In this document: positions 1-64,000 of the stretch, one piece after another | Position numbering within the stretch: position 1 is the first letter of the stretch | How the letters are laid out: the number at the start of each line of letters is the position of its first letter | Source: Fulvivirga imtechensis AK7 | GTDB taxonomy: Bacteria; Bacteroidota; Bacteroidia; Cytophagales; Cyclobacteriaceae | Assembly: GCF_000331535.1 (NCBI RefSeq) | Contig: NZ_AMZN01000070.1 | Coordinates: 62,001-126,000 of the forward strand | Direction of reading: 5' to 3' | DNA length: 64,000 nt | Position numbers and translations under genes: made by a program | Notes under the pieces: generated by a model | What the model saw: the letters and a program-made list of their open reading frames with translations, nothing else | What the model was told of the DNA's origin: nothing | The model's database searches: none

Positions 1-2
1 TC

Positions 3-62
3 TGGCATGCGGTGAATGAAGGGAGCCGGAACGAGGAGCCGGTTTTAAAGGGCAGTACGTAG
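3..62 (+). CDS. C-terminal end of an unidentified gene, cut by the window edge
   Basis: The first bases read as 19 codons ending in a TAG at 60-62 (last residues EEPVLKGST). Too little is left to recognise the family. In related Bacteroidota the gene before argC is usually argG (argininosuccinate synthase), so this may be its C-terminus, but that is an inference from context only. Confidence 0.3.
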   Translation, partial: WHAVNEGSRNEEPVLKGST

Positions 63-529
63 AATGGCCTGTCTTGGTAGAGTGATCTGATGACTTTGAG
101 TCATCAGATCAATGATCAACAGATAACCGGACAGTATAACGAATTCGACAGTTTGAAAATAAACAACATTGATATGACCATAATAAGCAAACACTTGTCA
201 GAGACGACAGATAAGCGTCCAAAAAACAAGAACGATAAGCGCTTTTCTACCGATTTATTTCGCGGCCCTGAGTTTACCGGGTCCGAAGAAGATCTGGTAC
301 TGTTGCTGAAGCTTAGAGAAGCAGCAGAGGATAAGGACAGTCATCAGAAAAAACTTAAAAACCAAGTCATCCCGCCTGTCCCGAGCTCGTCTCGGGGAGG
401 TAACGAGGGATCCTACTAAGTTCTGAGGGTAATTCTTCGACCTTAGTTCCTTCGTCAGAATGACAGTCAATTTTAGTTTTTTTAAGAGGCTGTGAGCTCA
501 AATAATATAAACAGACAACAAACAAAAAA
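63..529. other. Repeat-rich spacer before argC, with a possible short ORF
   Basis: This 467-base stretch holds a 12-bp perfect hairpin (84-110) and a copy of a repeat with the hairpin CCCGAGCTCGTCTCGGGG (about 366-400) that recurs near 8609-8640. An open frame from an ATG at 174 (MTIISKHLSETTDKR...) runs into the repeat and stops at 419. It has a plausible acidic/basic composition, but it ends inside repeat DNA and matches nothing I know, so I do not call it a gene. Confidence 0.4.
84..110. repeat. 12-bp perfect inverted repeat, copy 1
   Basis: The arms GATCTGATGACT and AGTCATCAGATC flank a TTG loop. A shorter relative (GATGACT-TGG-AGTCATC) sits at 7082-7098 before argH. Both lie in spacers of the arginine operon. 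It could be an RNA-processing or termination hairpin, but it lacks a T-run. Confidence 0.6.
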
Positions 530-1504
530 ATGATAAAAGCAGGAATCATAGGCGGTGCAGGTTATACAGCAGGTGAGCTATTGCGCATTCTGGTGCATCA
601 CCCTGAGGTGAATGTGGCTTTTGTACAAAGCAGCAGCCAAAGTGGTAAACCTGTAAGCACTATACATGATGATCTGATTGCAGAAACTGACCTTGTCTTC
701 CAAAAAGAACAGGGTGAAGCCGATGTCATTTTCCTCTGTCAGGGGCATGGCAAAGCCAGGACCTTTTTGCTGGAGAACACCGTGAGTGAAAACACTAAGA
801 TCATTGACCTGAGCCAGGATTTCCGGCATCAGGCCAATGCCACCTTAGACAACAGACAATTTATCTATGGATTGCCCGAGCTAAACAAAAACAAGATCCA
901 AAGTGCAGAGAACATTGCCAATCCAGGTTGTTTTGCTACTGCCATCCAACTGGCATTGCTACCACTGGCGCAGTCAGGATTATTGACCGATGAAGTTCAT
1001 GTCCATGCGGTTACCGGTTCCACAGGTGCAGGACAGGCTCCTGGCGAAACCACACATTTTAGCTGGAGAAACGACAATGTTTCCGTTTATAAAGCATTTG
1101 AACATCAGCATTTAAAAGAGATCACTGAGAGCATTACCACCTTGCAAAAAGGCTTCGATCAGGAGATCAATTTCATACCTATGCGAGGTAATTTCTCCAG
1201 AGGAATATTTGTGTCTGCTTATACAACATTTGAAGGAGATATTGAAAGGGCATATGAGTTATTCGGTGACTTTTATAGCGGAGCGGCCTTCACCAAAGTG
1301 ACGAAGACCCCGCTTCACCTGAAGCAGGTGGTGAACACCAACTATTGCTTTCTACACCTGGCAAAGCATGGTAGCAAGCTACTGATCACCAGCGCAATAG
1401 ACAATCTATTAAAAGGGGCTTCCGGCCAGGCCGTGCAGAATTTGAACCTGATGTTTGGCCTGAAAGAAAACCTGGGTTTACAACTTAAAGCAAACGCATT
1501 CTAA
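530..1504 (+). CDS. argC: N-acetyl-gamma-glutamyl-phosphate reductase ArgC
   Basis: ArgC catalyses the NADPH-dependent reduction of N-acyl-glutamyl phosphate to the semialdehyde, the third step of arginine synthesis, in the cytosol. The 324-residue protein starts with the Rossmann nucleotide site GIIGGAGYTAGEL and has the catalytic cysteine in NPGCFAT (about Cys134), followed by the GSTGAGQAPGETTHF segment typical of the family. The length is normal for the short Bacteroidota form. It is the first complete gene of the operon; proC follows after 2 bases. In this phylum the acyl group may be succinyl rather than acetyl, depending on the carbamoyltransferase downstream. Confidence 0.96.
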   Translation: MIKAGIIGGAGYTAGELLRILVHHPEVNVAFVQSSSQSGKPVSTIHDDLIAETDLVFQKEQGEADVIFLCQGHGKARTFLLENTVSENTKIIDLSQDFRHQANATLDNRQFIYGLPELNKNKIQSAENIANPGCFATAIQLALLPLAQSGLLTDEVHVHAVTGSTGAGQAPGETTHFSWRNDNVSVYKAFEHQHLKEITESITTLQKGFDQEINFIPMRGNFSRGIFVSAYTTFEGDIERAYELFGDFYSGAAFTKVTKTPLHLKQVVNTNYCFLHLAKHGSKLLITSAIDNLLKGASGQAVQNLNLMFGLKENLGLQLKANAF

Positions 1505-1506
1505 TA

Positions 1507-2322
1507 ATGAAGCAGCAAACCATAGCGATCATAGGAGCCGGCAATCTCGGTCTGGCGATCTACAATGGCCTCGACAAAGGAGGTCTGCTGGGAAGCAATA
1601 AACTGATCCTCACCCGCAGAGATATTACCGGTTTAAAGGATATCAATCACTCGGCAGTAACAGTTATCAGCGACAACGTCAAAGCCGTTTCGCAGGCAGA
1701 TATCATCATTTTTGCTGTTCAGCCCAAGCAATTAAAAAAGGTGCTTGAGGAAGTGCGGGAGGTTTTAAACCCGGAAAAACACACCCTGATCTCGGTGATC
1801 ACAGCGGTGACCATTACTGAGATAGCCGCATCGTTAAATGCTGACTTTCCGATCATCAGAGCCATGCCTAACACAGCCATTGCTGTATTGCAGTCGATGA
1901 CCTGCATGGCTTACAATGACAAAGGCAAGGAAAAAGTAAAAGCCGTACAGACCATTTTCAACTGTGTTGGAAAAACGCTGGTGATCCAGGAAGAGCTGAT
2001 GCAGGCCGCTACAGTAGTATGTGCCAGCGGTATCGCCTTCTGGATGCGATTTATCCGGGCTACTACACAAGGCGGAGTTCAGTTAGGATTCGATGCGGAA
2101 TACGCCCAGGAAATAGCCGTGCAAACCTGCCTTGGTGCAGCAAGCCTGCTCGGTGAAAACCACGGCAGTCACCCTGAAAAGGAAATTGACAAGGTGACGA
2201 CCCCTCAGGGCTGCACCATCTCAGGCCTGAATGAAATGGAACATAACGGCCTGAGCTCAGCACTGATCAAAGGATTGGTGAAGTCTTATGAAAGGATCAA
2301 TAAAATGAAGGAGACGACATGA
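1507..2322 (+). CDS. proC: Pyrroline-5-carboxylate reductase ProC
   Basis: ProC performs the last step of proline synthesis, reduction of pyrroline-5-carboxylate with NAD(P)H. The N-terminal Rossmann motif IAIIGAGNLGLAIYNGL is visible, and the C-terminal half carries the conserved TTPQGCTISGLNEME (family consensus SPGGTTxxGxxxLE). Its 271 residues are the usual length. Its place between argC and argD links proline and arginine synthesis, which share glutamyl phosphate and semialdehyde chemistry. The pairing inside an arginine operon is common in Cytophagales. Confidence 0.94.
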   Translation: MKQQTIAIIGAGNLGLAIYNGLDKGGLLGSNKLILTRRDITGLKDINHSAVTVISDNVKAVSQADIIIFAVQPKQLKKVLEEVREVLNPEKHTLISVITAVTITEIAASLNADFPIIRAMPNTAIAVLQSMTCMAYNDKGKEKVKAVQTIFNCVGKTLVIQEELMQAATVVCASGIAFWMRFIRATTQGGVQLGFDAEYAQEIAVQTCLGAASLLGENHGSHPEKEIDKVTTPQGCTISGLNEMEHNGLSSALIKGLVKSYERINKMKETT

Positions 2323-2330
2323 CGGAGAGC

Positions 2331-2422
2331 ACCCACCCCTGCCCCTCCCAGGAGGGGATTTCCGCCCCGAGAAAAATCCCAGAGGGATTTTTAACTCCCC
2401 TCCTGGGAGGGGCAGCGGTGGG
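2331..2422. repeat. Long imperfect palindrome after proC
   Basis: The left arm (2331-2358) and right arm (2395-2422) are near-perfect reverse complements of about 28 bp: ACCCACCCCTGCCCCTCCC at the left is mirrored by GGGAGGGGCAGCGGTGGGT at the right. The inner 36 bases contain a second small palindrome (AAATCCC-AGA-GGGATTT, about 2375-2391). It lies inside the arginine operon, between proC and argD, so its RNA would fold into a very stable hairpin. There is no T-run, so it looks like a mobile palindromic repeat rather than a standard terminator. Confidence 0.75.
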
Positions 2423-2500
2423 TAACACACAAACAATAAACTAAAACAAAAAACAATAACCATTTAAGCATGCAATGACAATTGAAAAATCACACAAATT

Positions 2501-3661
2501 ATGAAACTATTTAAGGTATACCCCCAGCTTGACCTGGAGCTGACAAAGGCTCAGGGATGCTACGTTTATGACAAGTCCGGCAACCAATATTTAGACCTTT
2601 ACGGAGGTCATGCCGTGATCTCGGTGGGCCATACACACCCACACTATGTCAAACGCATAAAAGAGCAACTGGATCAGATAGCCTACTACTCCAACGCAGT
2701 GATCAACCCTGTACAGATCAACCTGTTGGAGAAGCTGGGCCAAATATCAGGCTATAACGCCTACCAGTTATTCCTTTGCAACTCCGGGGCAGAAGCCATC
2801 GAAAATGCCTTAAAAATAGCCTCTTTTCATACTCAAAAAGATAAGCTCATTGCTTTCAACAGGTCATTCCATGGCCGTACTTCCCGCGCTCTGTCGGTAA
2901 CAGACAACGACAAGTACCGCTCTATGCTCGACAAATACAGCAACGTACAGTTCCTGAGCATGGACCTTGAACTGGTAGAGGTGGCCTTGAAAAATAAAGA
3001 TGTCTGCGCTGTACTTATAGAAGGTATCCAGGGACTGGCGGGTATTTATATTCCCGAGACCAATTTCCTGCTGGAACTCAAAGCGCTTTGTGAAAAATAT
3101 GGAGCATTGCTCATTATTGACGAAATCCAATCCGGCTATGGCCGAAGTGGTAAGTTTTTCGCCCATCAGCATGCGGGTGTTCAGGCGGATATTATCACAG
3201 TAGCCAAGGGGATGGCCAACGGATTTCCTATCGGGGGAGTGTTGATCAGCCCTGAAATAGAGGGGTGGTTCGGTATGTCAGGTTCTACTTTTGGGGGTAA
3301 CCACCTGGCATGTGTAGCCGCGCTGGCCACTTTGGAGATCATTGAAAATGAAAATTTGATCGAGAATGCACAGGTGGTGGGCAACTACCTGATGGATAAA
3401 CTGAAAAACATCCCTGAAGTGAAAGAGGTGCGAGGTGCAGGGTTAATGATAGGGATGGAGTTCAACTTTGCCATTACAGATGTGCGTAAAATATTGATGA
3501 ATGAGTACCACATCCTTACGGGAATGTCCGCTAATCCGAATACGCTGCGCCTGTTGCCACCGCTGTCTCTAAATAAACAGCAGGCAGATGAATTTGTAGA
3601 TAAAGTATTGATCAGTCTGGAAAAAATAAAGAAGAATGAAGCAGTTCCTGTCGGCAAGTGA
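2501..3661 (+). CDS. argD: Acetylornithine/succinylornithine aminotransferase ArgD
   Basis: This is a class III PLP-dependent aminotransferase that makes N-acylornithine from the acyl-glutamate semialdehyde. Visible are the phosphate-binding FLCNSGAEAIENALKIA, the substrate-facing FHGRTSRALSVT, IIDEIQSGYGRSG with the PLP-contacting Asp, and the Schiff-base lysine in TVAKGMANGFPIGG. The 386-residue length fits the family. The 3' end overlaps the start of the carbamoyltransferase gene by 26 bases, so the two are translationally linked. Class III transaminases can be broad; the operon context makes the ornithine role secure. Confidence 0.93.
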   Translation: MKLFKVYPQLDLELTKAQGCYVYDKSGNQYLDLYGGHAVISVGHTHPHYVKRIKEQLDQIAYYSNAVINPVQINLLEKLGQISGYNAYQLFLCNSGAEAIENALKIASFHTQKDKLIAFNRSFHGRTSRALSVTDNDKYRSMLDKYSNVQFLSMDLELVEVALKNKDVCAVLIEGIQGLAGIYIPETNFLLELKALCEKYGALLIIDEIQSGYGRSGKFFAHQHAGVQADIITVAKGMANGFPIGGVLISPEIEGWFGMSGSTFGGNHLACVAALATLEIIENENLIENAQVVGNYLMDKLKNIPEVKEVRGAGLMIGMEFNFAITDVRKILMNEYHILTGMSANPNTLRLLPPLSLNKQQADEFVDKVLISLEKIKKNEAVPVGK

Positions 3662-4571
3662 CCCCGAGGACCCGCGTGCCCTTGTAAAGAAAGCGCTGGT
3701 TCTTAAAGCAAATCCTTTTCAAAGTTCGGCAGGTAAAAACCGGACTTTAGGCCTGGTATTTTTCAACCCAAGCCTGAGGACGAGGATGAGCACACAGAAG
3801 GCAGCCTTTAATCTCGGAATGAATGTGATGGTGATGAATGTGGACAAAGATGGTTGGAAGATCGAGTTTAATGACGGGACCGTGATGAACGGGGATACAC
3901 AGGAACATATTAAAGATGCTGTTAGCGTAATGAGTCAATACGTTGATATTCTGGGTGTACGCACCTTTCCTTCTTTACAAAATAAGGAGGATGACTACAG
4001 CGAAAAGGTCATCAGTCAGTTCACCAGGTATTCGACAGTGCCGGTAGTAAGCCTGGAATCGGCTACCCGGCACCCGTTACAATCGCTGGCAGATCTTATT
4101 ACTATTGAAGAGTTAGGGATCAAACGACCTAAGGTGGTGTTGAGCTGGGCTCCGCACCCGAAAATACTACCTCAGGCCGTGCCTAACTCATTTTTGGAAT
4201 GGATAAAAATAACAGATGCAGATATCACTTTGGCCTGTCCTCAGGGATATGAGCTGGCTGATGAATTTACAAACGGAGTAAAGATCGAACACGATCAGTA
4301 TCATGCCTTTGAAGGAGCAGATATCATTTATGCCAAAAACTGGAGCAGCTATGTTCACTATGGCCAAAAGCCGGAAGTAAAAAGTGACTGGACTATAACA
4401 GCAGAAAAGATGGCGCTCACGAACAAGGGCAAATTCATGCACTGCCTGCCCATACGAAGAAATGTAGTGGCCACCGATGAGGTAGTTGACAACTCTATTA
4501 TCTATCGGCAGGCGAAAAACCGGGAATATGCTGCACAGGCAGTGCTACAGGAAATATTGGAAAACCTTTAA
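3636..4571 (+). CDS. argF': N-acylornithine carbamoyltransferase ArgF' (succinyl- or acetylornithine)
   Basis: This enzyme carbamoylates an N-acylated ornithine to N-acylcitrulline, the Bacteroidota route that replaces ordinary ornithine carbamoyltransferase. Motifs are the carbamoyl-phosphate loop FFNPSLRTRMSTQKAA, SATRHPLQSLADL, WAPHPKILPQAVPNSF, and MHCLPIRRNVVATDEV near the C-terminus. The 311-residue length is normal. The residue known to choose between succinyl (Pro90 in the Bacteroides fragilis enzyme) and acetyl (Glu92 in the Xanthomonas enzyme) falls on Gln89 here (NGDTQEHI), so the acyl group cannot be read off. The start overlaps argD by 26 bases; the next ATG is far downstream and would remove conserved sequence. 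Confidence 0.93.
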   Translation: MKQFLSASDPEDPRALVKKALVLKANPFQSSAGKNRTLGLVFFNPSLRTRMSTQKAAFNLGMNVMVMNVDKDGWKIEFNDGTVMNGDTQEHIKDAVSVMSQYVDILGVRTFPSLQNKEDDYSEKVISQFTRYSTVPVVSLESATRHPLQSLADLITIEELGIKRPKVVLSWAPHPKILPQAVPNSFLEWIKITDADITLACPQGYELADEFTNGVKIEHDQYHAFEGADIIYAKNWSSYVHYGQKPEVKSDWTITAEKMALTNKGKFMHCLPIRRNVVATDEVVDNSIIYRQAKNREYAAQAVLQEILENL

Positions 4572-4581
4572 TGCAAAGGCG

Positions 4582-5355
4582 ATGAAGCAAGAAATAACAA
4601 TCGTAAAAATTGGAGGCAACGTAGTTGACGATGCCTCAACACTGGAAAAAGTGCTGCAGGAATTCTCTCAGATAAGCGGCCCAAAGGTGCTGGTGCATGG
4701 CGGAGGAAAGATCGCATCTGACCTGTCAGTGAAGCTGGGTATACAGCCCAAAATGGTCGAAGGACGTAGAATTACTGATGAGGAAAGCCTGAAGGTAGTG
4801 ATGATGGCTTATGGCGGATTGGTAAATAAGGGCATCGTAGCCCAACTTCAAGCTATGGGATGCAATGCGCTGGGCCTCACGGGAGCTGATGCCAATATCA
4901 TTCCTGCTCATAAGCGAAATAGCGGTGAAATTGACTATGGCTATGTCGGAGATTTCAATATTGAAGACATCGACACTGCCCGGCTTCAGTTCTTAATTAA
5001 TGGAGAGCTGACTCCGGTATTTTGCGCCTTAACACACGATCAGCAAGGCAGTATGCTCAACACCAATGCTGACACCCTGGCTTCGGGACTGGCCATCAGC
5101 CTGGCAAAACACTATCATCCAAAGCTGGTGTATTGCTTTGAAAAACAAGGTGTGCTGCTGGACTCGGAGGATGATGCTACGCTTATTCGTGAATTGAACT
5201 ACCTGCACTATCAGCAGTTGAAAGACGATGGTATCATCCACAATGGAATGATCCCCAAGCTGGACAATGCATTTGCGGCTCGTGATAAAGGGGTAAAAGT
5301 AGTGATCAAACATGCGCTGGAGCTGAGTAAGCCTGCGGGGACGGTGTTAGCGTAG
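4582..5355 (+). CDS. argB: N-acetylglutamate kinase ArgB
   Basis: ArgB phosphorylates N-acylglutamate, the second step of arginine synthesis. The amino-acid-kinase fold is shown by IVKIGGNVVDD at the N-terminus, KVLVHGGGKIASDLSVKLG, and the nucleotide/substrate region LNTNADTLASGLAISLA. I chose the ATG at 4582, 10 bases after the argF' stop, because the frame upstream of it is only the overlap with argF' and does not resemble a kinase N-terminus. This gives 257 residues, typical for the short Bacteroidota enzyme, which lacks the N-terminal helix of arginine-inhibited hexameric kinases. Confidence 0.93.
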   Translation: MKQEITIVKIGGNVVDDASTLEKVLQEFSQISGPKVLVHGGGKIASDLSVKLGIQPKMVEGRRITDEESLKVVMMAYGGLVNKGIVAQLQAMGCNALGLTGADANIIPAHKRNSGEIDYGYVGDFNIEDIDTARLQFLINGELTPVFCALTHDQQGSMLNTNADTLASGLAISLAKHYHPKLVYCFEKQGVLLDSEDDATLIRELNYLHYQQLKDDGIIHNGMIPKLDNAFAARDKGVKVVIKHALELSKPAGTVLA

Positions 5356-5706
5356 GGAAGTCGGAAGACCGAAGTCCGAAGACGGAAGTTGTTGTCGGTA
5401 AATCGGTAATCAGTGATCGGTAATCGGTGGTAGGTGAAATACGCACCAGTCCCCGGACATGTTCCGGGGCCCCGAAGATTGGCCTTAAAACCTAAGCTTC
5501 CATTGATACTCAAACTATGGAATGGTGATTAACCGCAGAGGACATGGAGGTAAAAAGGAGAGCCACATAGAGAATAGTTGGCAGAAGCAGTAAGGCAAAA
5601 GGTCATGAAAATGAGTCGGTAAACCGGGTAATCGGTGGTGGTGGGGTAAAAGCGGCAGGTGAATTTTTCATCGGATGAGTATCTCCTCAATGCAGGTTCA
5701 CACTCG
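5356..5706. other. Spacer between argB and argE made of short repeats
   Basis: The stretch contains reiterated pieces such as CGGTAATCGGTGGT (near 5411-5431 and 5620-5641) and a GA-rich block near 5357-5390. At 5516-5575 is a copy of an ATGGAATG...ATTAACCGCAGAG repeat that recurs at 6889-6950. I see no gene. It looks like slipped and dispersed repeat DNA. Confidence 0.5.
5516..5575 (+). repeat. Dispersed repeat with ATTAACCGCAGAG core, copy 1
   Basis: The segment reads TATGGAATGGTGATTAACCG and continues with CAGAGGACATGGAGGTAAAA. It matches 6889-6950 over roughly 60 bases with scattered differences. Both copies lie on the same strand, immediately before and after argE. Confidence 0.6.
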
Positions 5707-6813
5707 ATGAATGCCAGAGGTGTTTGTATAAAACAAGAGAAGTTATTGAAAACAGAGTTTACATTTAAATCAGAGGCTGTTGAGCTACTCAAGCAGTTGA
5801 TCGCTATTCCGTCATTTTCGAGAGAGGAAAAGGGCACTGCTGATCTGCTTGAAGATTACCTGGTAAATAAAAGTATCGCAATACACCGGTCAGGTAATAA
5901 TGTGTGGGCTTTCAACACCTTCTATGATGCGAACAAACCAACTATTCTGCTTAATTCACACCATGACACGGTAAAACCGAATACAGGTTATACAAAAGAC
6001 CCTTTTGGAGCGGAAGTGATTGAAGGCAAACTATACGGTCTTGGAGCAAATGATGCAGGGGGAGCACTGGTGGCTTTAATGGTAACTTTTCTGGAGTTTT
6101 ATAATGAAAAGGAACTACCGTGGAACCTGATCTTTGCGGCTACGGCTGAAGAGGAAATATCAGGGAAGGAAGGAATTGAGAAGGTATTGCCCGACCTAGG
6201 CAAAATTGATCTGGCTATCGTTGGGGAGCCTACGCTCATGGAACTGGCGGTTGCTGAAAAAGGACTTCTGGTGCTGGACTGCGCGGCTAAAGGAATGTCC
6301 GGTCATGCGGCCCGCAATGAAGGCGAAAATGCCATATACAAGGCAATGAAGGATATTAACTGGTTTGAAAACTATCACTTTCCAAAGATATCGGAGACTC
6401 TGGGGCCGGTCCACATGAATGTAACACAGATACAGGCGGGCACACAGCACAATGTGGTGCCCGATAACTGCAGTTTTGTGGTGGATATCAGGGTAACTGA
6501 CGCCTATACCCATGAAGAGGTGCTTGAGATCATCAAATTATACACAAGGTGCGAGGTAAGGCCACGATCGGTGCGGTTGAAGCCGTCTGGGATAGACAAA
6601 AACCACCCGATCGTAAAAGTGGCTGAAGAAATGAATATGCGAACCTACGGTTCCCCTACCCTCTCGGATCAGGCTTTAATCCCTTATCCGAGTGTAAAAA
6701 TAGGACCGGGAGATTCAGCCCGCTCGCATAGTGCAGATGAATTTATTTATATTCAGGAAATTGAGGAAGGGGTTGAATTGTATAAGAGAATATTGAGTAA
6801 ACTAACGCTGTAG
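5707..6813 (+). CDS. argE: M20 family N-acylornithine/acylcitrulline deacylase (ArgE-like)
   Basis: This zinc-dependent M20 peptidase-family enzyme should remove the acyl group from acylcitrulline or acylornithine. Metal and catalytic motifs are all present: NSHHDTVKP, GANDAGGALVALM, AATAEEEISGKEG, VGEPTLMELAVAEKG, and the C-terminal GPGDSARSHSADEF. The N-terminus is uncertain. The frame is open from 5659, but its first 16 residues lie in repeat-like DNA; I use the ATG at 5707. A TTG at 5746 would also leave the conserved part intact. It lies between argB and argH, as expected for the operon. Confidence 0.88.
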   Translation: MNARGVCIKQEKLLKTEFTFKSEAVELLKQLIAIPSFSREEKGTADLLEDYLVNKSIAIHRSGNNVWAFNTFYDANKPTILLNSHHDTVKPNTGYTKDPFGAEVIEGKLYGLGANDAGGALVALMVTFLEFYNEKELPWNLIFAATAEEEISGKEGIEKVLPDLGKIDLAIVGEPTLMELAVAEKGLLVLDCAAKGMSGHAARNEGENAIYKAMKDINWFENYHFPKISETLGPVHMNVTQIQAGTQHNVVPDNCSFVVDIRVTDAYTHEEVLEIIKLYTRCEVRPRSVRLKPSGIDKNHPIVKVAEEMNMRTYGSPTLSDQALIPYPSVKIGPGDSARSHSADEFIYIQEIEEGVELYKRILSKLTL

Positions 6814-6888
6814 ATCAGTTGATAATAGGTGAAACCAGTGCCGTTGCGAACGAGGTAGAGTGAAGCAATCTCCTAATTGTGAGGAAAG

Positions 6889-6950
6889 TATGGAATGATC
6901 ATTAACCGCAGAGAAAACAGAGGTAAAAGCAGAGATACACAGAGAGCTTT
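6889..6950 (+). repeat. Dispersed repeat with ATTAACCGCAGAG core, copy 2
   Basis: It aligns with 5516-5575 over the blocks TATGGAATG, ATTAACCGCAGAG, AGGTAAAA and CACA-AGAGA. It lies just after argE in the same orientation as copy 1. Confidence 0.6.
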
Positions 6951-7081
6951 CTAAATGTTAGTAAGCAGTGAGCAAAAAGCCGTTGCAAAGGTCCCCTAAC
7001 TCGGGCATCACCCTGGATTAGGGGGATTGCTTCGCTCCCTTAGGGTCGCTCTCAATGACGAAAACATTGTGAAAGTGCTCT

Positions 7082-7098
7082 GATGACTTGGAGTCATC
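7082..7098. repeat. GATGACT hairpin, copy 2
   Basis: The arms GATGACT and AGTCATC flank TGG. This is the core of the 12-bp hairpin at 84-110. It sits about 80 bases before argH. Confidence 0.5.
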
Positions 7099-7176
7099 TG
7101 TTCACTACCATGAAAATAGAATTAGAAAACATGAACCAAACTTGCAGCCTATAGCTGGCAGCTTAAATCTAAAAAC

Positions 7177-8469
7177 ATGAAACTTTGGGATAAAGGATAT
7201 ACAATAGAAAAAGCCGTAGAGGTATTTACAGTAGGTAACGACCGTGAGCTGGACCTTCACCTGGCGAAGTACGATGTGCTGGGTTCGTTGGCTCATGCAC
7301 AAATGTTGCATCACATCAGTCTGCTTTCGGACGATGAATTGACGGGGATTGAAAGAGAACTAAAAGCCATTCTACAACAAATAGAACAAGACTCCTTTAT
7401 TATCGAAGCAGATTTTGAAGATGTGCATTCCAAAGTAGAGCATATTCTCACGGAAAGGCTCGGTGAAACAGGCAAAAAGATCCATACTGCCCGGTCGCGT
7501 AATGACCAGGTGCTGGTGGACCTGCATCTGTTTGCAAAAAGTGAGCTTGATGAAGTAAAGTCGTTAGTCGCCCAGCTATTTGACAGGCTGATACAGCTTA
7601 GTGAGCAGCATCAGCATATACTTTTACCCGGATACACTCACCTGCAGGTGGCGATGCCCTCGTCATTCGGTCTTTGGTTCGGGGCTTATGCTGAAGCTTT
7701 AATTGACGATGTACACCTGCTCAATGCTGCTTACAAAATAGCAGATCAAAATCCCCTCGGCTCCGCGGCAGGATATGGTAGCTCCTTCCCTATCAACAGA
7801 ACTTTCACCACCGAAAAACTAGGCTTCTCTACCTTGAAATACAATTCGGTAGCCGCGCAAATGAGTCGTGGAAAACTGGAAAGATCGATCAGCTTTGGGT
7901 TAGCCAGCGTTGCAAGTACGCTTTCTAAATTGGCCATGGATGTATGCCTGTACATGAGCCAGAACTTCGGGTTCGTCACCTTCCCTGACCACCTGACCAC
8001 CGGCTCCAGTATTATGCCTCACAAGAAAAATCCGGATGTTTTTGAACTAGTACGGGCCAAGTGCAATAAAATACAGGCCCTCCCTGCAGAGCTGATCATG
8101 GTCACCAACAATCTGCCCAGTGGCTATCACCGTGACCTTCAAATATTGAAAGAAAGTCTTTTTTCAGGCATTTTTACCCTGAAATCATGCCTGGAGATCA
8201 CAGAATTCATGTTGCAGCATATCCGGATCAATGAAAAAGCTATTGACGATCCGAAGTACGATTATTTGTACTCCGTAGAAGCTGTCAACAACGAGGTGAT
8301 GAACGGACTCTCCTTCCGTGAGGCATACCAAAAGGTCGGGAAAAGCATTGCTGGAGGAAATTACAACCCCAATAAGCAGGTAAATCATACACATGAGGGG
8401 AGTATCGGGAATCTTTGTATTGAAGAGATCAGGAGAAAGATGGAGGAGAGTTTAGTTTTGAGTCGTTAG
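7177..8469 (+). CDS. argH: Argininosuccinate lyase ArgH
   Basis: ArgH splits argininosuccinate into arginine and fumarate, the last step of the pathway. The fumarase/aspartase superfamily signature TGSSIMPHKKNPDVFEL is at about residues 275-291, and HTARSRNDQVLVDLHLF and PGYTHLQVAMPSSFG are the substrate-binding segments. The 430 residues are a little shorter than the 450-465 common elsewhere, with the C-terminus shortened. It is the last gene of the arginine cluster; 579 bases of repeat-rich DNA follow. Confidence 0.96.
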   Translation: MKLWDKGYTIEKAVEVFTVGNDRELDLHLAKYDVLGSLAHAQMLHHISLLSDDELTGIERELKAILQQIEQDSFIIEADFEDVHSKVEHILTERLGETGKKIHTARSRNDQVLVDLHLFAKSELDEVKSLVAQLFDRLIQLSEQHQHILLPGYTHLQVAMPSSFGLWFGAYAEALIDDVHLLNAAYKIADQNPLGSAAGYGSSFPINRTFTTEKLGFSTLKYNSVAAQMSRGKLERSISFGLASVASTLSKLAMDVCLYMSQNFGFVTFPDHLTTGSSIMPHKKNPDVFELVRAKCNKIQALPAELIMVTNNLPSGYHRDLQILKESLFSGIFTLKSCLEITEFMLQHIRINEKAIDDPKYDYLYSVEAVNNEVMNGLSFREAYQKVGKSIAGGNYNPNKQVNHTHEGSIGNLCIEEIRRKMEESLVLSR

Positions 8470-9048
8470 TCTTGAGCAGTAAGTTGTGAGTTGTGCGTAT
8501 TACTGCCAAAGTATTGCGCTATTGCATTGATCAAACTGGCAAAACACCAGTCTCCCCGGATCCCCGTCAATGCTATTAATTAAGAAAAAACTCTTCTAAG
8601 AATTATGGTCATCTCGCCTGTCCCGAGCTTGGCCTCGGGGACCAGAGGGAGAGATCCATGCACCTTTGAAGTAGTTACTTCTGCAAGATCCCTCTCCCTA
8701 TATGAAATATATGAAATCGGGATGGCATCCTTAACTTAAGAACATTGGGACCCCGTTCCGGGGGCCCTTCAATGCTATTAAGAAAAACTCTTCTAAGAAG
8801 TGCAGTCATCTCAAGGCATCCAACAACTTTTAGTTGATTTTGTGGATAATGACATTATGCCATAGAAATCACAAAGTACCACGTCATCCTGGAATTTTCG
8901 TAGAGCAACGGAGAAAATATTCAGGATCCCCTGATCCGGTGGCAGAGGCTGAAGTTTAGCCACAGACAGTAGCGAGGAGACCCCGGATCTTCACTGGGTT
9001 ACGTCCGGGGTGACGGTATTGGGATGCTTTTGAAGGGATGAGAGTTGT
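8470..9048. other. Repeat-filled spacer between argH and the amidase gene
   Basis: No gene is visible. The block AATGCTATTAA...GAAAAA-CTCTTCTAAGAA occurs twice (about 8569-8602 and 8770-8798). A copy of the GTCATC-CGCCTGTCCCGAG repeat lies at 8609-8640 (other copy 366-400), with a CTCGGGG hairpin partner. Further along are hairpin-prone pieces such as ATTCAGGATCCC (8919-8930). The amidase and argH converge here, so the region may also carry their terminators. Confidence 0.5.
8609..8640 (+). repeat. CCTGTCCCGAG hairpin repeat, second copy
   Basis: It matches 366-400 over GTCATC-CGCCTGTCCCGAGCT and the closing CTCGGGG. The self-complementary CCCGAG/CTCGGG would form a short hairpin. This is probably a genome-wide intergenic repeat. 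Confidence 0.5.
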
Positions 9049-10293
9049 TTAGTTCAACACCACCAACCTTCTCTTCACCAGCGCTTCCTCCGACTGGTAG
9101 TGCAAAATGTAAATACCGGAGGCAAGTCCGGCTACGGAGAAGGTGAGGACATTGCCGCTTTTTCCTATGGGGTATATGGTGGAAAAATGGCCTTTCATAT
9201 TATACAAGGTAAAGTCATGAACATCACCTGCCAGCAGTTCAACTTTAAAATGTACTTCCGCCGGGTTGGGATAAAGGGCAAAAACCACCTCTGTCTCCTC
9301 ATGGCATGCCTGTATGCTCTCTGCTGTAACGGTTCTGATCATAGGCAAGCGTTCATAGGTTTTCTGGCCGGGGCATTCGGTGCTGCATCCGTCACGATGG
9401 CCGGCAATAACAGGCAGAGAGGCATGGAGAGGATGGGGATCCGTTCCCAGTGGGTCCAGTTCGTCTTTGTCTGTCTTCCATGCCAGCAGGTGGTTCAGCG
9501 ATTCCAGGGCCTGATCTGACGGTGGAACATTGGTAAATGTTCCCATCAGGCAAACTCCTATCGTGGTGCTGTTCTTGCCACAAAAGTGGGCGCCCAATAC
9601 AAAATCCTGCTCCCCGGCTCCCGGATCTCTGCCTTTGAAAATGGTGCCATCCGGAGCTATCAGGTAGTTATACCCGATATCCGACCACCCATTTGCCTCC
9701 GTATGGTACAGATAGATATTCCTGACCACATTGGTGTAGTTTGTCAGTTCATTGGAGGTGGCGGAGTGATGGACGATAATATTTTCAGTATCTGTAAACG
9801 ACCTGTTGTAGTTCGGGGCAGGCAATCCTTCTCGCCAAACGCTTTGATCTACCTGGGCCGGTTCTTCACAAGAGTTTCCCCCCTCCTTTATCCGGCCGGC
9901 TTCAGTCTCATTTTTGATTTCACCGGCATTGATCAGGATCACCTCGATATTTCCCGAAAGGCTTCCGGTAAACAGCTCATATTTATAGACCGGTTCATCA
10001 AAAATAACAAGATTGGAAGTGAGGCCATTGTCCTCAGTATGCTCATCGGGAAACAGCCGTGTCTCAAAGGAGCCATGCCGTACCAATGCCTCACCCAACT
10101 GCCCTTGGTACCGGATAGCCAGAGCTGTAACAGGTTCCTTCTCCTGCGCATAAATATGTTGTTGTGGTTGTACCTCAGCAGAAAAGGCCCTGGTATGCGT
10201 ACCTGTCCTCATTATTTCCTGCCGCTCCCATTGCGCCTGCGAATAACTGGCAAATAATAAAAATATTCCTGTAAAGATCTTCCTCATTCCCAT
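9049..10293 (-). CDS. Secreted N-acetylmuramoyl-L-alanine amidase (PGRP fold) with T9SS sorting domain
   Basis: The protein should cut the amide bond between muramic acid and the stem peptide of peptidoglycan. A signal peptide covers about residues 1-20 (KIFTGIFLLFASYSQAQ). The PGRP/amidase_2 domain spans roughly 160-325, with zinc ligands in NIIVHHSATS (His175), AGHRDG (His299) and CSTECPGQ (Cys307), plus GYNYLIAPDGTIFKGR. From FALYPNPAEVHFKVEL (about 338) to the end VKRRLVVLN is a type A Por secretion domain, so it should leave the cell by type IX secretion and be released or anchored to the surface. Role could be autolysis, predation or defence. Length 414. Confidence 0.88.
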   Translation of the reverse strand: MGMRKIFTGIFLLFASYSQAQWERQEIMRTGTHTRAFSAEVQPQQHIYAQEKEPVTALAIRYQGQLGEALVRHGSFETRLFPDEHTEDNGLTSNLVIFDEPVYKYELFTGSLSGNIEVILINAGEIKNETEAGRIKEGGNSCEEPAQVDQSVWREGLPAPNYNRSFTDTENIIVHHSATSNELTNYTNVVRNIYLYHTEANGWSDIGYNYLIAPDGTIFKGRDPGAGEQDFVLGAHFCGKNSTTIGVCLMGTFTNVPPSDQALESLNHLLAWKTDKDELDPLGTDPHPLHASLPVIAGHRDGCSTECPGQKTYERLPMIRTVTAESIQACHEETEVVFALYPNPAEVHFKVELLAGDVHDFTLYNMKGHFSTIYPIGKSGNVLTFSVAGLASGIYILHYQSEEALVKRRLVVLN

Positions 10294-10318
10294 CTTCCTT
10301 GATTTTTTAACGTCAATG

Positions 10319-10465
10319 AGTGTCTATAAAGAAAGCGTCAATGTCGGCGCTACACTCGCTCCAAAAATACCCTCGTACCTCAGTACGCTCTGCTTTTTGG
10401 AACTTCGTCCTGCCCTTTGGCGGAAACGTTTTCTTAAAACCACTTAGAGTTTTCCTACAAACACT
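10319..10465 (-). repeat. MITE-like element, copy 1
   Basis: The left terminus AGTGTCTATAAAGAAAGCG mirrors the right terminus (reverse complement AGTGTTTGTAGGAAAACTC). The centre has the CCAAAAA...CGTAC...GTACG...TTTTTGG symmetry shared by the other copies, read here on the opposite strand. The right end supplies the last two bases of the TAG stop of the neighbouring histidine phosphatase gene. A target duplication is not clear at this copy. Confidence 0.75.
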
Positions 10466-10979
10466 AATTATTAGTGACCTCCCCATACTGAAGCTCCAAA
10501 ACTTTGGCATTACCCTTCCTTAAATAAGACACGATGTAGAGATTGTCATAGTCCGATTCGTCCAACTGCCGGTATTTGTCTTCGTTTACCATCATATTCA
10601 GGATCAGCGGTACTGTATTGGAGTGCCCGGAGATAAGCAATGTCTTACCTTTATTCGCCTCAATAATCTCTATAACCTCCTCAAGCTTAAAAGGGTTATA
10701 GTCGATCACTTCCAGTGTCTTCTGGCTCGCCACCGGCTCTACTGTCTGGCGGGTTCTGTTAAATGGGGTGGAGTAAACAGCATCTACAGACTGATTTTTC
10801 AGGATCTCGGCCAGGAGCCGGGCACGGGCAGTGCCATTTTCCGTCAACACCGGGTCGCCATCCTTGGCAAAGTCTTTTTCCGCATGTCGCACCAAAATAA
10901 CAGTGGTGATGCTATCACTCTGCGGATAAACCTGGTAAAAAAGTAATAAGCCGAAAGCAACGAGTAAAATTCTCTTCAT
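10464..10979 (-). CDS. Histidine phosphatase family protein (SixA/PGAM-like), exported
   Basis: The catalytic core of the histidine phosphatase superfamily is clear: LVRHAEK with the phospho-accepting His, STPFNRTRQT, and ISGHSNTVP near the C-terminus. An N-terminal hydrophobic signal (RILLVAFGLLLFYQVYPQ) suggests the periplasm. The 171-residue size is that of small SixA-like enzymes; the substrate is unknown. Its start overlaps the stop of the upstream NTF2-like gene by one base, so the two are co-translated. The TAG stop lies at the edge of a MITE-like element, so the present C-terminus may have been set by that insertion. Confidence 0.85.
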   Translation of the reverse strand: MKRILLVAFGLLLFYQVYPQSDSITTVILVRHAEKDFAKDGDPVLTENGTARARLLAEILKNQSVDAVYSTPFNRTRQTVEPVASQKTLEVIDYNPFKLEEVIEIIEANKGKTLLISGHSNTVPLILNMMVNEDKYRQLDESDYDNLYIVSYLRKGNAKVLELQYGEVTNN

Positions 10980-11482
10980 CAGTTATTATTATGGTTGTCC
11001 TTAATCTCTTCGGGCACCTCGCAATCCTGCCACTGCCGTGTGTCTGTCAGGTGAAAGATCTTCCAGCCTTCCAATGTTTTGAACAGGTGGAACGCATCTA
11101 CCCCGCAATGGCTGAACTTATCACCGGCATAGAAGGCATACTTCGTCCACACCTGTGCCAGGTTGCCATCGATCCGTACTTCGGTATCCCAGATCGGCTC
11201 GTCCCACACAACATCGTGCGGGGAACCCACTGCATTCAGAAAATTAACCAAAGATCCTTTATGAAGCACAGGATTTCCCTCTTTATCTGTAAAAATCGTG
11301 TACAGCTCAGCGTCCTTCGCAAATGCCGACCGCACCATCGTGCTATCCGCAGCACGCATGCCATCAAACACCTGCCCTACCACTTTTAAGACTTCCGCAG
11401 AGGTGATATTACCTGTTCCCTGACTTTTGGCTACCGCGGCAGTGGCCGTTATCACCATAAAAATGCTAAATATCTTCTTCAT
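10979..11482 (-). CDS. Exported NTF2-like (SnoaL/DUF4440-type) protein
   Basis: A signal peptide (KKIFSIFMVITATAAVAKSQG) is followed by an NTF2/SnoaL fold of about 130 residues with the usual pattern: VFDGMRAADSTMVRSAFAKD, a middle DEPIWDTEVRIDGNLAQVW, and the end HLFKTLEGWKIFHLTDTR. Members of this fold bind small ligands or act as isomerases; no catalytic residue can be assigned. It is the first gene of a two-gene unit with the histidine phosphatase (one-base overlap), which suggests a shared periplasmic task. Confidence 0.72.
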   Translation of the reverse strand: MKKIFSIFMVITATAAVAKSQGTGNITSAEVLKVVGQVFDGMRAADSTMVRSAFAKDAELYTIFTDKEGNPVLHKGSLVNFLNAVGSPHDVVWDEPIWDTEVRIDGNLAQVWTKYAFYAGDKFSHCGVDAFHLFKTLEGWKIFHLTDTRQWQDCEVPEEIKDNHNNN

Positions 11483-11607
11483 ATTTTTTAGAACGAAAGG
11501 TCGGCCGGACCGGCTGAAGATCGAAGTATTATTATTTGAGCGGTTAAATTTAATACTCCTAATATCAATTATAATGTTAACTTTAGGTGTTAAAGCAATA
11601 AATAAAC

Positions 11608-12759
11608 ATGAAGAAACGGCTTTTGTTTATAGCATTTAGTGTTGTCTCCGGTTTGACTGCACTGGCCTTTCAAAGACTCGACAGCCTGGAAACCCAGCTT
11701 AAAACCGTTGAAGGCCCTGAAAAGGTCAACACCCTCAACGAACTGTATATTGTCTATAACCAACTCAATCCCGCCAAAGCGCTGGAGTACTCCAAACAGG
11801 CTTTGGAGCTAGCCAATAAAATAGGATATAAAAAGGGAAAAGCTGCCGCCCTCAACAACATCGGCATCATATTTAAAAATCAGGGCGTATATGATCAGGC
11901 GCTCGAATATTATATTGAGTCGCTACGCATCTCTGATGATATCGATGACAAGGAAGGTCTGGCCTCCACCCTGAATAATATTGGCACGGTATATTCCCTC
12001 AAGGGCATTTATGATAAAGCCCTTATCTATTTTATCGAGTCGTATGAGAAGTTTAAGGAGCTGAAAGATGAGCAGAAGCTGGTGGGTGCGCTGAATAACA
12101 TCGGCAATGCGTACAGTGACAAAGGCCGTGAGGACAAGGCGCTGGAATACTTCTCCGAGGCCCTCAACCTGTCGGAAAAGCTGGGCCGCATCAACAGCGC
12201 CTCTGACCCCCTCAACAACATTGGCAACATCTATTTCTACCGTGAAGAATATGATAAAGCCCTGGAATATTATAACCGGTCGCTAGAGGTAGAAAAGACC
12301 AACAAAAACCTGCTTGGACAAGCCCTGGCGCTTTCCAACATCGGGGCCACCCATCTGGAGCAGGGCAACCTCCAAAAAGCGGAGGAATTTCAGATGGAAG
12401 CTAAAGCGATTGCCACAGAGATCAGCGCCAACCCCATTCTCAAGCAGATCTACAAGAACTTGTCGGAAATATATGCGAAAAAAGGAGAATACAAGAAGGC
12501 CTATGATACCCGGCTGCTGTATGACGAGGTGAAAGATTATGTGCAAAATGAAGAAGCCAACCGGAAGCTGGCCCAACTGGAGGTGGCTTTTGAGCTGCAG
12601 CGAAAGGAAAAAGAACTGGAGATACTGAAGCAGGAGCAGGAAATACAACAGTTGCAGGTAGAAAACAGCCGTATTGTTATTCTGCTAGGGCTGATGGGCA
12701 CGATCATTTTAGTAGGTGCAGGAATTACCGTATTCAAACTCAGACAAGCCAAGAGATAA
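11608..12759 (+). CDS. Membrane-anchored tetratricopeptide-repeat protein without output domain
   Basis: The protein has an N-terminal signal or anchor (RLLFIAFSVVSGLTALAF), then about seven TPR units (recurring ALNNIG-x-x-Y-x-x-x-G and YDKALEYY) from roughly residue 40 to 300. A coiled coil rich in Glu, Lys and Gln covers about 315-355, and one membrane helix (IVILLGLMGTIILVGAGITV) is followed by a short basic tail. This is the sensor half of the TPR histidine kinases and regulators common in Bacteroidota, but it ends right after the helix with no kinase or DNA-binding domain. It may signal through a partner or be a truncated sensor. The HD gene follows with no gap. Confidence 0.8.
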   Translation: MKKRLLFIAFSVVSGLTALAFQRLDSLETQLKTVEGPEKVNTLNELYIVYNQLNPAKALEYSKQALELANKIGYKKGKAAALNNIGIIFKNQGVYDQALEYYIESLRISDDIDDKEGLASTLNNIGTVYSLKGIYDKALIYFIESYEKFKELKDEQKLVGALNNIGNAYSDKGREDKALEYFSEALNLSEKLGRINSASDPLNNIGNIYFYREEYDKALEYYNRSLEVEKTNKNLLGQALALSNIGATHLEQGNLQKAEEFQMEAKAIATEISANPILKQIYKNLSEIYAKKGEYKKAYDTRLLYDEVKDYVQNEEANRKLAQLEVAFELQRKEKELEILKQEQEIQQLQVENSRIVILLGLMGTIILVGAGITVFKLRQAKR

Positions 12760-12760
12760 A

Positions 12761-13300
12761 ATGACCAAAGAAGAAGCGAGAGCCATTTTAGAAGAGATGA
12801 CCAAAGGCGACAGCCTGCTACGCCATGCCAGAAGCGTAGAAATTGTAATGGAAGCTTATGCCAGTAAATATGGTGAAGACCCTGTGGAATGGGCCAACAC
12901 CGGACTACTACACGATGCGGACTACGAAGCCTATCCTGAAAAGCACCCCAACGTGATCGTTAGCAAACTAAAAGACCTCGGTGAAGAAAAAATGGCGCAT
13001 GCGATCTCGGCCCACTACACCAAGTGGAACATCCCCTACACCAACAACCTGGACAAAGCCCTGCTGGCCTGTGACGAGCTGACCGGATTCATCATCGCCT
13101 GCTGCCACGTACGCCCCGATGGCATAGAAAGCCTGACCAGCAAATCCGTGATCAAAAAGCTTAAACAAGCCAGCTTTGCCGCCAAAGTAGAGCGTGATGA
13201 GGTCTATAAGGGTGTGGAGCTGCTGGGCGTGGATATAAAGGAGCATATTGATTTTATTATCGGAGCCCTGAGGCAGTGTAAGGAGGAGTTGGGGGTTTGA
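12761..13300 (+). CDS. HD-domain hydrolase
   Basis: Metal-binding HD motifs are spread as the family requires: LLRHARSVEIVMEAY (first His), GLLHDADYEAYPEKHP (the HD pair), ISAHYTKW and LLACDELTGFIIACC (final Asp). Such small HD proteins are predicted metal-dependent phosphohydrolases, often acting on nucleotides; no substrate can be read here. I start it at the ATG at 12761, just after the TPR gene's stop, giving 179 residues; the frame upstream is only overlap. The two genes are probably one transcript. Confidence 0.82.
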   Translation: MTKEEARAILEEMTKGDSLLRHARSVEIVMEAYASKYGEDPVEWANTGLLHDADYEAYPEKHPNVIVSKLKDLGEEKMAHAISAHYTKWNIPYTNNLDKALLACDELTGFIIACCHVRPDGIESLTSKSVIKKLKQASFAAKVERDEVYKGVELLGVDIKEHIDFIIGALRQCKEELGV

Positions 13301-13449
13301 TTAGTATGAGTCGCAGAAGTCATTCATGATGAACTTTTGCTAAAAGATTAAAAGACCAAAAGACCTGCTGCTCATCTCATACAGGGCTGCCATTGTATCA
13401 AAATATATTTTGCCTTTCCATTCTCAGTCCGCTCCATAAAACCAAACTC
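13301..13449. other. Short spacer at the edge of the accessory island
   Basis: I see no gene and no clear terminator here. Base composition shifts toward AT in what follows. Confidence 0.3.
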
Positions 13450-13683
13450 ATAACAGAAGAGATAGAGGTTGTTATTTTTTGCTTTCCAATAGTGTGTGAA
13501 CAGTTTAAAGGCGAGGCTTGGGTGAATTGCCAGTATTTTTTTAAGAATAAACCTGTTAATGTGCAAAACCCGGTATTGTCGGCGAATGATTTACGTAAAC
13601 GAACATTGCCGGAGGGGTACCGAAAATGTCCAGAAGAGTATTTGCGAAAACTGAAGCTAAAGAGATATTCCATAAATACGGTA
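13450..13683 (+). pseudogene. Tyrosine recombinase (integrase) N-terminal remnant
   Basis: The translated stretch contains FKGEAWVNCQYFFKNKP and LPEGYRKCPEEYLRKLKLKR followed by YSINTV. These resemble the end of the arm domain and the start of the SAM-like core-binding domain of XerC/D-type integrases (consensus P..Y...L.L.RYS.NT...Y). The catalytic domain is missing: similarity stops abruptly at 13683, where the sequence runs into the linker repeat. I infer the remains of a mobile-element or integron-type recombinase. Other recombinase subfamilies would look the same at this length. Confidence 0.45.
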
Positions 13684-13711
13684 TCGGCTCGTTGCCACCA
13701 ACTACTAGAGC

Positions 13712-13776
13712 CTTCCACCCTCTGGAATAATTTGGTATCTTAGATACCAGATGCCCATGCTGGACACACACAGCAG
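13712..13776. repeat. Island linker repeat, copy L1
   Basis: It reads CCACCCTCTGGAATAATTTG and continues with GTATCTTAGATACC and GATGCCCATGCTGGACACAC. Relatives are at 15186-15226 and 16120-16168. It contains the small palindrome GGTATCTTAGATACC. It separates the integrase remnant from the toxin-antitoxin pair. Confidence 0.65.
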
Positions 13777-13929
13777 CTATTTACAATGGCTGGGTAAAGT
13801 GTAGGTATAAAGTTTATCTTCACTATTGCGTTTGGTCACGGCGGATAAGTTCATTTTCAAAAGCCAGCCACTGCAAATAGCCAGGCGTTACAGCGCATTA
13901 TCTTCTCCACGAACATCTTCCGAACGGAC

Positions 13930-13960
13930 TTGCTTGATAGTAACTTTTAAGTTACCTTTG
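13930..13960 (+). promoter_or_regulatory. Promoter with overlapping operator of the toxin-antitoxin pair
   Basis: A TTG at 13930-13932 and TACCTTTG at 13953-13960, 20 bases apart, match the Bacteroidota -33/-7 consensus (TTG...TAnnTTTG). The inverted repeat GTAACTT-TT-AAGTTAC (13940-13955) overlaps the -7 element, as expected for autorepression by the HigA-type antitoxin. The start codon lies only 4 bases beyond the -7 element, so the transcript may be leaderless. Confidence 0.6.
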
Positions 13961-13964
13961 TCGT

Positions 13965-14321
13965 ATGAACAAGATCAGAGAGGTCATTGCTTACAAATAT
14001 CATTTTGAAGAGTTTCTGAATGCTCAAACAACGAAGGTGCAGGACAAAATCTTTAAGATTATTGAAGCAATTGAAACTCTGGAACGAGTACCTAGTAATT
14101 ACTTGAAACACTTGACCGGAACAGACGGGCTTTATGAAGCAAGAATTCAACTGGGGTCGAACATATGGAGAGTATTCTGCTTTTTTGATGGCGATCAACT
14201 TGTGATTCTTCTGAACGGCTTTCAAAAGAAGACTCAGAAAACACCAAGGAAAGAAATCGAAAGAGCTGAACGACTAATGAACAAATATTATCAAGACAAA
14301 GCGAATGATTATGGAAACTAA
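13965..14321 (+). CDS. HigB-type toxin of the RelE/Gp49-like family
   Basis: The 118-residue protein fits the phage-derived Gp49-like HigB toxins, ribosome-dependent mRNA endonucleases of the RelE superfamily. The recognisable core is LKHLTGTDGLYEARIQLGSN and WRVFCFFDGDQLVILLNGF, followed by KKTQKTPRKEIERAERLMN; the QKKTQKTP stretch is characteristic. The basic C-terminal tail extends a little past the usual end. The antitoxin gene overlaps its 3' end by 17 bases. Toxin-first order is typical of HigBA. It appears intact. Confidence 0.88.
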   Translation: MNKIREVIAYKYHFEEFLNAQTTKVQDKIFKIIEAIETLERVPSNYLKHLTGTDGLYEARIQLGSNIWRVFCFFDGDQLVILLNGFQKKTQKTPRKEIERAERLMNKYYQDKANDYGN

Positions 14322-14601
14322 ATCTTGGAAAACTATAAAGGATGATGTCTATGGAAAGAAAGGAACTCCTAGACGCGACCAACTCGAACGTGAAGTTGAG
14401 GGGCTGAAAATTGGGTTACTTCTTCGCCAAGCTCGTGAACAAAGACATTTGACCCAACAGCAACTTGGTGAACTAGTGAACAAACAGCGAACCTACATTT
14501 CAAGAGTAGAGAACGATGGAAGCAACTTAACTCTTAAGACACTTTATGATATTGTCGAAAAGGGACTTGGTGGCAAAGTAACAATTAGCATAGATGTATA
14601 A
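14305..14601 (+). CDS. HigA-type XRE antitoxin
   Basis: A helix-turn-helix of the Cro/CI type covers about residues 38-85 (LLLRQAREQRHLTQQQLGEL, then QRTYISRVENDG and LKTLYDIVEKGLGG). The N-terminal part with KDDVYGKKGTPRRDQLE is the toxin-binding segment typical of HigA2. It overlaps the toxin gene. A second possible start (METKSW) lies 2 codons in. It should neutralise the toxin and bind the palindrome at 13940-13955. Confidence 0.88.
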   Translation: MIMETKSWKTIKDDVYGKKGTPRRDQLEREVEGLKIGLLLRQAREQRHLTQQQLGELVNKQRTYISRVENDGSNLTLKTLYDIVEKGLGGKVTISIDV

Positions 14602-14603
14602 TA

Positions 14604-14647
14604 ACAGTGCTGTAATCGTAGACAGCCGCGAGCTGTAACCCCACTGT
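14604..14647. repeat. Nested palindrome after the antitoxin gene
   Basis: Outer arms ACAGTG/CACTGT (14604-14609, 14642-14647) enclose inner arms ACAGC/GCTGT (14622-14626, 14632-14636). It starts 2 bases after the antitoxin stop. Its place and shape recall an integron attC site, but a clean GTTRRRY box is not seen. No T-run follows. Confidence 0.4.
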
Positions 14648-14839
14648 GCGCCTGCTGACGCATCGGTGCAGTATCGTTCCGATCACACACCACCAAGCGT
14701 ACGGGTCTGGAACTGGGAGGTTCATTGAATGACTACTTGTATCCTTAGGTAATAGGGGAGCATAGATTCGTACCCTTTTCTCCTTAGTCTCGACAAAGTG
14801 ATGGGAGATTGGACGTTTGAGCTACCGCCAGCCGCTTCG

Positions 14840-14943
14840 GCAGAGCAAGGGCTTGTGAAGTCCCAAAAAGCGGAGCGTACTGAGGTATGGGAGCATTTTA
14901 GGGGCAATCATAACACAGACATTGGCGTTTTCTTAGAGACACT
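14840..14943 (+). repeat. MITE-like element, copy 2 (5' part missing)
   Basis: The right part is well kept: CCCAAAAAGCGGAGCGTACT, GAGGTATGGGAGCATTTTAG, and the terminus GACATTGGCGTTTTCTTAGA-GACACT. The left terminus seen in the full copies is replaced by unrelated sequence. The right end lies inside the maturase remnant and gives it a stop codon. Confidence 0.7.
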
Positions 14944-15190
14944 AATTATTGACCCACCCCCTGCATACTACTGCCAGCTTCTTGAGCCGTTCTTCAAATT
15001 TGTAGGGTCTGGTTTTTCTGGTAATCTCCTTGAGTTTACGCTTTAGCGAACCCCAACTGCTTTCTTGACCACCAATTGGTACTTGCCCTTTTCACCTTTC
15101 TTGTAAGTAAGTAGGTACAAATCCGTGACCTGGCAACTCAAAGTTGCCCGATCTTCGTATTCCGCTTTTCTCCTTGTTGACAGGGGTACC
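14942..15190 (-). pseudogene. Group II intron reverse transcriptase/maturase, C-terminal remnant
   Basis: Reading the minus strand, pieces of the maturase (X) domain appear in different frames. First comes FELPGHGFVPTY, then after a frame change KKGEKGKYQLVV, then SSWGSLKRKLKEITRKTRPY and KFEERLKKLAVVCRGWVN. The last pieces match the family pattern SW..LK.KLKEITRKT......R..KL....RGW.NY. The 3' end is cut at GWVN by MITE copy 2, and at least two frameshifts are present. Intron RNA domains V and VI are not apparent. It is a dead fragment. Confidence 0.6.
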
Positions 15191-15226
15191 TTCGATACCT
15201 GATGCCCATGCTGGGCACACACAGCA
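15186..15226. repeat. Island linker repeat, copy L2
   Basis: GGTACCTTCGATACC is followed by TGATGCCCATGCTGGGCACA and CACAGCA. It matches L1 (13712-13776) after the first block and L3 (16120-16168). It precedes the broken HigBA pair. Confidence 0.6.
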
Positions 15227-15354
15227 CCTACACGCAAGCAGGGGTTTCGTGCTTCGCAGGACACATTTGTGCAAACCGAAAGTTCAGTTTTCCGAATGAA
15301 GTTTAGTACTAAAAATCCCGCCCTTCGGGTAGCCGCAAAACGTTATGCTACATT

Positions 15355-15534
15355 AAAGCTTTTAATGCTCAAAATATTAACGACCTTAGAATACCTCCAG
15401 CTAATCATTTAGAAAAATTAGCTGGTAATTTGGCTGATTTCTATAGCATCAGAATTAATAAATAATGGAGAATTATCTTCAAATGGATTAATAATGATGC
15501 CTTCGATGTACAAATTGTTGATTATCATAAATAA
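15355..15534 (+). pseudogene. Broken HigB/RelE-type toxin gene
   Basis: The frame reads KAFNAQNINDLRIPPANHLE, then KLAGNLADFYSIRINK, a TAA stop (15463-15465), then WRIIFKWINNDAFDVQIVDY and a final stop at 15534. This is the C-terminal two thirds of a HigB toxin (pattern DLR.PP.NRLE.L.G...YSIRIN.QWRI.F). The stop replaces the expected Gln codon CAA before WRI, a single-base change, and the N-terminal third is missing. The toxin is therefore inactive. Confidence 0.7.
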
Positions 15535-15549
15535 TTAAGTAATTGACAA

Positions 15550-15789
15550 ATTGAATAATATACACCCAGGAGAGATCCTAAATGAAGAATTCCACAAACC
15601 AGAATAAGTGAAATAATCAAAGGTAACAGGAGAATAACTGCTGATACAGTATTAAGGATGGTGAAATTTTTCGGAACAACTCCCAAATTTTGGTTAGGAC
15701 TTCAGGATGACTACGATTTGGAAGAAGAACTAAATAATAAAGCACAAGAATTGAAGGAAATTCGAACTATTACTAATAACGAAGCATAA
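15550..15789 (+). pseudogene. Broken HigA-type antitoxin gene
   Basis: The 5' piece reads NNIHPGEILNEEFHKP; after a frame change the rest reads RISEIIKGNRRITADTVLRM, then VKFFGTTPKFWLGLQDDYDL and a charged tail ending EA before the TAA at 15787. In intact HigA proteins about 17-20 residues (the first helix of the HTH) lie between these pieces. So a deletion with frameshift has removed part of the DNA-binding domain. It follows the broken toxin, in normal higB-higA order. Confidence 0.72.
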
Positions 15790-15846
15790 CAATTAGGCTC
15801 GAATGATGTGCGGTAGGGCCGCAGTTCATTCGAGCCCATGTTGAAC
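15784..15846 (+). other. attC-like recombination site
   Basis: GCATAAC (15784-15790) and GTTGAAC (15840-15846) match the integron outer-box patterns RYYYAAC (one mismatch) and GTTRRRY (exact). Between them the arms GGCTCGAATGA (15796-15806) and TCATTCGAGCC (15826-15836), plus inner TGCGG/CCGCA, form an imperfect hairpin of attC shape. The site overlaps the antitoxin's stop codon, the usual position in gene cassettes. No integrase is nearby except the remnant at 13450. An ordinary hairpin is the alternative. Confidence 0.45.
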
Positions 15847-16119
15847 TCTTACCTCCGGTACCGGAAAGCGTTCTTATCTATGGGGATTTCATAGTATTTT
15901 ATGGTCGAAGGCTCCGGAAATTTTGTAGTATCTCCCCAATGGCGCTGCTTCGAGCTTTTTTTGTTTGTCTGAATAATTGATCCATGGCTTTTTGAGGCCG
16001 GGTGGACGAGTTGGGTTCAGGCATTCGGAATACCTTCAAGTATTGCGGAAACGCTTACAGGACTTGCACCCTTTGCGACTTGCTAATGCTTCGGGAAACT
16101 ACTCCCGCTCATAAGGGAC
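15847..16119. other. Non-coding stretch with traces of decayed coding sequence
   Basis: On the minus strand, a frame ending at 15849 reads HWGDTTKFPEPSTIKYYEIP followed by IDKNAFRYRR. It looks like the C-terminus of a protein, but I do not recognise it and it has no start. Nearer L3 are echoes of the linker (GGACTTGCACCCTTTGCGAC near 16060-16080, similar to GGGACTTTCACCCTCTGG at 16115-16132). Confidence 0.35.
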
Positions 16120-16168
16120 TTTCACCCTCTGGAATATTTTGGTATCTTCGATACCGGGCACACACAAT
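16120..16168. repeat. Island linker repeat, copy L3
   Basis: TTTCACCCTCTGGAATATTT continues with TGGTATCTTCGATACC and GGGCACACACAATG. It matches L1 closely except that the GATGCCCATGCT piece is deleted. The sequence after it (GCTACCCTTCGGGACAGC, AACGTTGGGG) resembles what follows L2 (CCCTTCGGGTAGCC, AACGTTATGC). Confidence 0.6.
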
Positions 16169-16246
16169 GGGTATAAAATCGTAGCTACCCTTCGGGACAG
16201 CAACGCTTTTTAGCAGGAACGTTGGGGTTAATTTGAGAAAACAGAT

Positions 16247-16545
16247 ATGAGCAACAAAAATGATATTACTGATGGCAACAAAGCCCTAGTCGCTTTCAAA
16301 CCCCCTAATGGTGTTACAGAATATCCAGTTGTATTAGATAACGGAGCGGATACTATTTGGGCTACTGAACTTCAAATAGCTGATTTTTTTGGTAGAGATA
16401 GAACTGTTGTAAACAGACATACAAAGATGGTGAACTTGATGAAGATGCAACAAGTGTTAAATCTCCATTAGCAACTGAATAGAAAATGGACAACTAGTAA
16501 ATTAAAAGAATATTTACTTCAGGGAATTCAATAAATCAATCACAC
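16247..16545 (+). pseudogene. Broken RhuM-family gene
   Basis: The first frame reads VVLDNGADTIWATELQIADF, then FGRDRTVVNRH, matching the start of RhuM/Fic-associated virulence proteins (LFERDRTVIGKHI). After a frameshift near 16425 another frame reads DGELDEDATSVKSPLATE and stops, then WTTSKLKEYLLQGIQ follows, which fits the later RhuM segment W....LKEYLL.GY. The stretch between (roughly 35-45 residues including the YNLD...SVGYRV motif) is deleted. RhuM genes often occur on genomic islands. Confidence 0.6.
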
Positions 16546-16572
16546 ATTATTTTAAACAAACCATAACCCGAT

Positions 16573-17238
16573 ATGTTAATGAGATATTTTTTTGCAGTTA
16601 TATGCTCAATTTGTTCGTTTCAAGTGCATGCTCAGGAAACAAAGATCTGGGCGCATACTGGTGTCAGTATGAATGCCTACAAAGGCGACCTAAGCGGGTA
16701 TGAGAAATATACCTCCTCGTTTCATGTAGGCATACAACTAAACCGCAAGCATCGAGTTAATGGAAATTTCAATATGGGATTTGGAAATATCAATGGCGAG
16801 AACAGAAATTTCACTTTTGAATCTGACCAACAGCCTCTACCCGTTCCCAATAAATTTGTCAAAACACAGTTTTTTTATATCAATTACGACCTGCACTACA
16901 ACATTATCAAGAAAAAGAATGTGATACTTTATTTCAGCCAGGGGATTGGCCTGATCAGATTTTCTCCTGAGGATGCCGATGGTAACAGCCTGACGGAGAA
17001 TCAAAATACACGGGAGGCGGATGAAACTTATCGTAAGGAGTCATTCATGCTACCAACCAGTTTAGGTGCGATATTTATATTGCCCAATCAATATGGTGTA
17101 TCCGTTCAGGCAGGCTTTTACAACACTTTGACTGATTATTTAGATAATATTTCTAATCTGGGAGATAGCAAAAAAGACAATATTCTGGCTTTCCGCCTGG
17201 CATTTTTTGTGCCTGTTAAGTTTAAGGATGAGCAGTAA
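16573..17238 (+). CDS. Outer-membrane beta-barrel protein of unknown function
   Basis: A signal peptide (FFAVICSICSFQVHAQE) precedes about 200 residues of alternating strand pattern with aromatic girdles, for example SSFHVGIQLNRKHRVNGNFN, KTQFFYINYDLHYNIIKKKN and YGVSVQAGFYNTLTDYL. The last residues VKFKDEQ do not end in the aromatic residue usual for barrels. It is intact and lies just outside the decayed island. Transport, structural or adhesin roles are all possible. Confidence 0.65.
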   Translation: MLMRYFFAVICSICSFQVHAQETKIWAHTGVSMNAYKGDLSGYEKYTSSFHVGIQLNRKHRVNGNFNMGFGNINGENRNFTFESDQQPLPVPNKFVKTQFFYINYDLHYNIIKKKNVILYFSQGIGLIRFSPEDADGNSLTENQNTREADETYRKESFMLPTSLGAIFILPNQYGVSVQAGFYNTLTDYLDNISNLGDSKKDNILAFRLAFFVPVKFKDEQ

Positions 17239-17274
17239 ATAGCCGGACCTGCAAGTTTTTAAAATATAAAGATT

Positions 17275-17841
17275 TTATTCACCATGCTCAATCAACTTCA
17301 CAAGGTCACTATACCACTGCTCTCCGTATTTCCGGGTTAGCGCATCTTTAAGGAATTTGTAAACGGGCACCTGAAGCTCCTTACCTAAACTACAAGCGGG
17401 GCTACAAATACTCCATCTATCATAGTTGATGGCATCAAAATCCTCATATTTGGTAACACGAATAGGATACAGGTGACAGCTAATCGGCTTCCTGAAGCTG
17501 ATCTTACCATCAAAAAAAGCCTGTTCAATACCGCACTTGAGTACACCCTTTTCATCATAGATTGCATAGGCACATTCCCTGCCACCAATCGTTGGGGTGG
17601 AATATTCATCATCTTCATCCAGAATGTATGTCCCCTGCTCCTCTATAGCTCTTTTGCCTTCCTCAGAAAGATATGGCCTTACCTCATCATAGATCTCATC
17701 CAGCACGTCCAGTTCATCATCCTCCAAAGGAGCTCCCAAGTCGCCTTCTACACAACACGCACCCTTACATTTTTCCAGATTGCACACAAAGAATTTTTCT
17801 TTGACATCATCTGATAAGATCACATTCCCAAATTCAATCAT
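17275..17841 (-). CDS. DUF3109 family cysteine-cluster protein
   Basis: The protein carries the cysteine pattern [11 protein letters not shown] near the N-terminus, then [26 protein letters not shown] and [10 protein letters not shown]. This matches DUF3109, related to the YkgJ-type putative Fe-S or zinc clusters. No enzymatic role is known. I start at MIEFGNVIL (17841) rather than six codons upstream, because family members begin with this segment. The result is 188 residues, cytosolic, standing alone. Confidence 0.85.
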
Positions 17842-17989
17842 TCTACAAAGATAATCCAATTAGTACTCCAACACATCTAATTTAAAAAAAGATCATTTTA
17901 TAAGCATTTAATCAACTTTGCGGAACTACGACTTACTTATAATTGTAATTGCATAAATATTTATGTTCTTTTACATAAACATGTATGCC

Positions 17990-18184
17990 ATGAGAACAAC
18001 ACTGGATATACCTGCAGAACTTATAGCAAGAGTTATGGAAATTACGGGTGCAAAAACCAAAAGTCAGGCCATTAAAGCTGCTCTGGAGGCATTGGTCATT
18101 CAGGAAAAAAGAAAAAGGCTTTTACTCTACCAGGGAAAACTAGACTTGAGTATTGATCTTGACAATTTACGTGAAAGGAAATGA
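17990..18184 (+). CDS. vapB: VapB-type antitoxin
   Basis: The protein begins MRTTLDIPAELIARVMEIT, followed by GAKTKSQAIKAALEALV, the ribbon-helix-helix-like N-terminus of VapB antitoxins of the type II VapBC systems. The C-terminal LSIDLDNLRERK would sit in the toxin's active groove. I use the ATG at 17990; the open frame upstream (MFFYINMYA) is AT-rich promoter-like DNA. Its TGA overlaps the toxin's ATG. Length 64 residues. Confidence 0.82.
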   Translation: MRTTLDIPAELIARVMEITGAKTKSQAIKAALEALVIQEKRKRLLLYQGKLDLSIDLDNLRERK

Positions 18185-18573
18185 CGCCTACTCGTAAAGT
18201 GCTTGTAGATAGTTCTGGTTGGATAACTTTTTTTAATGTCGGTAGATAAACAGCTCTAATTCAATTGATTGAAGAGGATTTGGTCTGTACCAACGAATTA
18301 ATTTTAACTGAATTAATACCTTTTTTACTCAGGGCAGGTCAAACTGACGCTGCTGATTGTCTAATGGCATTGGAATGTATCCCGTTAAATATTGACTGGC
18401 CGATTATCAGAAAATACCAGGAGATCAACCTCTCTAATGGTATTAACAAAGTGGGTATTCCGGATTTAATTATTCTACAACAAGTAGTAGAACACAAACT
18501 GCCCCTATTTACCTATGATAAACACTTCCACCTTATGAAAAACCATATCAATTTTGAAATTATAATAGAATAG
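18181..18573 (+). pseudogene. vapC: VapC-type PIN-domain toxin interrupted by one stop codon
   Basis: From the ATG at 18181 the frame reads MTPTRKVLVDSSGWITFFNV and GR, then a TAA (18247-18249), then continues in the same frame with QLIEEDLVCTNELILTELIP to a stop at 18573. All four PIN acidic residues are present: VDSS, LTELI, GIPDLII and TYDKHF. Only the one nonsense codon separates an intact toxin of about 130 residues from a dead one. Position 23 in the family is usually Asp or Glu of GR(D/E)T. A restart downstream would lack the first catalytic Asp. Confidence 0.78.
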
Positions 18574-18650
18574 AAGGTGTTTCATTGTTCGGTTATTAAT
18601 TTTATTTTTGACCTTTGCAGATTACATTGTGTGTTGATTAACGATCGAGA

Positions 18651-20909
18651 ATGGATTACCTAAAAAGCCTTAACGAGCCACAGTACGAAGGGGCGGTAAA
18701 TACGGAAGGACCTACCATGATCATTGCGGGTGCTGGTTCGGGAAAAACAAGAGTACTTACTTATCGGATTGCCTACCTCATAGAAAAAAAGGGAGTTGAT
18801 CCTTTTAATATTCTGGCGCTGACTTTTACCAATAAAGCGGCTAAAGAAATGCGCGACAGGATAGAAAAAGTAGTAGGTACAGAGGCACGAAATCTGTGGA
18901 TGGGAACCTTTCACTCTGTGTTTGCCCGTATCCTTAGAGCCGAGGCTGACAAGCTCGGGTATCCCAGCAATTTCACCATCTACGATACTGATGACTCCAA
19001 GCAGTTGATCAAATCCATTGTTAAGGAGCTTGGCCTTGATGACAAAATATACAAGCCCAATGTAGTTTTTAACAGAATTTCCGGGGCAAAGAACAGGCTT
19101 ATTTCATGGCGGGAATATATCAACAATCCTATTTTCAGGGCTGATGATGAAAGCAACATGAAACCTGAGCTTGGAAAAATATATAAGATCTATTCCGAGC
19201 GATGCTTCAAGGCCGGGGCCATGGATTTTGATGACCTGCTTTTCAATACCAACGTACTCTTCAAACAGCACATCGATGTATTGAATAAATATCAGCAACG
19301 GTTCCATTATGTGATGGTTGATGAGTTTCAGGATACTAATATTTCCCAATACCTGATCACCAAAAAGCTCTCGGCGGTGAGGCAAAATATCTGTGTGGTG
19401 GGTGACGATGCGCAAAGTATTTATGCTTTCCGCGGTGCTGACATACAGAACATTCTCAATTTTGAAAAGGACTACCCTGATCTGAGGGTAATTAAGCTTG
19501 AGCAGAACTATCGCTCTACGAAAACGATCGTCAATGCTGCCAATGCTATCATCAGCAAAAACAGGGCTCAACTAAAGAAGAATGTCTGGACAGATAACGA
19601 TGAAGGTTCGCTGATCGAACTGCTAAAGGCAAATTCTGATAACGAGGAAGGAAAACTGGTAGCCTCATCGATATTCGAAGAAAAAATGCAAAACCAGCTT
19701 CAAAATAGCGATTTTGCTATTCTTTACAGAACAAACAGCCAGTCGAGAGCAATAGAAGAAGCGCTCAGGCGAATGAACATTAAGTACAAAATTGTTGGTG
19801 GTCTGTCATTCTACCAGCGCAAGGAAATAAAAGACCTAATGGCTTACCTCCGGTTCGCCATCAATCACAATGATGAGCAATCACTAAGAAGGATCATCAA
19901 TTATCCTAAAAGAGGTATCGGAGATACAAGCGTTGATAAGATCATAGTTGCGGCCAATGACCACGATATCAGTCTTTGGGAAGTGCTGACCAATATTAGC
20001 TCATTCCTGCCAGGCAGAGCAGCAAATGCCGTAATGGATTTCGTAACACTGATCAAGCGCTTTAAGCATGATATCGAGACTAAAGATGCATACGAAGCTG
20101 CTAATCTCATTGCCAAGGGTTCCGGCATTCTAAAAGAGCTCTACGAAGATAAAACCGTTGAGGGCCTGAGCCGGTATGAAAACGTGCAGGAATTGTTAAA
20201 CGCTGTAAAAGAGTATGTCGATGACCCTGAAAAGGAGGACAAATCACTCGGGGCATTCTTACAGGAGATCGCCCTTATTACCGGAGTTGATAATGATAAG
20301 GATGATGGGGAGGAGAAGGTAACGCTAATGACCATACACATGGCGAAAGGCCTTGAATTCAAAAATGTGTATATCGTAGGCCTTGAAGAAGACCTTTTCC
20401 CCTCGCAAATGATGCTCAGCAGCCGCGCAGACCTCGAAGAGGAACGAAGATTATTTTATGTTGCTGTAACAAGAGCAGAGAGAAAATTGTTCTTGTCGTA
20501 TGCATTGAGCAGATACCGCTTTGGCCGACTGAAAAATTGCGAACCGAGTCGTTTCATTGATGAAATAGACCCTATGTTTATCAAGGTAAGCAAGAAATAT
20601 GGCAAAGTAGAATCATCAGGTTTAAGCGGAGATGACTATGCCAAAAACTTTATCAATGGCATGCGGAAGACTACCACTTCACGCCCAGTGGCCAAAACCT
20701 CTACTTACAAACCTTCGGCAGATTTTGAGCCCAGTGATACGTCAGGCCTGCAGGCTGGCATGAAAGTGGAGCACCCGAAGTTTGGTTATGGTATGGTAAC
20801 GGAAATGGATGAAAGTGGCGCTAACCGAAAAGCTAAAGTTCATTTTGATGACTTTGGAGAGAAAACATTATTACTTAGTTTTGCTAAATTAAAGATCCAC
20901 TCTAACTAG
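18651..20909 (+). CDS. pcrA: ATP-dependent DNA helicase PcrA/UvrD
   Basis: This superfamily 1A 3'-5' helicase unwinds DNA in nucleotide excision and mismatch repair and clears RecA. Motifs in order: Q-motif LNEPQYEGAV, Walker A IIAGAGSGKTRVL, FHSVFARIL, Walker B VMVDEFQDTN, VVGDDAQSIYAFRGADI, EQNYRST, VTLMTIHMAKGLEFKNVYIV, and LFYVAVTRAERKL. The C-terminal AGMKVEHPKFGYGMVTEMDE is the Tudor-like domain that in PcrA contacts RNA polymerase. 752 residues, full length. DUF4290 and murA follow closely. Confidence 0.96.
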   Translation: MDYLKSLNEPQYEGAVNTEGPTMIIAGAGSGKTRVLTYRIAYLIEKKGVDPFNILALTFTNKAAKEMRDRIEKVVGTEARNLWMGTFHSVFARILRAEADKLGYPSNFTIYDTDDSKQLIKSIVKELGLDDKIYKPNVVFNRISGAKNRLISWREYINNPIFRADDESNMKPELGKIYKIYSERCFKAGAMDFDDLLFNTNVLFKQHIDVLNKYQQRFHYVMVDEFQDTNISQYLITKKLSAVRQNICVVGDDAQSIYAFRGADIQNILNFEKDYPDLRVIKLEQNYRSTKTIVNAANAIISKNRAQLKKNVWTDNDEGSLIELLKANSDNEEGKLVASSIFEEKMQNQLQNSDFAILYRTNSQSRAIEEALRRMNIKYKIVGGLSFYQRKEIKDLMAYLRFAINHNDEQSLRRIINYPKRGIGDTSVDKIIVAANDHDISLWEVLTNISSFLPGRAANAVMDFVTLIKRFKHDIETKDAYEAANLIAKGSGILKELYEDKTVEGLSRYENVQELLNAVKEYVDDPEKEDKSLGAFLQEIALITGVDNDKDDGEEKVTLMTIHMAKGLEFKNVYIVGLEEDLFPSQMMLSSRADLEEERRLFYVAVTRAERKLFLSYALSRYRFGRLKNCEPSRFIDEIDPMFIKVSKKYGKVESSGLSGDDYAKNFINGMRKTTTSRPVAKTSTYKPSADFEPSDTSGLQAGMKVEHPKFGYGMVTEMDESGANRKAKVHFDDFGEKTLLLSFAKLKIHSN

Positions 20910-20927
20910 GAGTATAAATCCCTTTAT

Positions 20928-21575
20928 ATGGAATACAACACAAGCCAACCTGCCCTGATCCTAAAAGAATATGGAAGGAATGTTCAAAAGCTCGTTGAAT
21001 ATTTAAAAACAATAGAAGACAAAGAGAAAAGAACGCAGAGCGCTGCTACCTTGGTGGAGCTCATGAAGCAAATTACACCTACTGTCAAAGAAACTCCCGA
21101 AACCAGTCAAAAGCTGTGGGATGATCTTTATATCATGTCTAATTTTGATCTTGATATCGATAGCCCCTATCCCATGCCGGCAAAAGAAGTGCTCAACAAA
21201 AAGCCAAAAAGGATGGACTATACCAGCTATGATATCAAGTACAAGCACTATGGCAGGAATATAGACCTGTTGGTTAAAGAAGCCATTAAGAAAGAAGACC
21301 CTCAGGAAAGAGAAGACGCCATCATTTATATTGGTAAGCTCATGAAAAGTTTCTATACCAGTTGGAACAAAGAGGTTATTGATGATGCTGTTATTCTTGA
21401 AAATATTAATACTATTTCGGGTGGTGCACTTAATATAGACCTGGAAAAAGTTAAGGAGGATAACCTGTTCGAAAAGCTTTACAATACAAAGCGTAAAACC
21501 AGTACCAGACCAACCGGCACCAACGGAAAATCAGGAGACAGAAAAAGTACCAACCGCAGACGAAGAAGAAATTAA
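20928..21575 (+). CDS. DUF4290 family protein
   Basis: A 215-residue cytosolic, highly charged protein matching DUF4290, a Bacteroidota-restricted family (LILKEYGRNVQKLVEYLKTI, later YDIKYKHYGRNIDLLVKEAI). The last 40 residues are basic and disordered (TRPTGTNGKSGDRKSTNRRR). Its stop codon shares one base with the murA start, an arrangement that looks translationally coupled and is common for this pair in the phylum. Function is unknown; the coupling hints at envelope growth or cell-cycle control. Confidence 0.85.
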   Translation: MEYNTSQPALILKEYGRNVQKLVEYLKTIEDKEKRTQSAATLVELMKQITPTVKETPETSQKLWDDLYIMSNFDLDIDSPYPMPAKEVLNKKPKRMDYTSYDIKYKHYGRNIDLLVKEAIKKEDPQEREDAIIYIGKLMKSFYTSWNKEVIDDAVILENINTISGGALNIDLEKVKEDNLFEKLYNTKRKTSTRPTGTNGKSGDRKSTNRRRRRN

Positions 21576-22885
21576 TGAGTTCTTTCAAAATACAAGGAGG
21601 AAAAGCGCTAAAGGGAGAAATTATACCTCAGGGAGCTAAGAACGAAGCTCTTCAAATAATAGCCGCAACTTTGCTAACTGCTGAGCCTGTTACCATTCAC
21701 AAGATCCCCAACATTCGCGATGTAAACAAACTTATAGAGCTGATCGGTGATCTGGGTGCGGTGGTAGAGAAGCTTGACTCGGAATCATACAGGTTTACCG
21801 CCAAAGATCTTGACGTAAGCTTCCTTGAATCTGAAGAGTTCAAACAAAAAGCAGCTTCGCTAAGAGGCTCGATAATGATCCTCGGCCCACTGCTCGCTCG
21901 CTATGGCAAAGCAAAAATACCAAGACCAGGAGGTGATAAAATAGGCAGACGCAGGCTTGACACCCACTTTTTAGGCTTTGAAAAGCTAGGAGCCAAATTC
22001 AATTACTCTTCAAAAGACAGCTTTTATTCAATAGATGCCACCAACCTGGCTGGGTGCTACATTCATCTTGACGAAGCTTCTGTGACGGGCACCGCTAATA
22101 TAATCATGGCGGCTGTACTCGCCAAGGGAAAAACCACCATCTATCATGCTGCCTGCGAGCCTTACATACAGCAGCTTTGCAAAATGCTCAACAGAATGGG
22201 TGCCAACATCAGTGGCATTGGCTCGAACCTGATCACCATAGAAGGAGTTGAATCACTAGGAGGCACCGATCACACTCTACTTCCTGACATGATAGAGGTG
22301 GGCAGTTTCATTGGCCTTGCAGCAATGACCCAATCTGAGATTACGATAAAAAATGCAGGAGTAGAGCACCTGGGACTTATCCCTGATGTTTTCAGGAGGC
22401 TCGGGATCAAACTAGAACTCCGGGGTGACGACATTTATATCCCTTCTCAAAAACACTATGAAATTGAGACTTTCATCGATGGGTCTATCATGACAGTTGC
22501 CGATGCTCCATGGCCCGGTTTTACTCCCGATCTGTTAAGCATAGTGCTGGTTACCGCTATCCAGGCAAAGGGTACGGTGCTTATTCATCAAAAAATGTTT
22601 GAAAGCCGATTGTTTTTTGTTGATAAACTGATCGATATGGGAGCTCAGATCATTCTTTGTGATCCGCACAGAGCAACGGTAATCGGACTTGACAGAAAGC
22701 AACAACTAAAAGGGATAAAAATGTCATCTCCTGATATACGGGCAGGTGTGTCCCTCTTAATTGCTGCACTCTCTGCCGAGGGAGAAAGTGTTATCTCCAA
22801 TGTTGAACAAATAGACCGGGGGTATCAGTATATTGATGAACGCCTGAATCAGCTTGGAGCAAGCATTCATCGCCTTGAACAATAG
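21575..22885 (+). CDS. murA: UDP-N-acetylglucosamine 1-carboxyvinyltransferase MurA
   Basis: MurA transfers enolpyruvate from PEP to UDP-GlcNAc, the first committed step of peptidoglycan synthesis. The EPSP-synthase fold is evident (QGAKNEALQIIAATLLT, SLRGSIMILGPLLARYG, DRGYQYIDERLNQLGA). The active-site loop reads PRPGGDKIGRRRLDTH: Asp121 stands where Escherichia coli has Cys115. Cys-to-Asp at this site keeps activity and gives fosfomycin resistance in other bacteria, such as mycobacteria and chlamydiae. 436 residues, full length. A hairpin terminator follows at 22911-22938. Confidence 0.95.
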   Translation: MSSFKIQGGKALKGEIIPQGAKNEALQIIAATLLTAEPVTIHKIPNIRDVNKLIELIGDLGAVVEKLDSESYRFTAKDLDVSFLESEEFKQKAASLRGSIMILGPLLARYGKAKIPRPGGDKIGRRRLDTHFLGFEKLGAKFNYSSKDSFYSIDATNLAGCYIHLDEASVTGTANIIMAAVLAKGKTTIYHAACEPYIQQLCKMLNRMGANISGIGSNLITIEGVESLGGTDHTLLPDMIEVGSFIGLAAMTQSEITIKNAGVEHLGLIPDVFRRLGIKLELRGDDIYIPSQKHYEIETFIDGSIMTVADAPWPGFTPDLLSIVLVTAIQAKGTVLIHQKMFESRLFFVDKLIDMGAQIILCDPHRATVIGLDRKQQLKGIKMSSPDIRAGVSLLIAALSAEGESVISNVEQIDRGYQYIDERLNQLGASIHRLEQ

Positions 22886-22910
22886 GAGTAGATCATTCGT
22901 TCTAACATTT

Positions 22911-22938
22911 GAAAGCTGAGCCAAATTACCTCAGCTTT
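22911..22938 (+). terminator. Rho-independent-like terminator after murA
   Basis: The stem AAAGCTGAG (22911-22919) pairs with CTCAGCTTT (22929-22937) around a 9-base loop and ends in a short T-run. It lies 25 bases after the murA stop and closes the pcrA-DUF4290-murA unit. Confidence 0.6.
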
Positions 22939-23059
22939 TGGTGCAATACAGCCACAGGAACTGTCTTTATTACCTCTTGTTATGCGGAGTTGAAGACAGA
23001 TTCTTTTATGCATAATTCCTAAATTTACGATGTTCATTAACTATCAACACAATCAGTAA

Positions 23060-23878
23060 ATGGAATATTTTGAACAGATCAAACTATTTCTAGTCACCCA
23101 GGGTGCTGAGGTAAGCTTTATGTTACTTAAAAGCATCCTTATTCTCGTAGTAGGAATTCAGGTAATCAGATTTCTGGACAGCAGTTTTAACCGGTTTCTT
23201 GAAAGAATAAAAGTAGACGCCTCGCTCAAGCCATTTCTGCACAACCTTTTTCACAATCTCCTGATTGTTTTATTGGTATTAAGTGTATTAACTACCCTTG
23301 GTGTGCAAATGACATCCTTTATTGCCATGCTTGGAGCTGCTGGTCTCGCAGTCGGTCTTGCACTACAGGGCACCTTACAAAATTTTGCGGGGGGTGTGGT
23401 ACTACTTACGATCAAACCATTCAAAGTAGGGGATTATATCGAGGGAGCAGGACACGCTGGTACCGTCAGGGAAATAAGGATCTTTAATACGATACTGTCC
23501 ACACCTGATAACGTCCAAATCATTGTACCTAATGGAACTCTATCCAATAGCGCTATTAAGAACTTTTCCGCAAACGACACCAGGAGAGTGGATATGGTTT
23601 TCGGCATCAGCTATGGTGATGATATAAAGAAAGCAAAAGACATACTGGAAAGTCTGGTTAAAAAAGATGAGAGGGTACTACAGGAGCCTGCCCCTATTGT
23701 AGCCGTTTCCAGTCTGGGCGATAGCTCCGTAAACTTTAATGTAAGACCCTGGGTCAACAGAGCAGACTATTGGGTCCTTTACTGGGATTTCCATGAGAAT
23801 GTGAAGCTTGAATTCGACAAACATGGCATCAGTATTCCATTTCCTCAAAGAGATGTTCACATCTATAATGAAAAGTAG
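23060..23878 (+). CDS. Small-conductance mechanosensitive channel, MscS family
   Basis: Three membrane helices are followed by the MscS core. TM1 is about LLKSILILVVGIQVIRFL and TM2 about LLIVLLVLSVLTTLGV. The pore-lining TM3 is rich in Ala/Gly (MLGAAGLAVGLALQGTLQNF), followed by AGGVVLLTIKPFKVGDYIEG and the beta/alpha-beta cytosolic vestibule. The 272 residues are close to E. coli MscS (286). It should open under membrane tension in hypo-osmotic shock. It stands alone with its own upstream region. Two more MscS homologues occur at 44115 and 54148. Confidence 0.9.
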   Translation: MEYFEQIKLFLVTQGAEVSFMLLKSILILVVGIQVIRFLDSSFNRFLERIKVDASLKPFLHNLFHNLLIVLLVLSVLTTLGVQMTSFIAMLGAAGLAVGLALQGTLQNFAGGVVLLTIKPFKVGDYIEGAGHAGTVREIRIFNTILSTPDNVQIIVPNGTLSNSAIKNFSANDTRRVDMVFGISYGDDIKKAKDILESLVKKDERVLQEPAPIVAVSSLGDSSVNFNVRPWVNRADYWVLYWDFHENVKLEFDKHGISIPFPQRDVHIYNEK

Positions 23879-23993
23879 TCAAGTCATGAAATTTTAATTT
23901 CATTAATCATCTATAAGCATAATAAAATACGGTTATTTCAAACGATTGCATTATTTTAATAGGTTCTATTAATTTTATTTTTTCATTTTTCGC

Positions 23994-24025
23994 TTGGAAA
24001 TAAGAAACTAATGTTGCTACATTTG
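23994..24025 (+). promoter_or_regulatory. Promoter of the aromatic amino acid operon
   Basis: TTG at 23994-23996 and TACATTTG at 24018-24025, 21 bases apart, match the Bacteroidota sigma-A consensus TTG...TAnnTTTG. The leader peptide begins 19 bases beyond the -7 element. Confidence 0.6.
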
Positions 24026-24044
24026 TCTTAACAAAAAGCAAAAA

Positions 24045-24119
24045 ATGAACAATACGTTTACCATATACTTTAGCTATTTCTTTTTTTATACCAGAAAGAA
24101 GGGCTGGAGGAATATGTAA
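24045..24119 (+). CDS. Aromatic leader peptide of the pheA operon
   Basis: A 24-codon ORF encodes MNNTFTIYFSYFFFYTRKKG followed by WRNM, with five Phe, three Tyr and one Trp, including the run FFFY at codons 12-15. It lies between a consensus promoter and a strong terminator, directly before pheA-tyrA-aroF genes. This is the design of a ribosome-mediated attenuator: slow translation at the Phe/Tyr codons senses charged tRNA. It is too short for routine gene callers. Phe, and possibly Tyr, is the most likely signal. Confidence 0.78.
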   Translation: MNNTFTIYFSYFFFYTRKKGWRNM

Positions 24120-24178
24120 ACTTTAAGAACATATCGCACATCAAAAGCCCTTCTGAAATTCAGAAGGGCTTTTTTTTT
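24072..24178 (+). promoter_or_regulatory. Transcription attenuator with alternative stems
   Basis: Segment 1 (AGC at 24072-24074 and TTCTTT at 24078-24083) can pair with segment 2 (AAAGAA 24095-24100 and GCT 24103-24105). Segment 2 can instead pair AGAAGGGCT (24097-24105) with segment 3 AGCCCTTCT (24146-24154), a perfect 9-bp antiterminator. Segment 3 also forms the terminator with segment 4. A ribosome stalled at Phe12-Tyr15 would cover segment 1 and free segment 2, allowing read-through into pheA. This is the classical enterobacterial logic, here in a Bacteroidota genome. Confidence 0.75.
24143..24178 (+). terminator. Attenuator terminator before pheA
   Basis: The stem AAAAGCCCTTCTG (24143-24155) pairs perfectly with CAGAAGGGCTTTT (24161-24173) around AAATT and runs into eight T residues. 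It ends 30 bases before the pheA start. Confidence 0.88.
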
Positions 24179-24207
24179 GCCAATGTTCCGAACCGAATTA
24201 GAATAAT

Positions 24208-25038
24208 ATGAAAGTTGCAATACAAGGTATTAGAGGTGCATTCCATGAAGTAGCAGCCAAAAAACATTTTGACAATGATATTTCCATTGTTGAATGCCTG
24301 ACCTTTAAAAGCCTTTGCGATGCGCTGAAGGATGGAAAAGTAGATCATGCTGTTATGGCTATAGAAAATACCATAGCGGGGAGTATCCTGGGCAATTATT
24401 CGCTTATCAGAGATTACAGGTTCCACGTCATTGGCGAGGTATACCTTAATATAAAAATGAACCTGCTGACACTACCCGGGGTGGCTCTTAAGAATATTAA
24501 AACAGTAGAATCTCATCCCATAGCACTGCAGCAATGTAAAGAATTTTTATATGAACAGCTCAGCCATGCTGTACTGAGAGAATCAAATGACACAGCAGAA
24601 AGCGCCAGAGACCTTGGCATATCAGGAGATACCACAAAAGCCGTAATAGCGGCTGACAGATGTGCGAGGTTGTATGGTCTTGAAATAAAGAGGGCCGGCA
24701 TAGAAACCAATAAACAAAACTTCACCAGGTTTTTGGCTTTAAGCCGCGTTCCGGTAAAAGATAATTCAAATAATAAAGCATCTATCAGCTTACAGCTTGG
24801 ACATGAGCCAGGTACATTGGCCGACATATTGACTATTTTCAAAGCCAATGGCGCTAATCTGACTAAGATACAGAGTGTACCCGTTATAGGTAAGCCATAC
24901 GAATATCATTTTCACATCGATTTTGAATGGGAAGACTATAGCCGCTATGAAAAAACAATGGAGGAAGTGGAGGATAAAGCATTGAGCCTCCACCTTCTCG
25001 GAGAATATAAAAAAGCATTTTTTGGATTAAACGAATAA
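24208..25038 (+). CDS. pheA: Prephenate dehydratase PheA with ACT domain
   Basis: The enzyme converts prephenate to phenylpyruvate on the way to phenylalanine. The catalytic domain covers about residues 1-180 (VAIQGIRGAFHEVAAKKHF, AIENTIAGSILGNYSLI, and the N-K-QNFTRFLAL segment that holds the conserved Thr-Arg-Phe). The C-terminal ACT domain from about 190 (KASISLQLGHEPGTLADILT, ...KIQSVPVIGKPYEYHFHIDF) binds phenylalanine for feedback inhibition. 276 residues, no chorismate mutase fused. It is the first structural gene after the attenuator; the aminotransferase follows after 2 bases. Confidence 0.95.
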   Translation: MKVAIQGIRGAFHEVAAKKHFDNDISIVECLTFKSLCDALKDGKVDHAVMAIENTIAGSILGNYSLIRDYRFHVIGEVYLNIKMNLLTLPGVALKNIKTVESHPIALQQCKEFLYEQLSHAVLRESNDTAESARDLGISGDTTKAVIAADRCARLYGLEIKRAGIETNKQNFTRFLALSRVPVKDNSNNKASISLQLGHEPGTLADILTIFKANGANLTKIQSVPVIGKPYEYHFHIDFEWEDYSRYEKTMEEVEDKALSLHLLGEYKKAFFGLNE

Positions 25039-25040
25039 CC

Positions 25041-26225
25041 ATGATCATCAGTAAAGCAAACAGACTCAACAGTGTTAAGGAGTACTACTTCTCGTCAAAG
25101 CTTCGCCAAATAAAAGAGCTTAACGACAATGGCATGAACATCCTTAATCTGGCTATTGGCAGCCCGGACCTGGCGCCTCACGAGGTCGTATTACAAGCAT
25201 TGACGAATGATGTTTTCAAACAGAATATCCATGGCTATCAAAGCTATAAAGGCATTGATGAGCTTAGAAAAGCTATTGCTGATTATTACATGGCTACATA
25301 CAGGGTCTCGCTGGACTTTGGCAGGGAAATATTGCCTCTCATGGGTTCTAAGGAAGGGATCACACATATCACACAGGCTTTTATCAACCCTGACGATACT
25401 GTACTGGTACCTGATCCGGGGTACCCTACCTACCGGTCAGTTTCAGAATTAGCCCACGCTAACATTGAAGTATATCATCTCGAGGAAAAGAATAATTTCC
25501 AGATAGACATTGAAAGTCTGAAGCAAATGGATCTGGATAAGGCTAAGCTAATGTGGGTGAATTTCCCAAATATGCCTACAGGGGTGCAGCCTGATATGGA
25601 GATAATGAAGGAGCTGGTTGCACTGGCAAAGAAATACCAGTTTCTGATTGTCAACGACAACCCCTACAGCAGAATACTTGTAGAGGAGCCATTCAGTATA
25701 TTCCAGATCCCGGGTGCAGAAGACGTAGCGCTAGAGTTGAACTCGCTTAGCAAATCACATAACATGGCCGGATGGAGATTGGGCTGGGTGTGCGGAAAAA
25801 GCACCTACATCGACACAGTATTAAGTATTAAATCAAATGCTGATTCAGGAATGTTCTATCCTTTGCAGGTGGCTGCTTCCAAAGCCCTGCAACTTGGCGA
25901 TGACTGGTATGCCAACCTTAATACGGTCTATAGAAAAAGACAGCAAAAGGTTTTTGAGCTGTTCGATTGGTTGGGATGCACCTGCAATGTTCATCAAACA
26001 GGGCTATTTGTTTGGGCTCGTATTCCGGAAGACATTGCCGATGTGGAAGTTTTAGTGGATGACTTAATATTCAAAGCACAAATTTTCATAACCCCAGGCA
26101 AAATATTTGGAAAGAACGGAGAAAGGTATTTGAGGGCTTCGCTTTGCAACAATGAGGAAATACTTGATATCGCCATCTCCAGGGTTAAGACATTTGTACT
26201 ACAAAAAGAACGTCAGGCGGTATGA
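25041..26225 (+). CDS. Class I/II aminotransferase, probably aromatic
   Basis: The fold type I PLP enzyme shows NLAIGSPDLAPHEVVLQALT at the N-terminus, LVPDPGYPTYRSVSELA, VNFPNMPTGVQ, VNDNPYSRI, and the Schiff-base lysine in LNSLSKSHNMAGWRLGW. The C-terminal Arg contact lies in RYLRASLCNNEE. 394 residues. Lying between pheA and tyrA, it most likely transaminates phenylpyruvate and 4-hydroxyphenylpyruvate. A broader aspartate or LL-diaminopimelate aminotransferase activity cannot be excluded. Its stop overlaps tyrA by 4 bases. Confidence 0.88.
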   Translation: MIISKANRLNSVKEYYFSSKLRQIKELNDNGMNILNLAIGSPDLAPHEVVLQALTNDVFKQNIHGYQSYKGIDELRKAIADYYMATYRVSLDFGREILPLMGSKEGITHITQAFINPDDTVLVPDPGYPTYRSVSELAHANIEVYHLEEKNNFQIDIESLKQMDLDKAKLMWVNFPNMPTGVQPDMEIMKELVALAKKYQFLIVNDNPYSRILVEEPFSIFQIPGAEDVALELNSLSKSHNMAGWRLGWVCGKSTYIDTVLSIKSNADSGMFYPLQVAASKALQLGDDWYANLNTVYRKRQQKVFELFDWLGCTCNVHQTGLFVWARIPEDIADVEVLVDDLIFKAQIFITPGKIFGKNGERYLRASLCNNEEILDIAISRVKTFVLQKERQAV

Positions 26226-27079
26226 AAGCAGGAGTTGTGGGCATTGGCCTGATCGGGGGCAGTATAGTAAAAGATCTCCGCCATGTGGGGAGTATCAGCA
26301 AGATCTACGGCACGGATCTTAACCCTGAGCATTGTAAAGAAGCGCTGGAACTTGGGCTGGTAGATGAGATCACCAGTCTCACCGAAATGATCAAAAAAAC
26401 TGATCTGATCATTATCTCAATACCCGTTGATGCTGCCAGAAATGTGGTGGTTGAGGTACTGGATCAAATCAATGATCATCAGGTAGTAACTGATGTGGGC
26501 TCTACCAAATCCGGAATATGCAAAGCCGTTTCCGTCCACAAGAACAGGGGCCGGTTCGTAGCGGGGCATCCCATAGCCGGCACAGAAAATAGTGGCCCAA
26601 CAGCAGCTATCGAAAACCTGTTCCTAAACAAAACAGGCATTATATGCAACAGGGAAGAAACAGATGATGATGCCCTGGAAATGATCGAGGGTCTGTATCA
26701 GGCCCTGGGAATGAACATAAAATACATGGAGGCCGATGAACATGACAAGCACATCGCATATGTTTCGCACTTATCACATATCAGCTCATTTGCTCTGGCA
26801 TTAACCGTACTCAGAATTGAGGAGAGTGAAGAAAACATATTTGATATGGCAGGCTCGGGATTCAGCTCTACGGTGAGATTAGCCAAGAGCTCACCTGATA
26901 TGTGGAAGCCAATATTCCAACATAACTCTGAATACCTGGAAAGGGCTCTGGACGGATACATTGATCAGTTGCATGATTTTAAAACGTTTATAAAACACAA
27001 TAAAACAGAAGACATTCATCAGCTCATGGCTAAGGCCAACGATATAAGAAGAATTCTTGATGGTAAAGTAAAAGATTGA
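26222..27079 (+). CDS. tyrA: Prephenate dehydrogenase TyrA
   Basis: The enzyme oxidatively decarboxylates prephenate to 4-hydroxyphenylpyruvate using NAD(P)+. The Rossmann site GVVGIGLIGGSIVKDLR is followed by VTDVGSTKSGICKAV, FVAGHPIAGTENSGP (catalytic His region) and HDKHIAYVSHLSHISSFALA. The 285-residue form has no ACT domain, so feedback control by tyrosine is not obvious in the protein. It overlaps the aminotransferase gene by 4 bases. Confidence 0.94.
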   Translation: MKAGVVGIGLIGGSIVKDLRHVGSISKIYGTDLNPEHCKEALELGLVDEITSLTEMIKKTDLIIISIPVDAARNVVVEVLDQINDHQVVTDVGSTKSGICKAVSVHKNRGRFVAGHPIAGTENSGPTAAIENLFLNKTGIICNREETDDDALEMIEGLYQALGMNIKYMEADEHDKHIAYVSHLSHISSFALALTVLRIEESEENIFDMAGSGFSSTVRLAKSSPDMWKPIFQHNSEYLERALDGYIDQLHDFKTFIKHNKTEDIHQLMAKANDIRRILDGKVKD

Positions 27080-27100
27080 AAACTCTAATAATAATTAACG

Positions 27101-28201
27101 ATGAAAAAAGAACTTAATCTATCCAATGATTTATCGTGGCTGCGCAAGGCTGGCGGACCAGCGATAATAAGCGGGCCTTGCAGTGCCGAGACAGAGGAAC
27201 AATTAATATCTACGGCTGAGTCTCTGGCGGCCACAGGGCGTGTCCACATGTTACGGGCAGGTATATGGAAGCCTCGCACCAGGCCAAATTCCTTCGAAGG
27301 TGTAGGTGAAGAAGGACTTGTATGGCTAAAGGAGGCAGGTCGACAAACCGGACTTCCAGTGACCACAGAGGTGGCGAATGCAAAACATACCGAAGAAGCG
27401 CTAAAGCATGGTATTGACGTACTTTGGATAGGTGCGAGAACAACTGTGAACCCGTTCTCAGTTCAGGAAATAGCCGATGTACTTAAAGGTGTTGATATTC
27501 CTGTGATGGTCAAAAATCCCCTCAATCCTGACCTCGACCTGTGGATTGGCGCGTTGGAGAGGATCAACCAGGCGGGAGTAACAAGGCTAGGAGCTATTCA
27601 TAGAGGGTTTTCATCTTTCGAAAAGACTTCATACCGCAACATACCCAAATGGGAATTTCCTATCGAGCTAAAGCGGCTATTCCCCGAATTGCCCATTGTG
27701 TGTGATCCAAGCCACATTGGCGGCAGCCGCGAACTATTGGGTATGATATCTCAAAAGGCACTGGACCTGGAAATGGATGGCCTGATGATCGAAAGCCATG
27801 TGTCACCTGACGATGCATGGAGTGATGCCAAACAACAAGTGACTCCCGCCTCACTTAACAGGATACTTGGAGAACTTATCATTCGTAATAAGACCACGGA
27901 AAACCCTGATTTCACAACGCATCTGGATGAACTACGAAACAAGATCGATGAAATAGATGAAGAGATCTTTCATAAGCTCGGCAAAAGGATGAAAATAGCG
28001 GTTGAGATCGGAAAGTACAAAAGAGATAATCAGGTAACAATCCTTCAGGTAGACAGGTGGGACAAAGTAATCCGTCAACGTAAAGGCCTTTCTGCTGCCC
28101 TCGGCCTGAGCGAAGAGTTTACTGATGGCTTGCTGAAAATTATTCATAAGGAATCAATCAGCCAGCAGACAAAAGTGATGAACGAAAAGGTTAAAGTCTG
28201 A
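27101..28201 (+). CDS. aroF: DAHP synthase fused to chorismate mutase (AroG-type synthase, AroQ-type mutase)
   Basis: Residues about 1-250 are a type I-beta DAHP synthase (GGPAIISGPCSAETEEQL, RAGIWKPRTRPNSFEGVG, IGARTTVNPFSVQEIAD, LGAIHRGFSSFEKTSYRN, CDPSHIGGSRELL). It makes the first shikimate-pathway intermediate. The C-terminal 100 residues are an AroQ mutase (LDELRNKIDEIDEEIFHKLG, ...RMKIAVEIGKYKRDNQVTIL). This order, synthase first and mutase last, is the standard Bacteroidota fusion; here the mutase usually regulates the synthase through prephenate. 366 residues, last gene of the operon. Confidence 0.94.
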   Translation: MKKELNLSNDLSWLRKAGGPAIISGPCSAETEEQLISTAESLAATGRVHMLRAGIWKPRTRPNSFEGVGEEGLVWLKEAGRQTGLPVTTEVANAKHTEEALKHGIDVLWIGARTTVNPFSVQEIADVLKGVDIPVMVKNPLNPDLDLWIGALERINQAGVTRLGAIHRGFSSFEKTSYRNIPKWEFPIELKRLFPELPIVCDPSHIGGSRELLGMISQKALDLEMDGLMIESHVSPDDAWSDAKQQVTPASLNRILGELIIRNKTTENPDFTTHLDELRNKIDEIDEEIFHKLGKRMKIAVEIGKYKRDNQVTILQVDRWDKVIRQRKGLSAALGLSEEFTDGLLKIIHKESISQQTKVMNEKVKV

Positions 28202-28236
28202 AATACAGAGATCATTTAATTTAATACTATGAACGT

Positions 28237-28268
28237 AAAAGCCATCGGAATCTGATGGCTTTTTTATT
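28237..28268 (+). terminator. Terminator of the aromatic operon
   Basis: AAAAGCCATC (28237-28246) pairs with GATGGCTTTT (28254-28263) around a 7-base loop and is followed by T-rich sequence. It lies 36 bases after the last gene. Confidence 0.8.
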
Positions 28269-28390
28269 TTTGATTATTTCCGGGTTCACAACTGTTTAAG
28301 TACCACCGACTCCAAGCGCATCAAACAAAAATCTGACATCATTGTTCACTTTGTAGGTTGGGGTATTCCTGCCGCCTAATCAGCAGATAC

Positions 28391-29482
28391 ATGTATAAAG
28401 ACCCACATAAAATCATTACTCAAACCGTTCCGGTATTTTTCTTTATATGGGATATAAAAAAAGGCAAAATCATTTATGTGAGTCCTAAATTTTACGAGTT
28501 GGCTGCCGATAGTTATCTTGATCGGGAAGCAAAAGACCTAAAACCATTCATTGACCTGCAGTACCTTGAGGATTACGAAAAATTTCTCCGTTCTCTAACT
28601 GCTGAGAACGACTACACCAACCGGGTGGAATTAAAGACTAGTCCTCTTTTGAAAGACGTTAAATGGATAGAGATCAAAACCTTTCCGGTTGAAGAAGAAA
28701 AAGAAAAAGTCGAACTTATCGTTGGTCACATAGTAGATATCACCGCAAAAAAAGATCGCATCAAAGATCTTGAGGGAGAAAATGAAAATTTCGACAATAT
28801 CATCCAACTTATTTCTCATGATCTGCGTCAGCCGTTCACTAAGATAACATTGCTGGCTGATCTGATCCTCAATGAGAAGAGTGTCGATATAGAAAACATT
28901 CATAAGTATGCTGATAAACTCAAAGAGATATCTTATAGTGCACATGAACTGCTCCAGAATTTCCTTCAACTGGCTGTGCTGAATTATAGTGGCGAAATAG
29001 CAATTACTACAACAGAAGACTTAAATCAAATTGTCAGGGAAGCTGTAGCAGTATTTGACATGGAAATAGAGGCCAAGCACCTTGAGTTGAAGGTAAATAC
29101 TCCGAAAAAAGAATCAATTTACCCTATCAACAAATCTCTTTTCAGTCAATCGATCAAGAATCTCACTTCAAATGCAATTAAGTTTACCCCGCCCGGAGGA
29201 TCGATCAACATAAAGCTCACAAAAGCAAAGAATGCTTATGAAATTAGTGTAGTTGACAGCGGGATTGGTATTCCCAAAGAAATTCAGAGACGTTTGTTTA
29301 ATGAGATCACCTCGGTAAGACGCCCTGGCTTGCAAGGGGAACCATCTACGGGATTAGGTTTGATTATTACCAAGAGAATATTAGAACTACACAATGGAAA
29401 AATACATGTTGAAAGCAAGGAAAATGTCGGCACAACATTTACTATCCTGCTCCCAATGAAACCAAAACGTGCAAAAAGGTAA
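28391..29482 (+). CDS. PAS-domain sensor histidine kinase
   Basis: A cytosolic kinase with no membrane helix. A PAS-like sensor covers about residues 15-115 (VFFFIWDIKKGKIIYVSPKF, KTFPVEEEKEKVELIVGHIV). The HisKA dimerisation segment follows with the phospho-acceptor His in LISHDLRQPFTKITLLADLI. The ATPase domain shows N-box NLTSNAIKFTPPGG, G1 VVDSGIGIPKE and G2 STGLGLIITKRILE. I use the ATG at 28391 (MYKDPHK); an in-frame start 11 codons upstream lacks conserved sequence. No response regulator is adjacent, so it is an orphan kinase. Related soluble PAS kinases are common in this phylum. Confidence 0.87.
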   Translation: MYKDPHKIITQTVPVFFFIWDIKKGKIIYVSPKFYELAADSYLDREAKDLKPFIDLQYLEDYEKFLRSLTAENDYTNRVELKTSPLLKDVKWIEIKTFPVEEEKEKVELIVGHIVDITAKKDRIKDLEGENENFDNIIQLISHDLRQPFTKITLLADLILNEKSVDIENIHKYADKLKEISYSAHELLQNFLQLAVLNYSGEIAITTTEDLNQIVREAVAVFDMEIEAKHLELKVNTPKKESIYPINKSLFSQSIKNLTSNAIKFTPPGGSINIKLTKAKNAYEISVVDSGIGIPKEIQRRLFNEITSVRRPGLQGEPSTGLGLIITKRILELHNGKIHVESKENVGTTFTILLPMKPKRAKR

Positions 29483-29500
29483 AAAAGGTAAAAAAGGTAA

Positions 29501-29519
29501 AAGCGGCCGGAAGCCGCTT
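29501..29519 (-). terminator. Hairpin between the convergent kinase and dnaN genes
   Basis: AAGCGGC and GCCGCTT form a 7-bp stem around 5 bases. On the minus strand it is followed by a T-rich run (complement of the tandem AAAAAAGGT units at 29474-29500), so it most likely terminates dnaN. Confidence 0.55.
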
Positions 29520-29523
29520 GATC

Positions 29524-30648
29524 CTACACGTAATTATTAAGCATTACCGGCATTACAAGCATCAGAATATCTTCGTTGTCGTCCTTTTCAGTTGGCAACA
29601 ACAGCCCGGCTTTGTTAGGCTCTGACAGTCGTAGTTCCACTTTATCGGAATCTACGTTGTTAAGCATTTCTATTAAAAACTTAGCGTTAAATCCGATCTC
29701 AATGTCGCCTCCGTCATGTTCGCAAGAAAGTCTTTCATTAGCCTCATTGGCAAAATCCAGATCCTCAGCGGAGATCTGAAGCTCACTACCGGTGATCTTC
29801 AGCCTTACCTGGTGTGTGGTTTTGTTGGCGTAGATGGCTATCCTTCTCAAAGAACTCAAAAACTCGGAGCGGTCGATGGTCATCGTGTTTGTGTTATCTG
29901 TAGGGATAACATTCTCATAATCAGGGAAACGCTCATCGATCAGTCGACAGATCATTTTAATATTCCCAAACCTGAAGAAAGCATTCGATACATTAAATTC
30001 CACGGTAACCTCGATATTCTCCGAAGGCAATGTGGATTTCAGAAGGTTCAGGGCTTTTCGAGGTATGATGATGGCATTACCATTGTCGGAAGCTACATCT
30101 ACCCTTCTGTACCTGATCAATCGATGGCCGTCAGTAGAAACAAAAGTAGTATTAGTGTCAGTCAGGTTCATGTACACCCCTGTCATGGCAGGCCTTAATT
30201 CGTCATTGCTTGTAGCAAAAATAGTATTGTTGATAGCGCTGCTCAGTACATCTGTGGACATGCCCACTGAAAAATCATCAGAAACTGCAGGTACTTTTGG
30301 GAAGTCGGTAGCATTTTCACCTGCCAACTTATATCTACCATTGTCAGAGCTGATCTCCACACTATAGGTCTCTTCATCTATAGTGAAGGTCACAGGCTGT
30401 TCGGGTAAATTTTTCAATGTTTCAAGCAAAATTCTTGCAGGCACCGCAATACTGCCACTCTCTTTTGACTCTACCTCCAATTCAGTGATCATCGAGGTTT
30501 GTAGATCAGAAGCGGTCACTACTAACACTCCATCATTGATCTCGAATAGGAAATTTTCCAATATAGGCACCACCGGGTTAGTGGTGATCACACCATTAAT
30601 ACTCGAAAGTTGTTTTAAAAGTGCGGATGAAGAGACAATAAATTTCAT
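29524..30648 (-). CDS. dnaN: DNA polymerase III beta sliding clamp DnaN
   Basis: The beta clamp encircles DNA and tethers the replicative polymerase. Three repeated clamp domains of about 120 residues make up the 374-residue protein, with typical segments MKFIVSSSALLKQLSSINGV, FTIDEETYSVEISSDNGRYK, TDGHRLIRYRRVD (peptide-binding region) and the C-terminal LLPTEKDDNEDILMLVMPVM. The end P-V-M-L-N-N-Y-V differs from the usual M-P-M-R-L but keeps the hydrophobic pocket. It stands apart from dnaA, as in many Bacteroidota. Confidence 0.95.
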   Translation of the reverse strand: MKFIVSSSALLKQLSSINGVITTNPVVPILENFLFEINDGVLVVTASDLQTSMITELEVESKESGSIAVPARILLETLKNLPEQPVTFTIDEETYSVEISSDNGRYKLAGENATDFPKVPAVSDDFSVGMSTDVLSSAINNTIFATSNDELRPAMTGVYMNLTDTNTTFVSTDGHRLIRYRRVDVASDNGNAIIIPRKALNLLKSTLPSENIEVTVEFNVSNAFFRFGNIKMICRLIDERFPDYENVIPTDNTNTMTIDRSEFLSSLRRIAIYANKTTHQVRLKITGSELQISAEDLDFANEANERLSCEHDGGDIEIGFNAKFLIEMLNNVDSDKVELRLSEPNKAGLLLPTEKDDNEDILMLVMPVMLNNYV

Positions 30649-30745
30649 TATAGATAATGATTACGTATGGTTAAGTTTAAAACTCGGTAAAGTTAAAAAG
30701 AAAATCATTTTTAGGAAACGCGATGCAATTTAATATCAGTTGTTT

Positions 30746-31693
30746 TTATTCTTTCTTTTTTTCAAAAAAGCTTTTAGGCCGGAGTATTTTCCTTGTTTCA
30801 TTCAAATTAAGAATCACATAGTCCGTTGAGTCGATTCTGCCCATGATCTGCCGGTTGTCTGGCAAAACATCATAAACCTCCAGGGTATGTATTCTGCCGG
30901 CAACATCTGTCACCTGTACAGACGCCTGGGGTATGGCTTTAATAATTTGACTATACTGCTCTTCCTCATCTTCATTAAGATAGTCATTGACGTATAAAAG
31001 GGAAACGTCATCCAGGAAGTCAGTAAGCTTAGTCGTGTCAGTTGCTGTTAACTGACTAATCTTATAAAATGAATTACCATAGACTACGTCAAAGCTATTC
31101 TCCTCCCTACCAGGATAGATCACCTTCACACTTTGCAGATTGGCCCAGTTGATATCGAATGCCACGGGATTTCTCCATCCGTTTTTGTCTAGCTGGTATA
31201 TGCCCGCCAAATAGCTTCTATATCCTGGTATCTCTACAATATATGCAGGCGACTCCGGTGACTCGGCAACATAGGTCAGTCGACTCTCCTCCTCTCCATA
31301 AACATAAAAATCATGCACTTTATCATCTCCCTCAAAAAACGCTACTTCCATACCATCATTTTTAAAACGCTCAACGATAACTCCTTGCTGCTGTTTAGCC
31401 ACCCTCCTTCTCACCCTCATTTGTTTGAGAATAGCAAACAGGACACTAATTCTTTGAGGGTCGGCTTCATACTGCCCATTGACTTTCCATTGCCTGCCGT
31501 TGTAAATAAGCTCTACGGTATCATTGTTTCCTGTAAAGGTAACTCTATTTATTGCTGAGGGATTTTCATAGGCAAAGATGCTGCGACTGATCTTCAGTTT
31601 GTCTTCCGGGCGAGTTGCTAACCAGGCCAACATTGTGGCCAATATTAAAGCAACTAGTAAGCCTAAAAGCTTAATATTTCTACTTCTTTGCAT
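30746..31693 (-). CDS. DUF4340 domain protein of the gliding transporter operon
   Basis: A single N-terminal membrane helix (LLGLLVALILATMLAWLATR) is followed by a periplasmic DUF4340 domain (FAYENPSAINRVTFTGNNDT, YVAESPESPAYIVEIPGYRS, VAFDINWANLQSVKVIYPG). This family accompanies GldG-like proteins in ABC transporter operons in Bacteroidota and elsewhere. Its start is 5 bases after the gldG stop, so it is the last gene of the gld operon. Its role in gliding is not established; it may complete the periplasmic part of the complex. 315 residues. Confidence 0.85.
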   Translation of the reverse strand: MQRSRNIKLLGLLVALILATMLAWLATRPEDKLKISRSIFAYENPSAINRVTFTGNNDTVELIYNGRQWKVNGQYEADPQRISVLFAILKQMRVRRRVAKQQQGVIVERFKNDGMEVAFFEGDDKVHDFYVYGEEESRLTYVAESPESPAYIVEIPGYRSYLAGIYQLDKNGWRNPVAFDINWANLQSVKVIYPGREENSFDVVYGNSFYKISQLTATDTTKLTDFLDDVSLLYVNDYLNEDEEEQYSQIIKAIPQASVQVTDVAGRIHTLEVYDVLPDNRQIMGRIDSTDYVILNLNETRKILRPKSFFEKKKE

Positions 31694-31698
31694 ACCCT

Positions 31699-33390
31699 TT
31701 AATTCGTTTCAAAACCAGTGTACTTTCTCTTTCTCAGGTAATATCTGATCGCTCCATAAACCACAAGCAACAGTACTGGCAATACCAGATTTATCAGTTG
31801 CCATTTTGTTTTATCGCGGCTCACCTCTACCTTATCCAGAGGCCTTAATTTAATCTCTTTATTTCTGGCCGTGATCAGACCCGCATCGTCCACCAAATAA
31901 GTGATCGCATTGATCAGAAAATCCTGGTTGGCAAATGTATTTTGAGTAAAAGGATAGAATCCCAGGGGCTGAGGATTTCCCGTTCTAGCGTTGATCTCGT
32001 TGCGGGCGATATCTCCATCGCTGACCACCAAAAGCTTGGCGCCCTCAACTGCCTCTGCCTTAAAGGGTCTTTCATCAACACCCTCTGGCTTAAACCTGTT
32101 TTTATATAGAGATTCAAATCTGCCTTCCAATAAAAAGCTTACCGGCAAATGTTTTTTGTTCAGCATTTCCGGTGACAGGTTCTTCCTCAGGTCCTGAACA
32201 GACACATTAACAGGCGCTGTTACTGATCGCGAATATTGCGAAGTGAACATGAGTGGCGTCTTTCTTACTCCCCTGGCTTTCACCGTATCCATCGTGCTGG
32301 CGAATCGTAATAGTACGGCTCCCATATTCCGCGTAATGGCATGATCAGAATGATGATTAATTATGGGATAAAAAGGCCAGGGTTGCAGCTTGATCTGGGG
32401 TTGATTGCCAATGTTGCCCACTACAACAGGGTACCCTGCCGCACTGTTGTCCTGGATAAGATTGTTGTTGAACCTTATCCCATATTTAAATAGTTGATCG
32501 TCAAGATTAATTTCGTAAGGAAATGCGTAATTGAAAGCAAGTGAGGCGCTATCCATATCTGCCTGAAGTTTGTCCAGCAATAACAGGGCTTTTCCTCCAT
32601 TCATTAAGTATTGATCCAGATAGTATTTTTCTATCTCTGTGAAGGGGGTTTCAGGCTTGGCAATAATAATAGCGTCATATCCTTCGATGTGTTGCTTAAG
32701 ATTTTCCTTACCCAGATCATACGTCTGGGCCAAAGCTGCTGTAAAGCCGGCCATTTCAAGGGAATCAAGCTCGCTATGCCCTCGTATAATGGCGATTTTC
32801 TTGCGTTGTAATTCTGTAAGACTTCTAATGGCTGATGCCAGCTCGTATTCAATACCCTCTATCGACTGATTGAGCTTCTCCTCAGCGGTGGCAGCCTGGT
32901 TACCCTTGAGGAGCATCACACCCGCCTCCGCCCCTCCGTAGGACACAATAGCCCCTGGGAAGATCAGCTTTTCAACACGCTCACCATTCCTCTCGTCAAT
33001 AATATTCGTGGGCTGGATACCCTTTGCCATTAATCCTCGCATGAATTCACCACGAGCCTTTTCACTCATAGCTGCACCCGGATCATTAAAGGTGTATTGG
33101 ATATTATCCCCTGAATAAACCCTAAATTCCTCGAGGGTTTCCCTGATAGATCGCTGTAATCTTTTGAAACCGGAATTCAGCTCACCCGCCAGAAATATTT
33201 CTACATATACAACGTCATCCAGGTCGCGTAACATTTCTTTTGTGGGCTCTTTAATAGAGTACCTCCCCTCCTCGGTCAGGTCCACCCTGAAAAAAAATGA
33301 GGACGCTAGTATATTGATCAGTACTATTAATACCAAGCCAATAAAAAAGCGAAGAAATGCCTCTAATTTTCTACTGTGCAGATTTACCAT
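31699..33390 (-). CDS. gldG: Gliding-associated ABC transporter component GldG
   Basis: GldG is the periplasmic and membrane partner of GldA and GldF. The protein has an N-terminal membrane helix (FIGLVLIVLINILASSFFFR), a long periplasmic region of the ABC_transp_aux type (IAIIRGHSELDSLEMAGFTA, GYDAIIIAKPETPFTEIEKYYLDQ) and a C-terminal helix (LINLVLPVLLLVVYGAIRYY) with a basic tail. 563 residues is usual for GldG. It overlaps gldF by 7 bases. In Flavobacterium johnsoniae GldAFG is required for gliding; some Bacteroidota glide without it. Confidence 0.9.
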   Translation of the reverse strand: MVNLHSRKLEAFLRFFIGLVLIVLINILASSFFFRVDLTEEGRYSIKEPTKEMLRDLDDVVYVEIFLAGELNSGFKRLQRSIRETLEEFRVYSGDNIQYTFNDPGAAMSEKARGEFMRGLMAKGIQPTNIIDERNGERVEKLIFPGAIVSYGGAEAGVMLLKGNQAATAEEKLNQSIEGIEYELASAIRSLTELQRKKIAIIRGHSELDSLEMAGFTAALAQTYDLGKENLKQHIEGYDAIIIAKPETPFTEIEKYYLDQYLMNGGKALLLLDKLQADMDSASLAFNYAFPYEINLDDQLFKYGIRFNNNLIQDNSAAGYPVVVGNIGNQPQIKLQPWPFYPIINHHSDHAITRNMGAVLLRFASTMDTVKARGVRKTPLMFTSQYSRSVTAPVNVSVQDLRKNLSPEMLNKKHLPVSFLLEGRFESLYKNRFKPEGVDERPFKAEAVEGAKLLVVSDGDIARNEINARTGNPQPLGFYPFTQNTFANQDFLINAITYLVDDAGLITARNKEIKLRPLDKVEVSRDKTKWQLINLVLPVLLLVVYGAIRYYLRKRKYTGFETN

Positions 33391-34112
33391 TTTCTACTGC
33401 TTAGAATTAATTTTGTCAACAACAGCATGAGTATGATCACACTCAGAAAATAAATAACATCCCGTGTATCGATCAACCCCTTGCTCAGTGAGTTATAATG
33501 ATAGATGATACCAAGCTGTTCCAGAAAGGCTGAAAAAACACCCCAATCGTTGATAGAAGCGATCGATTCAAATCCTGAATAAGTGATAAAGCATAAAAAC
33601 ACAGCCACTATAAATGATACGATCTGATTGGTACTAATAGCAGAAGCGAAAATACCTATGGAAGTAAAAACGCCCCCTAAAAGCAGTAATCCAATGTAGG
33701 AACCCATAACACCGGCTGTATCAATATTACCTATAGGGTTCCCAAGCTGGTAAACAGACCAATAGTAGATCAGGGTAGGTACAATAGAAAAAATCACCAA
33801 ACTAACCCCTGAAAAATATTTCCCAAGGATAATCTGCCAATCGGAAAGCGGTTTGGTCAATAGAAGCTCTATGGTGCCCGACTTTTTTTCCTCGGCAAAC
33901 ATACGCATGGTGATAGCTGGTATCAAAAACATAAATACATATGGACCTAGTCTAAACAAGGTCTCCATATCGGCATAGCCATACTCTAATACTGATGTTT
34001 CCGGAAACACCCACATCAACAGGCCAATGCCTGTAAGAAACACGGCAATAACAATATATGCAATAAGAGAGTCCAGAAAGCTGTTCAGCTCTTTAATAAA
34101 TACCTGGATCAT
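33384..34112 (-). CDS. gldF: Gliding-associated ABC transporter permease GldF
   Basis: A six-helix ABC-2 type permease. The N-terminal VFIKELNSFLDSLIAYIVIA is the typical inner-membrane start, followed by the coupling segment ITMRMFAEEKKSGTIELLLT, which is diagnostic of this permease class, and hydrophobic helices such as GVSLVIFSIVPTLIYYWSVY and ISFLSVIILMLLLTKL near the end. 242 residues, standard. Overlaps of 4 bases with gldA and 7 with gldG show one transcription-translation unit. Confidence 0.92.
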   Translation of the reverse strand: MIQVFIKELNSFLDSLIAYIVIAVFLTGIGLLMWVFPETSVLEYGYADMETLFRLGPYVFMFLIPAITMRMFAEEKKSGTIELLLTKPLSDWQIILGKYFSGVSLVIFSIVPTLIYYWSVYQLGNPIGNIDTAGVMGSYIGLLLLGGVFTSIGIFASAISTNQIVSFIVAVFLCFITYSGFESIASINDWGVFSAFLEQLGIIYHYNSLSKGLIDTRDVIYFLSVIILMLLLTKLILSSRKW

Positions 34113-35035
34113 TGATCTCCTCCCTGTTTTGTAAGCTCATGAAAGATGTTCTCCATGGTTATTTCCTGCTGTTGCAGCCCTAGCAATGTATAGTTATTAT
34201 CTGAGGCATATTTAAAGATAGCCGGGCGCACATCGGCCTCTGCATGCGCTTTTATTAAATATTTATTTTTTGGCTGCGATTCCACTGTAAGGATACCTTC
34301 GATGACCTTAAGCCTGGCAATATCAATCGCCTCCGCAAATTCAGCACTGATTATAGCCACTTTGGTTTGTGAAGTTTTCAGTTGGTCGATGGCATCGTCA
34401 GCCACTATTTTACCCTTGTTGATCACTACTACCCTGTCACACAATGCCTGTACTTCCTGCATGATGTGCGTTGAAAAGATCACGGTCTTGTTCTTACTGA
34501 TACTTTTAATCAGGCTCCTGATCTCAATGATCTGGTTAGGGTCTAAACCTGTGGTAGGCTCATCCAAAATCAGCACCTGTGGGTCATGGATAAGAGACTG
34601 AGCCAACCCAACCCGCTGACGATACCCCTTGGAGAGGGCCTCTATCCTCTTATTCTGCTCCCGGGTAAGGCCACAAAGCTCGATCATCTCACCAATCCTT
34701 CCTTTAAGCTTACCGCCTTTTAGCCCATGCAGCTTTCCTATAAACCGAAGATACTCCCTTACGTACATTTCCAGGTAAAGAGGGTTATGCTCCGGCAGGT
34801 AACCAATGGTTTTTCGAACTTCTTTTGATTGCTCCACCACATTATAGCCACTTACCTCTACCACGCCTTCATCAGGGGGTAAGTAACAGGTAGCAATTTT
34901 CATTGTGGTGGACTTACCCGCACCGTTGGGCCCGAGGAACCCCAGGATCTCGCCTTCCTGAACATTAAATGATATATTATCGATGGCCTTTTGTGTACCA
35001 AATACCTTTGTAAGATTTTTGACCTGTATCGACAT
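34109..35035 (-). CDS. gldA: Gliding-associated ABC transporter ATPase GldA
   Basis: The ABC ATPase has Walker A FLGPNGAGKSTTMKIATCYL, Q-loop TIGYLPEHNPLY, signature SKGYRQRVGLAQSL, Walker B VLILDEPTTGLDP and the switch His in IFSTHIMQEV. About 75 C-terminal residues form the extra domain seen in GldA. 308 residues. It is the first gene of gldA-gldF-gldG-DUF4340, so this cell is expected to carry the gliding machinery, in line with the T9SS-sorted amidase at 9049. Confidence 0.93.
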   Translation of the reverse strand: MSIQVKNLTKVFGTQKAIDNISFNVQEGEILGFLGPNGAGKSTTMKIATCYLPPDEGVVEVSGYNVVEQSKEVRKTIGYLPEHNPLYLEMYVREYLRFIGKLHGLKGGKLKGRIGEMIELCGLTREQNKRIEALSKGYRQRVGLAQSLIHDPQVLILDEPTTGLDPNQIIEIRSLIKSISKNKTVIFSTHIMQEVQALCDRVVVINKGKIVADDAIDQLKTSQTKVAIISAEFAEAIDIARLKVIEGILTVESQPKNKYLIKAHAEADVRPAIFKYASDNNYTLLGLQQQEITMENIFHELTKQGGDQ

Positions 35036-35489
35036 AGCACTAATTGAACGACAAAACTATTAAGATGATGTCAGTATGGCAAAGTTTTTTTTAGTTCTCC
35101 ATTTACTAGGGTTCGCAATTCTACGTTTTAAGTCCTCCAAGGTACTAATTCGTGTTTGTAAGAAAACTCTAAGTGGCTTTAAGAAAATGTCAAGGTCAAG
35201 GCTTGCGAAGGGCCAAAAAGCGGAGTCCCGTACAGTTGTTACAGTTGTCGGAATGAGCATATTTGGGGCGAGCGTTGGCGTTTTCTCACAATTTACCTCC
35301 ATTCTCCTTTCCGTAGGTATGTAATAATAGAAAATCGCTGCAATTCCTTCCCTGGGGCAAGCTCTGAGGCAAACCCGGCGGAGAGGCATAGCAACCAAAA
35401 AAGTTTCCTTAGTGATTCTTAGCTAATTTTAAAAAAATTGTAACCTTTTACTTCATGGTGTATCCAATGGCAAACAAACCTATAAAACT
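35036..35489. other. Spacer between gldA and a membrane-protein operon, with a MITE copy
   Basis: It holds MITE copy 3 (35151-35289) and otherwise no recognisable gene. The two flanking genes are divergent, so promoters for both must lie here; I cannot place them with confidence. Confidence 0.45.
35151..35289 (+). repeat. MITE-like element, copy 3
   Basis: It starts CGTGTTTGTAAGAAAACTCT with AAGTGGCTTTAAGAAAATGT, and ends in GAGCGTTGGCGTTTTCTCAC. AATT flanks it on both sides (35147-35150 and 35290-35293), consistent with part of a target duplication. The centre has diverged (extra ACAGTTGT tandem), so this is an older copy. Confidence 0.7.
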
Positions 35490-35828
35490 ATGATATACGG
35501 AAGTATTGTCCTGTTTGCTCTGGCCGCTGTCTTAGGATTGATCATTGCGGCTGCTATTTTTAAAGGTAAAGAGACACCCAAGCCCGCTGTCTATGCGCAT
35601 GGTGCTATCGCAGCAATTGGGCTCGTATTACTGGTGCTTTACGCGCTGCAAAATCCCACAAATTATCCCCAGGTAAGCCTGATTATTTTTGTGATAGCCG
35701 CATTGGGAGGATTTTACCTTTTTGCAAATGACATGAAGAAAAAACCAGGTCCAAAGCCAGTTGTTATCATTCATGCTCTTGCCGCTGTAACGGCCTTTAC
35801 TTTATTGCTGTTATTCGTTTTGATGTAA
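35490..35828 (+). CDS. Small integral membrane protein, four helices
   Basis: The 112-residue protein is almost entirely membrane helices: SIVLFALAAVLGLIIAAAIF, HGAIAAIGLVLLVLYALQ, LIIFVIAALGGFYLFA and IHALAAVTAFTLLLLFVLM, joined by short basic loops (KGKETPKP, KKKPGPKP). I do not recognise a named family. It heads a three-gene unit with a DUF2231 membrane protein (6 bases downstream) and a sigma factor. The paired helices with HA-AA-motifs resemble haem-binding or redox membrane proteins, but that is speculation. Confidence 0.72.
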   Translation: MIYGSIVLFALAAVLGLIIAAAIFKGKETPKPAVYAHGAIAAIGLVLLVLYALQNPTNYPQVSLIIFVIAALGGFYLFANDMKKKPGPKPVVIIHALAAVTAFTLLLLFVLM

Positions 35829-35834
35829 CTATAA

Positions 35835-36287
35835 ATGTATATCAAAAAACATCCACTGCACCTGATGCTGGTTCACTTCCCTGTGGGACTGCTACCTATG
35901 GATCTTTTCTGTAGTATATTGGCTTTAAGAACGGATGACCGCACATTTCTATTCGCAGGTTTTTATGCGCTGGCCGGCGCTGTTGTGTTTGGCTGGCTTG
36001 CAGTCATTACAGGTACTATTGATCTGATAACATGGAAAGGTAACGATGCCAAAGAAGATCAAAAAGTAATAGGCAAAGGCCTGATCCACGGGGGTATTCA
36101 GATCATAGTGATCATGATATATACAGGCTTGGCCTTTCTGGAGAATTATCCCTATCTTGAATATCCCGCTACAGGTGTGGTGGTAACAAAAACAGTTTTG
36201 GTAATGTCAATGTTCATTGGCAATTATTTCGGTGGTGAGCTGGTATTGAAGCATTTGATTAAAAAGAAAAGTAACGGGAGGCAATAG
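35835..36287 (+). CDS. DUF2231 family membrane protein
   Basis: Four membrane helices with the DUF2231 hallmark near the N-terminus, HPLHLMLVHFPVGLLPMDLF, and later FGWLAVITGTIDLITWKGND and GKGLIHGGIQIIVIMIYTGL. The conserved His residues in the helices suggest haem or metal binding; the function is unknown. 150 residues. Its TAG stop overlaps the GTG start of the sigma factor gene by one base. Confidence 0.8.
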   Translation: MYIKKHPLHLMLVHFPVGLLPMDLFCSILALRTDDRTFLFAGFYALAGAVVFGWLAVITGTIDLITWKGNDAKEDQKVIGKGLIHGGIQIIVIMIYTGLAFLENYPYLEYPATGVVVTKTVLVMSMFIGNYFGGELVLKHLIKKKSNGRQ

Positions 36288-36919
36288 TGAAAGAAGTTGA
36301 TATTTTACAGGAAAGCTCCGACAATGCAATTATTCGTAGGATAGTTAATGGGAGCAAGCATGAATTTGAGCTTCTGATACGCAGGTTTAACCAGCAACTA
36401 TTTCGCATTGGAGTAGCATACCTGAAAGACGAGCATGACGTACAGGATGCTATGCAATCTGCATATCTCAAGGCATATGAAAAATTACCGTCTTTTCGTG
36501 CCGAATCAACATTTTCCACCTGGCTGATCAGGATCATGATCAATGAATGCCTGTTGCTTATCAGAAAAAATGAGCGCCAGGAACCACAGCAAAACCACGA
36601 CTACCTCGAAACTTACGAGCCGGATGGCGCACAAGCATTAATTACCACCGAAATGAAAGAGATCCTCGAAAAAGCAATCCTCACGCTGCCGGAAAAATAC
36701 CGTGCAGTATATATTTTCAGAGCCCTAAACGAATATTCCACTCTCGACACGGCCGAATACCTCGGGCTGACCACAGAAAATGTAAAAGTTCGATTTCACC
36801 GGGCCAAGCAACTTCTCAAAGATGAGATCCTGAAACAGACCGGCACCATTGAAGCATTTTCCTTCCTCGGCAAACGATGCGAAAAATTAACCCAGGCTAT
36901 GATGAAGATGATTAGGTGA
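36287..36919 (+). CDS. ECF-type RNA polymerase sigma factor
   Basis: Region 2 is FELLIRRFNQQLFRIGVAYL followed by DVQDAMQSAYLKAYEKLPSF (core binding and -10 recognition), and region 4 is LPEKYRAVYIFRALNEYS with LGLTTENVKVRFHRAKQLLK as helix-turn-helix. 210 residues. It starts at GTG 36287, one base overlapping the DUF2231 stop, so it is translated with two membrane proteins. No anti-sigma factor of the usual type is visible; the membrane proteins may fill that place. Confidence 0.9.
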   Translation: MKEVDILQESSDNAIIRRIVNGSKHEFELLIRRFNQQLFRIGVAYLKDEHDVQDAMQSAYLKAYEKLPSFRAESTFSTWLIRIMINECLLLIRKNERQEPQQNHDYLETYEPDGAQALITTEMKEILEKAILTLPEKYRAVYIFRALNEYSTLDTAEYLGLTTENVKVRFHRAKQLLKDEILKQTGTIEAFSFLGKRCEKLTQAMMKMIR

Positions 36920-37190
36920 TTATTATTGGTTATTGATTAATGGTTATTTGTTTGTTGAGTGACGGAAATAAGTTGACCGTTTTACGGGGTTAAAAACAAA
37001 CTCAGTATAATGGCAAGAACAGAAGAATTTCTAAAGAAGCTTCCCAACGAATAAATCGTTATTTTAGAACCGAAACTCCAAACATCAAACTTCAAACACA
37101 AAACGGTTAACAGTAAAACTTTTCGTCAGAACTTTTGTGCTATAATTAGATGTTTATAATTTTTGTGATTGTTTTGAAAAAATAGGACTC
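36920..37190. other. AT-rich spacer before the thioredoxin-fold gene
   Basis: I see no gene. A 14-codon frame at 37010 (MARTEEFLKKLPNE) is followed by a stop and is probably chance. The promoter of the next gene should lie near 37140-37170. Confidence 0.3.
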
Positions 37191-38618
37191 ATGAAAAAGC
37201 TTCTGACTTTATATTCAGCACTACTGCTTTTCACTTTTGCCCAGGCCCAGGAAGGTTATAATATAGATTTTAAAGTTGAGGGTCTTTCTGATACTACTGT
37301 CTATCTGGGTAATTTTTTTGGTGAAAGCACTTATGTAAAGGATACTGCCCACGTCAATAGTAAAGGTGAATTTTCCTTTTCAGGTACAAAAAAGCTGGAA
37401 GAGGGCGTCTATTTCCTGGTATTAAATAAAACGCGCCTTTTCGATATCATGGTGAGCGATGATCAGCATTTCAGCATGACAACCACTCACCCGGAATATG
37501 TACCAAATATGAAAGTGACAGGGGACGCAGAAAATGAAGTGTTTTTTAAAAACCTGCTATTTAACAGCGCCAGAAATGAAGAAGCTCAGCCTTTTGTAAC
37601 GGTGCTTAGAGACAGTACCAGCACAGAAGCTGCGAAAGCCGCTGCCAAAGAAAATCTCGAAAAGATCAACCAAAAGGTCATTGCTTACCAGGAAGGTATT
37701 CTGAAAGAACGCCCGAAAAGCCTGATGGCTAAGGTTATAAGAGCCAACAAGCGTATTGATATCCCTGAGGCGCCACTTCTTCCCGGTGGAAAGGTGGATT
37801 CCACCTTTAGCTACCGCTACTATAAGGCTCATTATTGGGACAACTTTGATCTTTCCGATCCAGCCATGCTAAGGCTTTCGGAGCCTATGTACAGAAAAAA
37901 AGTGGAAGATTACCTGGACAGACTACTTATCCAGCACCCGGACACACTGACAAAGGCTATTTTTCAATTGGCAGACAAAGCCAAGAGCAGTAAAGACACC
38001 TATAAATACCTGGTTTGGACAGCAACGATCAAATACCAAAACCCTGAGATCATGGGGCTGGATGAGGTATTTGTTAACCTGTACGACAAATATTTCGCCA
38101 GCGGTGAGATGGACTACTGGGCCAATGAGCAATTGAAAAACAACCTGAAAGAAAGAGCCGATCAATTGCGACTAAGCCTGGTAGGCAAAAAGGCCCCTAA
38201 TCTGATCATGCTTGACGAGAACCTGAGAGCGCAATCACTACACGATCTGAAAAATAAATATACCATCATCTATTTTTATGATCCCGATTGCGGTCACTGC
38301 AAAAAGGAAACCCCGAAGCTGAGTGACTTCGCTGACAAAACTACGTTTGACGTTGGCATCTATGCGGTGTCTGCAGATACTTCAATGGCCAAGATGAAGA
38401 AGTACATTAATGACATGAATATGAGCAAATGGATAACAGTGAACGGCCCGAGAACCTACACTGAGCATTATCAAAAGCTTTATGATGCATTCACCACTCC
38501 AACTATCTATGTACTTGACAACAGAAAGACCATTATTGCCAAGAAAATACCTGCTGAAAGGCTGGAAGATTTCCTAACAAGATATGAAGAGATGGAGGCC
38601 AGGAGAAAAGAAGAATAA
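37191..38618 (+). CDS. Periplasmic thioredoxin-fold protein with DUF4369 and CGHC motif
   Basis: A signal peptide (LLTLYSALLLFTFAQAQ) is followed by a DUF4369 domain (about 20-115, GYNIDFKVEGLSDTTVYLGN), a helical middle (about 130-320) and a TlpA/AhpC-like thioredoxin fold (about 325-470) with the redox pair in YFYDPDCGHCKKETPKLSDF. The cis-proline segment is FTTPTIYVLD. It should reduce or shuffle disulfides in the periplasm. The N-terminal domain is typical of Bacteroidota envelope proteins. 475 residues, alone. Confidence 0.88.
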   Translation: MKKLLTLYSALLLFTFAQAQEGYNIDFKVEGLSDTTVYLGNFFGESTYVKDTAHVNSKGEFSFSGTKKLEEGVYFLVLNKTRLFDIMVSDDQHFSMTTTHPEYVPNMKVTGDAENEVFFKNLLFNSARNEEAQPFVTVLRDSTSTEAAKAAAKENLEKINQKVIAYQEGILKERPKSLMAKVIRANKRIDIPEAPLLPGGKVDSTFSYRYYKAHYWDNFDLSDPAMLRLSEPMYRKKVEDYLDRLLIQHPDTLTKAIFQLADKAKSSKDTYKYLVWTATIKYQNPEIMGLDEVFVNLYDKYFASGEMDYWANEQLKNNLKERADQLRLSLVGKKAPNLIMLDENLRAQSLHDLKNKYTIIYFYDPDCGHCKKETPKLSDFADKTTFDVGIYAVSADTSMAKMKKYINDMNMSKWITVNGPRTYTEHYQKLYDAFTTPTIYVLDNRKTIIAKKIPAERLEDFLTRYEEMEARRKEE

Positions 38619-38685
38619 TAAACCATAACCTTTCAGGGCCAACACCCGTTTTAAATTGTAAGGTCAATAACAAAACAATAACAAC

Positions 38686-39147
38686 ATGTCTTTTATTAAC
38701 AAGCTATTCGGAAAGAAGAAGAAGGAATTCAGGGCTACCTGTGATATCAGTAAAGAGCCAGTCGAAAAGGGTTTCGGCTACCTGCTCACTACATCACAAA
38801 TTGTATCATCCAAAAAATTCTGGGATAATGTGATGACAGAACCTGAGACTATGTCTTACACGATATCCCATTTCAAAAATCAGGATAAGACCGCTACACA
38901 GATGCGGAATATGATCTTTGAAAAGTATAGCAACTCCGACAAGTCGTGGATGATCTCTGACTCGTACATCCAACTGTTTGAAGTAGATAGAGAAGAAGCA
39001 CGAAAGCATGCCCGCAACTGGTGGGAGCATGACGGCAACTATTCTCTTGAAACCTCCGGCACAGCGGTAGAGACCATGAAGGAGGAAGACTACAGGGAGA
39101 TGCGTAAATATGCCGTGATGGAAGCCGGCAGAGAAAGGGTGGCATAA
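38686..39147 (+). CDS. Hypothetical protein
   Basis: I do not recognise this 153-residue soluble protein. It starts with a basic segment (KLFGKKKKEFRATC), has one Cys at about 19, and ends with acidic and basic helices (VDREEARKHARNWWEHDGNY). No signal peptide or membrane helix. Codon use looks like the neighbours and the frame is intact, so it is probably a real gene. It lies downstream of the thioredoxin-fold gene after 67 bases. Confidence 0.6.
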   Translation: MSFINKLFGKKKKEFRATCDISKEPVEKGFGYLLTTSQIVSSKKFWDNVMTEPETMSYTISHFKNQDKTATQMRNMIFEKYSNSDKSWMISDSYIQLFEVDREEARKHARNWWEHDGNYSLETSGTAVETMKEEDYREMRKYAVMEAGRERVA

Positions 39148-39480
39148 GCCACCTTACCAGTAAAATTCACAAAAACACAGCATCCTTCGTTTCGGCAACC
39201 ACACCATATTGTCGATGAATCTGAAATTAAAGTGAACCTGCTGCCATTCGTAGCGTCTTATATTGCGCTTGCCACTGGGTAATGCTAAAAGACGCCTAAT
39301 CTGTTTATTAATTAGCGTCTCTAAGAAAACGTCAATGTCGGCGTTATCCCAAAAATGCTCTCGTACCCCAGTACGCTGCGCTTTTTGGCATTTCATCCCG
39401 CTGTTTGGCGGGAACGTTTTCTTACAGACACCAATTAACGGATTTTAAGCAGTCTAATCACTGAAAATTTTGATTCACAC
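39148..39480. other. Spacer with MITE copy 4
   Basis: Apart from MITE copy 4 (39316-39432) no gene or terminator is evident. The glycosyltransferase gene starts at 39481. Confidence 0.4.
39316..39432 (-). repeat. MITE-like element, copy 4
   Basis: Both ends are well kept: left CGTCTCTAAGAAAACGTCAA, right (reverse complement) GGTGTCTGTAAGAAAACGTT. AATTA flanks it on both sides (39310-39314 and 39433-39437). It is shorter than the others because the AAGTGGCTTTAAGAAAA block is missing. Confidence 0.8.
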
Positions 39481-40764
39481 ATGAAAATAATTCTGTTTTC
39501 CATAGGAACAAGAGGTGACATGGAGCCTTTTCTCGCTATCGCTCAAATCCTGAAACAGCGAAACTATAACGTCATTTGTGTTTTTCCGGAGCAGTTTCGA
39601 AATGTTGTAGAACAGGCCGGGCTAGCTTTTGAAGGGTTTGGTAAGCACTTTCTCGACCTCCTGGAAAGTATGGAAGGCAAAAAGCTCATGGGTGCCCAGG
39701 GTTCGTTTTTTTCGCGCATAAAAACGATCATGAAAATCTCAAAGGCCATGATGAAAATTCATAGAGAGCTGATCGAGGCACAATATGAGATCATTGTACG
39801 GGAGAAACCCGACAGGGTTCTCTACCACTCGAAATGTCTGTACCCGGTAGTATGGGGCATGGCCAACCCCGGAAAGGCCATTCTGGTGAGTCCGCTCCCC
39901 TGTATTTTACATGAAACCAGGCACCGCTCCGTATTGGGAATAAAGGGCAATGCTAATTTAGGGCCAGCCCTCAACAGATTCAGCTATTGGTTGGCAAATA
40001 CCGTTCGCTCTTTTGTTATTCATAAACAAACCAAGTCTTATCAAAAAGAATTGGACGGAGTAAAGTTCTCACCTATCAGGATCAAAAAAGCATTGCTTCA
40101 CGATACAAAGACCTTTTACACTTTTTCTCCCAGTCTGTTTCCCAAACCGGACTATTGGCCACCACAGGCTGAGGTGGTTGGTTTTTACGAATTTGAAAAG
40201 GCTACAGACTGGCAACCTGGCACAGCGTTAACAGGTTTTATCAACAGATATAAAAAAATTGTTTTTATCACTTTTGGAAGCATGTCGAATGCAAAACCAG
40301 CAGAAAAAACAAGCATTATTATTGAGGTACTAAGAAAACATAAGATCCCCGCTATAATCAATACATCGTGGGGAGGTTTGATCGCTCCACCTCACTACCC
40401 TGACCATGTACATTTTGTTGAGAATATCCCCTACGACTGGGTATTTCAAAAGATGTATGCCGTGGTTCACCACGGTGGATCCGGCACAACCCACACTGCC
40501 CTCAAGTACGGTTGCCCATCGCTGATCACACCCCACATTGTCGATCAATATTTCTGGAACAGCCTGATATCACAATTGCGGCTTGGCCCGAAAGGGAGCC
40601 CTATCAACAAGCTCAATGAGCGTAATTTTGAATCACAACTCCTGGACCTATTGAATAATACTGTTTATAAAGCAAACGCCATCAGCATGGCAGAGCTTAT
40701 GAACATGGAAACAGATAAAGAGGTGCTATTTAAAAAAGTAGTGGCTGAGAACAATATTGAATAA
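39481..40764 (+). CDS. UDP-glycosyltransferase family (GT1-like) protein
   Basis: The GT-B fold enzyme starts ILFSIGTRGDMEPFLAIAQI and carries the donor-binding region EVVGFYEFEKATDWQPG plus VVHHGGSGTTHTALKYGCPS, LITPHIVDQYFWNSLISQL near the C-terminus, the family's UDP-sugar site. It resembles sterol or lipid glucosyltransferases and MurG-like enzymes. The acceptor is unknown; glycolipid synthesis is plausible. 427 residues, alone. No signal peptide, so it acts at the cytosolic membrane face. Confidence 0.85.
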   Translation: MKIILFSIGTRGDMEPFLAIAQILKQRNYNVICVFPEQFRNVVEQAGLAFEGFGKHFLDLLESMEGKKLMGAQGSFFSRIKTIMKISKAMMKIHRELIEAQYEIIVREKPDRVLYHSKCLYPVVWGMANPGKAILVSPLPCILHETRHRSVLGIKGNANLGPALNRFSYWLANTVRSFVIHKQTKSYQKELDGVKFSPIRIKKALLHDTKTFYTFSPSLFPKPDYWPPQAEVVGFYEFEKATDWQPGTALTGFINRYKKIVFITFGSMSNAKPAEKTSIIIEVLRKHKIPAIINTSWGGLIAPPHYPDHVHFVENIPYDWVFQKMYAVVHHGGSGTTHTALKYGCPSLITPHIVDQYFWNSLISQLRLGPKGSPINKLNERNFESQLLDLLNNTVYKANAISMAELMNMETDKEVLFKKVVAENNIE

Positions 40765-40874
40765 TTTTCAAAAAGCAGGATCCAAATTTTAAAAGACGCT
40801 AATTCTGGCTTTTTATCTACCTGGAACAATAAAACCATTATGATTTTTAAAGAAAATTATACTTATTGTAAGGT

Positions 40875-41309
40875 ATGAAAACAGTATTTGAAGAAGATTA
40901 CCTTATCTGCCACTTTGACGAAGAAAGCAAGGTATTGCATCATATCTGGAAAGATAAAGCCAAAGGCGACAACTTCCGAAAGGGTTTATTGAAGGTATAC
41001 GACACTTACATAGCCCTTAAAAAGGACCATCCGGGCCTGCATTGGCTGGCGGATACCAGAAAGCTATCAGTATTGCCACTAGCCGACCAACAGTGGCTTG
41101 ACGACACCTGGAATGAGCTTCTGTTTGTGCAGGCCGGAGTCAAAACTCATGCTGTGATCATTGGTGATGATGCGTTTGCCAAATATGCTATGGAAAAATT
41201 TAAGAACACCATGAATAAGCGCTACGCCAGCCAGCAGATTAAGCTAGAGACCTTCGTTGATGAGCGAGAGGCCTATGATTGGTTTAAGAAGCTAAATCGT
41301 GAAGGTTAG
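40875..41309 (+). CDS. Small soluble protein, SpoIIAA/STAS-like fold
   Basis: The 144-residue protein shows the pattern of SpoIIAA-like (UPF/DUF) proteins: alternating strands and helices with WLADTRKLSVLPLADQQWLD in the middle and MNKRYASQQIKLETFVDERE near the end. Family members of this type are found in Bacteroidota as stand-alone genes of unknown function. No catalytic residue is apparent. Confidence 0.6.
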   Translation: MKTVFEEDYLICHFDEESKVLHHIWKDKAKGDNFRKGLLKVYDTYIALKKDHPGLHWLADTRKLSVLPLADQQWLDDTWNELLFVQAGVKTHAVIIGDDAFAKYAMEKFKNTMNKRYASQQIKLETFVDEREAYDWFKKLNREG

Positions 41310-41375
41310 GCTAGCCTCTGTCTGGTTGCTTCGGCGAAACTGTGAACTGCGAAACTGCGAACCGTGAACTGAAAA

Positions 41376-42068
41376 CTATTTCCTTGGCTTCAACGGCCTC
41401 ACTTCAATATCTACATGGTGGTAGTTGGCCTGTGATTCCAGGCAGTGGACAATGGTACTGGCTATATCTTCAGGCATCATCATACCATCGTTGATGGTTA
41501 CTGAATCTATTTTATCAAAGAAGTTGGTTTTAACTGAGCCCGGGTAAACGCATGTGACCTTAATACCGAAGTTTCTCAGCTCCTTGTACATAGCATGTGA
41601 CAGTCCCATCACGGCATGTTTTGTAGCGCAATAAGCGGCCATATTAGGAATACCGGTATTACCTGCTATTGAAGAAATATTGATGATATGTCCTTCATCA
41701 TTAGCTTTCATTTGAGGGATTACCAATCTGCTACAATAGAAAATACCATCTACATTAGTTTCAAACATCTGATGCCACTGGTTTACTTCTATCTTTTCAA
41801 TTCCACCCTCGAAGCCCAGGCCGGCATTGTTTACCAAAATAGCAATATCCACCCCCAAATCGCTGATCGTAGCATCATATGAAGCATTTACTTCTTCTAC
41901 GTTTCTCACGTCCGTTTTATAGAAGTAATAATTGTCATGCTCCAGGTTGGCATTGGTCCTGCCCCACCCCGCTACTTTGCACCCTTTTTCTAATAGTGTC
42001 TTCACCGTGGCCAAACCTATTCCTTTACTTACTCCGGTTACTATAGCTACCTTATTCTTTAACTCCAT
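41376..42068 (-). CDS. Short-chain dehydrogenase/reductase
   Basis: A classical SDR of 230 residues: cofactor site VTGVSKGIGLATVKTL, NNAGLGFEGGIEKI, catalytic Ser in INISSIAGN, and the YxxxK motif as YCATKHAVMGL, followed by VYPGSVKTNFFDKI. The substrate is not deducible. It is transcribed toward the preceding STAS-like gene (convergent) and starts next to MITE copy 5. Confidence 0.92.
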   Translation of the reverse strand: MELKNKVAIVTGVSKGIGLATVKTLLEKGCKVAGWGRTNANLEHDNYYFYKTDVRNVEEVNASYDATISDLGVDIAILVNNAGLGFEGGIEKIEVNQWHQMFETNVDGIFYCSRLVIPQMKANDEGHIINISSIAGNTGIPNMAAYCATKHAVMGLSHAMYKELRNFGIKVTCVYPGSVKTNFFDKIDSVTINDGMMMPEDIASTIVHCLESQANYHHVDIEVRPLKPRK

Positions 42069-42078
42069 TGTTACTTAG

Positions 42079-42219
42079 TTTTTGTAAGAAAACTCTAAGT
42101 GGCTTTAAGAAAATGTCAAGGTCAAGGCTTGTGAAGTGCCAAAAAGCGGAGCGTACTGGGGTACGTGAGCATTTTTGGGACGAGCATAACGCAGACATTG
42201 GCGTTTTCTTATAGACACT
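42079..42219 (+). repeat. MITE-like element, copy 5
   Basis: The most complete copy: left end TTTTTGTAAGAAAACTCTAA, inner AAGTGGCTTTAAGAAAATGT, central palindrome built from CCAAAAAGCGGAGCGTACTG and GGGTACGTGAGCATTTTTGG, right end GACATTGGCGTTTTCTTATA with GACACT. ACTTA is repeated at both flanks (42073-42077, 42220-42224). The right end creates the TAG stop of the polyprenyl synthetase gene. Confidence 0.85.
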
Positions 42220-43192
42220 ACTTACTTCTTTCTATGGTAAACTGCACCAGTTGGCTCAACGAAGTTTTATAGACGGAGTCTTCAAACTCATTGAGAATAT
42301 CCAGCGCTTCTTTGTAGTACTTTTGCATCACTTTTTCAGCATATTCCAATCCCCCTGACTCCTTCACAAAATGAATAATCTCATTGATCTTCTTCGTGTT
42401 GTCATTGTGATTCCGTACGAGATTGAGTATTCTCCGCTTTTCAAGCCATGAAGCCTGAGCCAGGGCTTTGATAAGTGGCAGTGTCATTTTCTTTTCCCTG
42501 ATGTCAATACCCAGAGGCTTGCCCACTTCAGCCTCCCCATAGTCAAAAAGGTCATCTTTTATCTGAAAAGCCATCCCTACTTTTTCGCCAAACAACTGCA
42601 TTTTTTCTATAGTACCATTCTCCTGACCGGAAGATGCCGCCCCAACACCACAACAGGAAGCGATCAGTGATGCCGTCTTTTGCCTGATGATCTCGTAATA
42701 TACTTCCTCATTAATATCCAGTCGTCTTGCCTTCTCCATTTGCAATAACTCCCCCTCACTCATCATTTTTACGGCATCCGATACTATTTTAAGGAGGTTA
42801 TAATCACCATTATCCACAGATAGCAAAAGCCCTCTGCTCAACAGGTAATCACCTACAAGCACTGCTATCTTATTCTTCCAAAGGGCATTTACTGAAAAAA
42901 AACCACGTCTGTAGTTGGCATCATCCACCACATCATCATGCACAAGAGTGGCGGTGTGCAGCAGTTCGATCAGCGATGCTCCCCGGTATGTCGATTCTGA
43001 AATACCCCCGCAGGCGCCTGCACTAAGAAAAACAAACATCGGACGCATCTGCTTGCCTTTGCGCTTTACGATATAACTCATTATTTTGTCGAGCAACAAT
43101 ACCTTGGTCTTCATAGACGCACGGAATTTCTTTTCAAATTCCTCCATCTCTGAAGCTATAGGAGCCTTGATATCTTTCAGTGTTAAAGCCAT
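42218..43192 (-). CDS. Long-chain polyprenyl diphosphate synthase
   Basis: A trans-isoprenyl diphosphate synthase, likely making the octaprenyl or heptaprenyl chain for menaquinone. The first aspartate-rich motif is LVHDDVVDDANYRRG and the second is FQIKDDLFDYGEAEVGKPLG. No bulky residue at the position 4-5 before the first motif other than LLHTAT, which fits a long product. 324 residues. The stop TAG comes from the adjacent MITE, so the last residues (IERSK) may differ from the ancestral C-terminus. Confidence 0.9.
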   Translation of the reverse strand: MALTLKDIKAPIASEMEEFEKKFRASMKTKVLLLDKIMSYIVKRKGKQMRPMFVFLSAGACGGISESTYRGASLIELLHTATLVHDDVVDDANYRRGFFSVNALWKNKIAVLVGDYLLSRGLLLSVDNGDYNLLKIVSDAVKMMSEGELLQMEKARRLDINEEVYYEIIRQKTASLIASCCGVGAASSGQENGTIEKMQLFGEKVGMAFQIKDDLFDYGEAEVGKPLGIDIREKKMTLPLIKALAQASWLEKRRILNLVRNHNDNTKKINEIIHFVKESGGLEYAEKVMQKYYKEALDILNEFEDSVYKTSLSQLVQFTIERSK

Positions 43193-43248
43193 GGGGGACT
43201 AATGAGGTACAATAATACTGACGAAATCACCCTAATCAAAATATATAA

Positions 43249-44109
43249 ATGACTAACTCTGTGAAATTATTTGACAATATTACCCTTACCAGCAGCCACC
43301 ATTCTAAAAAAATATTGACTGACATCAGGTACATACCTGATCACAGGAAAAAACCGGTCATATTGTTCATACATGGCTTTAAAGGTTTTAAAGATTGGGG
43401 GCACTTCAATCTCATAGCAGACACAGCGGCAGAAGAATGTTTTATATTCGTGAAACCAAATCTTTCACACAATGGCACAACTCCTGAAAATCCGCAGGAT
43501 TTTGCAGACCTTGAAGCCTTTAGTGAGAACAACTTCAGTATTGAACTTGATGATACAGGCACCGTAATCAACTATCTGTTTTCACAAGATTGTGTTGTAC
43601 CCCCTTCTGAAATGGATCTGAATAAATTATTTTTGATGGGGCATAGCAGAGGCGGTGGCCTGGTGCTGCTGAAAGCAAAGGAGGATCGAAGGATAAAAGG
43701 TGTTGCTACCTGGTCTGCAGTAGACGACTTTAACAGATGGACTGACAATCTGTTAAAAGGGTGGAAAGAAAATGAGATTGCCTACGTATATAACAGCAGA
43801 ACAAAACAAAACATGCCTGTAAAGTACCAGATTGTGGAAGACCTGAAATCAAACCATGAACGCTTACATATATCCAATGCGGTGAAAGTCTTGCAAATCC
43901 CGTTCCTGATAGTTCATGGTAGCCAGGATGAGACGGTAGGAGTACAGAGTGCCAGCTATTTACATAAATTAAATCCACAATCAGAGTTGTTGATCATAGA
44001 TGGCGCCAATCATGTACTGGGAGGCGCCCATCCATATTATCAGTCAATTTTGCCCGATCATACACAAACAGCACTGAAACAGACACTGAATTTTTTTAAA
44101 CATATCTAG
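43249..44109 (+). CDS. Alpha/beta-hydrolase (dienelactone-hydrolase-like)
   Basis: The alpha/beta-hydrolase fold is clear: ILFIHGFKGFKDWGHFNLIA (oxyanion strand and loop), nucleophile elbow LMGHSRGGGLVLL, acid IVHGSQDETVG, and final His in IIDGANHVLGG. 286 residues, cytosolic (no signal). Such proteins act as esterases, lipases or peptidases; the substrate is unknown. It is followed after 5 bases by an MscS channel gene on the same strand. Confidence 0.88.
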   Translation: MTNSVKLFDNITLTSSHHSKKILTDIRYIPDHRKKPVILFIHGFKGFKDWGHFNLIADTAAEECFIFVKPNLSHNGTTPENPQDFADLEAFSENNFSIELDDTGTVINYLFSQDCVVPPSEMDLNKLFLMGHSRGGGLVLLKAKEDRRIKGVATWSAVDDFNRWTDNLLKGWKENEIAYVYNSRTKQNMPVKYQIVEDLKSNHERLHISNAVKVLQIPFLIVHGSQDETVGVQSASYLHKLNPQSELLIIDGANHVLGGAHPYYQSILPDHTQTALKQTLNFFKHI

Positions 44110-44114
44110 GAATA

Positions 44115-44984
44115 ATGGAGCTCAAAAACATATTGAACAACGAATCTAAGTTGATAGAATACCTTATTATACCAATGATCATATTGGTTATAGCTTTTAT
44201 ATTTTCTAAAATCTTAAGATTGATCATGAGTAAATTTGTAAAAGCCGCTTCCTCCAAGCTGAATGTAGACCCTACGAAATATAATTTTTTAAAAAATGCG
44301 GTAAGTTTTATTGTTTTTATGATAGCTATTATAGTCATTTTTCAAAGTATCCCTCCTCTGCGTGCTTATGGTGTAACACTCTTTGCGAGTGCTGGTATTC
44401 TGGCAGCTATTGTTGGTTTTGCTTCTCAATCTGCATTTTCCAATATCATCAGCGGAGTATTTATAGTGATCTTTAAGCCTTTTCGCGTTGATGACATTAT
44501 AAACATTGGTGAATTACATGCCGGTGTGGTGGAAGACATAACGCTTCGTCATACAATCATCAAAAATTTCGAAAACAGAAGAATAGTGATCCCAAACTCT
44601 ATTATCAGCGAGCAGACCATTACCAATTCTACTCTTACAGAAGATAAGGTCTGTATGTTTGTATTCATGGGGATCAGTTACGATTCGGATATCGACTTAG
44701 CCATGAAGATCATCCAGGAGGAAGCAGAGAAACACCCTTTCCAGATTGATAACCGTAGCCAGGAAGATGTTGATAAAGGCATACCCGAAATTATTGTCAG
44801 GCTAATCGGCTTCGGTGATAGCTCTGTCAACCTGCGGGCCTCAGTATGGGCAAGCAACCCGCGCGATGGCTTTGCCATGAAGTGCGATCTGCACAAATCG
44901 ATCAAAGAAAGGTTTGATCAGGAAGGTATAGAAATACCTTTTCCGTATCGTACAATTGTTTATAAAGAAAAGAAAACAGAATAG
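44115..44984 (+). CDS. MscS family mechanosensitive channel
   Basis: The protein has three helices, with TM1 LIEYLIIPMIILVIAFIFSK and TM2 AVSFIVFMIAIIVIFQSI. The pore helix is LFASAGILAAIVGFASQSAF, followed by SNIISGVFIVIFKPFRVDDI, the conserved MscS beta-domain entry. 289 residues, close to E. coli MscS. It lies between the hydrolase and corA, both within a few bases, so channel and magnesium transporter are likely expressed together. Confidence 0.92.
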   Translation: MELKNILNNESKLIEYLIIPMIILVIAFIFSKILRLIMSKFVKAASSKLNVDPTKYNFLKNAVSFIVFMIAIIVIFQSIPPLRAYGVTLFASAGILAAIVGFASQSAFSNIISGVFIVIFKPFRVDDIINIGELHAGVVEDITLRHTIIKNFENRRIVIPNSIISEQTITNSTLTEDKVCMFVFMGISYDSDIDLAMKIIQEEAEKHPFQIDNRSQEDVDKGIPEIIVRLIGFGDSSVNLRASVWASNPRDGFAMKCDLHKSIKERFDQEGIEIPFPYRTIVYKEKKTE

Positions 44985-44986
44985 CT

Positions 44987-46087
44987 ATGCAATTACCCAG
45001 ATTATCCAAACTCCCCAAACTCGCAGGAATCCGCAACTCTCAGGCGAAAGCCGGACTACCTCCCGGAACACTGATATTTGTGGGTGATAAGGTAAGTGAC
45101 AAGTCGCAGGTAGATCTGATCGCTTATAACGAACATGAGATAGAGGAGTACAGCAGTCAAAATACTGAGCAGATCATCGGGCGACTGGACAAGACCAAGG
45201 TAAACTGGGTAAATATCGATGGCTTGCATAATGTTGATCTCATTGAGCAGATCGGTGAGCACTTTCACCTCCACCCTTTGTTGCTTGAGGATGTACTTAA
45301 CACAGAGCACAGACCCAAATCTGAAGATTATGCGGATCATTTATTTTTTGTGTTAAAGACTCTCTACAACCTCACCGGAGACTCTATAACCTATGAGCAG
45401 ATCAGCTTCGTGCTGGGCAAAAATTACCTACTTTCATTCCAGGAAAAAGAAGGTGATATCTTTGATGGTTTTAGGAACAGACTCCGGCAGATCAATAATA
45501 ATAAAAACCGGGCGCGAAAGAAGGGGTCCGATTACTTATTTTACCGGCTTATTGACACTGTTGTAGATGGATATTATTCTATTCTCGAGAAAGTGGGAGA
45601 GCGAATAGAGATACTTGAAGATGAAGTTTATGACAATCCTAGCAGAGCAACCTTAAAAAAGATACAACAACTAAAAAAAGAGCTTGTTTTCTTAAGAAAA
45701 TCAGTATATCCTTTACGAGAAGCTTTGAGTAAGGTGACTAAAGGAGAGTATTCTTTTATAAAAAAAGACACTCTTCCCTTTTTTAGTGACGTGTATGACC
45801 ACACCATTCATGTGATAGAAACAGTGGAAACTTATCGGGATCTGGTAACTGGTGTGATGGATATGTACATGACCAGTGTTAGCAACAGGATGAATGAGGT
45901 CATGAAAGTACTGACGGTAATAGCGACCATTTTTATTCCACTGACCTTCATTGTGGGGGTATATGGAATGAACTTTGAGTATATACCGGAGCTGAGTTGG
46001 AAATATGGATATTTTGGCACCTGGGGAGTAATGCTGCTGATCTGCATCGGTATGTTGATGTATTTCAAGCGTAAAAAGTGGTTGTAA
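44987..46087 (+). CDS. corA: CorA magnesium/cobalt transporter
   Basis: The C-terminus carries the selectivity motif YGMNFEYIPELSWKYG after the first membrane helix (IATIFIPLTFIVGV) and a second helix (YFGTWGVMLLICIGMLMYF) with the basic tail KRKKWL. The long N-terminal part is the cytosolic funnel (VNWVNIDGLHNVDLIEQIGE). 366 residues, intact. It imports Mg2+ (or Co2+/Ni2+) down the membrane potential. It starts 2 bases after the mscS stop. Confidence 0.94.
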   Translation: MQLPRLSKLPKLAGIRNSQAKAGLPPGTLIFVGDKVSDKSQVDLIAYNEHEIEEYSSQNTEQIIGRLDKTKVNWVNIDGLHNVDLIEQIGEHFHLHPLLLEDVLNTEHRPKSEDYADHLFFVLKTLYNLTGDSITYEQISFVLGKNYLLSFQEKEGDIFDGFRNRLRQINNNKNRARKKGSDYLFYRLIDTVVDGYYSILEKVGERIEILEDEVYDNPSRATLKKIQQLKKELVFLRKSVYPLREALSKVTKGEYSFIKKDTLPFFSDVYDHTIHVIETVETYRDLVTGVMDMYMTSVSNRMNEVMKVLTVIATIFIPLTFIVGVYGMNFEYIPELSWKYGYFGTWGVMLLICIGMLMYFKRKKWL

Positions 46088-46092
46088 GAATT

Positions 46093-47412
46093 TTACCAAG
46101 CCGTCTGAAGGATTAACCCTATGCCTGCCCCGGTGCCCAGCTTCGGGAATAAAAATCCGGTAAAATCATCGCAATGTATTCCCAATCGTGTTTTGCGAAT
46201 TCTTACACCCATTAAGCCTCCTATGGCGAGATCATTAAAGCCACCCCAGGAGCTACTTATACCTACAAAGAAGGTTTTTAATATCCTTTGATTATAGCCA
46301 ATGCTAATTCGCGGTTCACGCGTTACCCCCGGTAGTTCGGAAAATCCCTTTACCAAAGTGATGAAAATATTACCAGGATTTCGTTCGGGGTCATCGTATA
46401 CAAACCTATATGAATATTGCAACATCAGCCGTGTGCCTAAAGCCATTTTAAAGTTTTTATCAGTTACCACCTTATTATCAAAAATATTAGCCACACTGTC
46501 AGCATAGTTACTCAGGTCTTCAAGATCCCGGCGGGTAAGCCCGGAGTAAAGTATAGTGTTATTATCGTTAAAAACTTTAGTTTCGTTAAAAAAGGTTATG
46601 GAGCCAATGTCGCTGACACCCACATCAAAGTAATGTCGCTTTTCATAGCTCATGGTTATTCCCACATTGCCTCCCCATCCATGACCGCGCCCCTTAAAAA
46701 AGGAAAAATTTTCGATGCCGGATGTATAAATACTATAGTCATAATCCAGTTGCAGGTAGTCACCGTTTTCTCCTGTGGTAAAAAATAATTGATTGGCAGG
46801 CATATAGATCGCTGCCAGACCGTAATAAAATTTTAAAGATGCACCACCTCGCAATCTCAGATCTCCAACTCTGAGTATATCCATGGCGCCAGCAAAAGCA
46901 AACTCTCTAAAATAACGGGCATCCAGAGATACCTGACTTAGATCCACCCGCTGCCCTTCAAACTGTGCATTCCCTTTCCATGCCAACTGCAACAGTGACT
47001 TCGGGTACCGAAAACTGGCAGACATCCGATCTGTAATGCCAAAACCAATAGTTGCCCTGTGACGGGTATGCGTTAATTGATAAGCGATGCCAAGCAACAT
47101 GACATCCTGACCTGCTCCAATAATATTTTCCCTGTCCAGCTCACCTATAAAAGTACCAATATCGGTATCTGTAATGCTACCTTTATTCCTGATATCCGTA
47201 ATGGTGGCATAAGACAAAGATTTATTGGCGATCCATGCTTTGTAGTTAAAGCCCATCATCATCCGGTCTTTACCCAAGTGCAATGTCGATGGCAAAAACT
47301 TAGCTGCTGAAATGGAGCCTCTGTAGCCATAATGCAACTGAAGATTATTCTGCCCCCTGGAAAAGGTTACAATAAACAAAACACATGAAATAGTTACTAA
47401 TCCCCTGACCAT
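46093..47412 (-). CDS. DUF5723 family outer-membrane protein
   Basis: A signal peptide (VTISCVLFIVTFSRGQ) is followed by a beta-rich DUF5723 domain (LHYGYRGSISAAKFLPSTLH, SIYTSGIENFSFFKGRGHGW, LMLQYSYRFVYDDPERNPGN) and an end GIGLILQTAW with an aromatic terminal residue typical of outer-membrane barrels. 439 residues. The function is unknown. Its start is 2 bases after the stop of the upstream lipoprotein gene, so the pair is co-transcribed. The 3' end faces corA with 5 bases between. Confidence 0.82.
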   Translation of the reverse strand: MVRGLVTISCVLFIVTFSRGQNNLQLHYGYRGSISAAKFLPSTLHLGKDRMMMGFNYKAWIANKSLSYATITDIRNKGSITDTDIGTFIGELDRENIIGAGQDVMLLGIAYQLTHTRHRATIGFGITDRMSASFRYPKSLLQLAWKGNAQFEGQRVDLSQVSLDARYFREFAFAGAMDILRVGDLRLRGGASLKFYYGLAAIYMPANQLFFTTGENGDYLQLDYDYSIYTSGIENFSFFKGRGHGWGGNVGITMSYEKRHYFDVGVSDIGSITFFNETKVFNDNNTILYSGLTRRDLEDLSNYADSVANIFDNKVVTDKNFKMALGTRLMLQYSYRFVYDDPERNPGNIFITLVKGFSELPGVTREPRISIGYNQRILKTFFVGISSSWGGFNDLAIGGLMGVRIRKTRLGIHCDDFTGFLFPKLGTGAGIGLILQTAW

Positions 47413-47414
47413 AC

Positions 47415-49439
47415 TTATTCATTTTTCAGCACTACCCGAAAGTCTCCATTCATTTTTAGGTTCACCCGTGAGTCGGAGAATATTTTTACTTTCTGCTCAC
47501 CAGATGTGTTGAGTACAAAAACTGGTTGTGCGTAACTGGCCATATTGAGATGCTCTACAGCATCATTATCAAGAGTGATCACAAATTTCACCTCTGATGG
47601 CCTGATGACCCTTCCCTGCTCATCGACCTCACCTGCCGTGATCAGCCTGCGCTCAACAAAAAGAGAGTCCAGCACATTTTTTTCATCATCCATAAAATAT
47701 ACTTGCAGTAGAAGTTCCACCGGCAACATATTAGTGGCCACTGTTATCAGGTCGCCACTAAGCACCTCTGAATAGCTGTTTTCAAAGGCAACATCAAGGT
47801 CCAGGGTATCGGTGAAGGTGAGCTCATTGGCTTCAAAATTAAGCGGAAACTCGGTTTCTATGTACCCGGATACTATGCTTGTATCCAGGGCAAATTGTGA
47901 CAGGTCCTCTTGCGCTGTTCCGATCCTAACGGGAAAGGAAAAAACGATCTCTGATGGAAGCAGACTCAAAAAATCATCAAAATTTGGTTCGTTATCTTCG
48001 TTAAGTTCGATTTTGCTCAGTTGGTTATGGCCTGGCGTATGGGCTGGCGCTACGGACACCTGTTTAAGAGAATTCCTGATAAGTACTGCCACACCCGGAT
48101 GAAGTTTAGAATTTGTACCTCTCACGTAAAGATCATTATTATCAATCAAACTGACGCCCGTCCCCAATTCATTATGCACATATGCTGTAACTGTCGGTGA
48201 AGAAAAGTTTATTGTACCACTTACCACATGGTCGAAAAAATCCACTTCCAGGCCGCCATTAAGCAGGTGCTCGTAACTACCCAGGTAACCAAAAACAGCA
48301 GATGGTCTAATATTGGATATTTCCAGTGAACCGGAAAGAGGCTGTGAGAAGTCTACGGTAACAGGACCATTACTCCCTGGTGAAGAAATGGAAAATGAAA
48401 AAGCAATTGTGTTGGCCAATGCCTGCCCTCCATTGCTCATGTCGATCTCAGTGCCTTCCAAGGCTATATCCACTCGCTGATCAGTTTCCATATCTATACT
48501 TTCCTGTAATGGCTGTCCATCCTGCATCGCTGAATTAAATGTGATATCTAAAGCTACCGGAAAATTTGTGGTCTGGTCCATGACAGCTTTGATATTGCCA
48601 TCACTAATATGAATTGCCGTAAGCTTCGCTCCATAAGGCAGTACAAAAGAGGTTGCATATTGCTGAGTCTGGGCAGCGAAGGGTGGAATGACCAATGTAG
48701 CTTTGGCCAACCTTAAATCAGTAAGGGATAGCCTGAAACCCAGACGATCACCGGCAGTAATAGTTCCTTCTGAAGTGCCATCTGAAGATATATTGCTGAC
48801 AACAACTTCTAATTTATTTCCAATGCGTTTTCCTGCCAGCGAAGCCAGCGGAGCAATGGTATACTCAGACTTAGCTGCTAATGAAGAAGCTGCCACATGA
48901 GAAACGACCACACTGCCATCGTCACTATTAATAATTTCAATTTTAAGACCGGCATCTATACTGAACGGGAACCCATTCTCTACAGTTAATGCTATTTCTC
49001 CTGATTCAAAAAGCGCCTCGATAAAATATTCGGATATATCAGCCGCATCAGTGATCTCTTCTACATGAAAGGGGGGTACATACACATTTGAGCCCTCAGG
49101 CAGCTCTAGTTCCTGCGCACTGATACCAGCCTCAAATTCGAAGTCATCTATCCCATTGGGGATGCCGGGAAGCTTGAAATCAACCTTTTTATCCGGGATT
49201 TCCAGGTAGTCTTTTAATCTAAAACTATCTCGGTGACTTAAATATACTATTGACAACGCCCCGGAAGAGTCTTCTTTTAATTTTAAATCCTCATTGAGCA
49301 CAATATCACTTATACTAAAATCAGCATTTATCAATGGCAGCAGTACCTCCGATTCCCAGGCGGGAAGGTCTATTTCCCTGGGATCACACCCCTGCAATAG
49401 TATTATCAAAAACAAGACACATATTTTATATGCTTTCAT
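47415..49439 (-). CDS. Large lipoprotein of unknown function
   Basis: The N-terminus YKICVLFLIILLQGCDPREI contains a lipobox (LLQGC), so it should be a lipoprotein. The 674 residues are beta-rich with repeated long-loop blocks (for example LEGTEIDMSNGGQALANTIA, VDFFDHVVSGTINFSSPTVT). No catalytic motif is seen and I do not recognise the family. It is the first gene of a pair with the DUF5723 barrel. A surface lipoprotein plus barrel pairing fits surface assembly or polymer handling, but this is speculative. Confidence 0.7.
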   Translation of the reverse strand: MKAYKICVLFLIILLQGCDPREIDLPAWESEVLLPLINADFSISDIVLNEDLKLKEDSSGALSIVYLSHRDSFRLKDYLEIPDKKVDFKLPGIPNGIDDFEFEAGISAQELELPEGSNVYVPPFHVEEITDAADISEYFIEALFESGEIALTVENGFPFSIDAGLKIEIINSDDGSVVVSHVAASSLAAKSEYTIAPLASLAGKRIGNKLEVVVSNISSDGTSEGTITAGDRLGFRLSLTDLRLAKATLVIPPFAAQTQQYATSFVLPYGAKLTAIHISDGNIKAVMDQTTNFPVALDITFNSAMQDGQPLQESIDMETDQRVDIALEGTEIDMSNGGQALANTIAFSFSISSPGSNGPVTVDFSQPLSGSLEISNIRPSAVFGYLGSYEHLLNGGLEVDFFDHVVSGTINFSSPTVTAYVHNELGTGVSLIDNNDLYVRGTNSKLHPGVAVLIRNSLKQVSVAPAHTPGHNQLSKIELNEDNEPNFDDFLSLLPSEIVFSFPVRIGTAQEDLSQFALDTSIVSGYIETEFPLNFEANELTFTDTLDLDVAFENSYSEVLSGDLITVATNMLPVELLLQVYFMDDEKNVLDSLFVERRLITAGEVDEQGRVIRPSEVKFVITLDNDAVEHLNMASYAQPVFVLNTSGEQKVKIFSDSRVNLKMNGDFRVVLKNE

Positions 49440-49483
49440 CTCTTATTCTTTAATTTTAGAAAAATAAAACAATTTAGTCTTTC

Positions 49484-51070
49484 ATGAAAACTCTTCTTAC
49501 TATTCTCATTTACATTTTATCCGGCACACTGCATGCTCAGAGTGACAAAATATCTAATAATGAGATCAGAAGGATAATTGAGCTTAAACAATACAACATT
49601 GATGGGGAATTGATGTTTTGCAAAAAAACATTGCCTGAATTCTACTTCGACAGGGCCTTCAAACCAGCCTGGACCAATGATGACAATATTTCAGAGCTAA
49701 TAGAGCAGATCAAGCTGGCGGAAAACGAGGGACTAAATACTTCAGATTATCATTATGAGTATTTAAAGACCAACTATACTGGTATGCATTCCTTAACTCC
49801 TGAGATGGATATTCTGCTCACAGATGCATATTTATTATTCGCATCGCATTTAATTGCAGGAAAGGTAGATCCGGTAACCCTAAATGCGGAGTGGAGGGCC
49901 ACCCGAAAGGAAACTAACTTAAAAAAACTGCTTGCCGAGGCGCTGGATAATATTGAAATAGCACGAAGCCTCAACAGCCTTAAGCCCACCTATAAAACTT
50001 ATGTGCGGTTAAAAAGCGCACTCAAGTCTTACCGGAAAATAAAATCCAACGGAGGCTGGCCCCGCATCCCAGAAGGGGAATCAATAAAACCCAAAGCCAC
50101 TGATCCGAGAATACCTCTTATCAGGAAAAGACTGGCTGTCACAGGCCTTCTTGCTCATGAACCGGTTGCAGACTCGCTTGTTTATGATGCAGAACTTGAA
50201 AGCGCGGTAAAAGTATTTCAAAAGAAAAACGGTCTGGAAGCGGATGGTGTCATTGGGAAAGGCACCTTTAACGTGATGAATGAAACTGTGGATAAGCGAA
50301 TACAACAGATAATTCTAAATATGGAACGCTGCAGATGGCTGCCACTTGACATGGGGGCGCATTACATTTTGGTAAACATAGCCAACTATGAGCTGGAAGT
50401 AGTAAAGAACAATGAACTGCAATTGGAAATGGATGTAGTAGTAGGCAAGCCATACCGCAAGACGCCCGTCTTTAGCCAAAAAATGCTCTATATTGTTTTT
50501 AACCCCTACTGGACTATACCCCCTACCATTTTACACAATGATATCATTCCTGCTGTTAGAAACAACTTAAATTACTTACGCAAAAACAACATAAAAGTAA
50601 TTAAAGGAAATACAGAGATCGATCCGTCTTCAATCAATTGGGCTGAAGCAAAACCGGGTAATTTTCCATACCAGCTCAGGCAGGACCCCGGGCTGGATAA
50701 TGCTCTTGGGGTGGTGAAGTTTATGTTTCCTAACCCCTACAATGTATACATGCATGACACGAATCACCGGGAACTTTTTAGTAAAACCGACCGGGCGTTG
50801 AGCTCAGGCTGTATCCGGCTTTCCCGCCCTATAGATCTGGCTGTTTATCTGCTAAAAGACCATCCGGCAGAATGGACAGAGGAGCGGATCAATAAGGTAA
50901 TTGGAAAAGATAAGAACTATACCGTTATGCTGGCAGAAGAGGTAGATGTACATATACTATACTGGACAGCTTTCGTTGATGAAAACGGATCGATTAACTT
51001 CAGAAAAGATATATACGACAGGGATGAGGTACTATGGCGCGCTCTGCAAAAGTCTCCGCCCTCTATTTAG
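49484..51070 (+). CDS. L,D-transpeptidase with peptidoglycan-binding domain (YcbB/LdtD-like)
   Basis: The enzyme should form 3-3 cross-links in peptidoglycan or attach proteins to it. A signal peptide (TLLTILIYILSGTLHAQS) is followed by a scaffold region, a PG_binding_1 domain (LESAVKVFQKKNGLEADGVI, about 245) and a YkuD catalytic domain from about 290 with His in VYMHDTNHRELFS and the nucleophilic Cys in RALSSGCIRLSRP. 528 residues. The stop TAG (51068-51070) lies in the target duplication of MITE copy 6, so the gene ends exactly at the insertion. Confidence 0.9.
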   Translation: MKTLLTILIYILSGTLHAQSDKISNNEIRRIIELKQYNIDGELMFCKKTLPEFYFDRAFKPAWTNDDNISELIEQIKLAENEGLNTSDYHYEYLKTNYTGMHSLTPEMDILLTDAYLLFASHLIAGKVDPVTLNAEWRATRKETNLKKLLAEALDNIEIARSLNSLKPTYKTYVRLKSALKSYRKIKSNGGWPRIPEGESIKPKATDPRIPLIRKRLAVTGLLAHEPVADSLVYDAELESAVKVFQKKNGLEADGVIGKGTFNVMNETVDKRIQQIILNMERCRWLPLDMGAHYILVNIANYELEVVKNNELQLEMDVVVGKPYRKTPVFSQKMLYIVFNPYWTIPPTILHNDIIPAVRNNLNYLRKNNIKVIKGNTEIDPSSINWAEAKPGNFPYQLRQDPGLDNALGVVKFMFPNPYNVYMHDTNHRELFSKTDRALSSGCIRLSRPIDLAVYLLKDHPAEWTEERINKVIGKDKNYTVMLAEEVDVHILYWTAFVDENGSINFRKDIYDRDEVLWRALQKSPPSI

Positions 51071-51216
51071 CGTTTGTAAGAAAAGTCTAAGTGGCTTTAA
51101 GAAAACGTTCCCGCCAGAGGGTGGTACGAAGTCCCAAAAAAGCAAAACGCACTAAGGTATGTGAGCATTGTTTGGGACGAGCGTAACGCGGATATTGACG
51201 TTTTCTTAGAGACACT
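51071..51216 (+). repeat. MITE-like element, copy 6
   Basis: The left end is CGTTTGTAAGAAAAGTCTAA and the right end (reverse complement) is AGTGTCTCTAAGAAAACGTC. A perfect 6-bp duplication ATTTAG flanks it (51065-51070 and 51217-51222). The duplicated bases include the TAG of the upstream L,D-transpeptidase. This is the best evidence that the family transposes. Confidence 0.85.
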
Positions 51217-51285
51217 ATTTAGCATTCATTTTCAATTTCTTCGTCCTTCAGATCTTCATTATCACCGTTCTCGAACTGTACTGTT

Positions 51286-52020
51286 CTACAGCAGATAGTT
51301 GCTGCTTTCAAGCATCTCATAAGCATTCGCTTCATTAGCCAACACAGACTTTTGGAGGTATTCTTTATCCGGATAATAGATAAATAAACAACTATTATTG
51401 GCTAATTTACCTATTAACTCCTTATGACCATCTATTGGAATAGACGGACACCCAAAGCTACGACCAATGCGTCCATACGCCTCTGTATACGACTTATCTA
51501 CATAGTCTGCACTGTGCATTACCACTGCTCTTTTACGTGCATTGTTGTTAAACCCCGGCTCCATACCGTCTAGTCTGAGAGAAAGACCATGTTTCCCATA
51601 ATAGGTCTCTGCTGTCAAATAAAAGCCCAGACTACTGCTATTCGAATTAGGTGTATTAGAAAATACTTTAGCAAACTCGTTGCCCGTGTTGCGGCCATGG
51701 GCTACCAGTGAGTGGTAGACGACCTTGTTCTGCTTAATATCTATTACCCACATCCGCTTTTTATTGGAAGAGAGGCGAAAATCTATCAGTGTCAAATATT
51801 TCGAATTAGACAGCTTATTCTGCTTTTTTAGGTTAAGGTAACCCACAATACCTCTTTTATATAGTTCAAAATCCGGCTTTTTGCCTTCATATTTAAGGAG
51901 GTTGTAAGTACTCTCAACAAAACTGGTTAATAACTCACTTTTTTCAGATTTGGGATCAATTGCGAAAATACTGGCTGATGAGATAAGTAGCATACTCGCA
52001 ATAACTAAAACTTTCTTCAT
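51286..52020 (-). CDS. Murein L,D-transpeptidase catalytic-domain protein (YkuD_2)
   Basis: A signal peptide (KVLVIASMLLISSASIFAI) is followed by a YkuD_2-type catalytic domain with RMWVIDIKQNKVVYHSLVAH, VVMHSADYVDKSYTEAYGR and the nucleophile in GRSFGCPSIPIDGHKEL. 244 residues. It differs from the two larger neighbours by lacking the scaffold and the PG-binding domain. It is divergent from the next gene, with a 217-base shared upstream region. Confidence 0.88.
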   Translation of the reverse strand: MKKVLVIASMLLISSASIFAIDPKSEKSELLTSFVESTYNLLKYEGKKPDFELYKRGIVGYLNLKKQNKLSNSKYLTLIDFRLSSNKKRMWVIDIKQNKVVYHSLVAHGRNTGNEFAKVFSNTPNSNSSSLGFYLTAETYYGKHGLSLRLDGMEPGFNNNARKRAVVMHSADYVDKSYTEAYGRIGRSFGCPSIPIDGHKELIGKLANNSCLFIYYPDKEYLQKSVLANEANAYEMLESSNYLL

Positions 52021-52237
52021 AGAATATCGGTTTTTCGTTTGTTTTATAGTTAATTAAGCTGCCAACCTTGTGACCAACGTAAGGAGTAGAAAAAAAATTT
52101 CATCACCTTTATTCAAATTCTAATTTCTTCGGAAATCAATACTCAGTTTGTGTAAAATTATGTACATAAAATACTCGTGTCTCAACCCGCAAATCACCTT
52201 ATTTCGTAAATAATAACGCTGGCATGCCTTTTTCATT

Positions 52238-54001
52238 ATGTTCGGCATGTTGGCAAAATATTCAAAGAACGCTTTCGGCTATTTCATTGCATTTGCATTA
52301 CTACTATTTATACAATGCAGCCGTGACAGGACACCAAGTACATCTAAAATAAATTCATTAAGCACCAGGCTGAATCCTGCAGATACTTTCAGCCATCACT
52401 TTTCAATGGAAGAGCCTCAGGTCGTCAGGGATCGTAGTAAGATCAGAGATAAGCTATTTAACTTTCTGGATACGCTTTCTATATCGGTCTATATTCATGA
52501 TGACCATAATAGAAAACACATTGAAAAGGAGCTAAGAGAATTTTACCGGCTCAATAATCATGATTTGTACTGGTCAAATGGCATAAAGCTGCTACCCACG
52601 GCTGATTTTATGCTCAATCAGCTACTGCTAGCTGAAACACATGGACTGGAATCAGATTATTATTCTGTATCTAAGCTTTTGAACCTTCAGCAAAAGGTAT
52701 TTGAAAAAGATAGTGAACCTAATGTACTACAGATCATTCATCTCGACATCCGTCTTTCTATTGCCTATGTCACCTATGCCTGGCATCTTCATAATGGTGC
52801 TATCAACGCTGAAAATGTTCCCGGCCGATGGGTCATCAACAGTAAAAATGCTTCGGTAGCAAGTATATTGGCAACTAATGGCATCAATGAAGCGCTAAAT
52901 ATGCTTGAACCAGCCCGACACTATAAACTATTAATGAAGGCTTTAGAGAAATACAGACAAATAGCTCACGAAGGAGGTTGGTCCACATTGCCTCCCGGCA
53001 CCGTTTTAAAAATAAATGATTGCGGGCCAAATGTACTTATTCTAGGTAAGCGACTAAAGGCTACGGGAGATCTGCGTGAGAAAGAGCCACTACAAGACTC
53101 TCTGTTTGATTCCCAACTAGAAAATGCTGTTAAAAGATTTCAACACCGCCATGGTTTAACAGTGGATGGCGTAGTTGGGAAAACTACACTGGCAGCTTTA
53201 AACATTCCTGTCGAGCAAAAAATCGATCAGATACTAATCAATCTGGAGCGTATGCGATGGAGATCCGGTGACAAAAATGATCGATATATTGAGGTAAATG
53301 TGCCTGAATATAAGCTGTATGCCTACGACAAGGGTGAAAAAACCTTGGAAATGAAAGTGATAGTTGGCAAAGAGAAAAGTGCAACACCCATTTTTAACGA
53401 CACCCTGGAATACCTTGTTTTTAGTCCGAGATGGACCATTCCGAAGAGTATTCTACATAAAGAAATTATACCTGCTATCGAAGCCGACCCTTCATACCTT
53501 GCCCGATGTGGTTATCAGCTATATGATAGCTGGGATAACAATGCCACACCATTAAGCACAGACTCTGTGACCTTAGAAACCCTGGCAAGATGTGAGGTAA
53601 TCCGCATTGTGCAGCCTCCGGGACCTAAAAATTCGCTTGGACAGGTGAAGTTTATGATGCCCAATAAAATGAATATCTACCTCCACGATACTCCTGCCGA
53701 CTATCTGTTTCTGCGGGATCAAAGGGCATTTAGCCATGGATGTATCAGATTAGAGTTTCCCGAACTGCTTGCAGACTACTTGTTGAGCGAATGGGATCTT
53801 TCAAAGGTGTTAGAAACGATGAACGAACCGGAGCCCTTTTATGTCAATCTGAAGGAAAGGGTGCCTGTATACCTGCTGTATCAGACTGCCTGGGTGGATA
53901 GCATTGGACTTGTAAACTTCAGAGAAGATATATACGACCATGACAAACTACAGCTAGCGCAGCTAAAAAATAGAAAAAAGGAATTGATGGCAGGAATCTA
54001 A
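52238..54001 (+). CDS. L,D-transpeptidase, membrane- or lipid-anchored (YcbB/LdtD-like)
   Basis: The N-terminus AFGYFIAFALLLFIQCSRDR carries a lipobox-like LFIQC, so it may be a lipoprotein or have a single anchor. After a scaffold region, a PG_binding_1 domain (LENAVKRFQHRHGLTVDGVV, about 290-320) leads to a YkuD domain with IYLHDTPADYLFLRDQ and the nucleophile in RAFSHGCIRLEFP. 587 residues. It resembles the gene at 49484 throughout (IPAxE repeats, WxxPKSILHKEIIPAI), so the two are paralogues. Confidence 0.9.
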   Translation: MFGMLAKYSKNAFGYFIAFALLLFIQCSRDRTPSTSKINSLSTRLNPADTFSHHFSMEEPQVVRDRSKIRDKLFNFLDTLSISVYIHDDHNRKHIEKELREFYRLNNHDLYWSNGIKLLPTADFMLNQLLLAETHGLESDYYSVSKLLNLQQKVFEKDSEPNVLQIIHLDIRLSIAYVTYAWHLHNGAINAENVPGRWVINSKNASVASILATNGINEALNMLEPARHYKLLMKALEKYRQIAHEGGWSTLPPGTVLKINDCGPNVLILGKRLKATGDLREKEPLQDSLFDSQLENAVKRFQHRHGLTVDGVVGKTTLAALNIPVEQKIDQILINLERMRWRSGDKNDRYIEVNVPEYKLYAYDKGEKTLEMKVIVGKEKSATPIFNDTLEYLVFSPRWTIPKSILHKEIIPAIEADPSYLARCGYQLYDSWDNNATPLSTDSVTLETLARCEVIRIVQPPGPKNSLGQVKFMMPNKMNIYLHDTPADYLFLRDQRAFSHGCIRLEFPELLADYLLSEWDLSKVLETMNEPEPFYVNLKERVPVYLLYQTAWVDSIGLVNFREDIYDHDKLQLAQLKNRKKELMAGI

Positions 54002-54147
54002 TCGCAGAACGGGGGAGAAATGATTAAAACGGAAAAAAATTCACCATAGAATCGGTAATGTCACACCCATCAAAAATTAGTACTCTAAAAACTGACCGCC
54101 CTTTTTTTAAGCATTTTATATCGAACTCACGTTATTTAAAATAAATA

Positions 54148-55110
54148 TCAACTCAAATCCTCCGGGTCAACCACCTTTTCCCTTATCAATTCCCGCATCA
54201 CGATCTCTGTCATATCACTTTTGAAGGCAAATTCATAACGGATATCCGACACATAAGCCTTGAGCCTCATTTTCAGATATGAGCGCCTTTCCTTTACTTC
54301 ATTAAAAAAAAGGACCACAATAGGCTTATTCAAAAATACAAACCTTGACACCTGAGCTGCTTCCATTGCAATCTGACGTACCTTATCTGTGTCTACTGTT
54401 ATGGGCAGATATATTTCTGCCACTACCTGACAGTTGGTTTCTCCGCTGTTAGAGTTCGAAACTGAAGTATTCATGATCTCGCTGTTAGGTACAGTTACCA
54501 GCGAATCATCCGGGGTAACAATACGGGTGGACCTCAATCCTATTTCCACTACCTCACCATAATGTGAGCCCACCTCTATCTTATCGCCTACCTGAAAAGG
54601 CCTGTCAAATAATATCATGATCCCCCCGAAAATATTCTTTAGAATATCCTGAGCAGCAAAGCCAACAGCTATACCCACTGAGGCGGTCACGGCCAAAACA
54701 GTGGCAATAGGTGGATGAAATACTCCAGCTATAATAATAAAAATAATAAAGAGCCAGATGGCGATATTAATAACCGGTATCAACCCCTTGATGGTAATCC
54801 TGTATCTCGGGCTTTTCTCTGCCAACCTGCCAAGAATAGAATCCAAAAACCTGACCAGGATATAGCCTGCCAGCATGAAGACCAGTGACCAGAATATCTT
54901 TCCTAGTGAAATAATATCAGACAACTTAGGCACCTCTGTCATTTTCTGCTCCACTCTGTCTACCACGGAAGTATCCTGAGGAGGTAAAGCGCTACTATCG
55001 CCATTGGCAACAACAATTACCTTCGGCACAGTATCTGCCTTTTGGCTTTGAGAAAGAGCCGGATGAAATGCTACCAGTATCAACCAAAGTACTGCAAATT
55101 TTGTCTTCAC
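54148..55110 (-). CDS. MscS family channel ending the rimB-rimK operon
   Basis: A signal peptide (KFAVLWLILVAFHPALSQS) precedes a short periplasmic linker and an MscS core: TM helices ILVRFLDSILG and VINIAIWLFIIFIIIAGV, pore helix VTASVGIAVGFAAQDILKNI, beta domain GGIMILFDRPFQVGDKIEVG. 320 residues. It starts 4 bases after the large ATPase gene and is the last gene of a five-gene minus-strand operon. The signal peptide and N-terminal extension set it apart from the other two MscS proteins in the window. Confidence 0.9.
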   Translation of the reverse strand: MKTKFAVLWLILVAFHPALSQSQKADTVPKVIVVANGDSSALPPQDTSVVDRVEQKMTEVPKLSDIISLGKIFWSLVFMLAGYILVRFLDSILGRLAEKSPRYRITIKGLIPVINIAIWLFIIFIIIAGVFHPPIATVLAVTASVGIAVGFAAQDILKNIFGGIMILFDRPFQVGDKIEVGSHYGEVVEIGLRSTRIVTPDDSLVTVPNSEIMNTSVSNSNSGETNCQVVAEIYLPITVDTDKVRQIAMEAAQVSRFVFLNKPIVVLFFNEVKERRSYLKMRLKAYVSDIRYEFAFKSDMTEIVMRELIREKVVDPEDLS

Positions 55111-55114
55111 TGTA

Positions 55115-58114
55115 TTAATGTATTATGTTCTTCATCCTTAACATATTAATAGTTTGCCTGTAGAGCAACGGATTGATTGTGTACTGCTCATTTTGCAATA
55201 CCGTAACACCATCTTCAAGCAAAGGTTGTAAAAGAGACCTGGTCTTACTACGTGAATAGCCGGTTACGTTGCAAAAATCCTGCTCCGACAACCTTTCATG
55301 AAGCAGCAGATTGGCAAGCACAAACACTTTTTCGGCTGGCAGGTTTTTCATAAATGAAAAATCGATCTCCTTTAATGAACCGATAAATATGGTATTCTCA
55401 TGGATCTCATTTGTTGATCGTAGCCAGTAGATCAACGCCAGGCTAACATTACTTCTTGCTATTTTATTCAAATCGCTGAAGTATGACCTTTCCAACATGG
55501 TCTGTTGCTCCTCTTTTCCGAGTCTTTTAAACTTCTTGTTATTAAGGTCCGAAGCTGCGGGTTCAAATTCAATATTATACCCACTAACCCTGTGACGCTT
55601 ATTGATGATATTGATAATCGTATCATCATCGAATTCCTTTAATAGCACCGTGTAACTAAAGTGGTCTGACAGGTTAATAGTCTTATTTAAATATTCCCAT
55701 GAATAGCTGGTGCAGCTCACAATCCAGAACACTTTTCGGCTGGTTAAAGAAAGTAACTCCGTAAAAAGCTTCAAGGCGCCAAAGCCATTCACCTTTTTGA
55801 GGTACAACCTTTGAATATTCTCCAAAACGATCACCTTCTTTTCGTGGTTGAGAAAAGTCACCAGCTCTTCTTGTGTGGTACATGCACAACCGAGCTCTTC
55901 CGACAAAAAAGATAATAGTTCGTCAGAAGTGTGATAATGCCTTCCGGGAGCAAATCTGTACACCTTACTGGCGGTAGAAAGATCCTGAAGGTAAAAGTTC
56001 ATTAATGTAGTAATACCACTCCCCTTTTCACCCACCACTGCTGCAGTTGCAAAACGTCCCTTCATCCAATTGTTGTAGGCATTGTTAAGATGCACCAGCT
56101 CTTCGGTGCGGCCTTCAAAAAAATTGGCGTCACTCAGTGGTTCTGTTTTAAATAGTCGTTGATAAACAAAAGGAAGTTTTTCAATAGATTTCTCTGTCTC
56201 CGCCAGAAAATCAGCTAGCTCTGTCGGAACGGCCTGCTGTCCCGAAATCCCATAACGCCTGAAAATCTTGTTGACAACCCCGGAAAACCTGGCATACTTC
56301 GTCTTAGCAAACAGAACAATAGCCGGCAACGTGTTCCTGAACCTGTTAATAAATTCTGCCTTATACTGCCTACTCCTTTCTACTGCCTTACCACGAGCTA
56401 TGCGTACCCTGACTTCATAGATGTTATCACTATTGGTAAATCGCACCAGGCTATCTCTGAATTTATCAAAGCCGCCCGAAAGATTTTCTTTTACATTTAC
56501 CGACAACCTGGCCAATGCTTCTTCAATGCCTTCTACTTTTTCAATCGTTCGTTTTATACCCTCCAGCGCGATTGATCTCGGATCATCACCGGCTTCGTTT
56601 ACCTCATATAGGGAAACGGCCGATTCCAGATTGAACTCAGCAATGTGTCCAATATCCATTACGCGATTTTGAAGTTGATTGAGCTGATCAGTTATGGCTA
56701 CTTTTGTGGATTTAAATACTTTAAGGAATTGTGGCCATGATTCAAAATTAACCAGTTCATACGGTGAAATGTAACTGATAGATCCACTACTGATGGGTTG
56801 TTCATAGTTCATCTTTCTAACCACTGCCCTACGTTCGGAAATTGCACGAATGCCCTTGTCAATCCGGCTTTCAAGATCATTAATAAGTGATGGCAGGTCT
56901 TGTGCCAGCATGAGTTGATTAGTATCCGGCACATATGAAGTTACCAACTCACGCTTCACTGATAGCAATTCCTTTTCAAGAATGTCTTTATTCGTTTTTT
57001 CATCTGATCGCTCAATGTCCTCCTTGCAGTGATTCAAAAATGATTTTATATGGCTGAGCTTCTGCTCAACTACAAGAGCAAGGCGCTCATCAAAAGTTAT
57101 CATATGGCTATGGTAGTCCTTCAATCCGGTATAGATTAAAGCATAAAGCTCAAGGTCTATCCCCCAATCGTCAGACAAAACCAGCAGCGTATTCTGCCAT
57201 CCCCTAACGAGCCTGGTGTATTTATTAACAAGTACACGATGCTTCTTTCGTTGGCGAGTTTGGCCAAATCGTCTGTTATTGACCTCTATTGTTCCCGCTT
57301 TCAGGTATTTATCCTGGAATTCCTCAAAAACTCCATTGTAAATGTCTTCGGCTTTATTTTTTAGATCAGTCTTTAGAGCCTGAAGTCGCCTTATTTCATC
57401 GCCTATCTTTTTCTCATGATTCCCGGGATGCGGAAAGCCAATGTCGCCAGTAGTCAAAAATCGACTGAAAGACAGGTCAATTTCTTCATCAACTTTCAGC
57501 AGTAAATGAGAAGATGATGTAAAAGCACCGTACATAATTTCTTCCAGCACTGACAAGCGGGAAGGCAGGATCTCCCGGAAATAATAAGCTGAAATGTTTC
57601 TGAACTCAATACTGTGTTTCCACAAAGGGAGTTCTTTTTTTGTTTCTTTAAAGAGGGTTCTAAAACCGTTAGCCATTTTAACGGGCAAAACAGAAAATGT
57701 GTAGCCGGTCCTCTTCCACCATTTTGCAAAGCCCAGCAAATAGGAATCCCCGCTTTGCATGCGAAAGCGCTCGCTGTCCTGTGGCCTGCTTACCTCTTTC
57801 GGCACAGTTTCCAGGTATACATTGAGCGCCTGATTGTAAGCCCGGTAATCTACATCAAAATGAACTTCCGGCTCAAAAGTAAAAAGAGCAGTAGCCAGCT
57901 TCAGAAGGTCTTCTTTATAACTGATGTGATGTAAAAGAGCCGGACGGACATTTGAAAAGTCATATTCGTATTTTAATATATCCGACTGCAGCTCTCCTGT
58001 TTTTTCGATGAATTGGATGTGATGGTCAATTTTTGCATTAAAAACAGGCAAATAGTACTCTTCAATGAGAGTTTTAAAATGTGTATATTGACTTTCCAGC
58101 TCCTTGTTCATCAC
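55115..58114 (-). CDS. Large predicted ATPase with altered P-loop (STAND/AAA16-like)
   Basis: The 999-residue protein has an N-terminal helical region of about 640 residues that I do not recognise, with coiled-coil stretches (about 235-270, 350-430, 470-580). From about 660 an ATPase module follows: ANFFEGRTEELVHLNN, a P-loop AAVVGEKGSGITTLMN (695-702, with Ile in the Lys position), a Walker-B-like KKVIVLENIQRLYLKK, and a C-terminal winged helix (HERLSEQDFCNVTGYSRSKT). No signal peptide or membrane helix is clear. It sits between the deacylase and MscS genes. The missing Lys suggests nucleotide binding with weak or no hydrolysis. Confidence 0.7.
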   Translation of the reverse strand: MMNKELESQYTHFKTLIEEYYLPVFNAKIDHHIQFIEKTGELQSDILKYEYDFSNVRPALLHHISYKEDLLKLATALFTFEPEVHFDVDYRAYNQALNVYLETVPKEVSRPQDSERFRMQSGDSYLLGFAKWWKRTGYTFSVLPVKMANGFRTLFKETKKELPLWKHSIEFRNISAYYFREILPSRLSVLEEIMYGAFTSSSHLLLKVDEEIDLSFSRFLTTGDIGFPHPGNHEKKIGDEIRRLQALKTDLKNKAEDIYNGVFEEFQDKYLKAGTIEVNNRRFGQTRQRKKHRVLVNKYTRLVRGWQNTLLVLSDDWGIDLELYALIYTGLKDYHSHMITFDERLALVVEQKLSHIKSFLNHCKEDIERSDEKTNKDILEKELLSVKRELVTSYVPDTNQLMLAQDLPSLINDLESRIDKGIRAISERRAVVRKMNYEQPISSGSISYISPYELVNFESWPQFLKVFKSTKVAITDQLNQLQNRVMDIGHIAEFNLESAVSLYEVNEAGDDPRSIALEGIKRTIEKVEGIEEALARLSVNVKENLSGGFDKFRDSLVRFTNSDNIYEVRVRIARGKAVERSRQYKAEFINRFRNTLPAIVLFAKTKYARFSGVVNKIFRRYGISGQQAVPTELADFLAETEKSIEKLPFVYQRLFKTEPLSDANFFEGRTEELVHLNNAYNNWMKGRFATAAVVGEKGSGITTLMNFYLQDLSTASKVYRFAPGRHYHTSDELLSFLSEELGCACTTQEELVTFLNHEKKVIVLENIQRLYLKKVNGFGALKLFTELLSLTSRKVFWIVSCTSYSWEYLNKTINLSDHFSYTVLLKEFDDDTIINIINKRHRVSGYNIEFEPAASDLNNKKFKRLGKEEQQTMLERSYFSDLNKIARSNVSLALIYWLRSTNEIHENTIFIGSLKEIDFSFMKNLPAEKVFVLANLLLHERLSEQDFCNVTGYSRSKTRSLLQPLLEDGVTVLQNEQYTINPLLYRQTINMLRMKNIIH

Positions 58115-58122
58115 AAGAGGGT

Positions 58123-59064
58123 TTATTCCATACCAATATGTAGCAACGCATCACCCATATTCACTACGGGGTAGTTATTAATGCCGATCACATAACCATT
58201 TACCGGTGACTTAATCACTTTTTCAAACTGGCCGTAAGGGTCTGTTATCAGTCCAAGCGCCTGGTTTTTCTCTATTTTGTTTCCATTGCGCACGTGTGCA
58301 TGGTGCAGACCGGCATACTTCGCGCGTATCCAGGTAGAATTTTTTATAAATATGGGTTGATGTACGGCCTCCGGAGCATCATCTCTCATACCAAGGTGGT
58401 TCATTACCCTTAACATACCACTAACACCCACATCCAGTACCTGTTTCCTAAGCCTTAAAGTTTCACCACCCTCGTATACCAGTATAGGCTTCCCTGCCTT
58501 TGCAGCCGTTTTCCTAAGTGACTTATCTCTAAAAGGAGATTCAATGATGAAAGGAGCTCCAAATGCTTTGGCTATTTCAAATTCTTCCTCGCTTTGAAAA
58601 CTGGCCCTGATCTGAGGATAGTTGTTATGACTTGCTCCACCGGTATGAAAGTCTATGCCGATGTCTACCTGTGGTAAAATTTCGCTGGTCATAAAGTGTG
58701 CGACACGACTGGCCAACGAGCCGGTTTTTGAACCGGGAAATGACCTGTTAAGGTCCTTTCCATCCGGAAGGCCTCGTGAGTGGTTGATAAAGCCATAAAC
58801 ATTAAATACCGGTATGGCTATCACGGTACCACGGGTAGGCTTATGATACTTATTACGAATTATCCTCCTGAGTATTTCTATACCGTTGGTTTCATCACCA
58901 TGTATCCCGGCCATCACCAGTAAAGTGGGCCCTGGTTTTTTTGCCCTGCTCACAAATACCGGTATGTTAATAGGAGTGCGGGTAGGCAACCTGGCAATCA
59001 GCGCATTGATCTGCACTTCCTCTCCTTTTTGAACCCTATGACCATCAATTATTATTTCAGGCAT
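58123..59064 (-). CDS. Succinylglutamate desuccinylase/aspartoacylase family deacylase
   Basis: A zinc carboxypeptidase-fold deacylase. The metal motif is [20 protein letters not shown] (His and Glu), with [17 protein letters not shown] giving the third ligand, and PRxF-like [16 protein letters not shown]. The C-terminal 90 residues ([20 protein letters not shown]) form a biotinyl-lipoyl-like domain. 313 residues. It overlaps the rimK gene by 8 bases and is followed after 8 bases by the ATPase. It should remove an acyl or amino-acid group; the substrate is unknown but likely matches what RimK adds. Confidence 0.88.
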
Positions 59065-59968
59065 TCACTTTATCTTTTTGAATTTTACTCTTTCTTCCTG
59101 AATTCCTTTCCAGGTATTCCACGATCTTACCCGCAATATCAATCCCGGTTGCATTTTCGATACCCTCCAATCCGGGAGAAGAGTTTACCTCCAGGATGAG
59201 TGGGCCTCGTGAAGACTGCAGCATATCAACACCCGCTACTCCAAGTCCCATTTTTTTGGCGGCTGCTATAGCTGCACTCTTTTCCTTTCTTGACAATTTA
59301 ATAACACTTGAGGTACCACCTCTATGAAGATTTGACCTAAACTCCCCCTCTTTCGCCTGTCTTTTCATGGCTCCAACTACTTCACCATCTACTACAAAAG
59401 CCCTGATATCAGCGCCACCTGCCTCCTTGATAAATTCCTGAACAATTACCCTGGCTTTCAGTCCATGAAAGGCCTCGATAACTGAGGCTGCTGACTTACG
59501 GTTATCAGCCAGAACAACTCCTAGTCCTTGTGTACCTTCAAGTAGCTTAATAATAACCGGAGCGCCACCAACAGCATTAAGAATATCATCCGTATCGCGC
59601 GAGTAGTTCGTAAATACAGTCTTGGGAAGACCTAATCCGGCTCTTGACATGATCTGGAGACTACGTAGTTTATCCCTGGACCGTATCAACGCCTGCGATT
59701 CGACCGCTGTAAACACCTTCATCATTTCAAACTGCCTGACCACGGCAGATCCATAAAAGGTAACGGACGCTCCTATACGGGGAACAATTGCATTAAAATA
59801 ATCAAGGGAACGGCCTTTATATATGATCGTAGGCTTGTTTTGTTCCATTACGATAGTGCATCTCAAGTGATCAATCACCTCCGCCTCATGACCCCTGTCT
59901 TCGCATGCCTCTACCAGCCTCTTTGTGGAATACAGATTCGGGTTTCTGGATAAAATCCCTATGTTCAT
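59057..59968 (-). CDS. rimK: RimK-family ATP-grasp amino-acid ligase
   Basis: RimK-type enzymes add glutamate residues to the C-terminus of ribosomal protein S6 or similar acceptors. The ATP-grasp fold is clear: [84 protein letters not shown] and the metal site [17 protein letters not shown]. 303 residues, like E. coli RimK (300). It overlaps the protease gene by 4 bases and the deacylase by 8. Confidence 0.92.
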
Positions 59969-60411
59969 TCTTTTCTACTTTTATTTCTAAATGATAAATC
60001 CTTCCTTGCCACATCCACAGTAAAACCCTTTTTGAGTAGCTTTCTCCCCAAGAGAATAGGAAACTTAAGATTACCTCTGTTGCTCAATGAAAAATCGGTT
60101 TTGAAATTTTTACCAAATAACGTGATAGTTGTATTAATAATAAACCGTTCTTCAGAATCACCGAATGAGTTCTTTATTTTCCTTTGCTCAAACTCTTCAA
60201 AATAAAAGCTTCTGTCGTTATAGTCAGGATGTGTCGGATCCAACAAAGTAAAGTGTAAAACGGTCTTACCTTCGCGCTCGATCAATTCAGCATGATGATA
60301 ATGTATGGCTGACGTAAAAGCCCCGGTGTCCACTTTTGCTTCAAGTTCGAAAAGGTGTAACTCCGGGAGATCAATTTTATCACTTCTACCTATTGTATAC
60401 TTTTTCTTCAT
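59965..60411 (-). CDS. RimB-like retropepsin-fold protease (annotated as ATP-dependent zinc protease family)
   Basis: The small protein carries [20 protein letters not shown], the DTGA motif of retropepsin-like aspartic proteases, followed by [20 protein letters not shown] as the flap and second loop region. In Pseudomonas the homologue RimB is made next to RimK and processes its S6 product. I start at the ATG at 60411; an alternative TTG start 12 bases upstream lies in a palindrome and is less likely. 148 residues. It is the first gene of the operon. Confidence 0.88.
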
Positions 60412-60416
60412 TGCAA

Positions 60417-60435
60417 AACTCAATAAAATTGAGTT
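60417..60435. promoter_or_regulatory. 8-bp palindrome directly before the rimB-rimK operon
   Basis: The arms AACTCAAT and ATTGAGTT surround AAA. The palindrome ends 6 bases before the ATG of the RimB-like gene. It could be an operator or an RNA hairpin that hides the start site. I cannot place a good TAnnTTTG element nearby. Confidence 0.5.
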
Positions 60436-60463
60436 AATATAAATGTTAATTCGATATAATAAA

Positions 60464-60492
60464 AAAAGCCGGAACTATCGGGTCCGGCTTTT
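60464..60492 (-). terminator. Terminator after the DUF2911 gene
   Basis: On the minus strand AAAAGCCGGA pairs with TCCGGCTTTT around 8 bases and runs into TTTATT. It separates DUF2911 from the rimB-rimK operon. Confidence 0.8.
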
Positions 60493-60509
60493 GATCAGAA
60501 TAAGCTATT

Positions 60510-61022
60510 TTACTCAGAAACTTTGAATTTAATTCTTGTATTTTCCCAGTCCAGAACCACACCTTCGCCCTCCACATTAATGGTGAAGGTTTCTACATAG
60601 CTACCGGTCTTTTGTGGTTTCACTGTTACTCGCAACACATCCTGGTCTTCATCGTAGTTGAAGGCACCCCATTGATTATCAGTCTTATTAAAGATCACCA
60701 CCCATTCATCCTCTCCGGGAATAGTAAATAATGCGTATTTACCCTTTTTCAATGATTGACCTTCTACTTTCACGTCCTTGCTAAGCTCAATAGTAGTTGC
60801 ATTATTCGCTCCTGTACGCCAAACTTTTCCATAAGGAACCAATTCACCCATAATTGTTCTTCCTCTGGCTGAAGGTTGATGATATTTAATTACAATATCT
60901 GCTCCATTGATACTACCCTGGGCAGTAGCAGGAGGACTTTTCATTTCTTTTTGAGCAAAGGCATCATATGACAAGCAAAAAGTCATTATTAAGGCCAGGC
61001 TGATAATCGGATACTTTTTCAT
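60510..61022 (-). CDS. DUF2911 family exported protein
   Basis: A signal peptide (YPIISLALIMTFCLSYDAFA) precedes a DUF2911 domain: KSPPATAQGSINGADIVIKY, HQPSARGRTIMGELVPYGKV, WRTGANNATTIELSKDVKVE, and QSLKKGKYALFTIPGEDEWV. The domain is common in Bacteroidota and is thought to be a beta-sandwich of the cell envelope, with unknown function. 170 residues. A terminator follows at 60464-60492. Confidence 0.88.
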   Translation of the reverse strand: MKKYPIISLALIMTFCLSYDAFAQKEMKSPPATAQGSINGADIVIKYHQPSARGRTIMGELVPYGKVWRTGANNATTIELSKDVKVEGQSLKKGKYALFTIPGEDEWVVIFNKTDNQWGAFNYDEDQDVLRVTVKPQKTGSYVETFTINVEGEGVVLDWENTRIKFKVSE

Positions 61023-61348
61023 AATGTAAATTTCTTGTTAGTTTAATTTGATAACGATGTACTGGACCAAAATGTTAAGTCGTATGTTGGGCAGTAATGG
61101 TTGTTTATGGGTTAATAACCCTTATTAATCATTGGCTTATCAAATATCAGGCCCCTGATCTGGAAGGATGATTTTTTAAAAATTGATTAGTCGTGGGTAC
61201 CGTTTTGAGATGCAGGTAAGGGTCATAAAAAACAAAATGCCGAAGAAAACTCCGGCACTTTTGTCAAATTATTATTTATTTTCAACCTGTAAACCATTAT
61301 TATTTACGTATGTGATCCAACAGGGTTGCGAAATATTTAAATTTTTAA
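61023..61348. other. Spacer with a terminator, otherwise empty
   Basis: A hairpin on the minus strand (stem near GTGCCGGAG/CTTCGGCAT, plus-strand 61239-61256, followed by T-rich DNA) should terminate the barrel gene that ends at 61349. I see no gene; the open frames here are short and lack codon bias. Confidence 0.45.
61239..61262 (-). terminator. Terminator downstream of the BamA/TamA-type gene
   Basis: The minus strand reads GTGCCGGAG-TTTT-CTTCGGCAT followed by a T-rich run (TTGTTTTTTATG). It lies about 90 bases after the stop codon. Confidence 0.55.
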
Positions 61349-62434
61349 TTAAAAAGCTTCAGCAATGGCAAAATAAAACCCGCTTGTTTCACTTCCGATG
61401 CCATAGTCTATCCTGATATTTAAGCGATCCGATTTATTGACCATAACTCGTAAACCACCACCTACTGTATATTTAAAATCACCAAGATCAAAAGCTGTAA
61501 ATTGATCCACAACATCGCCTATGGCCCCAAAAGCTACTATTCCAAACCAGGGCAGGAACTGCTTGCGATATTCTCCCTGAAAAGCCATTTGCTGCTGATC
61601 CCTGTACCTGCCGTTGTAGTACCCTCGCATGATCATTTCACCACCGAGCTGTGCCATTTCACGAAATGGGACGCCTCCTGTGTTGAATTCACCAAAATAC
61701 TGGACAGCGATCACATCGCGATCAGAGAATTGCCAAAACTTTCTAACATCAACAGTATAACGGTTAAAAACAAAGTCGCTTCCCAAAACTTTACCATGAA
61801 AAAACGTAGAGAATTGAGCAAAAATGCCGTGTGTTGCATTCAGAATATTATCCCGGGTGTCATAAATACATGCAAACCCCAAGCCTGAATTGATCCCCGT
61901 TCCATTCTGTAAAAGTGTCTCATCAGCGATCAGATACTCCGGCTCATAATCAAGATTGTAAAGATGAATGTATCTATACTGCGGACCTGCAAAAAATGAT
62001 TTTTTCACCTGCTTGAGCACCCTCTGCTGAAAAATAAATATCTGGTAAGAGAGTTCTTCTTCAAATTCTTTCTTCGTATCGTTGCCTATTCCATAATATA
62101 AGATAGGAAAGTTGTAGTAGCTCAATTCTCCTGAAAGGAAGTATTTCTCATTTCGGGTAAATAGATTGTTTTTTGTTCGAATAATAGTTTGTTTATTCAG
62201 CGTGTAAGCTACCAGAACTTCCACATTGGAATTCCGCGTACTGCCCGGCTCTCCGAGGTTAAACACTCCTGAAACCAATCCCCCAAAGCCCAGCCGTGTC
62301 TCGGGCGTGTAAAACAATGCCGGCAAAGGTACTATTCGCAGTGCCTTTTCTGGCCCTGTGCTGTCAGCAGACTGCGCACCAACTTTCCATGGAAACACCA
62401 GTATGAAAAGAAGCAGCCATATCAGTTTCACCAT
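61349..62434 (-). CDS. BamA/TamA-type outer-membrane barrel protein
   Basis: A signal peptide (IWLLLFILVFPWKVGAQS) is followed by the barrel domain of the surface-antigen (Omp85-like) superfamily without POTRA domains: ALRIVPLPALFYTPETRLGF, SYYNFPILYYGIGNDTKKEF, the conserved loop GGEMIMRGYYNGRYRDQQQM (VRGF/Y-like), FTAFDLGDFKYTVGGGLRVM, and the end GFYFAIAEAF with a terminal Phe. 361 residues. Family members assemble or export proteins or lipids at the outer membrane. Confidence 0.88.
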   Translation of the reverse strand: MVKLIWLLLFILVFPWKVGAQSADSTGPEKALRIVPLPALFYTPETRLGFGGLVSGVFNLGEPGSTRNSNVEVLVAYTLNKQTIIRTKNNLFTRNEKYFLSGELSYYNFPILYYGIGNDTKKEFEEELSYQIFIFQQRVLKQVKKSFFAGPQYRYIHLYNLDYEPEYLIADETLLQNGTGINSGLGFACIYDTRDNILNATHGIFAQFSTFFHGKVLGSDFVFNRYTVDVRKFWQFSDRDVIAVQYFGEFNTGGVPFREMAQLGGEMIMRGYYNGRYRDQQQMAFQGEYRKQFLPWFGIVAFGAIGDVVDQFTAFDLGDFKYTVGGGLRVMVNKSDRLNIRIDYGIGSETSGFYFAIAEAF

Positions 62435-62519
62435 TTGTATGACAGTTTAAAGAAGGCGACAATTTAGCAAAAAGGTTTGTGCCCACCCAAAAATGCAAAA
62501 AAATACCTGTGGCTGCTGT

Positions 62520-63413
62520 CTATATTTTAATGGCAGGATCTTGAAGCAAAACTTTCCATGCTGTGGTGATATCCCCTTTTTCAAGGTATTTCTGCGCCAG
62601 CTTGTGCAGACCTACCTCCACATTAGAGGAACCTGATATAATAGTATCCACTTCCTTATCAGATGCAAACGCAGCTACCTCTTCTCCCGATGGTAGCGCC
62701 TCGATATTACCTAACCTGCCGAGGTTGTTTCCCGTCAGCACCATACTGTTTCTAATTTGCTCAGGCATCTGATCCACGCCTATTCCAAGAGTGGTAATTG
62801 GCTTGGGTATTTCAAAAATTGCATCACCATGAGCCCTGCAATACCAGTTACCCCCCATACGTGCTACCGCATCCAGCCTGAAAGGGTCTATGATAGCATT
62901 TTCATCCAGAATATCATCTTTGATATGGGCCAATACCACCTCACAAATGATCAGGTTACCGGCTCCACCTTCTTTGCCCAATGGTTTTACCTCGATTACC
63001 TTACACTCAAAGGCTACTGGCGACTCCCCTACTCTTGGGGGTTTTATTTGTTCTGATCGCATTGGTGTCAACCCTGATTTGATGAACTCATCTACACCTT
63101 TGTCATACTCCGTGCTGGCAAGCGACATCTGCTCTACCATACTGTAGTTGACTATATTGATCACCACCTCAGGCACCTCCAATACATTTTCATATGTATG
63201 CTTGGTGGTATTATCACGCACCCTTCTGGCTGGCGAAAAAACGAGTATAGGAGGATTTGCGCTAAAACAGTTAAAGAAACTAAACGGACTTAAATTCACA
63301 TTTCCTTCTTTATCAACTGTGCTGGCAAATGCAATGGGCCTTGGAGCAACTGCTCCAAGTAAATAGCCATGCATTTTACCTATTGAAACTTCTTTAGGGT
63401 CTATTGTCAACAT
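62520..63413 (-). CDS. Flavin reductase-like protein
   Basis: The FMN-binding split-barrel domain is evident in the first half: GAVAPRPIAFASTVDKEGNV, NLSPFSFFNCFSANPPILVF, SPARRVRDNTTKHTYENV, and EVVINIVNYSMVEQMSLAST. The second half is an extra domain of about 130 residues found in Bacteroidota members. 297 residues. It lies 2 bases downstream of the fumarylacetoacetase gene, so it probably shares an aromatic catabolism transcript (homogentisate pathway); its electron acceptor is unknown. Confidence 0.87.
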   Translation of the reverse strand: MLTIDPKEVSIGKMHGYLLGAVAPRPIAFASTVDKEGNVNLSPFSFFNCFSANPPILVFSPARRVRDNTTKHTYENVLEVPEVVINIVNYSMVEQMSLASTEYDKGVDEFIKSGLTPMRSEQIKPPRVGESPVAFECKVIEVKPLGKEGGAGNLIICEVVLAHIKDDILDENAIIDPFRLDAVARMGGNWYCRAHGDAIFEIPKPITTLGIGVDQMPEQIRNSMVLTGNNLGRLGNIEALPSGEEVAAFASDKEVDTIISGSSNVEVGLHKLAQKYLEKGDITTAWKVLLQDPAIKI

Positions 63414-63415
63414 AA

Positions 63416-64000
63416 TTACTTTGCTGGTAATACTTTTGTTCTCACTTCGCCAAATCCGATACGGACCCCATTCTTTTCGGCATAGCCTTTCATGATCACT
63501 GTGTCTCCATCTTCAACAAACTTTCTCTCTGATCCATCGGAAAGTTTAATGGGCTTTGTTCCTTTCCAGGCCAGCTCTAACATTGAACCATAAGAGTCCT
63601 CTGCCGGACCACTGATAGTGCCTGACGCATACATGTCGCCCACTTGTATGTTACACCCGTTCACCGTATGATGCGCCAGTTGCTGATTCACATTCCAGTA
63701 CATGTATTTAAAATTACTGTTACAGATCACATTTTCTGCTCCACCTTCCGGCTGCAGCAATACCTGAAGTCTGACATCAAAATTCTTTTCTCCCTGATAT
63801 TTCAAATACGGTAGCACTTCCGGCTTCTGCTCCGGACCAGCGACACGAAATGGCTCCAGAGCATCCATAGTTACTATCCATGGAGATATTGAAGATGCAA
63901 AATTCTTGGCCAGAAACGGCCCCAGCGGCACATATTCCCATACCTGAACATCACGCGCAGACCAATCATTAAACAATACAAACCCAAAGATATACTCCTC
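63416..64000 (-). CDS. Fumarylacetoacetase, C-terminal part (cut by the window edge)
   Basis: The visible 194 residues are the C-terminal half of fumarylacetoacetase, which ends tyrosine catabolism by hydrolysing fumarylacetoacetate. The motif [20 protein letters not shown], with the metal and substrate residues, is followed by [36 protein letters not shown] and [20 protein letters not shown]. The frame runs open to base 64000, so the gene continues beyond the window. The internal ATG at 63976 is not the true start. Confidence 0.93.

What the first reader, a model, noticed from the sequence alone, without database searches (positions are those of the whole stretch)
54148..60411. Five-gene operon joining a RimK ligase, RimB-like protease and deacylase to a large ATPase and an MscS channel
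Seen in the sequence: five minus-strand genes with overlaps of 4 and 8 bases and gaps of 8 and 4 bases encode a retropepsin-fold protease, a RimK-type ATP-grasp ligase, an AspA/AstE-type deacylase, a 999-residue ATPase and an MscS channel. Known: RimK with RimB modifies ribosomal protein S6 in Pseudomonas, and RimK/deacylase neighbours occur in other bacteria. The coupling to an unknown STAND-like ATPase and a mechanosensitive channel is, to my knowledge, not described. Inference: a writer (RimK), two erasers and a membrane sensor may form a stress circuit, for example tension-controlled tagging of a protein or small molecule.
Basis: partly seen in the sequence, partly recalled or inferred. 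Interest (0 to 1): 0.78.

Follow-up and report, generated by a model that had tools for sequence, protein, structure and literature searches.

The report
ATPase-MscS osmotic module with RimK operon
A large, unnamed ATPase gene is nearly always found beside its own dedicated pressure-relief channel gene, and in related bacteria it is fused to or sits next to ion transporters, so it probably helps these bacteria control salt and turgor; in this genome and some relatives it shares an operon with enzymes that add and remove glutamate.

Summary
The five genes, overlaps and gaps are as described, but they are two units. (1) RimB-RimK(-AspA) is an ordinary cassette, common in this order. (2) ATPase and MscS are a conserved pair: MscS adjoins the ATPase in 16 of 16, 79 of 80 (two cut by contig ends) and 20 of 20 loci in three overlapping sets. 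Partner channels group apart from the host's eight other MscS proteins. In relatives the whole ATPase is the C-terminal half of an SLC12/KCC-type transporter (9 of 9 tested) or, once, a Na+/H+-exchanger-like one; TrkA/TrkH sit beside some. This points to ion and turgor control. The RimK link is no one-strain accident: upstream in the window plus 7 of 80 loci, downstream in another clade (5 of 80), loosely in a third genus; in 68 of 80 loci, some on short contigs, no Rim gene was seen nearby. The ATPase has an ORC/STAND-like core, yet 66 of 76 sequences lack the canonical P-loop lysine. The host's S6 does not end in glutamate, so S6 tagging is doubtful. Best reading: a nucleotide-controlled MscS/ion-transport module, co-expressed in some lineages with reversible glutamylation. 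Function is inferred from genomes only.

The parts
59965..60411 (-). RimB-like retropepsin-fold protease (PF05618), DTG active-site motif visible (VDTGA)
   Evidence: PF05618 80 bits (cut-off 27); NCBIfam RimB equivalog 66 bits (cut-off 200, not met)
59057..59968 (-). RimK ATP-grasp alpha-L-glutamate ligase
   Evidence: NCBIfam PRK10446 390.5 bits (cut-off 331)
58123..59064 (-). AspA/AstE-type zinc deacylase
   Evidence: PF24827 1.4e-40; best NCBIfam DoeB 91 bits (cut-off 402.7, not met)
55115..58114 (-). 999-aa soluble ATPase: long helical N-terminal region (about 1-620), ORC/STAND-like P-loop domain (about 650-850), winged-helix-like end (about 920-995), conserved C-terminal NIIH-type tail
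54148..55110 (-). Dedicated three-TM MscS channel, partner of the ATPase; short hydrophobic N-terminus (signal-peptide-like by eye only)
60461..60488 (-). Terminator-like hairpin plus T7 between DUF2911 and RimB: likely upstream boundary of the five-gene unit
   Evidence: sequence printed, read by eye

Best explanation
The operon joins two modules. The core is an ATPase-MscS pair. Inferred: a cytoplasmic ORC/STAND-type nucleotide switch works on a dedicated MscS-type channel, most likely at its cytoplasmic face, so that opening of the channel or the activity of an associated K+/Cl-/H+ transporter depends on the cell's nucleotide, ionic or crowding state as well as on membrane tension. In sister branches the transporter is fused to the ATPase (KCC/SLC12-like, or Na+/H+-exchanger-like) or encoded beside it (TrkA-TrkH, CPA, CorA). 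Here no transporter directly adjoins it. In the Fulvivirga group this pair lies behind RimB-RimK-AspA. The simplest reason is co-expression: glutamate is the usual counter-ion of K+ (recalled), and reversible (poly)glutamylation by RimK, undone by RimB and possibly AspA, would be a second arm of the same osmotic or ionic response, acting on an unknown acceptor that is probably not S6. Shown: genes, pairing, fusions, dedicated channel group, recurrent RimK linkage. Inferred: contact, gating, osmotic role, glutamylation target.
For: MscS next to the ATPase in 16 of 16 loci, 77 of 80 or 79 of 80 counting two cut off at contig ends, and 20 of 20 (18, two more by six-frame search); before the ATPase in 9 of those 20, so the pairing survives rearrangement. 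75 partner MscS lie on one side of a branch, 8 own paralogs and 3 second MscS on the other (100/97). Distance-matrix correlation 0.74, 0 of 999 permutations as high. The ATPase profile aligns to the C-terminal halves of seven ~1700-aa proteins over 838 columns, E 1.4e-47. Their N-terminal halves carry AA_permease in 9 of 9 tested; the one searched against PDB hits KCC4 at E 1e-82. An MscS-like gene lies nearby in 8 of these 9 loci. A 1501-aa form carries Na_H_Exchanger (1 of 3 tested). TrkA/TrkH beside the ATPase in 5 of 80 and 4 of 20. RimK linkage in different orders in different clades.
Against: No experiment shows contact or gating. RimK linkage is seen in only 12 of 80 loci; none of 19 RimB loci read in the window's order had the ATPase or MscS among the genes shown beside it. 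A single old linkage with many losses is not ruled out by the tree. Co-occurrence of PF05618 with the ATPase: 37 of 41 chosen full-length ATPase genomes and 49 of 72 against 59 of 323 in the phylum draw (p 6e-16), none corrected for descent; in one family 11 of 12 against 19 of 34 for full-length ATPases (p 0.035) but 11 of 14 against 19 of 32 with weak hits (p 0.32); in the order 8 of 11 (p 0.12), full-length 4 of 5 (p 0.19). The canonical Walker A Lys is absent in 66 of 76, so ATP hydrolysis is uncertain. Delta-rimB had no hypoosmotic phenotype in P. aeruginosa (PMC12239564). Shared descent alone also raises the 0.74 correlation.
Confidence: 0.6

Rival explanations
1. The five genes are a single signalling circuit: RimK tags a protein, RimB and AspA remove the tag, and tension sensed by MscS through the ATPase controls tagging.
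For: Tight operon in the window and 7 of 80 loci, another linkage in 5 of 80; Rlo retropepsins and an ATP-grasp protein act in hypoosmotic tolerance in P. aeruginosa (PMC12239564, passages).
Against: No Rim gene seen near ATPase-MscS in 68 of 80 loci (some on short contigs), and no ATPase or MscS beside 19 of 19 RimB loci read in the order. The transporter fusions need no glutamylation step. S6 lacks a terminal Glu.
Confidence: 0.2
2. RimB-RimK-AspA and ATPase-MscS merely share a promoter: operon merging with no functional link.
For: The cassette is absent between DUF2911 and the ATPase in Fulvivirga M361 (L065); each unit is often seen alone.
Against: Linkage is found in two separate clades in different gene orders, plus a loose third, and has persisted at low sequence identity (window ATPase against L070/L071 37-38%).
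Confidence: 0.25
3. The ATPase-MscS pair is an anti-phage or conflict system: a STAND sensor with a membrane-permeabilising MscS effector.
For: ORC/STAND-type fold matches, plant NLRs among them; channel effectors exist in defence (recalled).
Against: No PADLOC match for the five window proteins; one SLC12 fusion (L054) gave a weak mad8 match, E 0.003. Fusion to SLC12 or exchanger-like transporters and Trk neighbours are not what I would expect of defence. Defence-island context was not tested.
Confidence: 0.05

Closest known systems
MscS-family mechanosensitive channels (E. coli MscS)
   Same: Three predicted TM helices, glycine-rich pore helix, beta domain (PF00924), cytoplasmic domain
   Different: C-terminal signature seen in 54 of 75 partners and 0 of 8 own paralogs; near-constant ATPase neighbour; no MS_channel_3rd match
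STAND / ORC-Cdc6 type P-loop ATPases
   Same: P-loop core; best Foldseek hits ORC2, PABY2304, ORC/Cdc6 chains; NLRs lower
   Different: About 600-residue helical N-terminal region; displaced P-loop Lys (GEKGSGxT); no Pfam or NCBIfam family above cut-off
SLC12 cation-chloride cotransporters (KCC/NKCC)
   Same: N-terminal half of the ~1700-aa relatives; KCC4 E 1e-82 for L058
   Different: Fused to the ATPase and mostly near an MscS-like gene; no transporter in the window operon itself
Pseudomonas RimABK / RimBK
   Same: RimK above the S6-ligase equivalog cut-off; RimB-family protease directly before it
   Different: AspA-type deacylase, ATPase and MscS downstream; no RimA; S6 lacks C-terminal Glu
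P. aeruginosa RloABC
   Same: Retropepsin-like protease plus ATP-grasp protein, linked to hypoosmotic stress (PMC12239564, passages)
   Different: No RloB (inactive transglutaminase-7TM) among the five; RimB here shows no signal peptide by eye

Membership tests
RimK S6--L-glutamate ligase | Sequence above the NCBIfam equivalog cut-off | tested here: met
   PRK10446 390.5 against 331 bits
RimK S6--L-glutamate ligase | S6 with C-terminal Glu acceptor in the same genome | tested here: not met
   S6 ends KEEAAS; the requirement itself is recalled from E. coli
RimB aspartic endopeptidase | PF05618 domain with DTG motif | tested here: met
   80 bits against 27; VDTGA
RimB aspartic endopeptidase | NCBIfam RimB equivalog cut-off | tested here: not met
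   66 against 200 bits
MscS channel | MS_channel_2nd domain and TM pore helix | tested here: met
   86.3 bits against 20.2; three TM helices in a model of low confidence, pLDDT 65
MscS channel | Tension-gated conductance | not testable with these tools
   needs patch clamp
STAND NTPase | P-loop NTPase core fold | tested here: met
   model pLDDT 89; ORC2 E 3.1e-7, PABY2304 1.1e-6, Roq1 1.5e-4; TM-scores normalised by query are about 0.2 because only the C-terminal part aligns
STAND NTPase | Winged helix after the core | tested here: inconclusive
   helix/strand order at 927-994 fits and the ORC2 alignment spans 413 columns; no separate domain test
STAND NTPase | Canonical Walker A Lys | tested here: not met
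   Lys at position 701 in 10 of 76; Ile in the window; 6 of 7 SLC12 fusions aligned keep it
STAND NTPase | Match to a Pfam STAND family above cut-off | tested here: not met
   only AAA_22 sub-threshold; nSTAND1/3 sub-threshold in relatives
RloABC | RloB inactive transglutaminase-7TM in the operon | tested here: not met
   no such protein among the five
Known anti-phage systems | Match to PADLOC models | tested here: not met
   0 of 5 window proteins at E 0.01

The most novel reading that the evidence does not exclude
A so-far undescribed bacterial volume-control system. An ORC/STAND-type switch, in most stand-alone members with a displaced P-loop lysine (perhaps a nucleotide or ion sensor rather than a motor), physically couples a dedicated MscS channel to K+, Cl- or H+ transporters. 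The sister forms fused to KCC-type transporters would be switch-controlled K-Cl cotransport in bacteria, with RimK-made poly-glutamate as the counter-ion or signal arm in some lineages.
Probability: 0.35. Interest if true: 0.88.

Novelty: new variant of a known kind. Interest (0 to 1): 0.68.

Why it matters
MscS channels are textbook tension-gated valves thought to need no partner (recalled). A family of large ATPases that is nearly always encoded beside one MscS group, and is fused in sister branches to KCC-type transporters, suggests that some bacteria put these valves under a nucleotide-dependent switch and wire them to K+/Cl- transport. It also gives the common but poorly understood RimB-RimK-AspA cassette a testable physiological context outside ribosome modification. 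Genomes of named strains of Fulvivirga, Aquimarina and Polaribacter hold the pair.

Tried and rejected
The first genome-contig scan with the single ATPase found nothing; the alignment query worked and kept the best 80 of 109 relatives. The S6-tagging idea was tested through the S6 C-terminus and weakened. The defence idea was tested with PADLOC and not supported. Phylogenetic-profile co-occurrence of RimB and ATPase depends on the set and on how weak hits are counted, so it is not used as proof. ATPase profile search of PDB sequences gave only coiled-coil and P-loop matches, best E 0.0022. A simple regular expression for a Bacteroidota-type promoter (motif recalled) found nothing on the operon strand between 61300 and 54000. 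The MscS model is of low confidence (pLDDT 65) and is used only for topology; its N-terminus passes no 19-residue hydropathy cut-off of 1.6.

Literature: ten searches of the open PMC library. No paper on an ATPase-MscS-transporter module or on RimK with MscS was seen in the listings, but the listings (20 of 64; 20 of 1,043; 10 of 113) were capped, and subscription papers and preprints are not held. Seen as passages only: PMC10219603, PMC12239564, PMC10092738, PMC4230888, PMC4301019, PMC4431377. PMC10219603 reports K05844, which I take to be rimK, among genes more frequent in brackish than in marine genomes.

Left out of tallies: L153 had no RimB ORF in my caller (19 of 20 RimB loci counted). 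Loci of set 1 (L037-L052) partly repeat named loci (for example G371 and L080 share a contig length), and the phylum draw may overlap too, so the three sets are not added. Weak or partial ATPase hits (L006-L011, L016-L025, L035-L036) were not counted among the 16 full-length loci; of these, L053, L057 and L062 were read further without a transporter fusion being shown. For the third set I fetched 20 of the 71 other ATPase-positive genomes of the phylum draw, chosen by hand to include unusual lengths. L063-L142 trees used 75 rows including the window (six loci with short ATPase or MscS or no MscS were dropped).

Full report
What is there. Pfam and NCBIfam identify a PF05618 retropepsin-fold protease (RimB-like), a RimK above its equivalog cut-off, an AstE/AspA-type deacylase and an MscS channel. 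The 999-aa protein has only a sub-threshold AAA_22 match. The same-strand DUF2911 gene upstream is closed off by a terminator-like hairpin with seven T (60488-60461, sequence), and a convergent L,D-transpeptidase gene follows MscS. The host is a 6.7-Mb genome. The closest named relatives of the ATPase are in Fulvivirga (49-50% identity).

Two units, not one. Relatives of the ATPase were collected in three partly overlapping ways: 16 full-length loci from genome samples, 80 named loci, the best of 109, from a scan of GTDB contigs, and 20 loci taken from 20 of the 71 other positive genomes of a 395-genome phylum draw. MscS is the immediate neighbour in 16 of 16. It is the next gene in 77 of 80; two of the other three are cut off by contig ends and show an MscS start, which leaves L103 as the one locus without it. 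It is the neighbour in 20 of 20 of the third set (18, two more by six-frame search), in 9 of them before the ATPase rather than behind it. By contrast, RimK lies within eight genes in 12 of 80, RimB in 11 and AspA in 9; 57 of the 80 loci show at least three genes before and four after the ATPase. None of the 16 loci of set 1 showed a Rim gene in the stretch fetched. Conversely, RimB matches occur in 91 of 194 genomes of the order. Of 20 such loci fetched, 19 were readable: RimK follows in 17 of 19, AspA follows RimK in 9 of 19, and neither ATPase nor MscS was among the genes shown beside any of the 19. So RimB-RimK(-AspA) is a common cassette and ATPase-MscS is a separate conserved pair.

The channel is dedicated. 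The host genome has nine PF00924 proteins. In an unrooted tree of 75 ATPase-linked MscS, eight own paralogs and three second MscS from other loci, the linked channels lie on one side of a branch (ultrafast bootstrap 100, SH-aLRT 97); the paralog branches are very long, so the tool warns of possible false joins. A C-terminal signature is present in 54 of 75 linked channels and in 0 of 8 paralogs. Pairwise distances of ATPase and MscS correlate at 0.74, with 0 of 999 permutations as high; shared descent alone also raises this figure.

The ATPase. AlphaFold gives mean pLDDT 89 (pTM 0.70) from 76 sequences: a long helical region (about 1-620), a P-loop domain (about 650-850) and a winged-helix-like end (about 920-995). 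No 19-residue stretch passes a TM hydropathy cut-off, and the C-terminal tail is conserved (for example KNIIH, KNILH). Foldseek's best PDB matches are ORC2 of Aeropyrum (E 3.1e-7), PABY2304 of Pyrococcus (1.1e-6) and Cdc6/ORC chains, with plant NLRs lower. In 66 of 76 sequences the canonical P-loop lysine is missing; a Lys or Arg sits four residues earlier in 67 of 76 (GEKGSGxT in the window). This may mean nucleotide binding without normal hydrolysis; that is inference.

Links to ion transport. In ~1700-aa relatives the ATPase forms the C-terminal half: profile-profile alignment over 838 columns, E 1.4e-47. The N-terminal half is SLC12-type: AA_permease in 9 of 9 tested, KCC4 at E 1e-82 for the one searched against PDB (L058). 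An MscS-like gene lies nearby in 8 of these 9 loci (L054, L055, L058-L061, L180, L181; with a gene between in L055 and a 416-base gap in L058), not in L056. These fusions mostly keep the canonical P-loop lysine (6 of 7 aligned). In ~1500-aa relatives the N-terminus is Na+/H+-exchanger-like in one of three tested (L163, E 7e-19; no such hit in L165 and L166), and TrkH and TrkA genes lie beside L163-L166 (Pfam-checked in L166). Five of the 80 named loci read TrkA-TrkH-CPA-ATPase-MscS (Pfam-checked in L098). In some Flavobacteriales loci a second MscS and CorA follow (L104, Pfam). The window has an MscS-CorA pair about 8 kb beyond the operon, at 44115-46087.

The RimK link. The window arrangement, DUF2911-RimB-RimK-AspA-ATPase-MscS, recurs in 7 of 80 loci, five of them labelled Fulvivirga. 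Fulvivirga M361 has DUF2911-ATPase-MscS without the cassette (L065); in F. aurantia (L066) the contig begins inside the ATPase. In five metagenome loci (three Cyclobacteriaceae, one Cytophagales, one labelled Bacteroidia) the Rim genes follow MscS instead, sometimes after a second CPA gene. These five form one clade of the ATPase tree (SH-aLRT 100), while the window group lies inside another 17-row clade that also holds nine rows without upstream Rim genes in the group list. Different gene orders in separate clades suggest repeated linkage; one old linkage with many losses is not ruled out. In a third genus (three genomes of the phylum draw), RimB-RimK lie about 3-5 kb from MscS; in two the ATPase is next to that MscS, in the third it is on another short contig, and opposite-strand genes lie between, so this is a neighbourhood and not an operon.

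Co-occurrence. PF05618 is present in 37 of 41 chosen full-length-ATPase genomes. Over 395 phylum genomes it is in 49 of 72 ATPase-positive and 59 of 323 other genomes (Fisher 6e-16, not corrected for descent). Within one family it is 11 of 12 against 19 of 34 for full-length ATPases (p 0.035), or 11 of 14 against 19 of 32 with weak hits included (p 0.32); within the order 8 of 11 (p 0.12), full-length only 4 of 5 (p 0.19). The linkage is repeated but optional, and the profile evidence is mixed.

Mechanism. Most likely, ATPase and MscS act together at the inner membrane in ion and turgor control, with the ATPase as a switch for channel or transporter. This follows from near-constant pairing, a dedicated channel group and transporter fusions; contact and gating are inferred. 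Why RimK? Glutamate is the usual counter-ion of K+ (recalled), RimK can make poly-alpha-glutamate and RimB-family proteases cleave it (PMC12239564, passages), and related Rlo proteases are needed for hypoosmotic growth in P. aeruginosa. Against this, deleting rimB there had no hypoosmotic effect (same paper). S6 is a poor candidate target here, as its C-terminus is EEAAS.

Verdict. I saw no description of the module in ten searches of the open PMC library, three of them with capped listings, and that library does not hold most subscription papers or preprints. I call it a new variant of a known kind (regulated osmotic/ion transport) because function is untested; the composition itself matched no family or system above cut-off in the libraries searched.

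Noticed in passing
window 44115-46087: A second MscS (289 aa) directly followed by CorA (Pfam E 8.7e-77); a like MscS-CorA pair directly follows ATPase-MscS in L104 and lies near it in L064.
   Followed up: partly
window 49484-54001: Three L,D-transpeptidase-type genes next to the operon (two checked by Pfam, the third by eye); homologues also lie beside the operon in L064 and L069.
   Followed up: no
L174, L175: Short ATPases (413 and 380 aa) that keep only the P-loop and C-terminal half still sit next to MscS: a possible minimal form. Two related genomes (G480, G507) show a stop inside.
   Followed up: partly
L054-L056, L058-L061, L180, L181: About 1700-aa proteins joining an SLC12/KCC-type transporter to the ATPase; no description seen in the library searched.
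   Followed up: partly
family f54 genomes: Many PF05618 (RimB-like) hits lie in open frames of about 460-495 aa, so the protease is probably fused to another domain there.
   Followed up: no
L100, L105, L110: Three Ancylomarina ATPase-MscS loci share an unidentified 621-aa gene on the opposite strand just after MscS.
   Followed up: no
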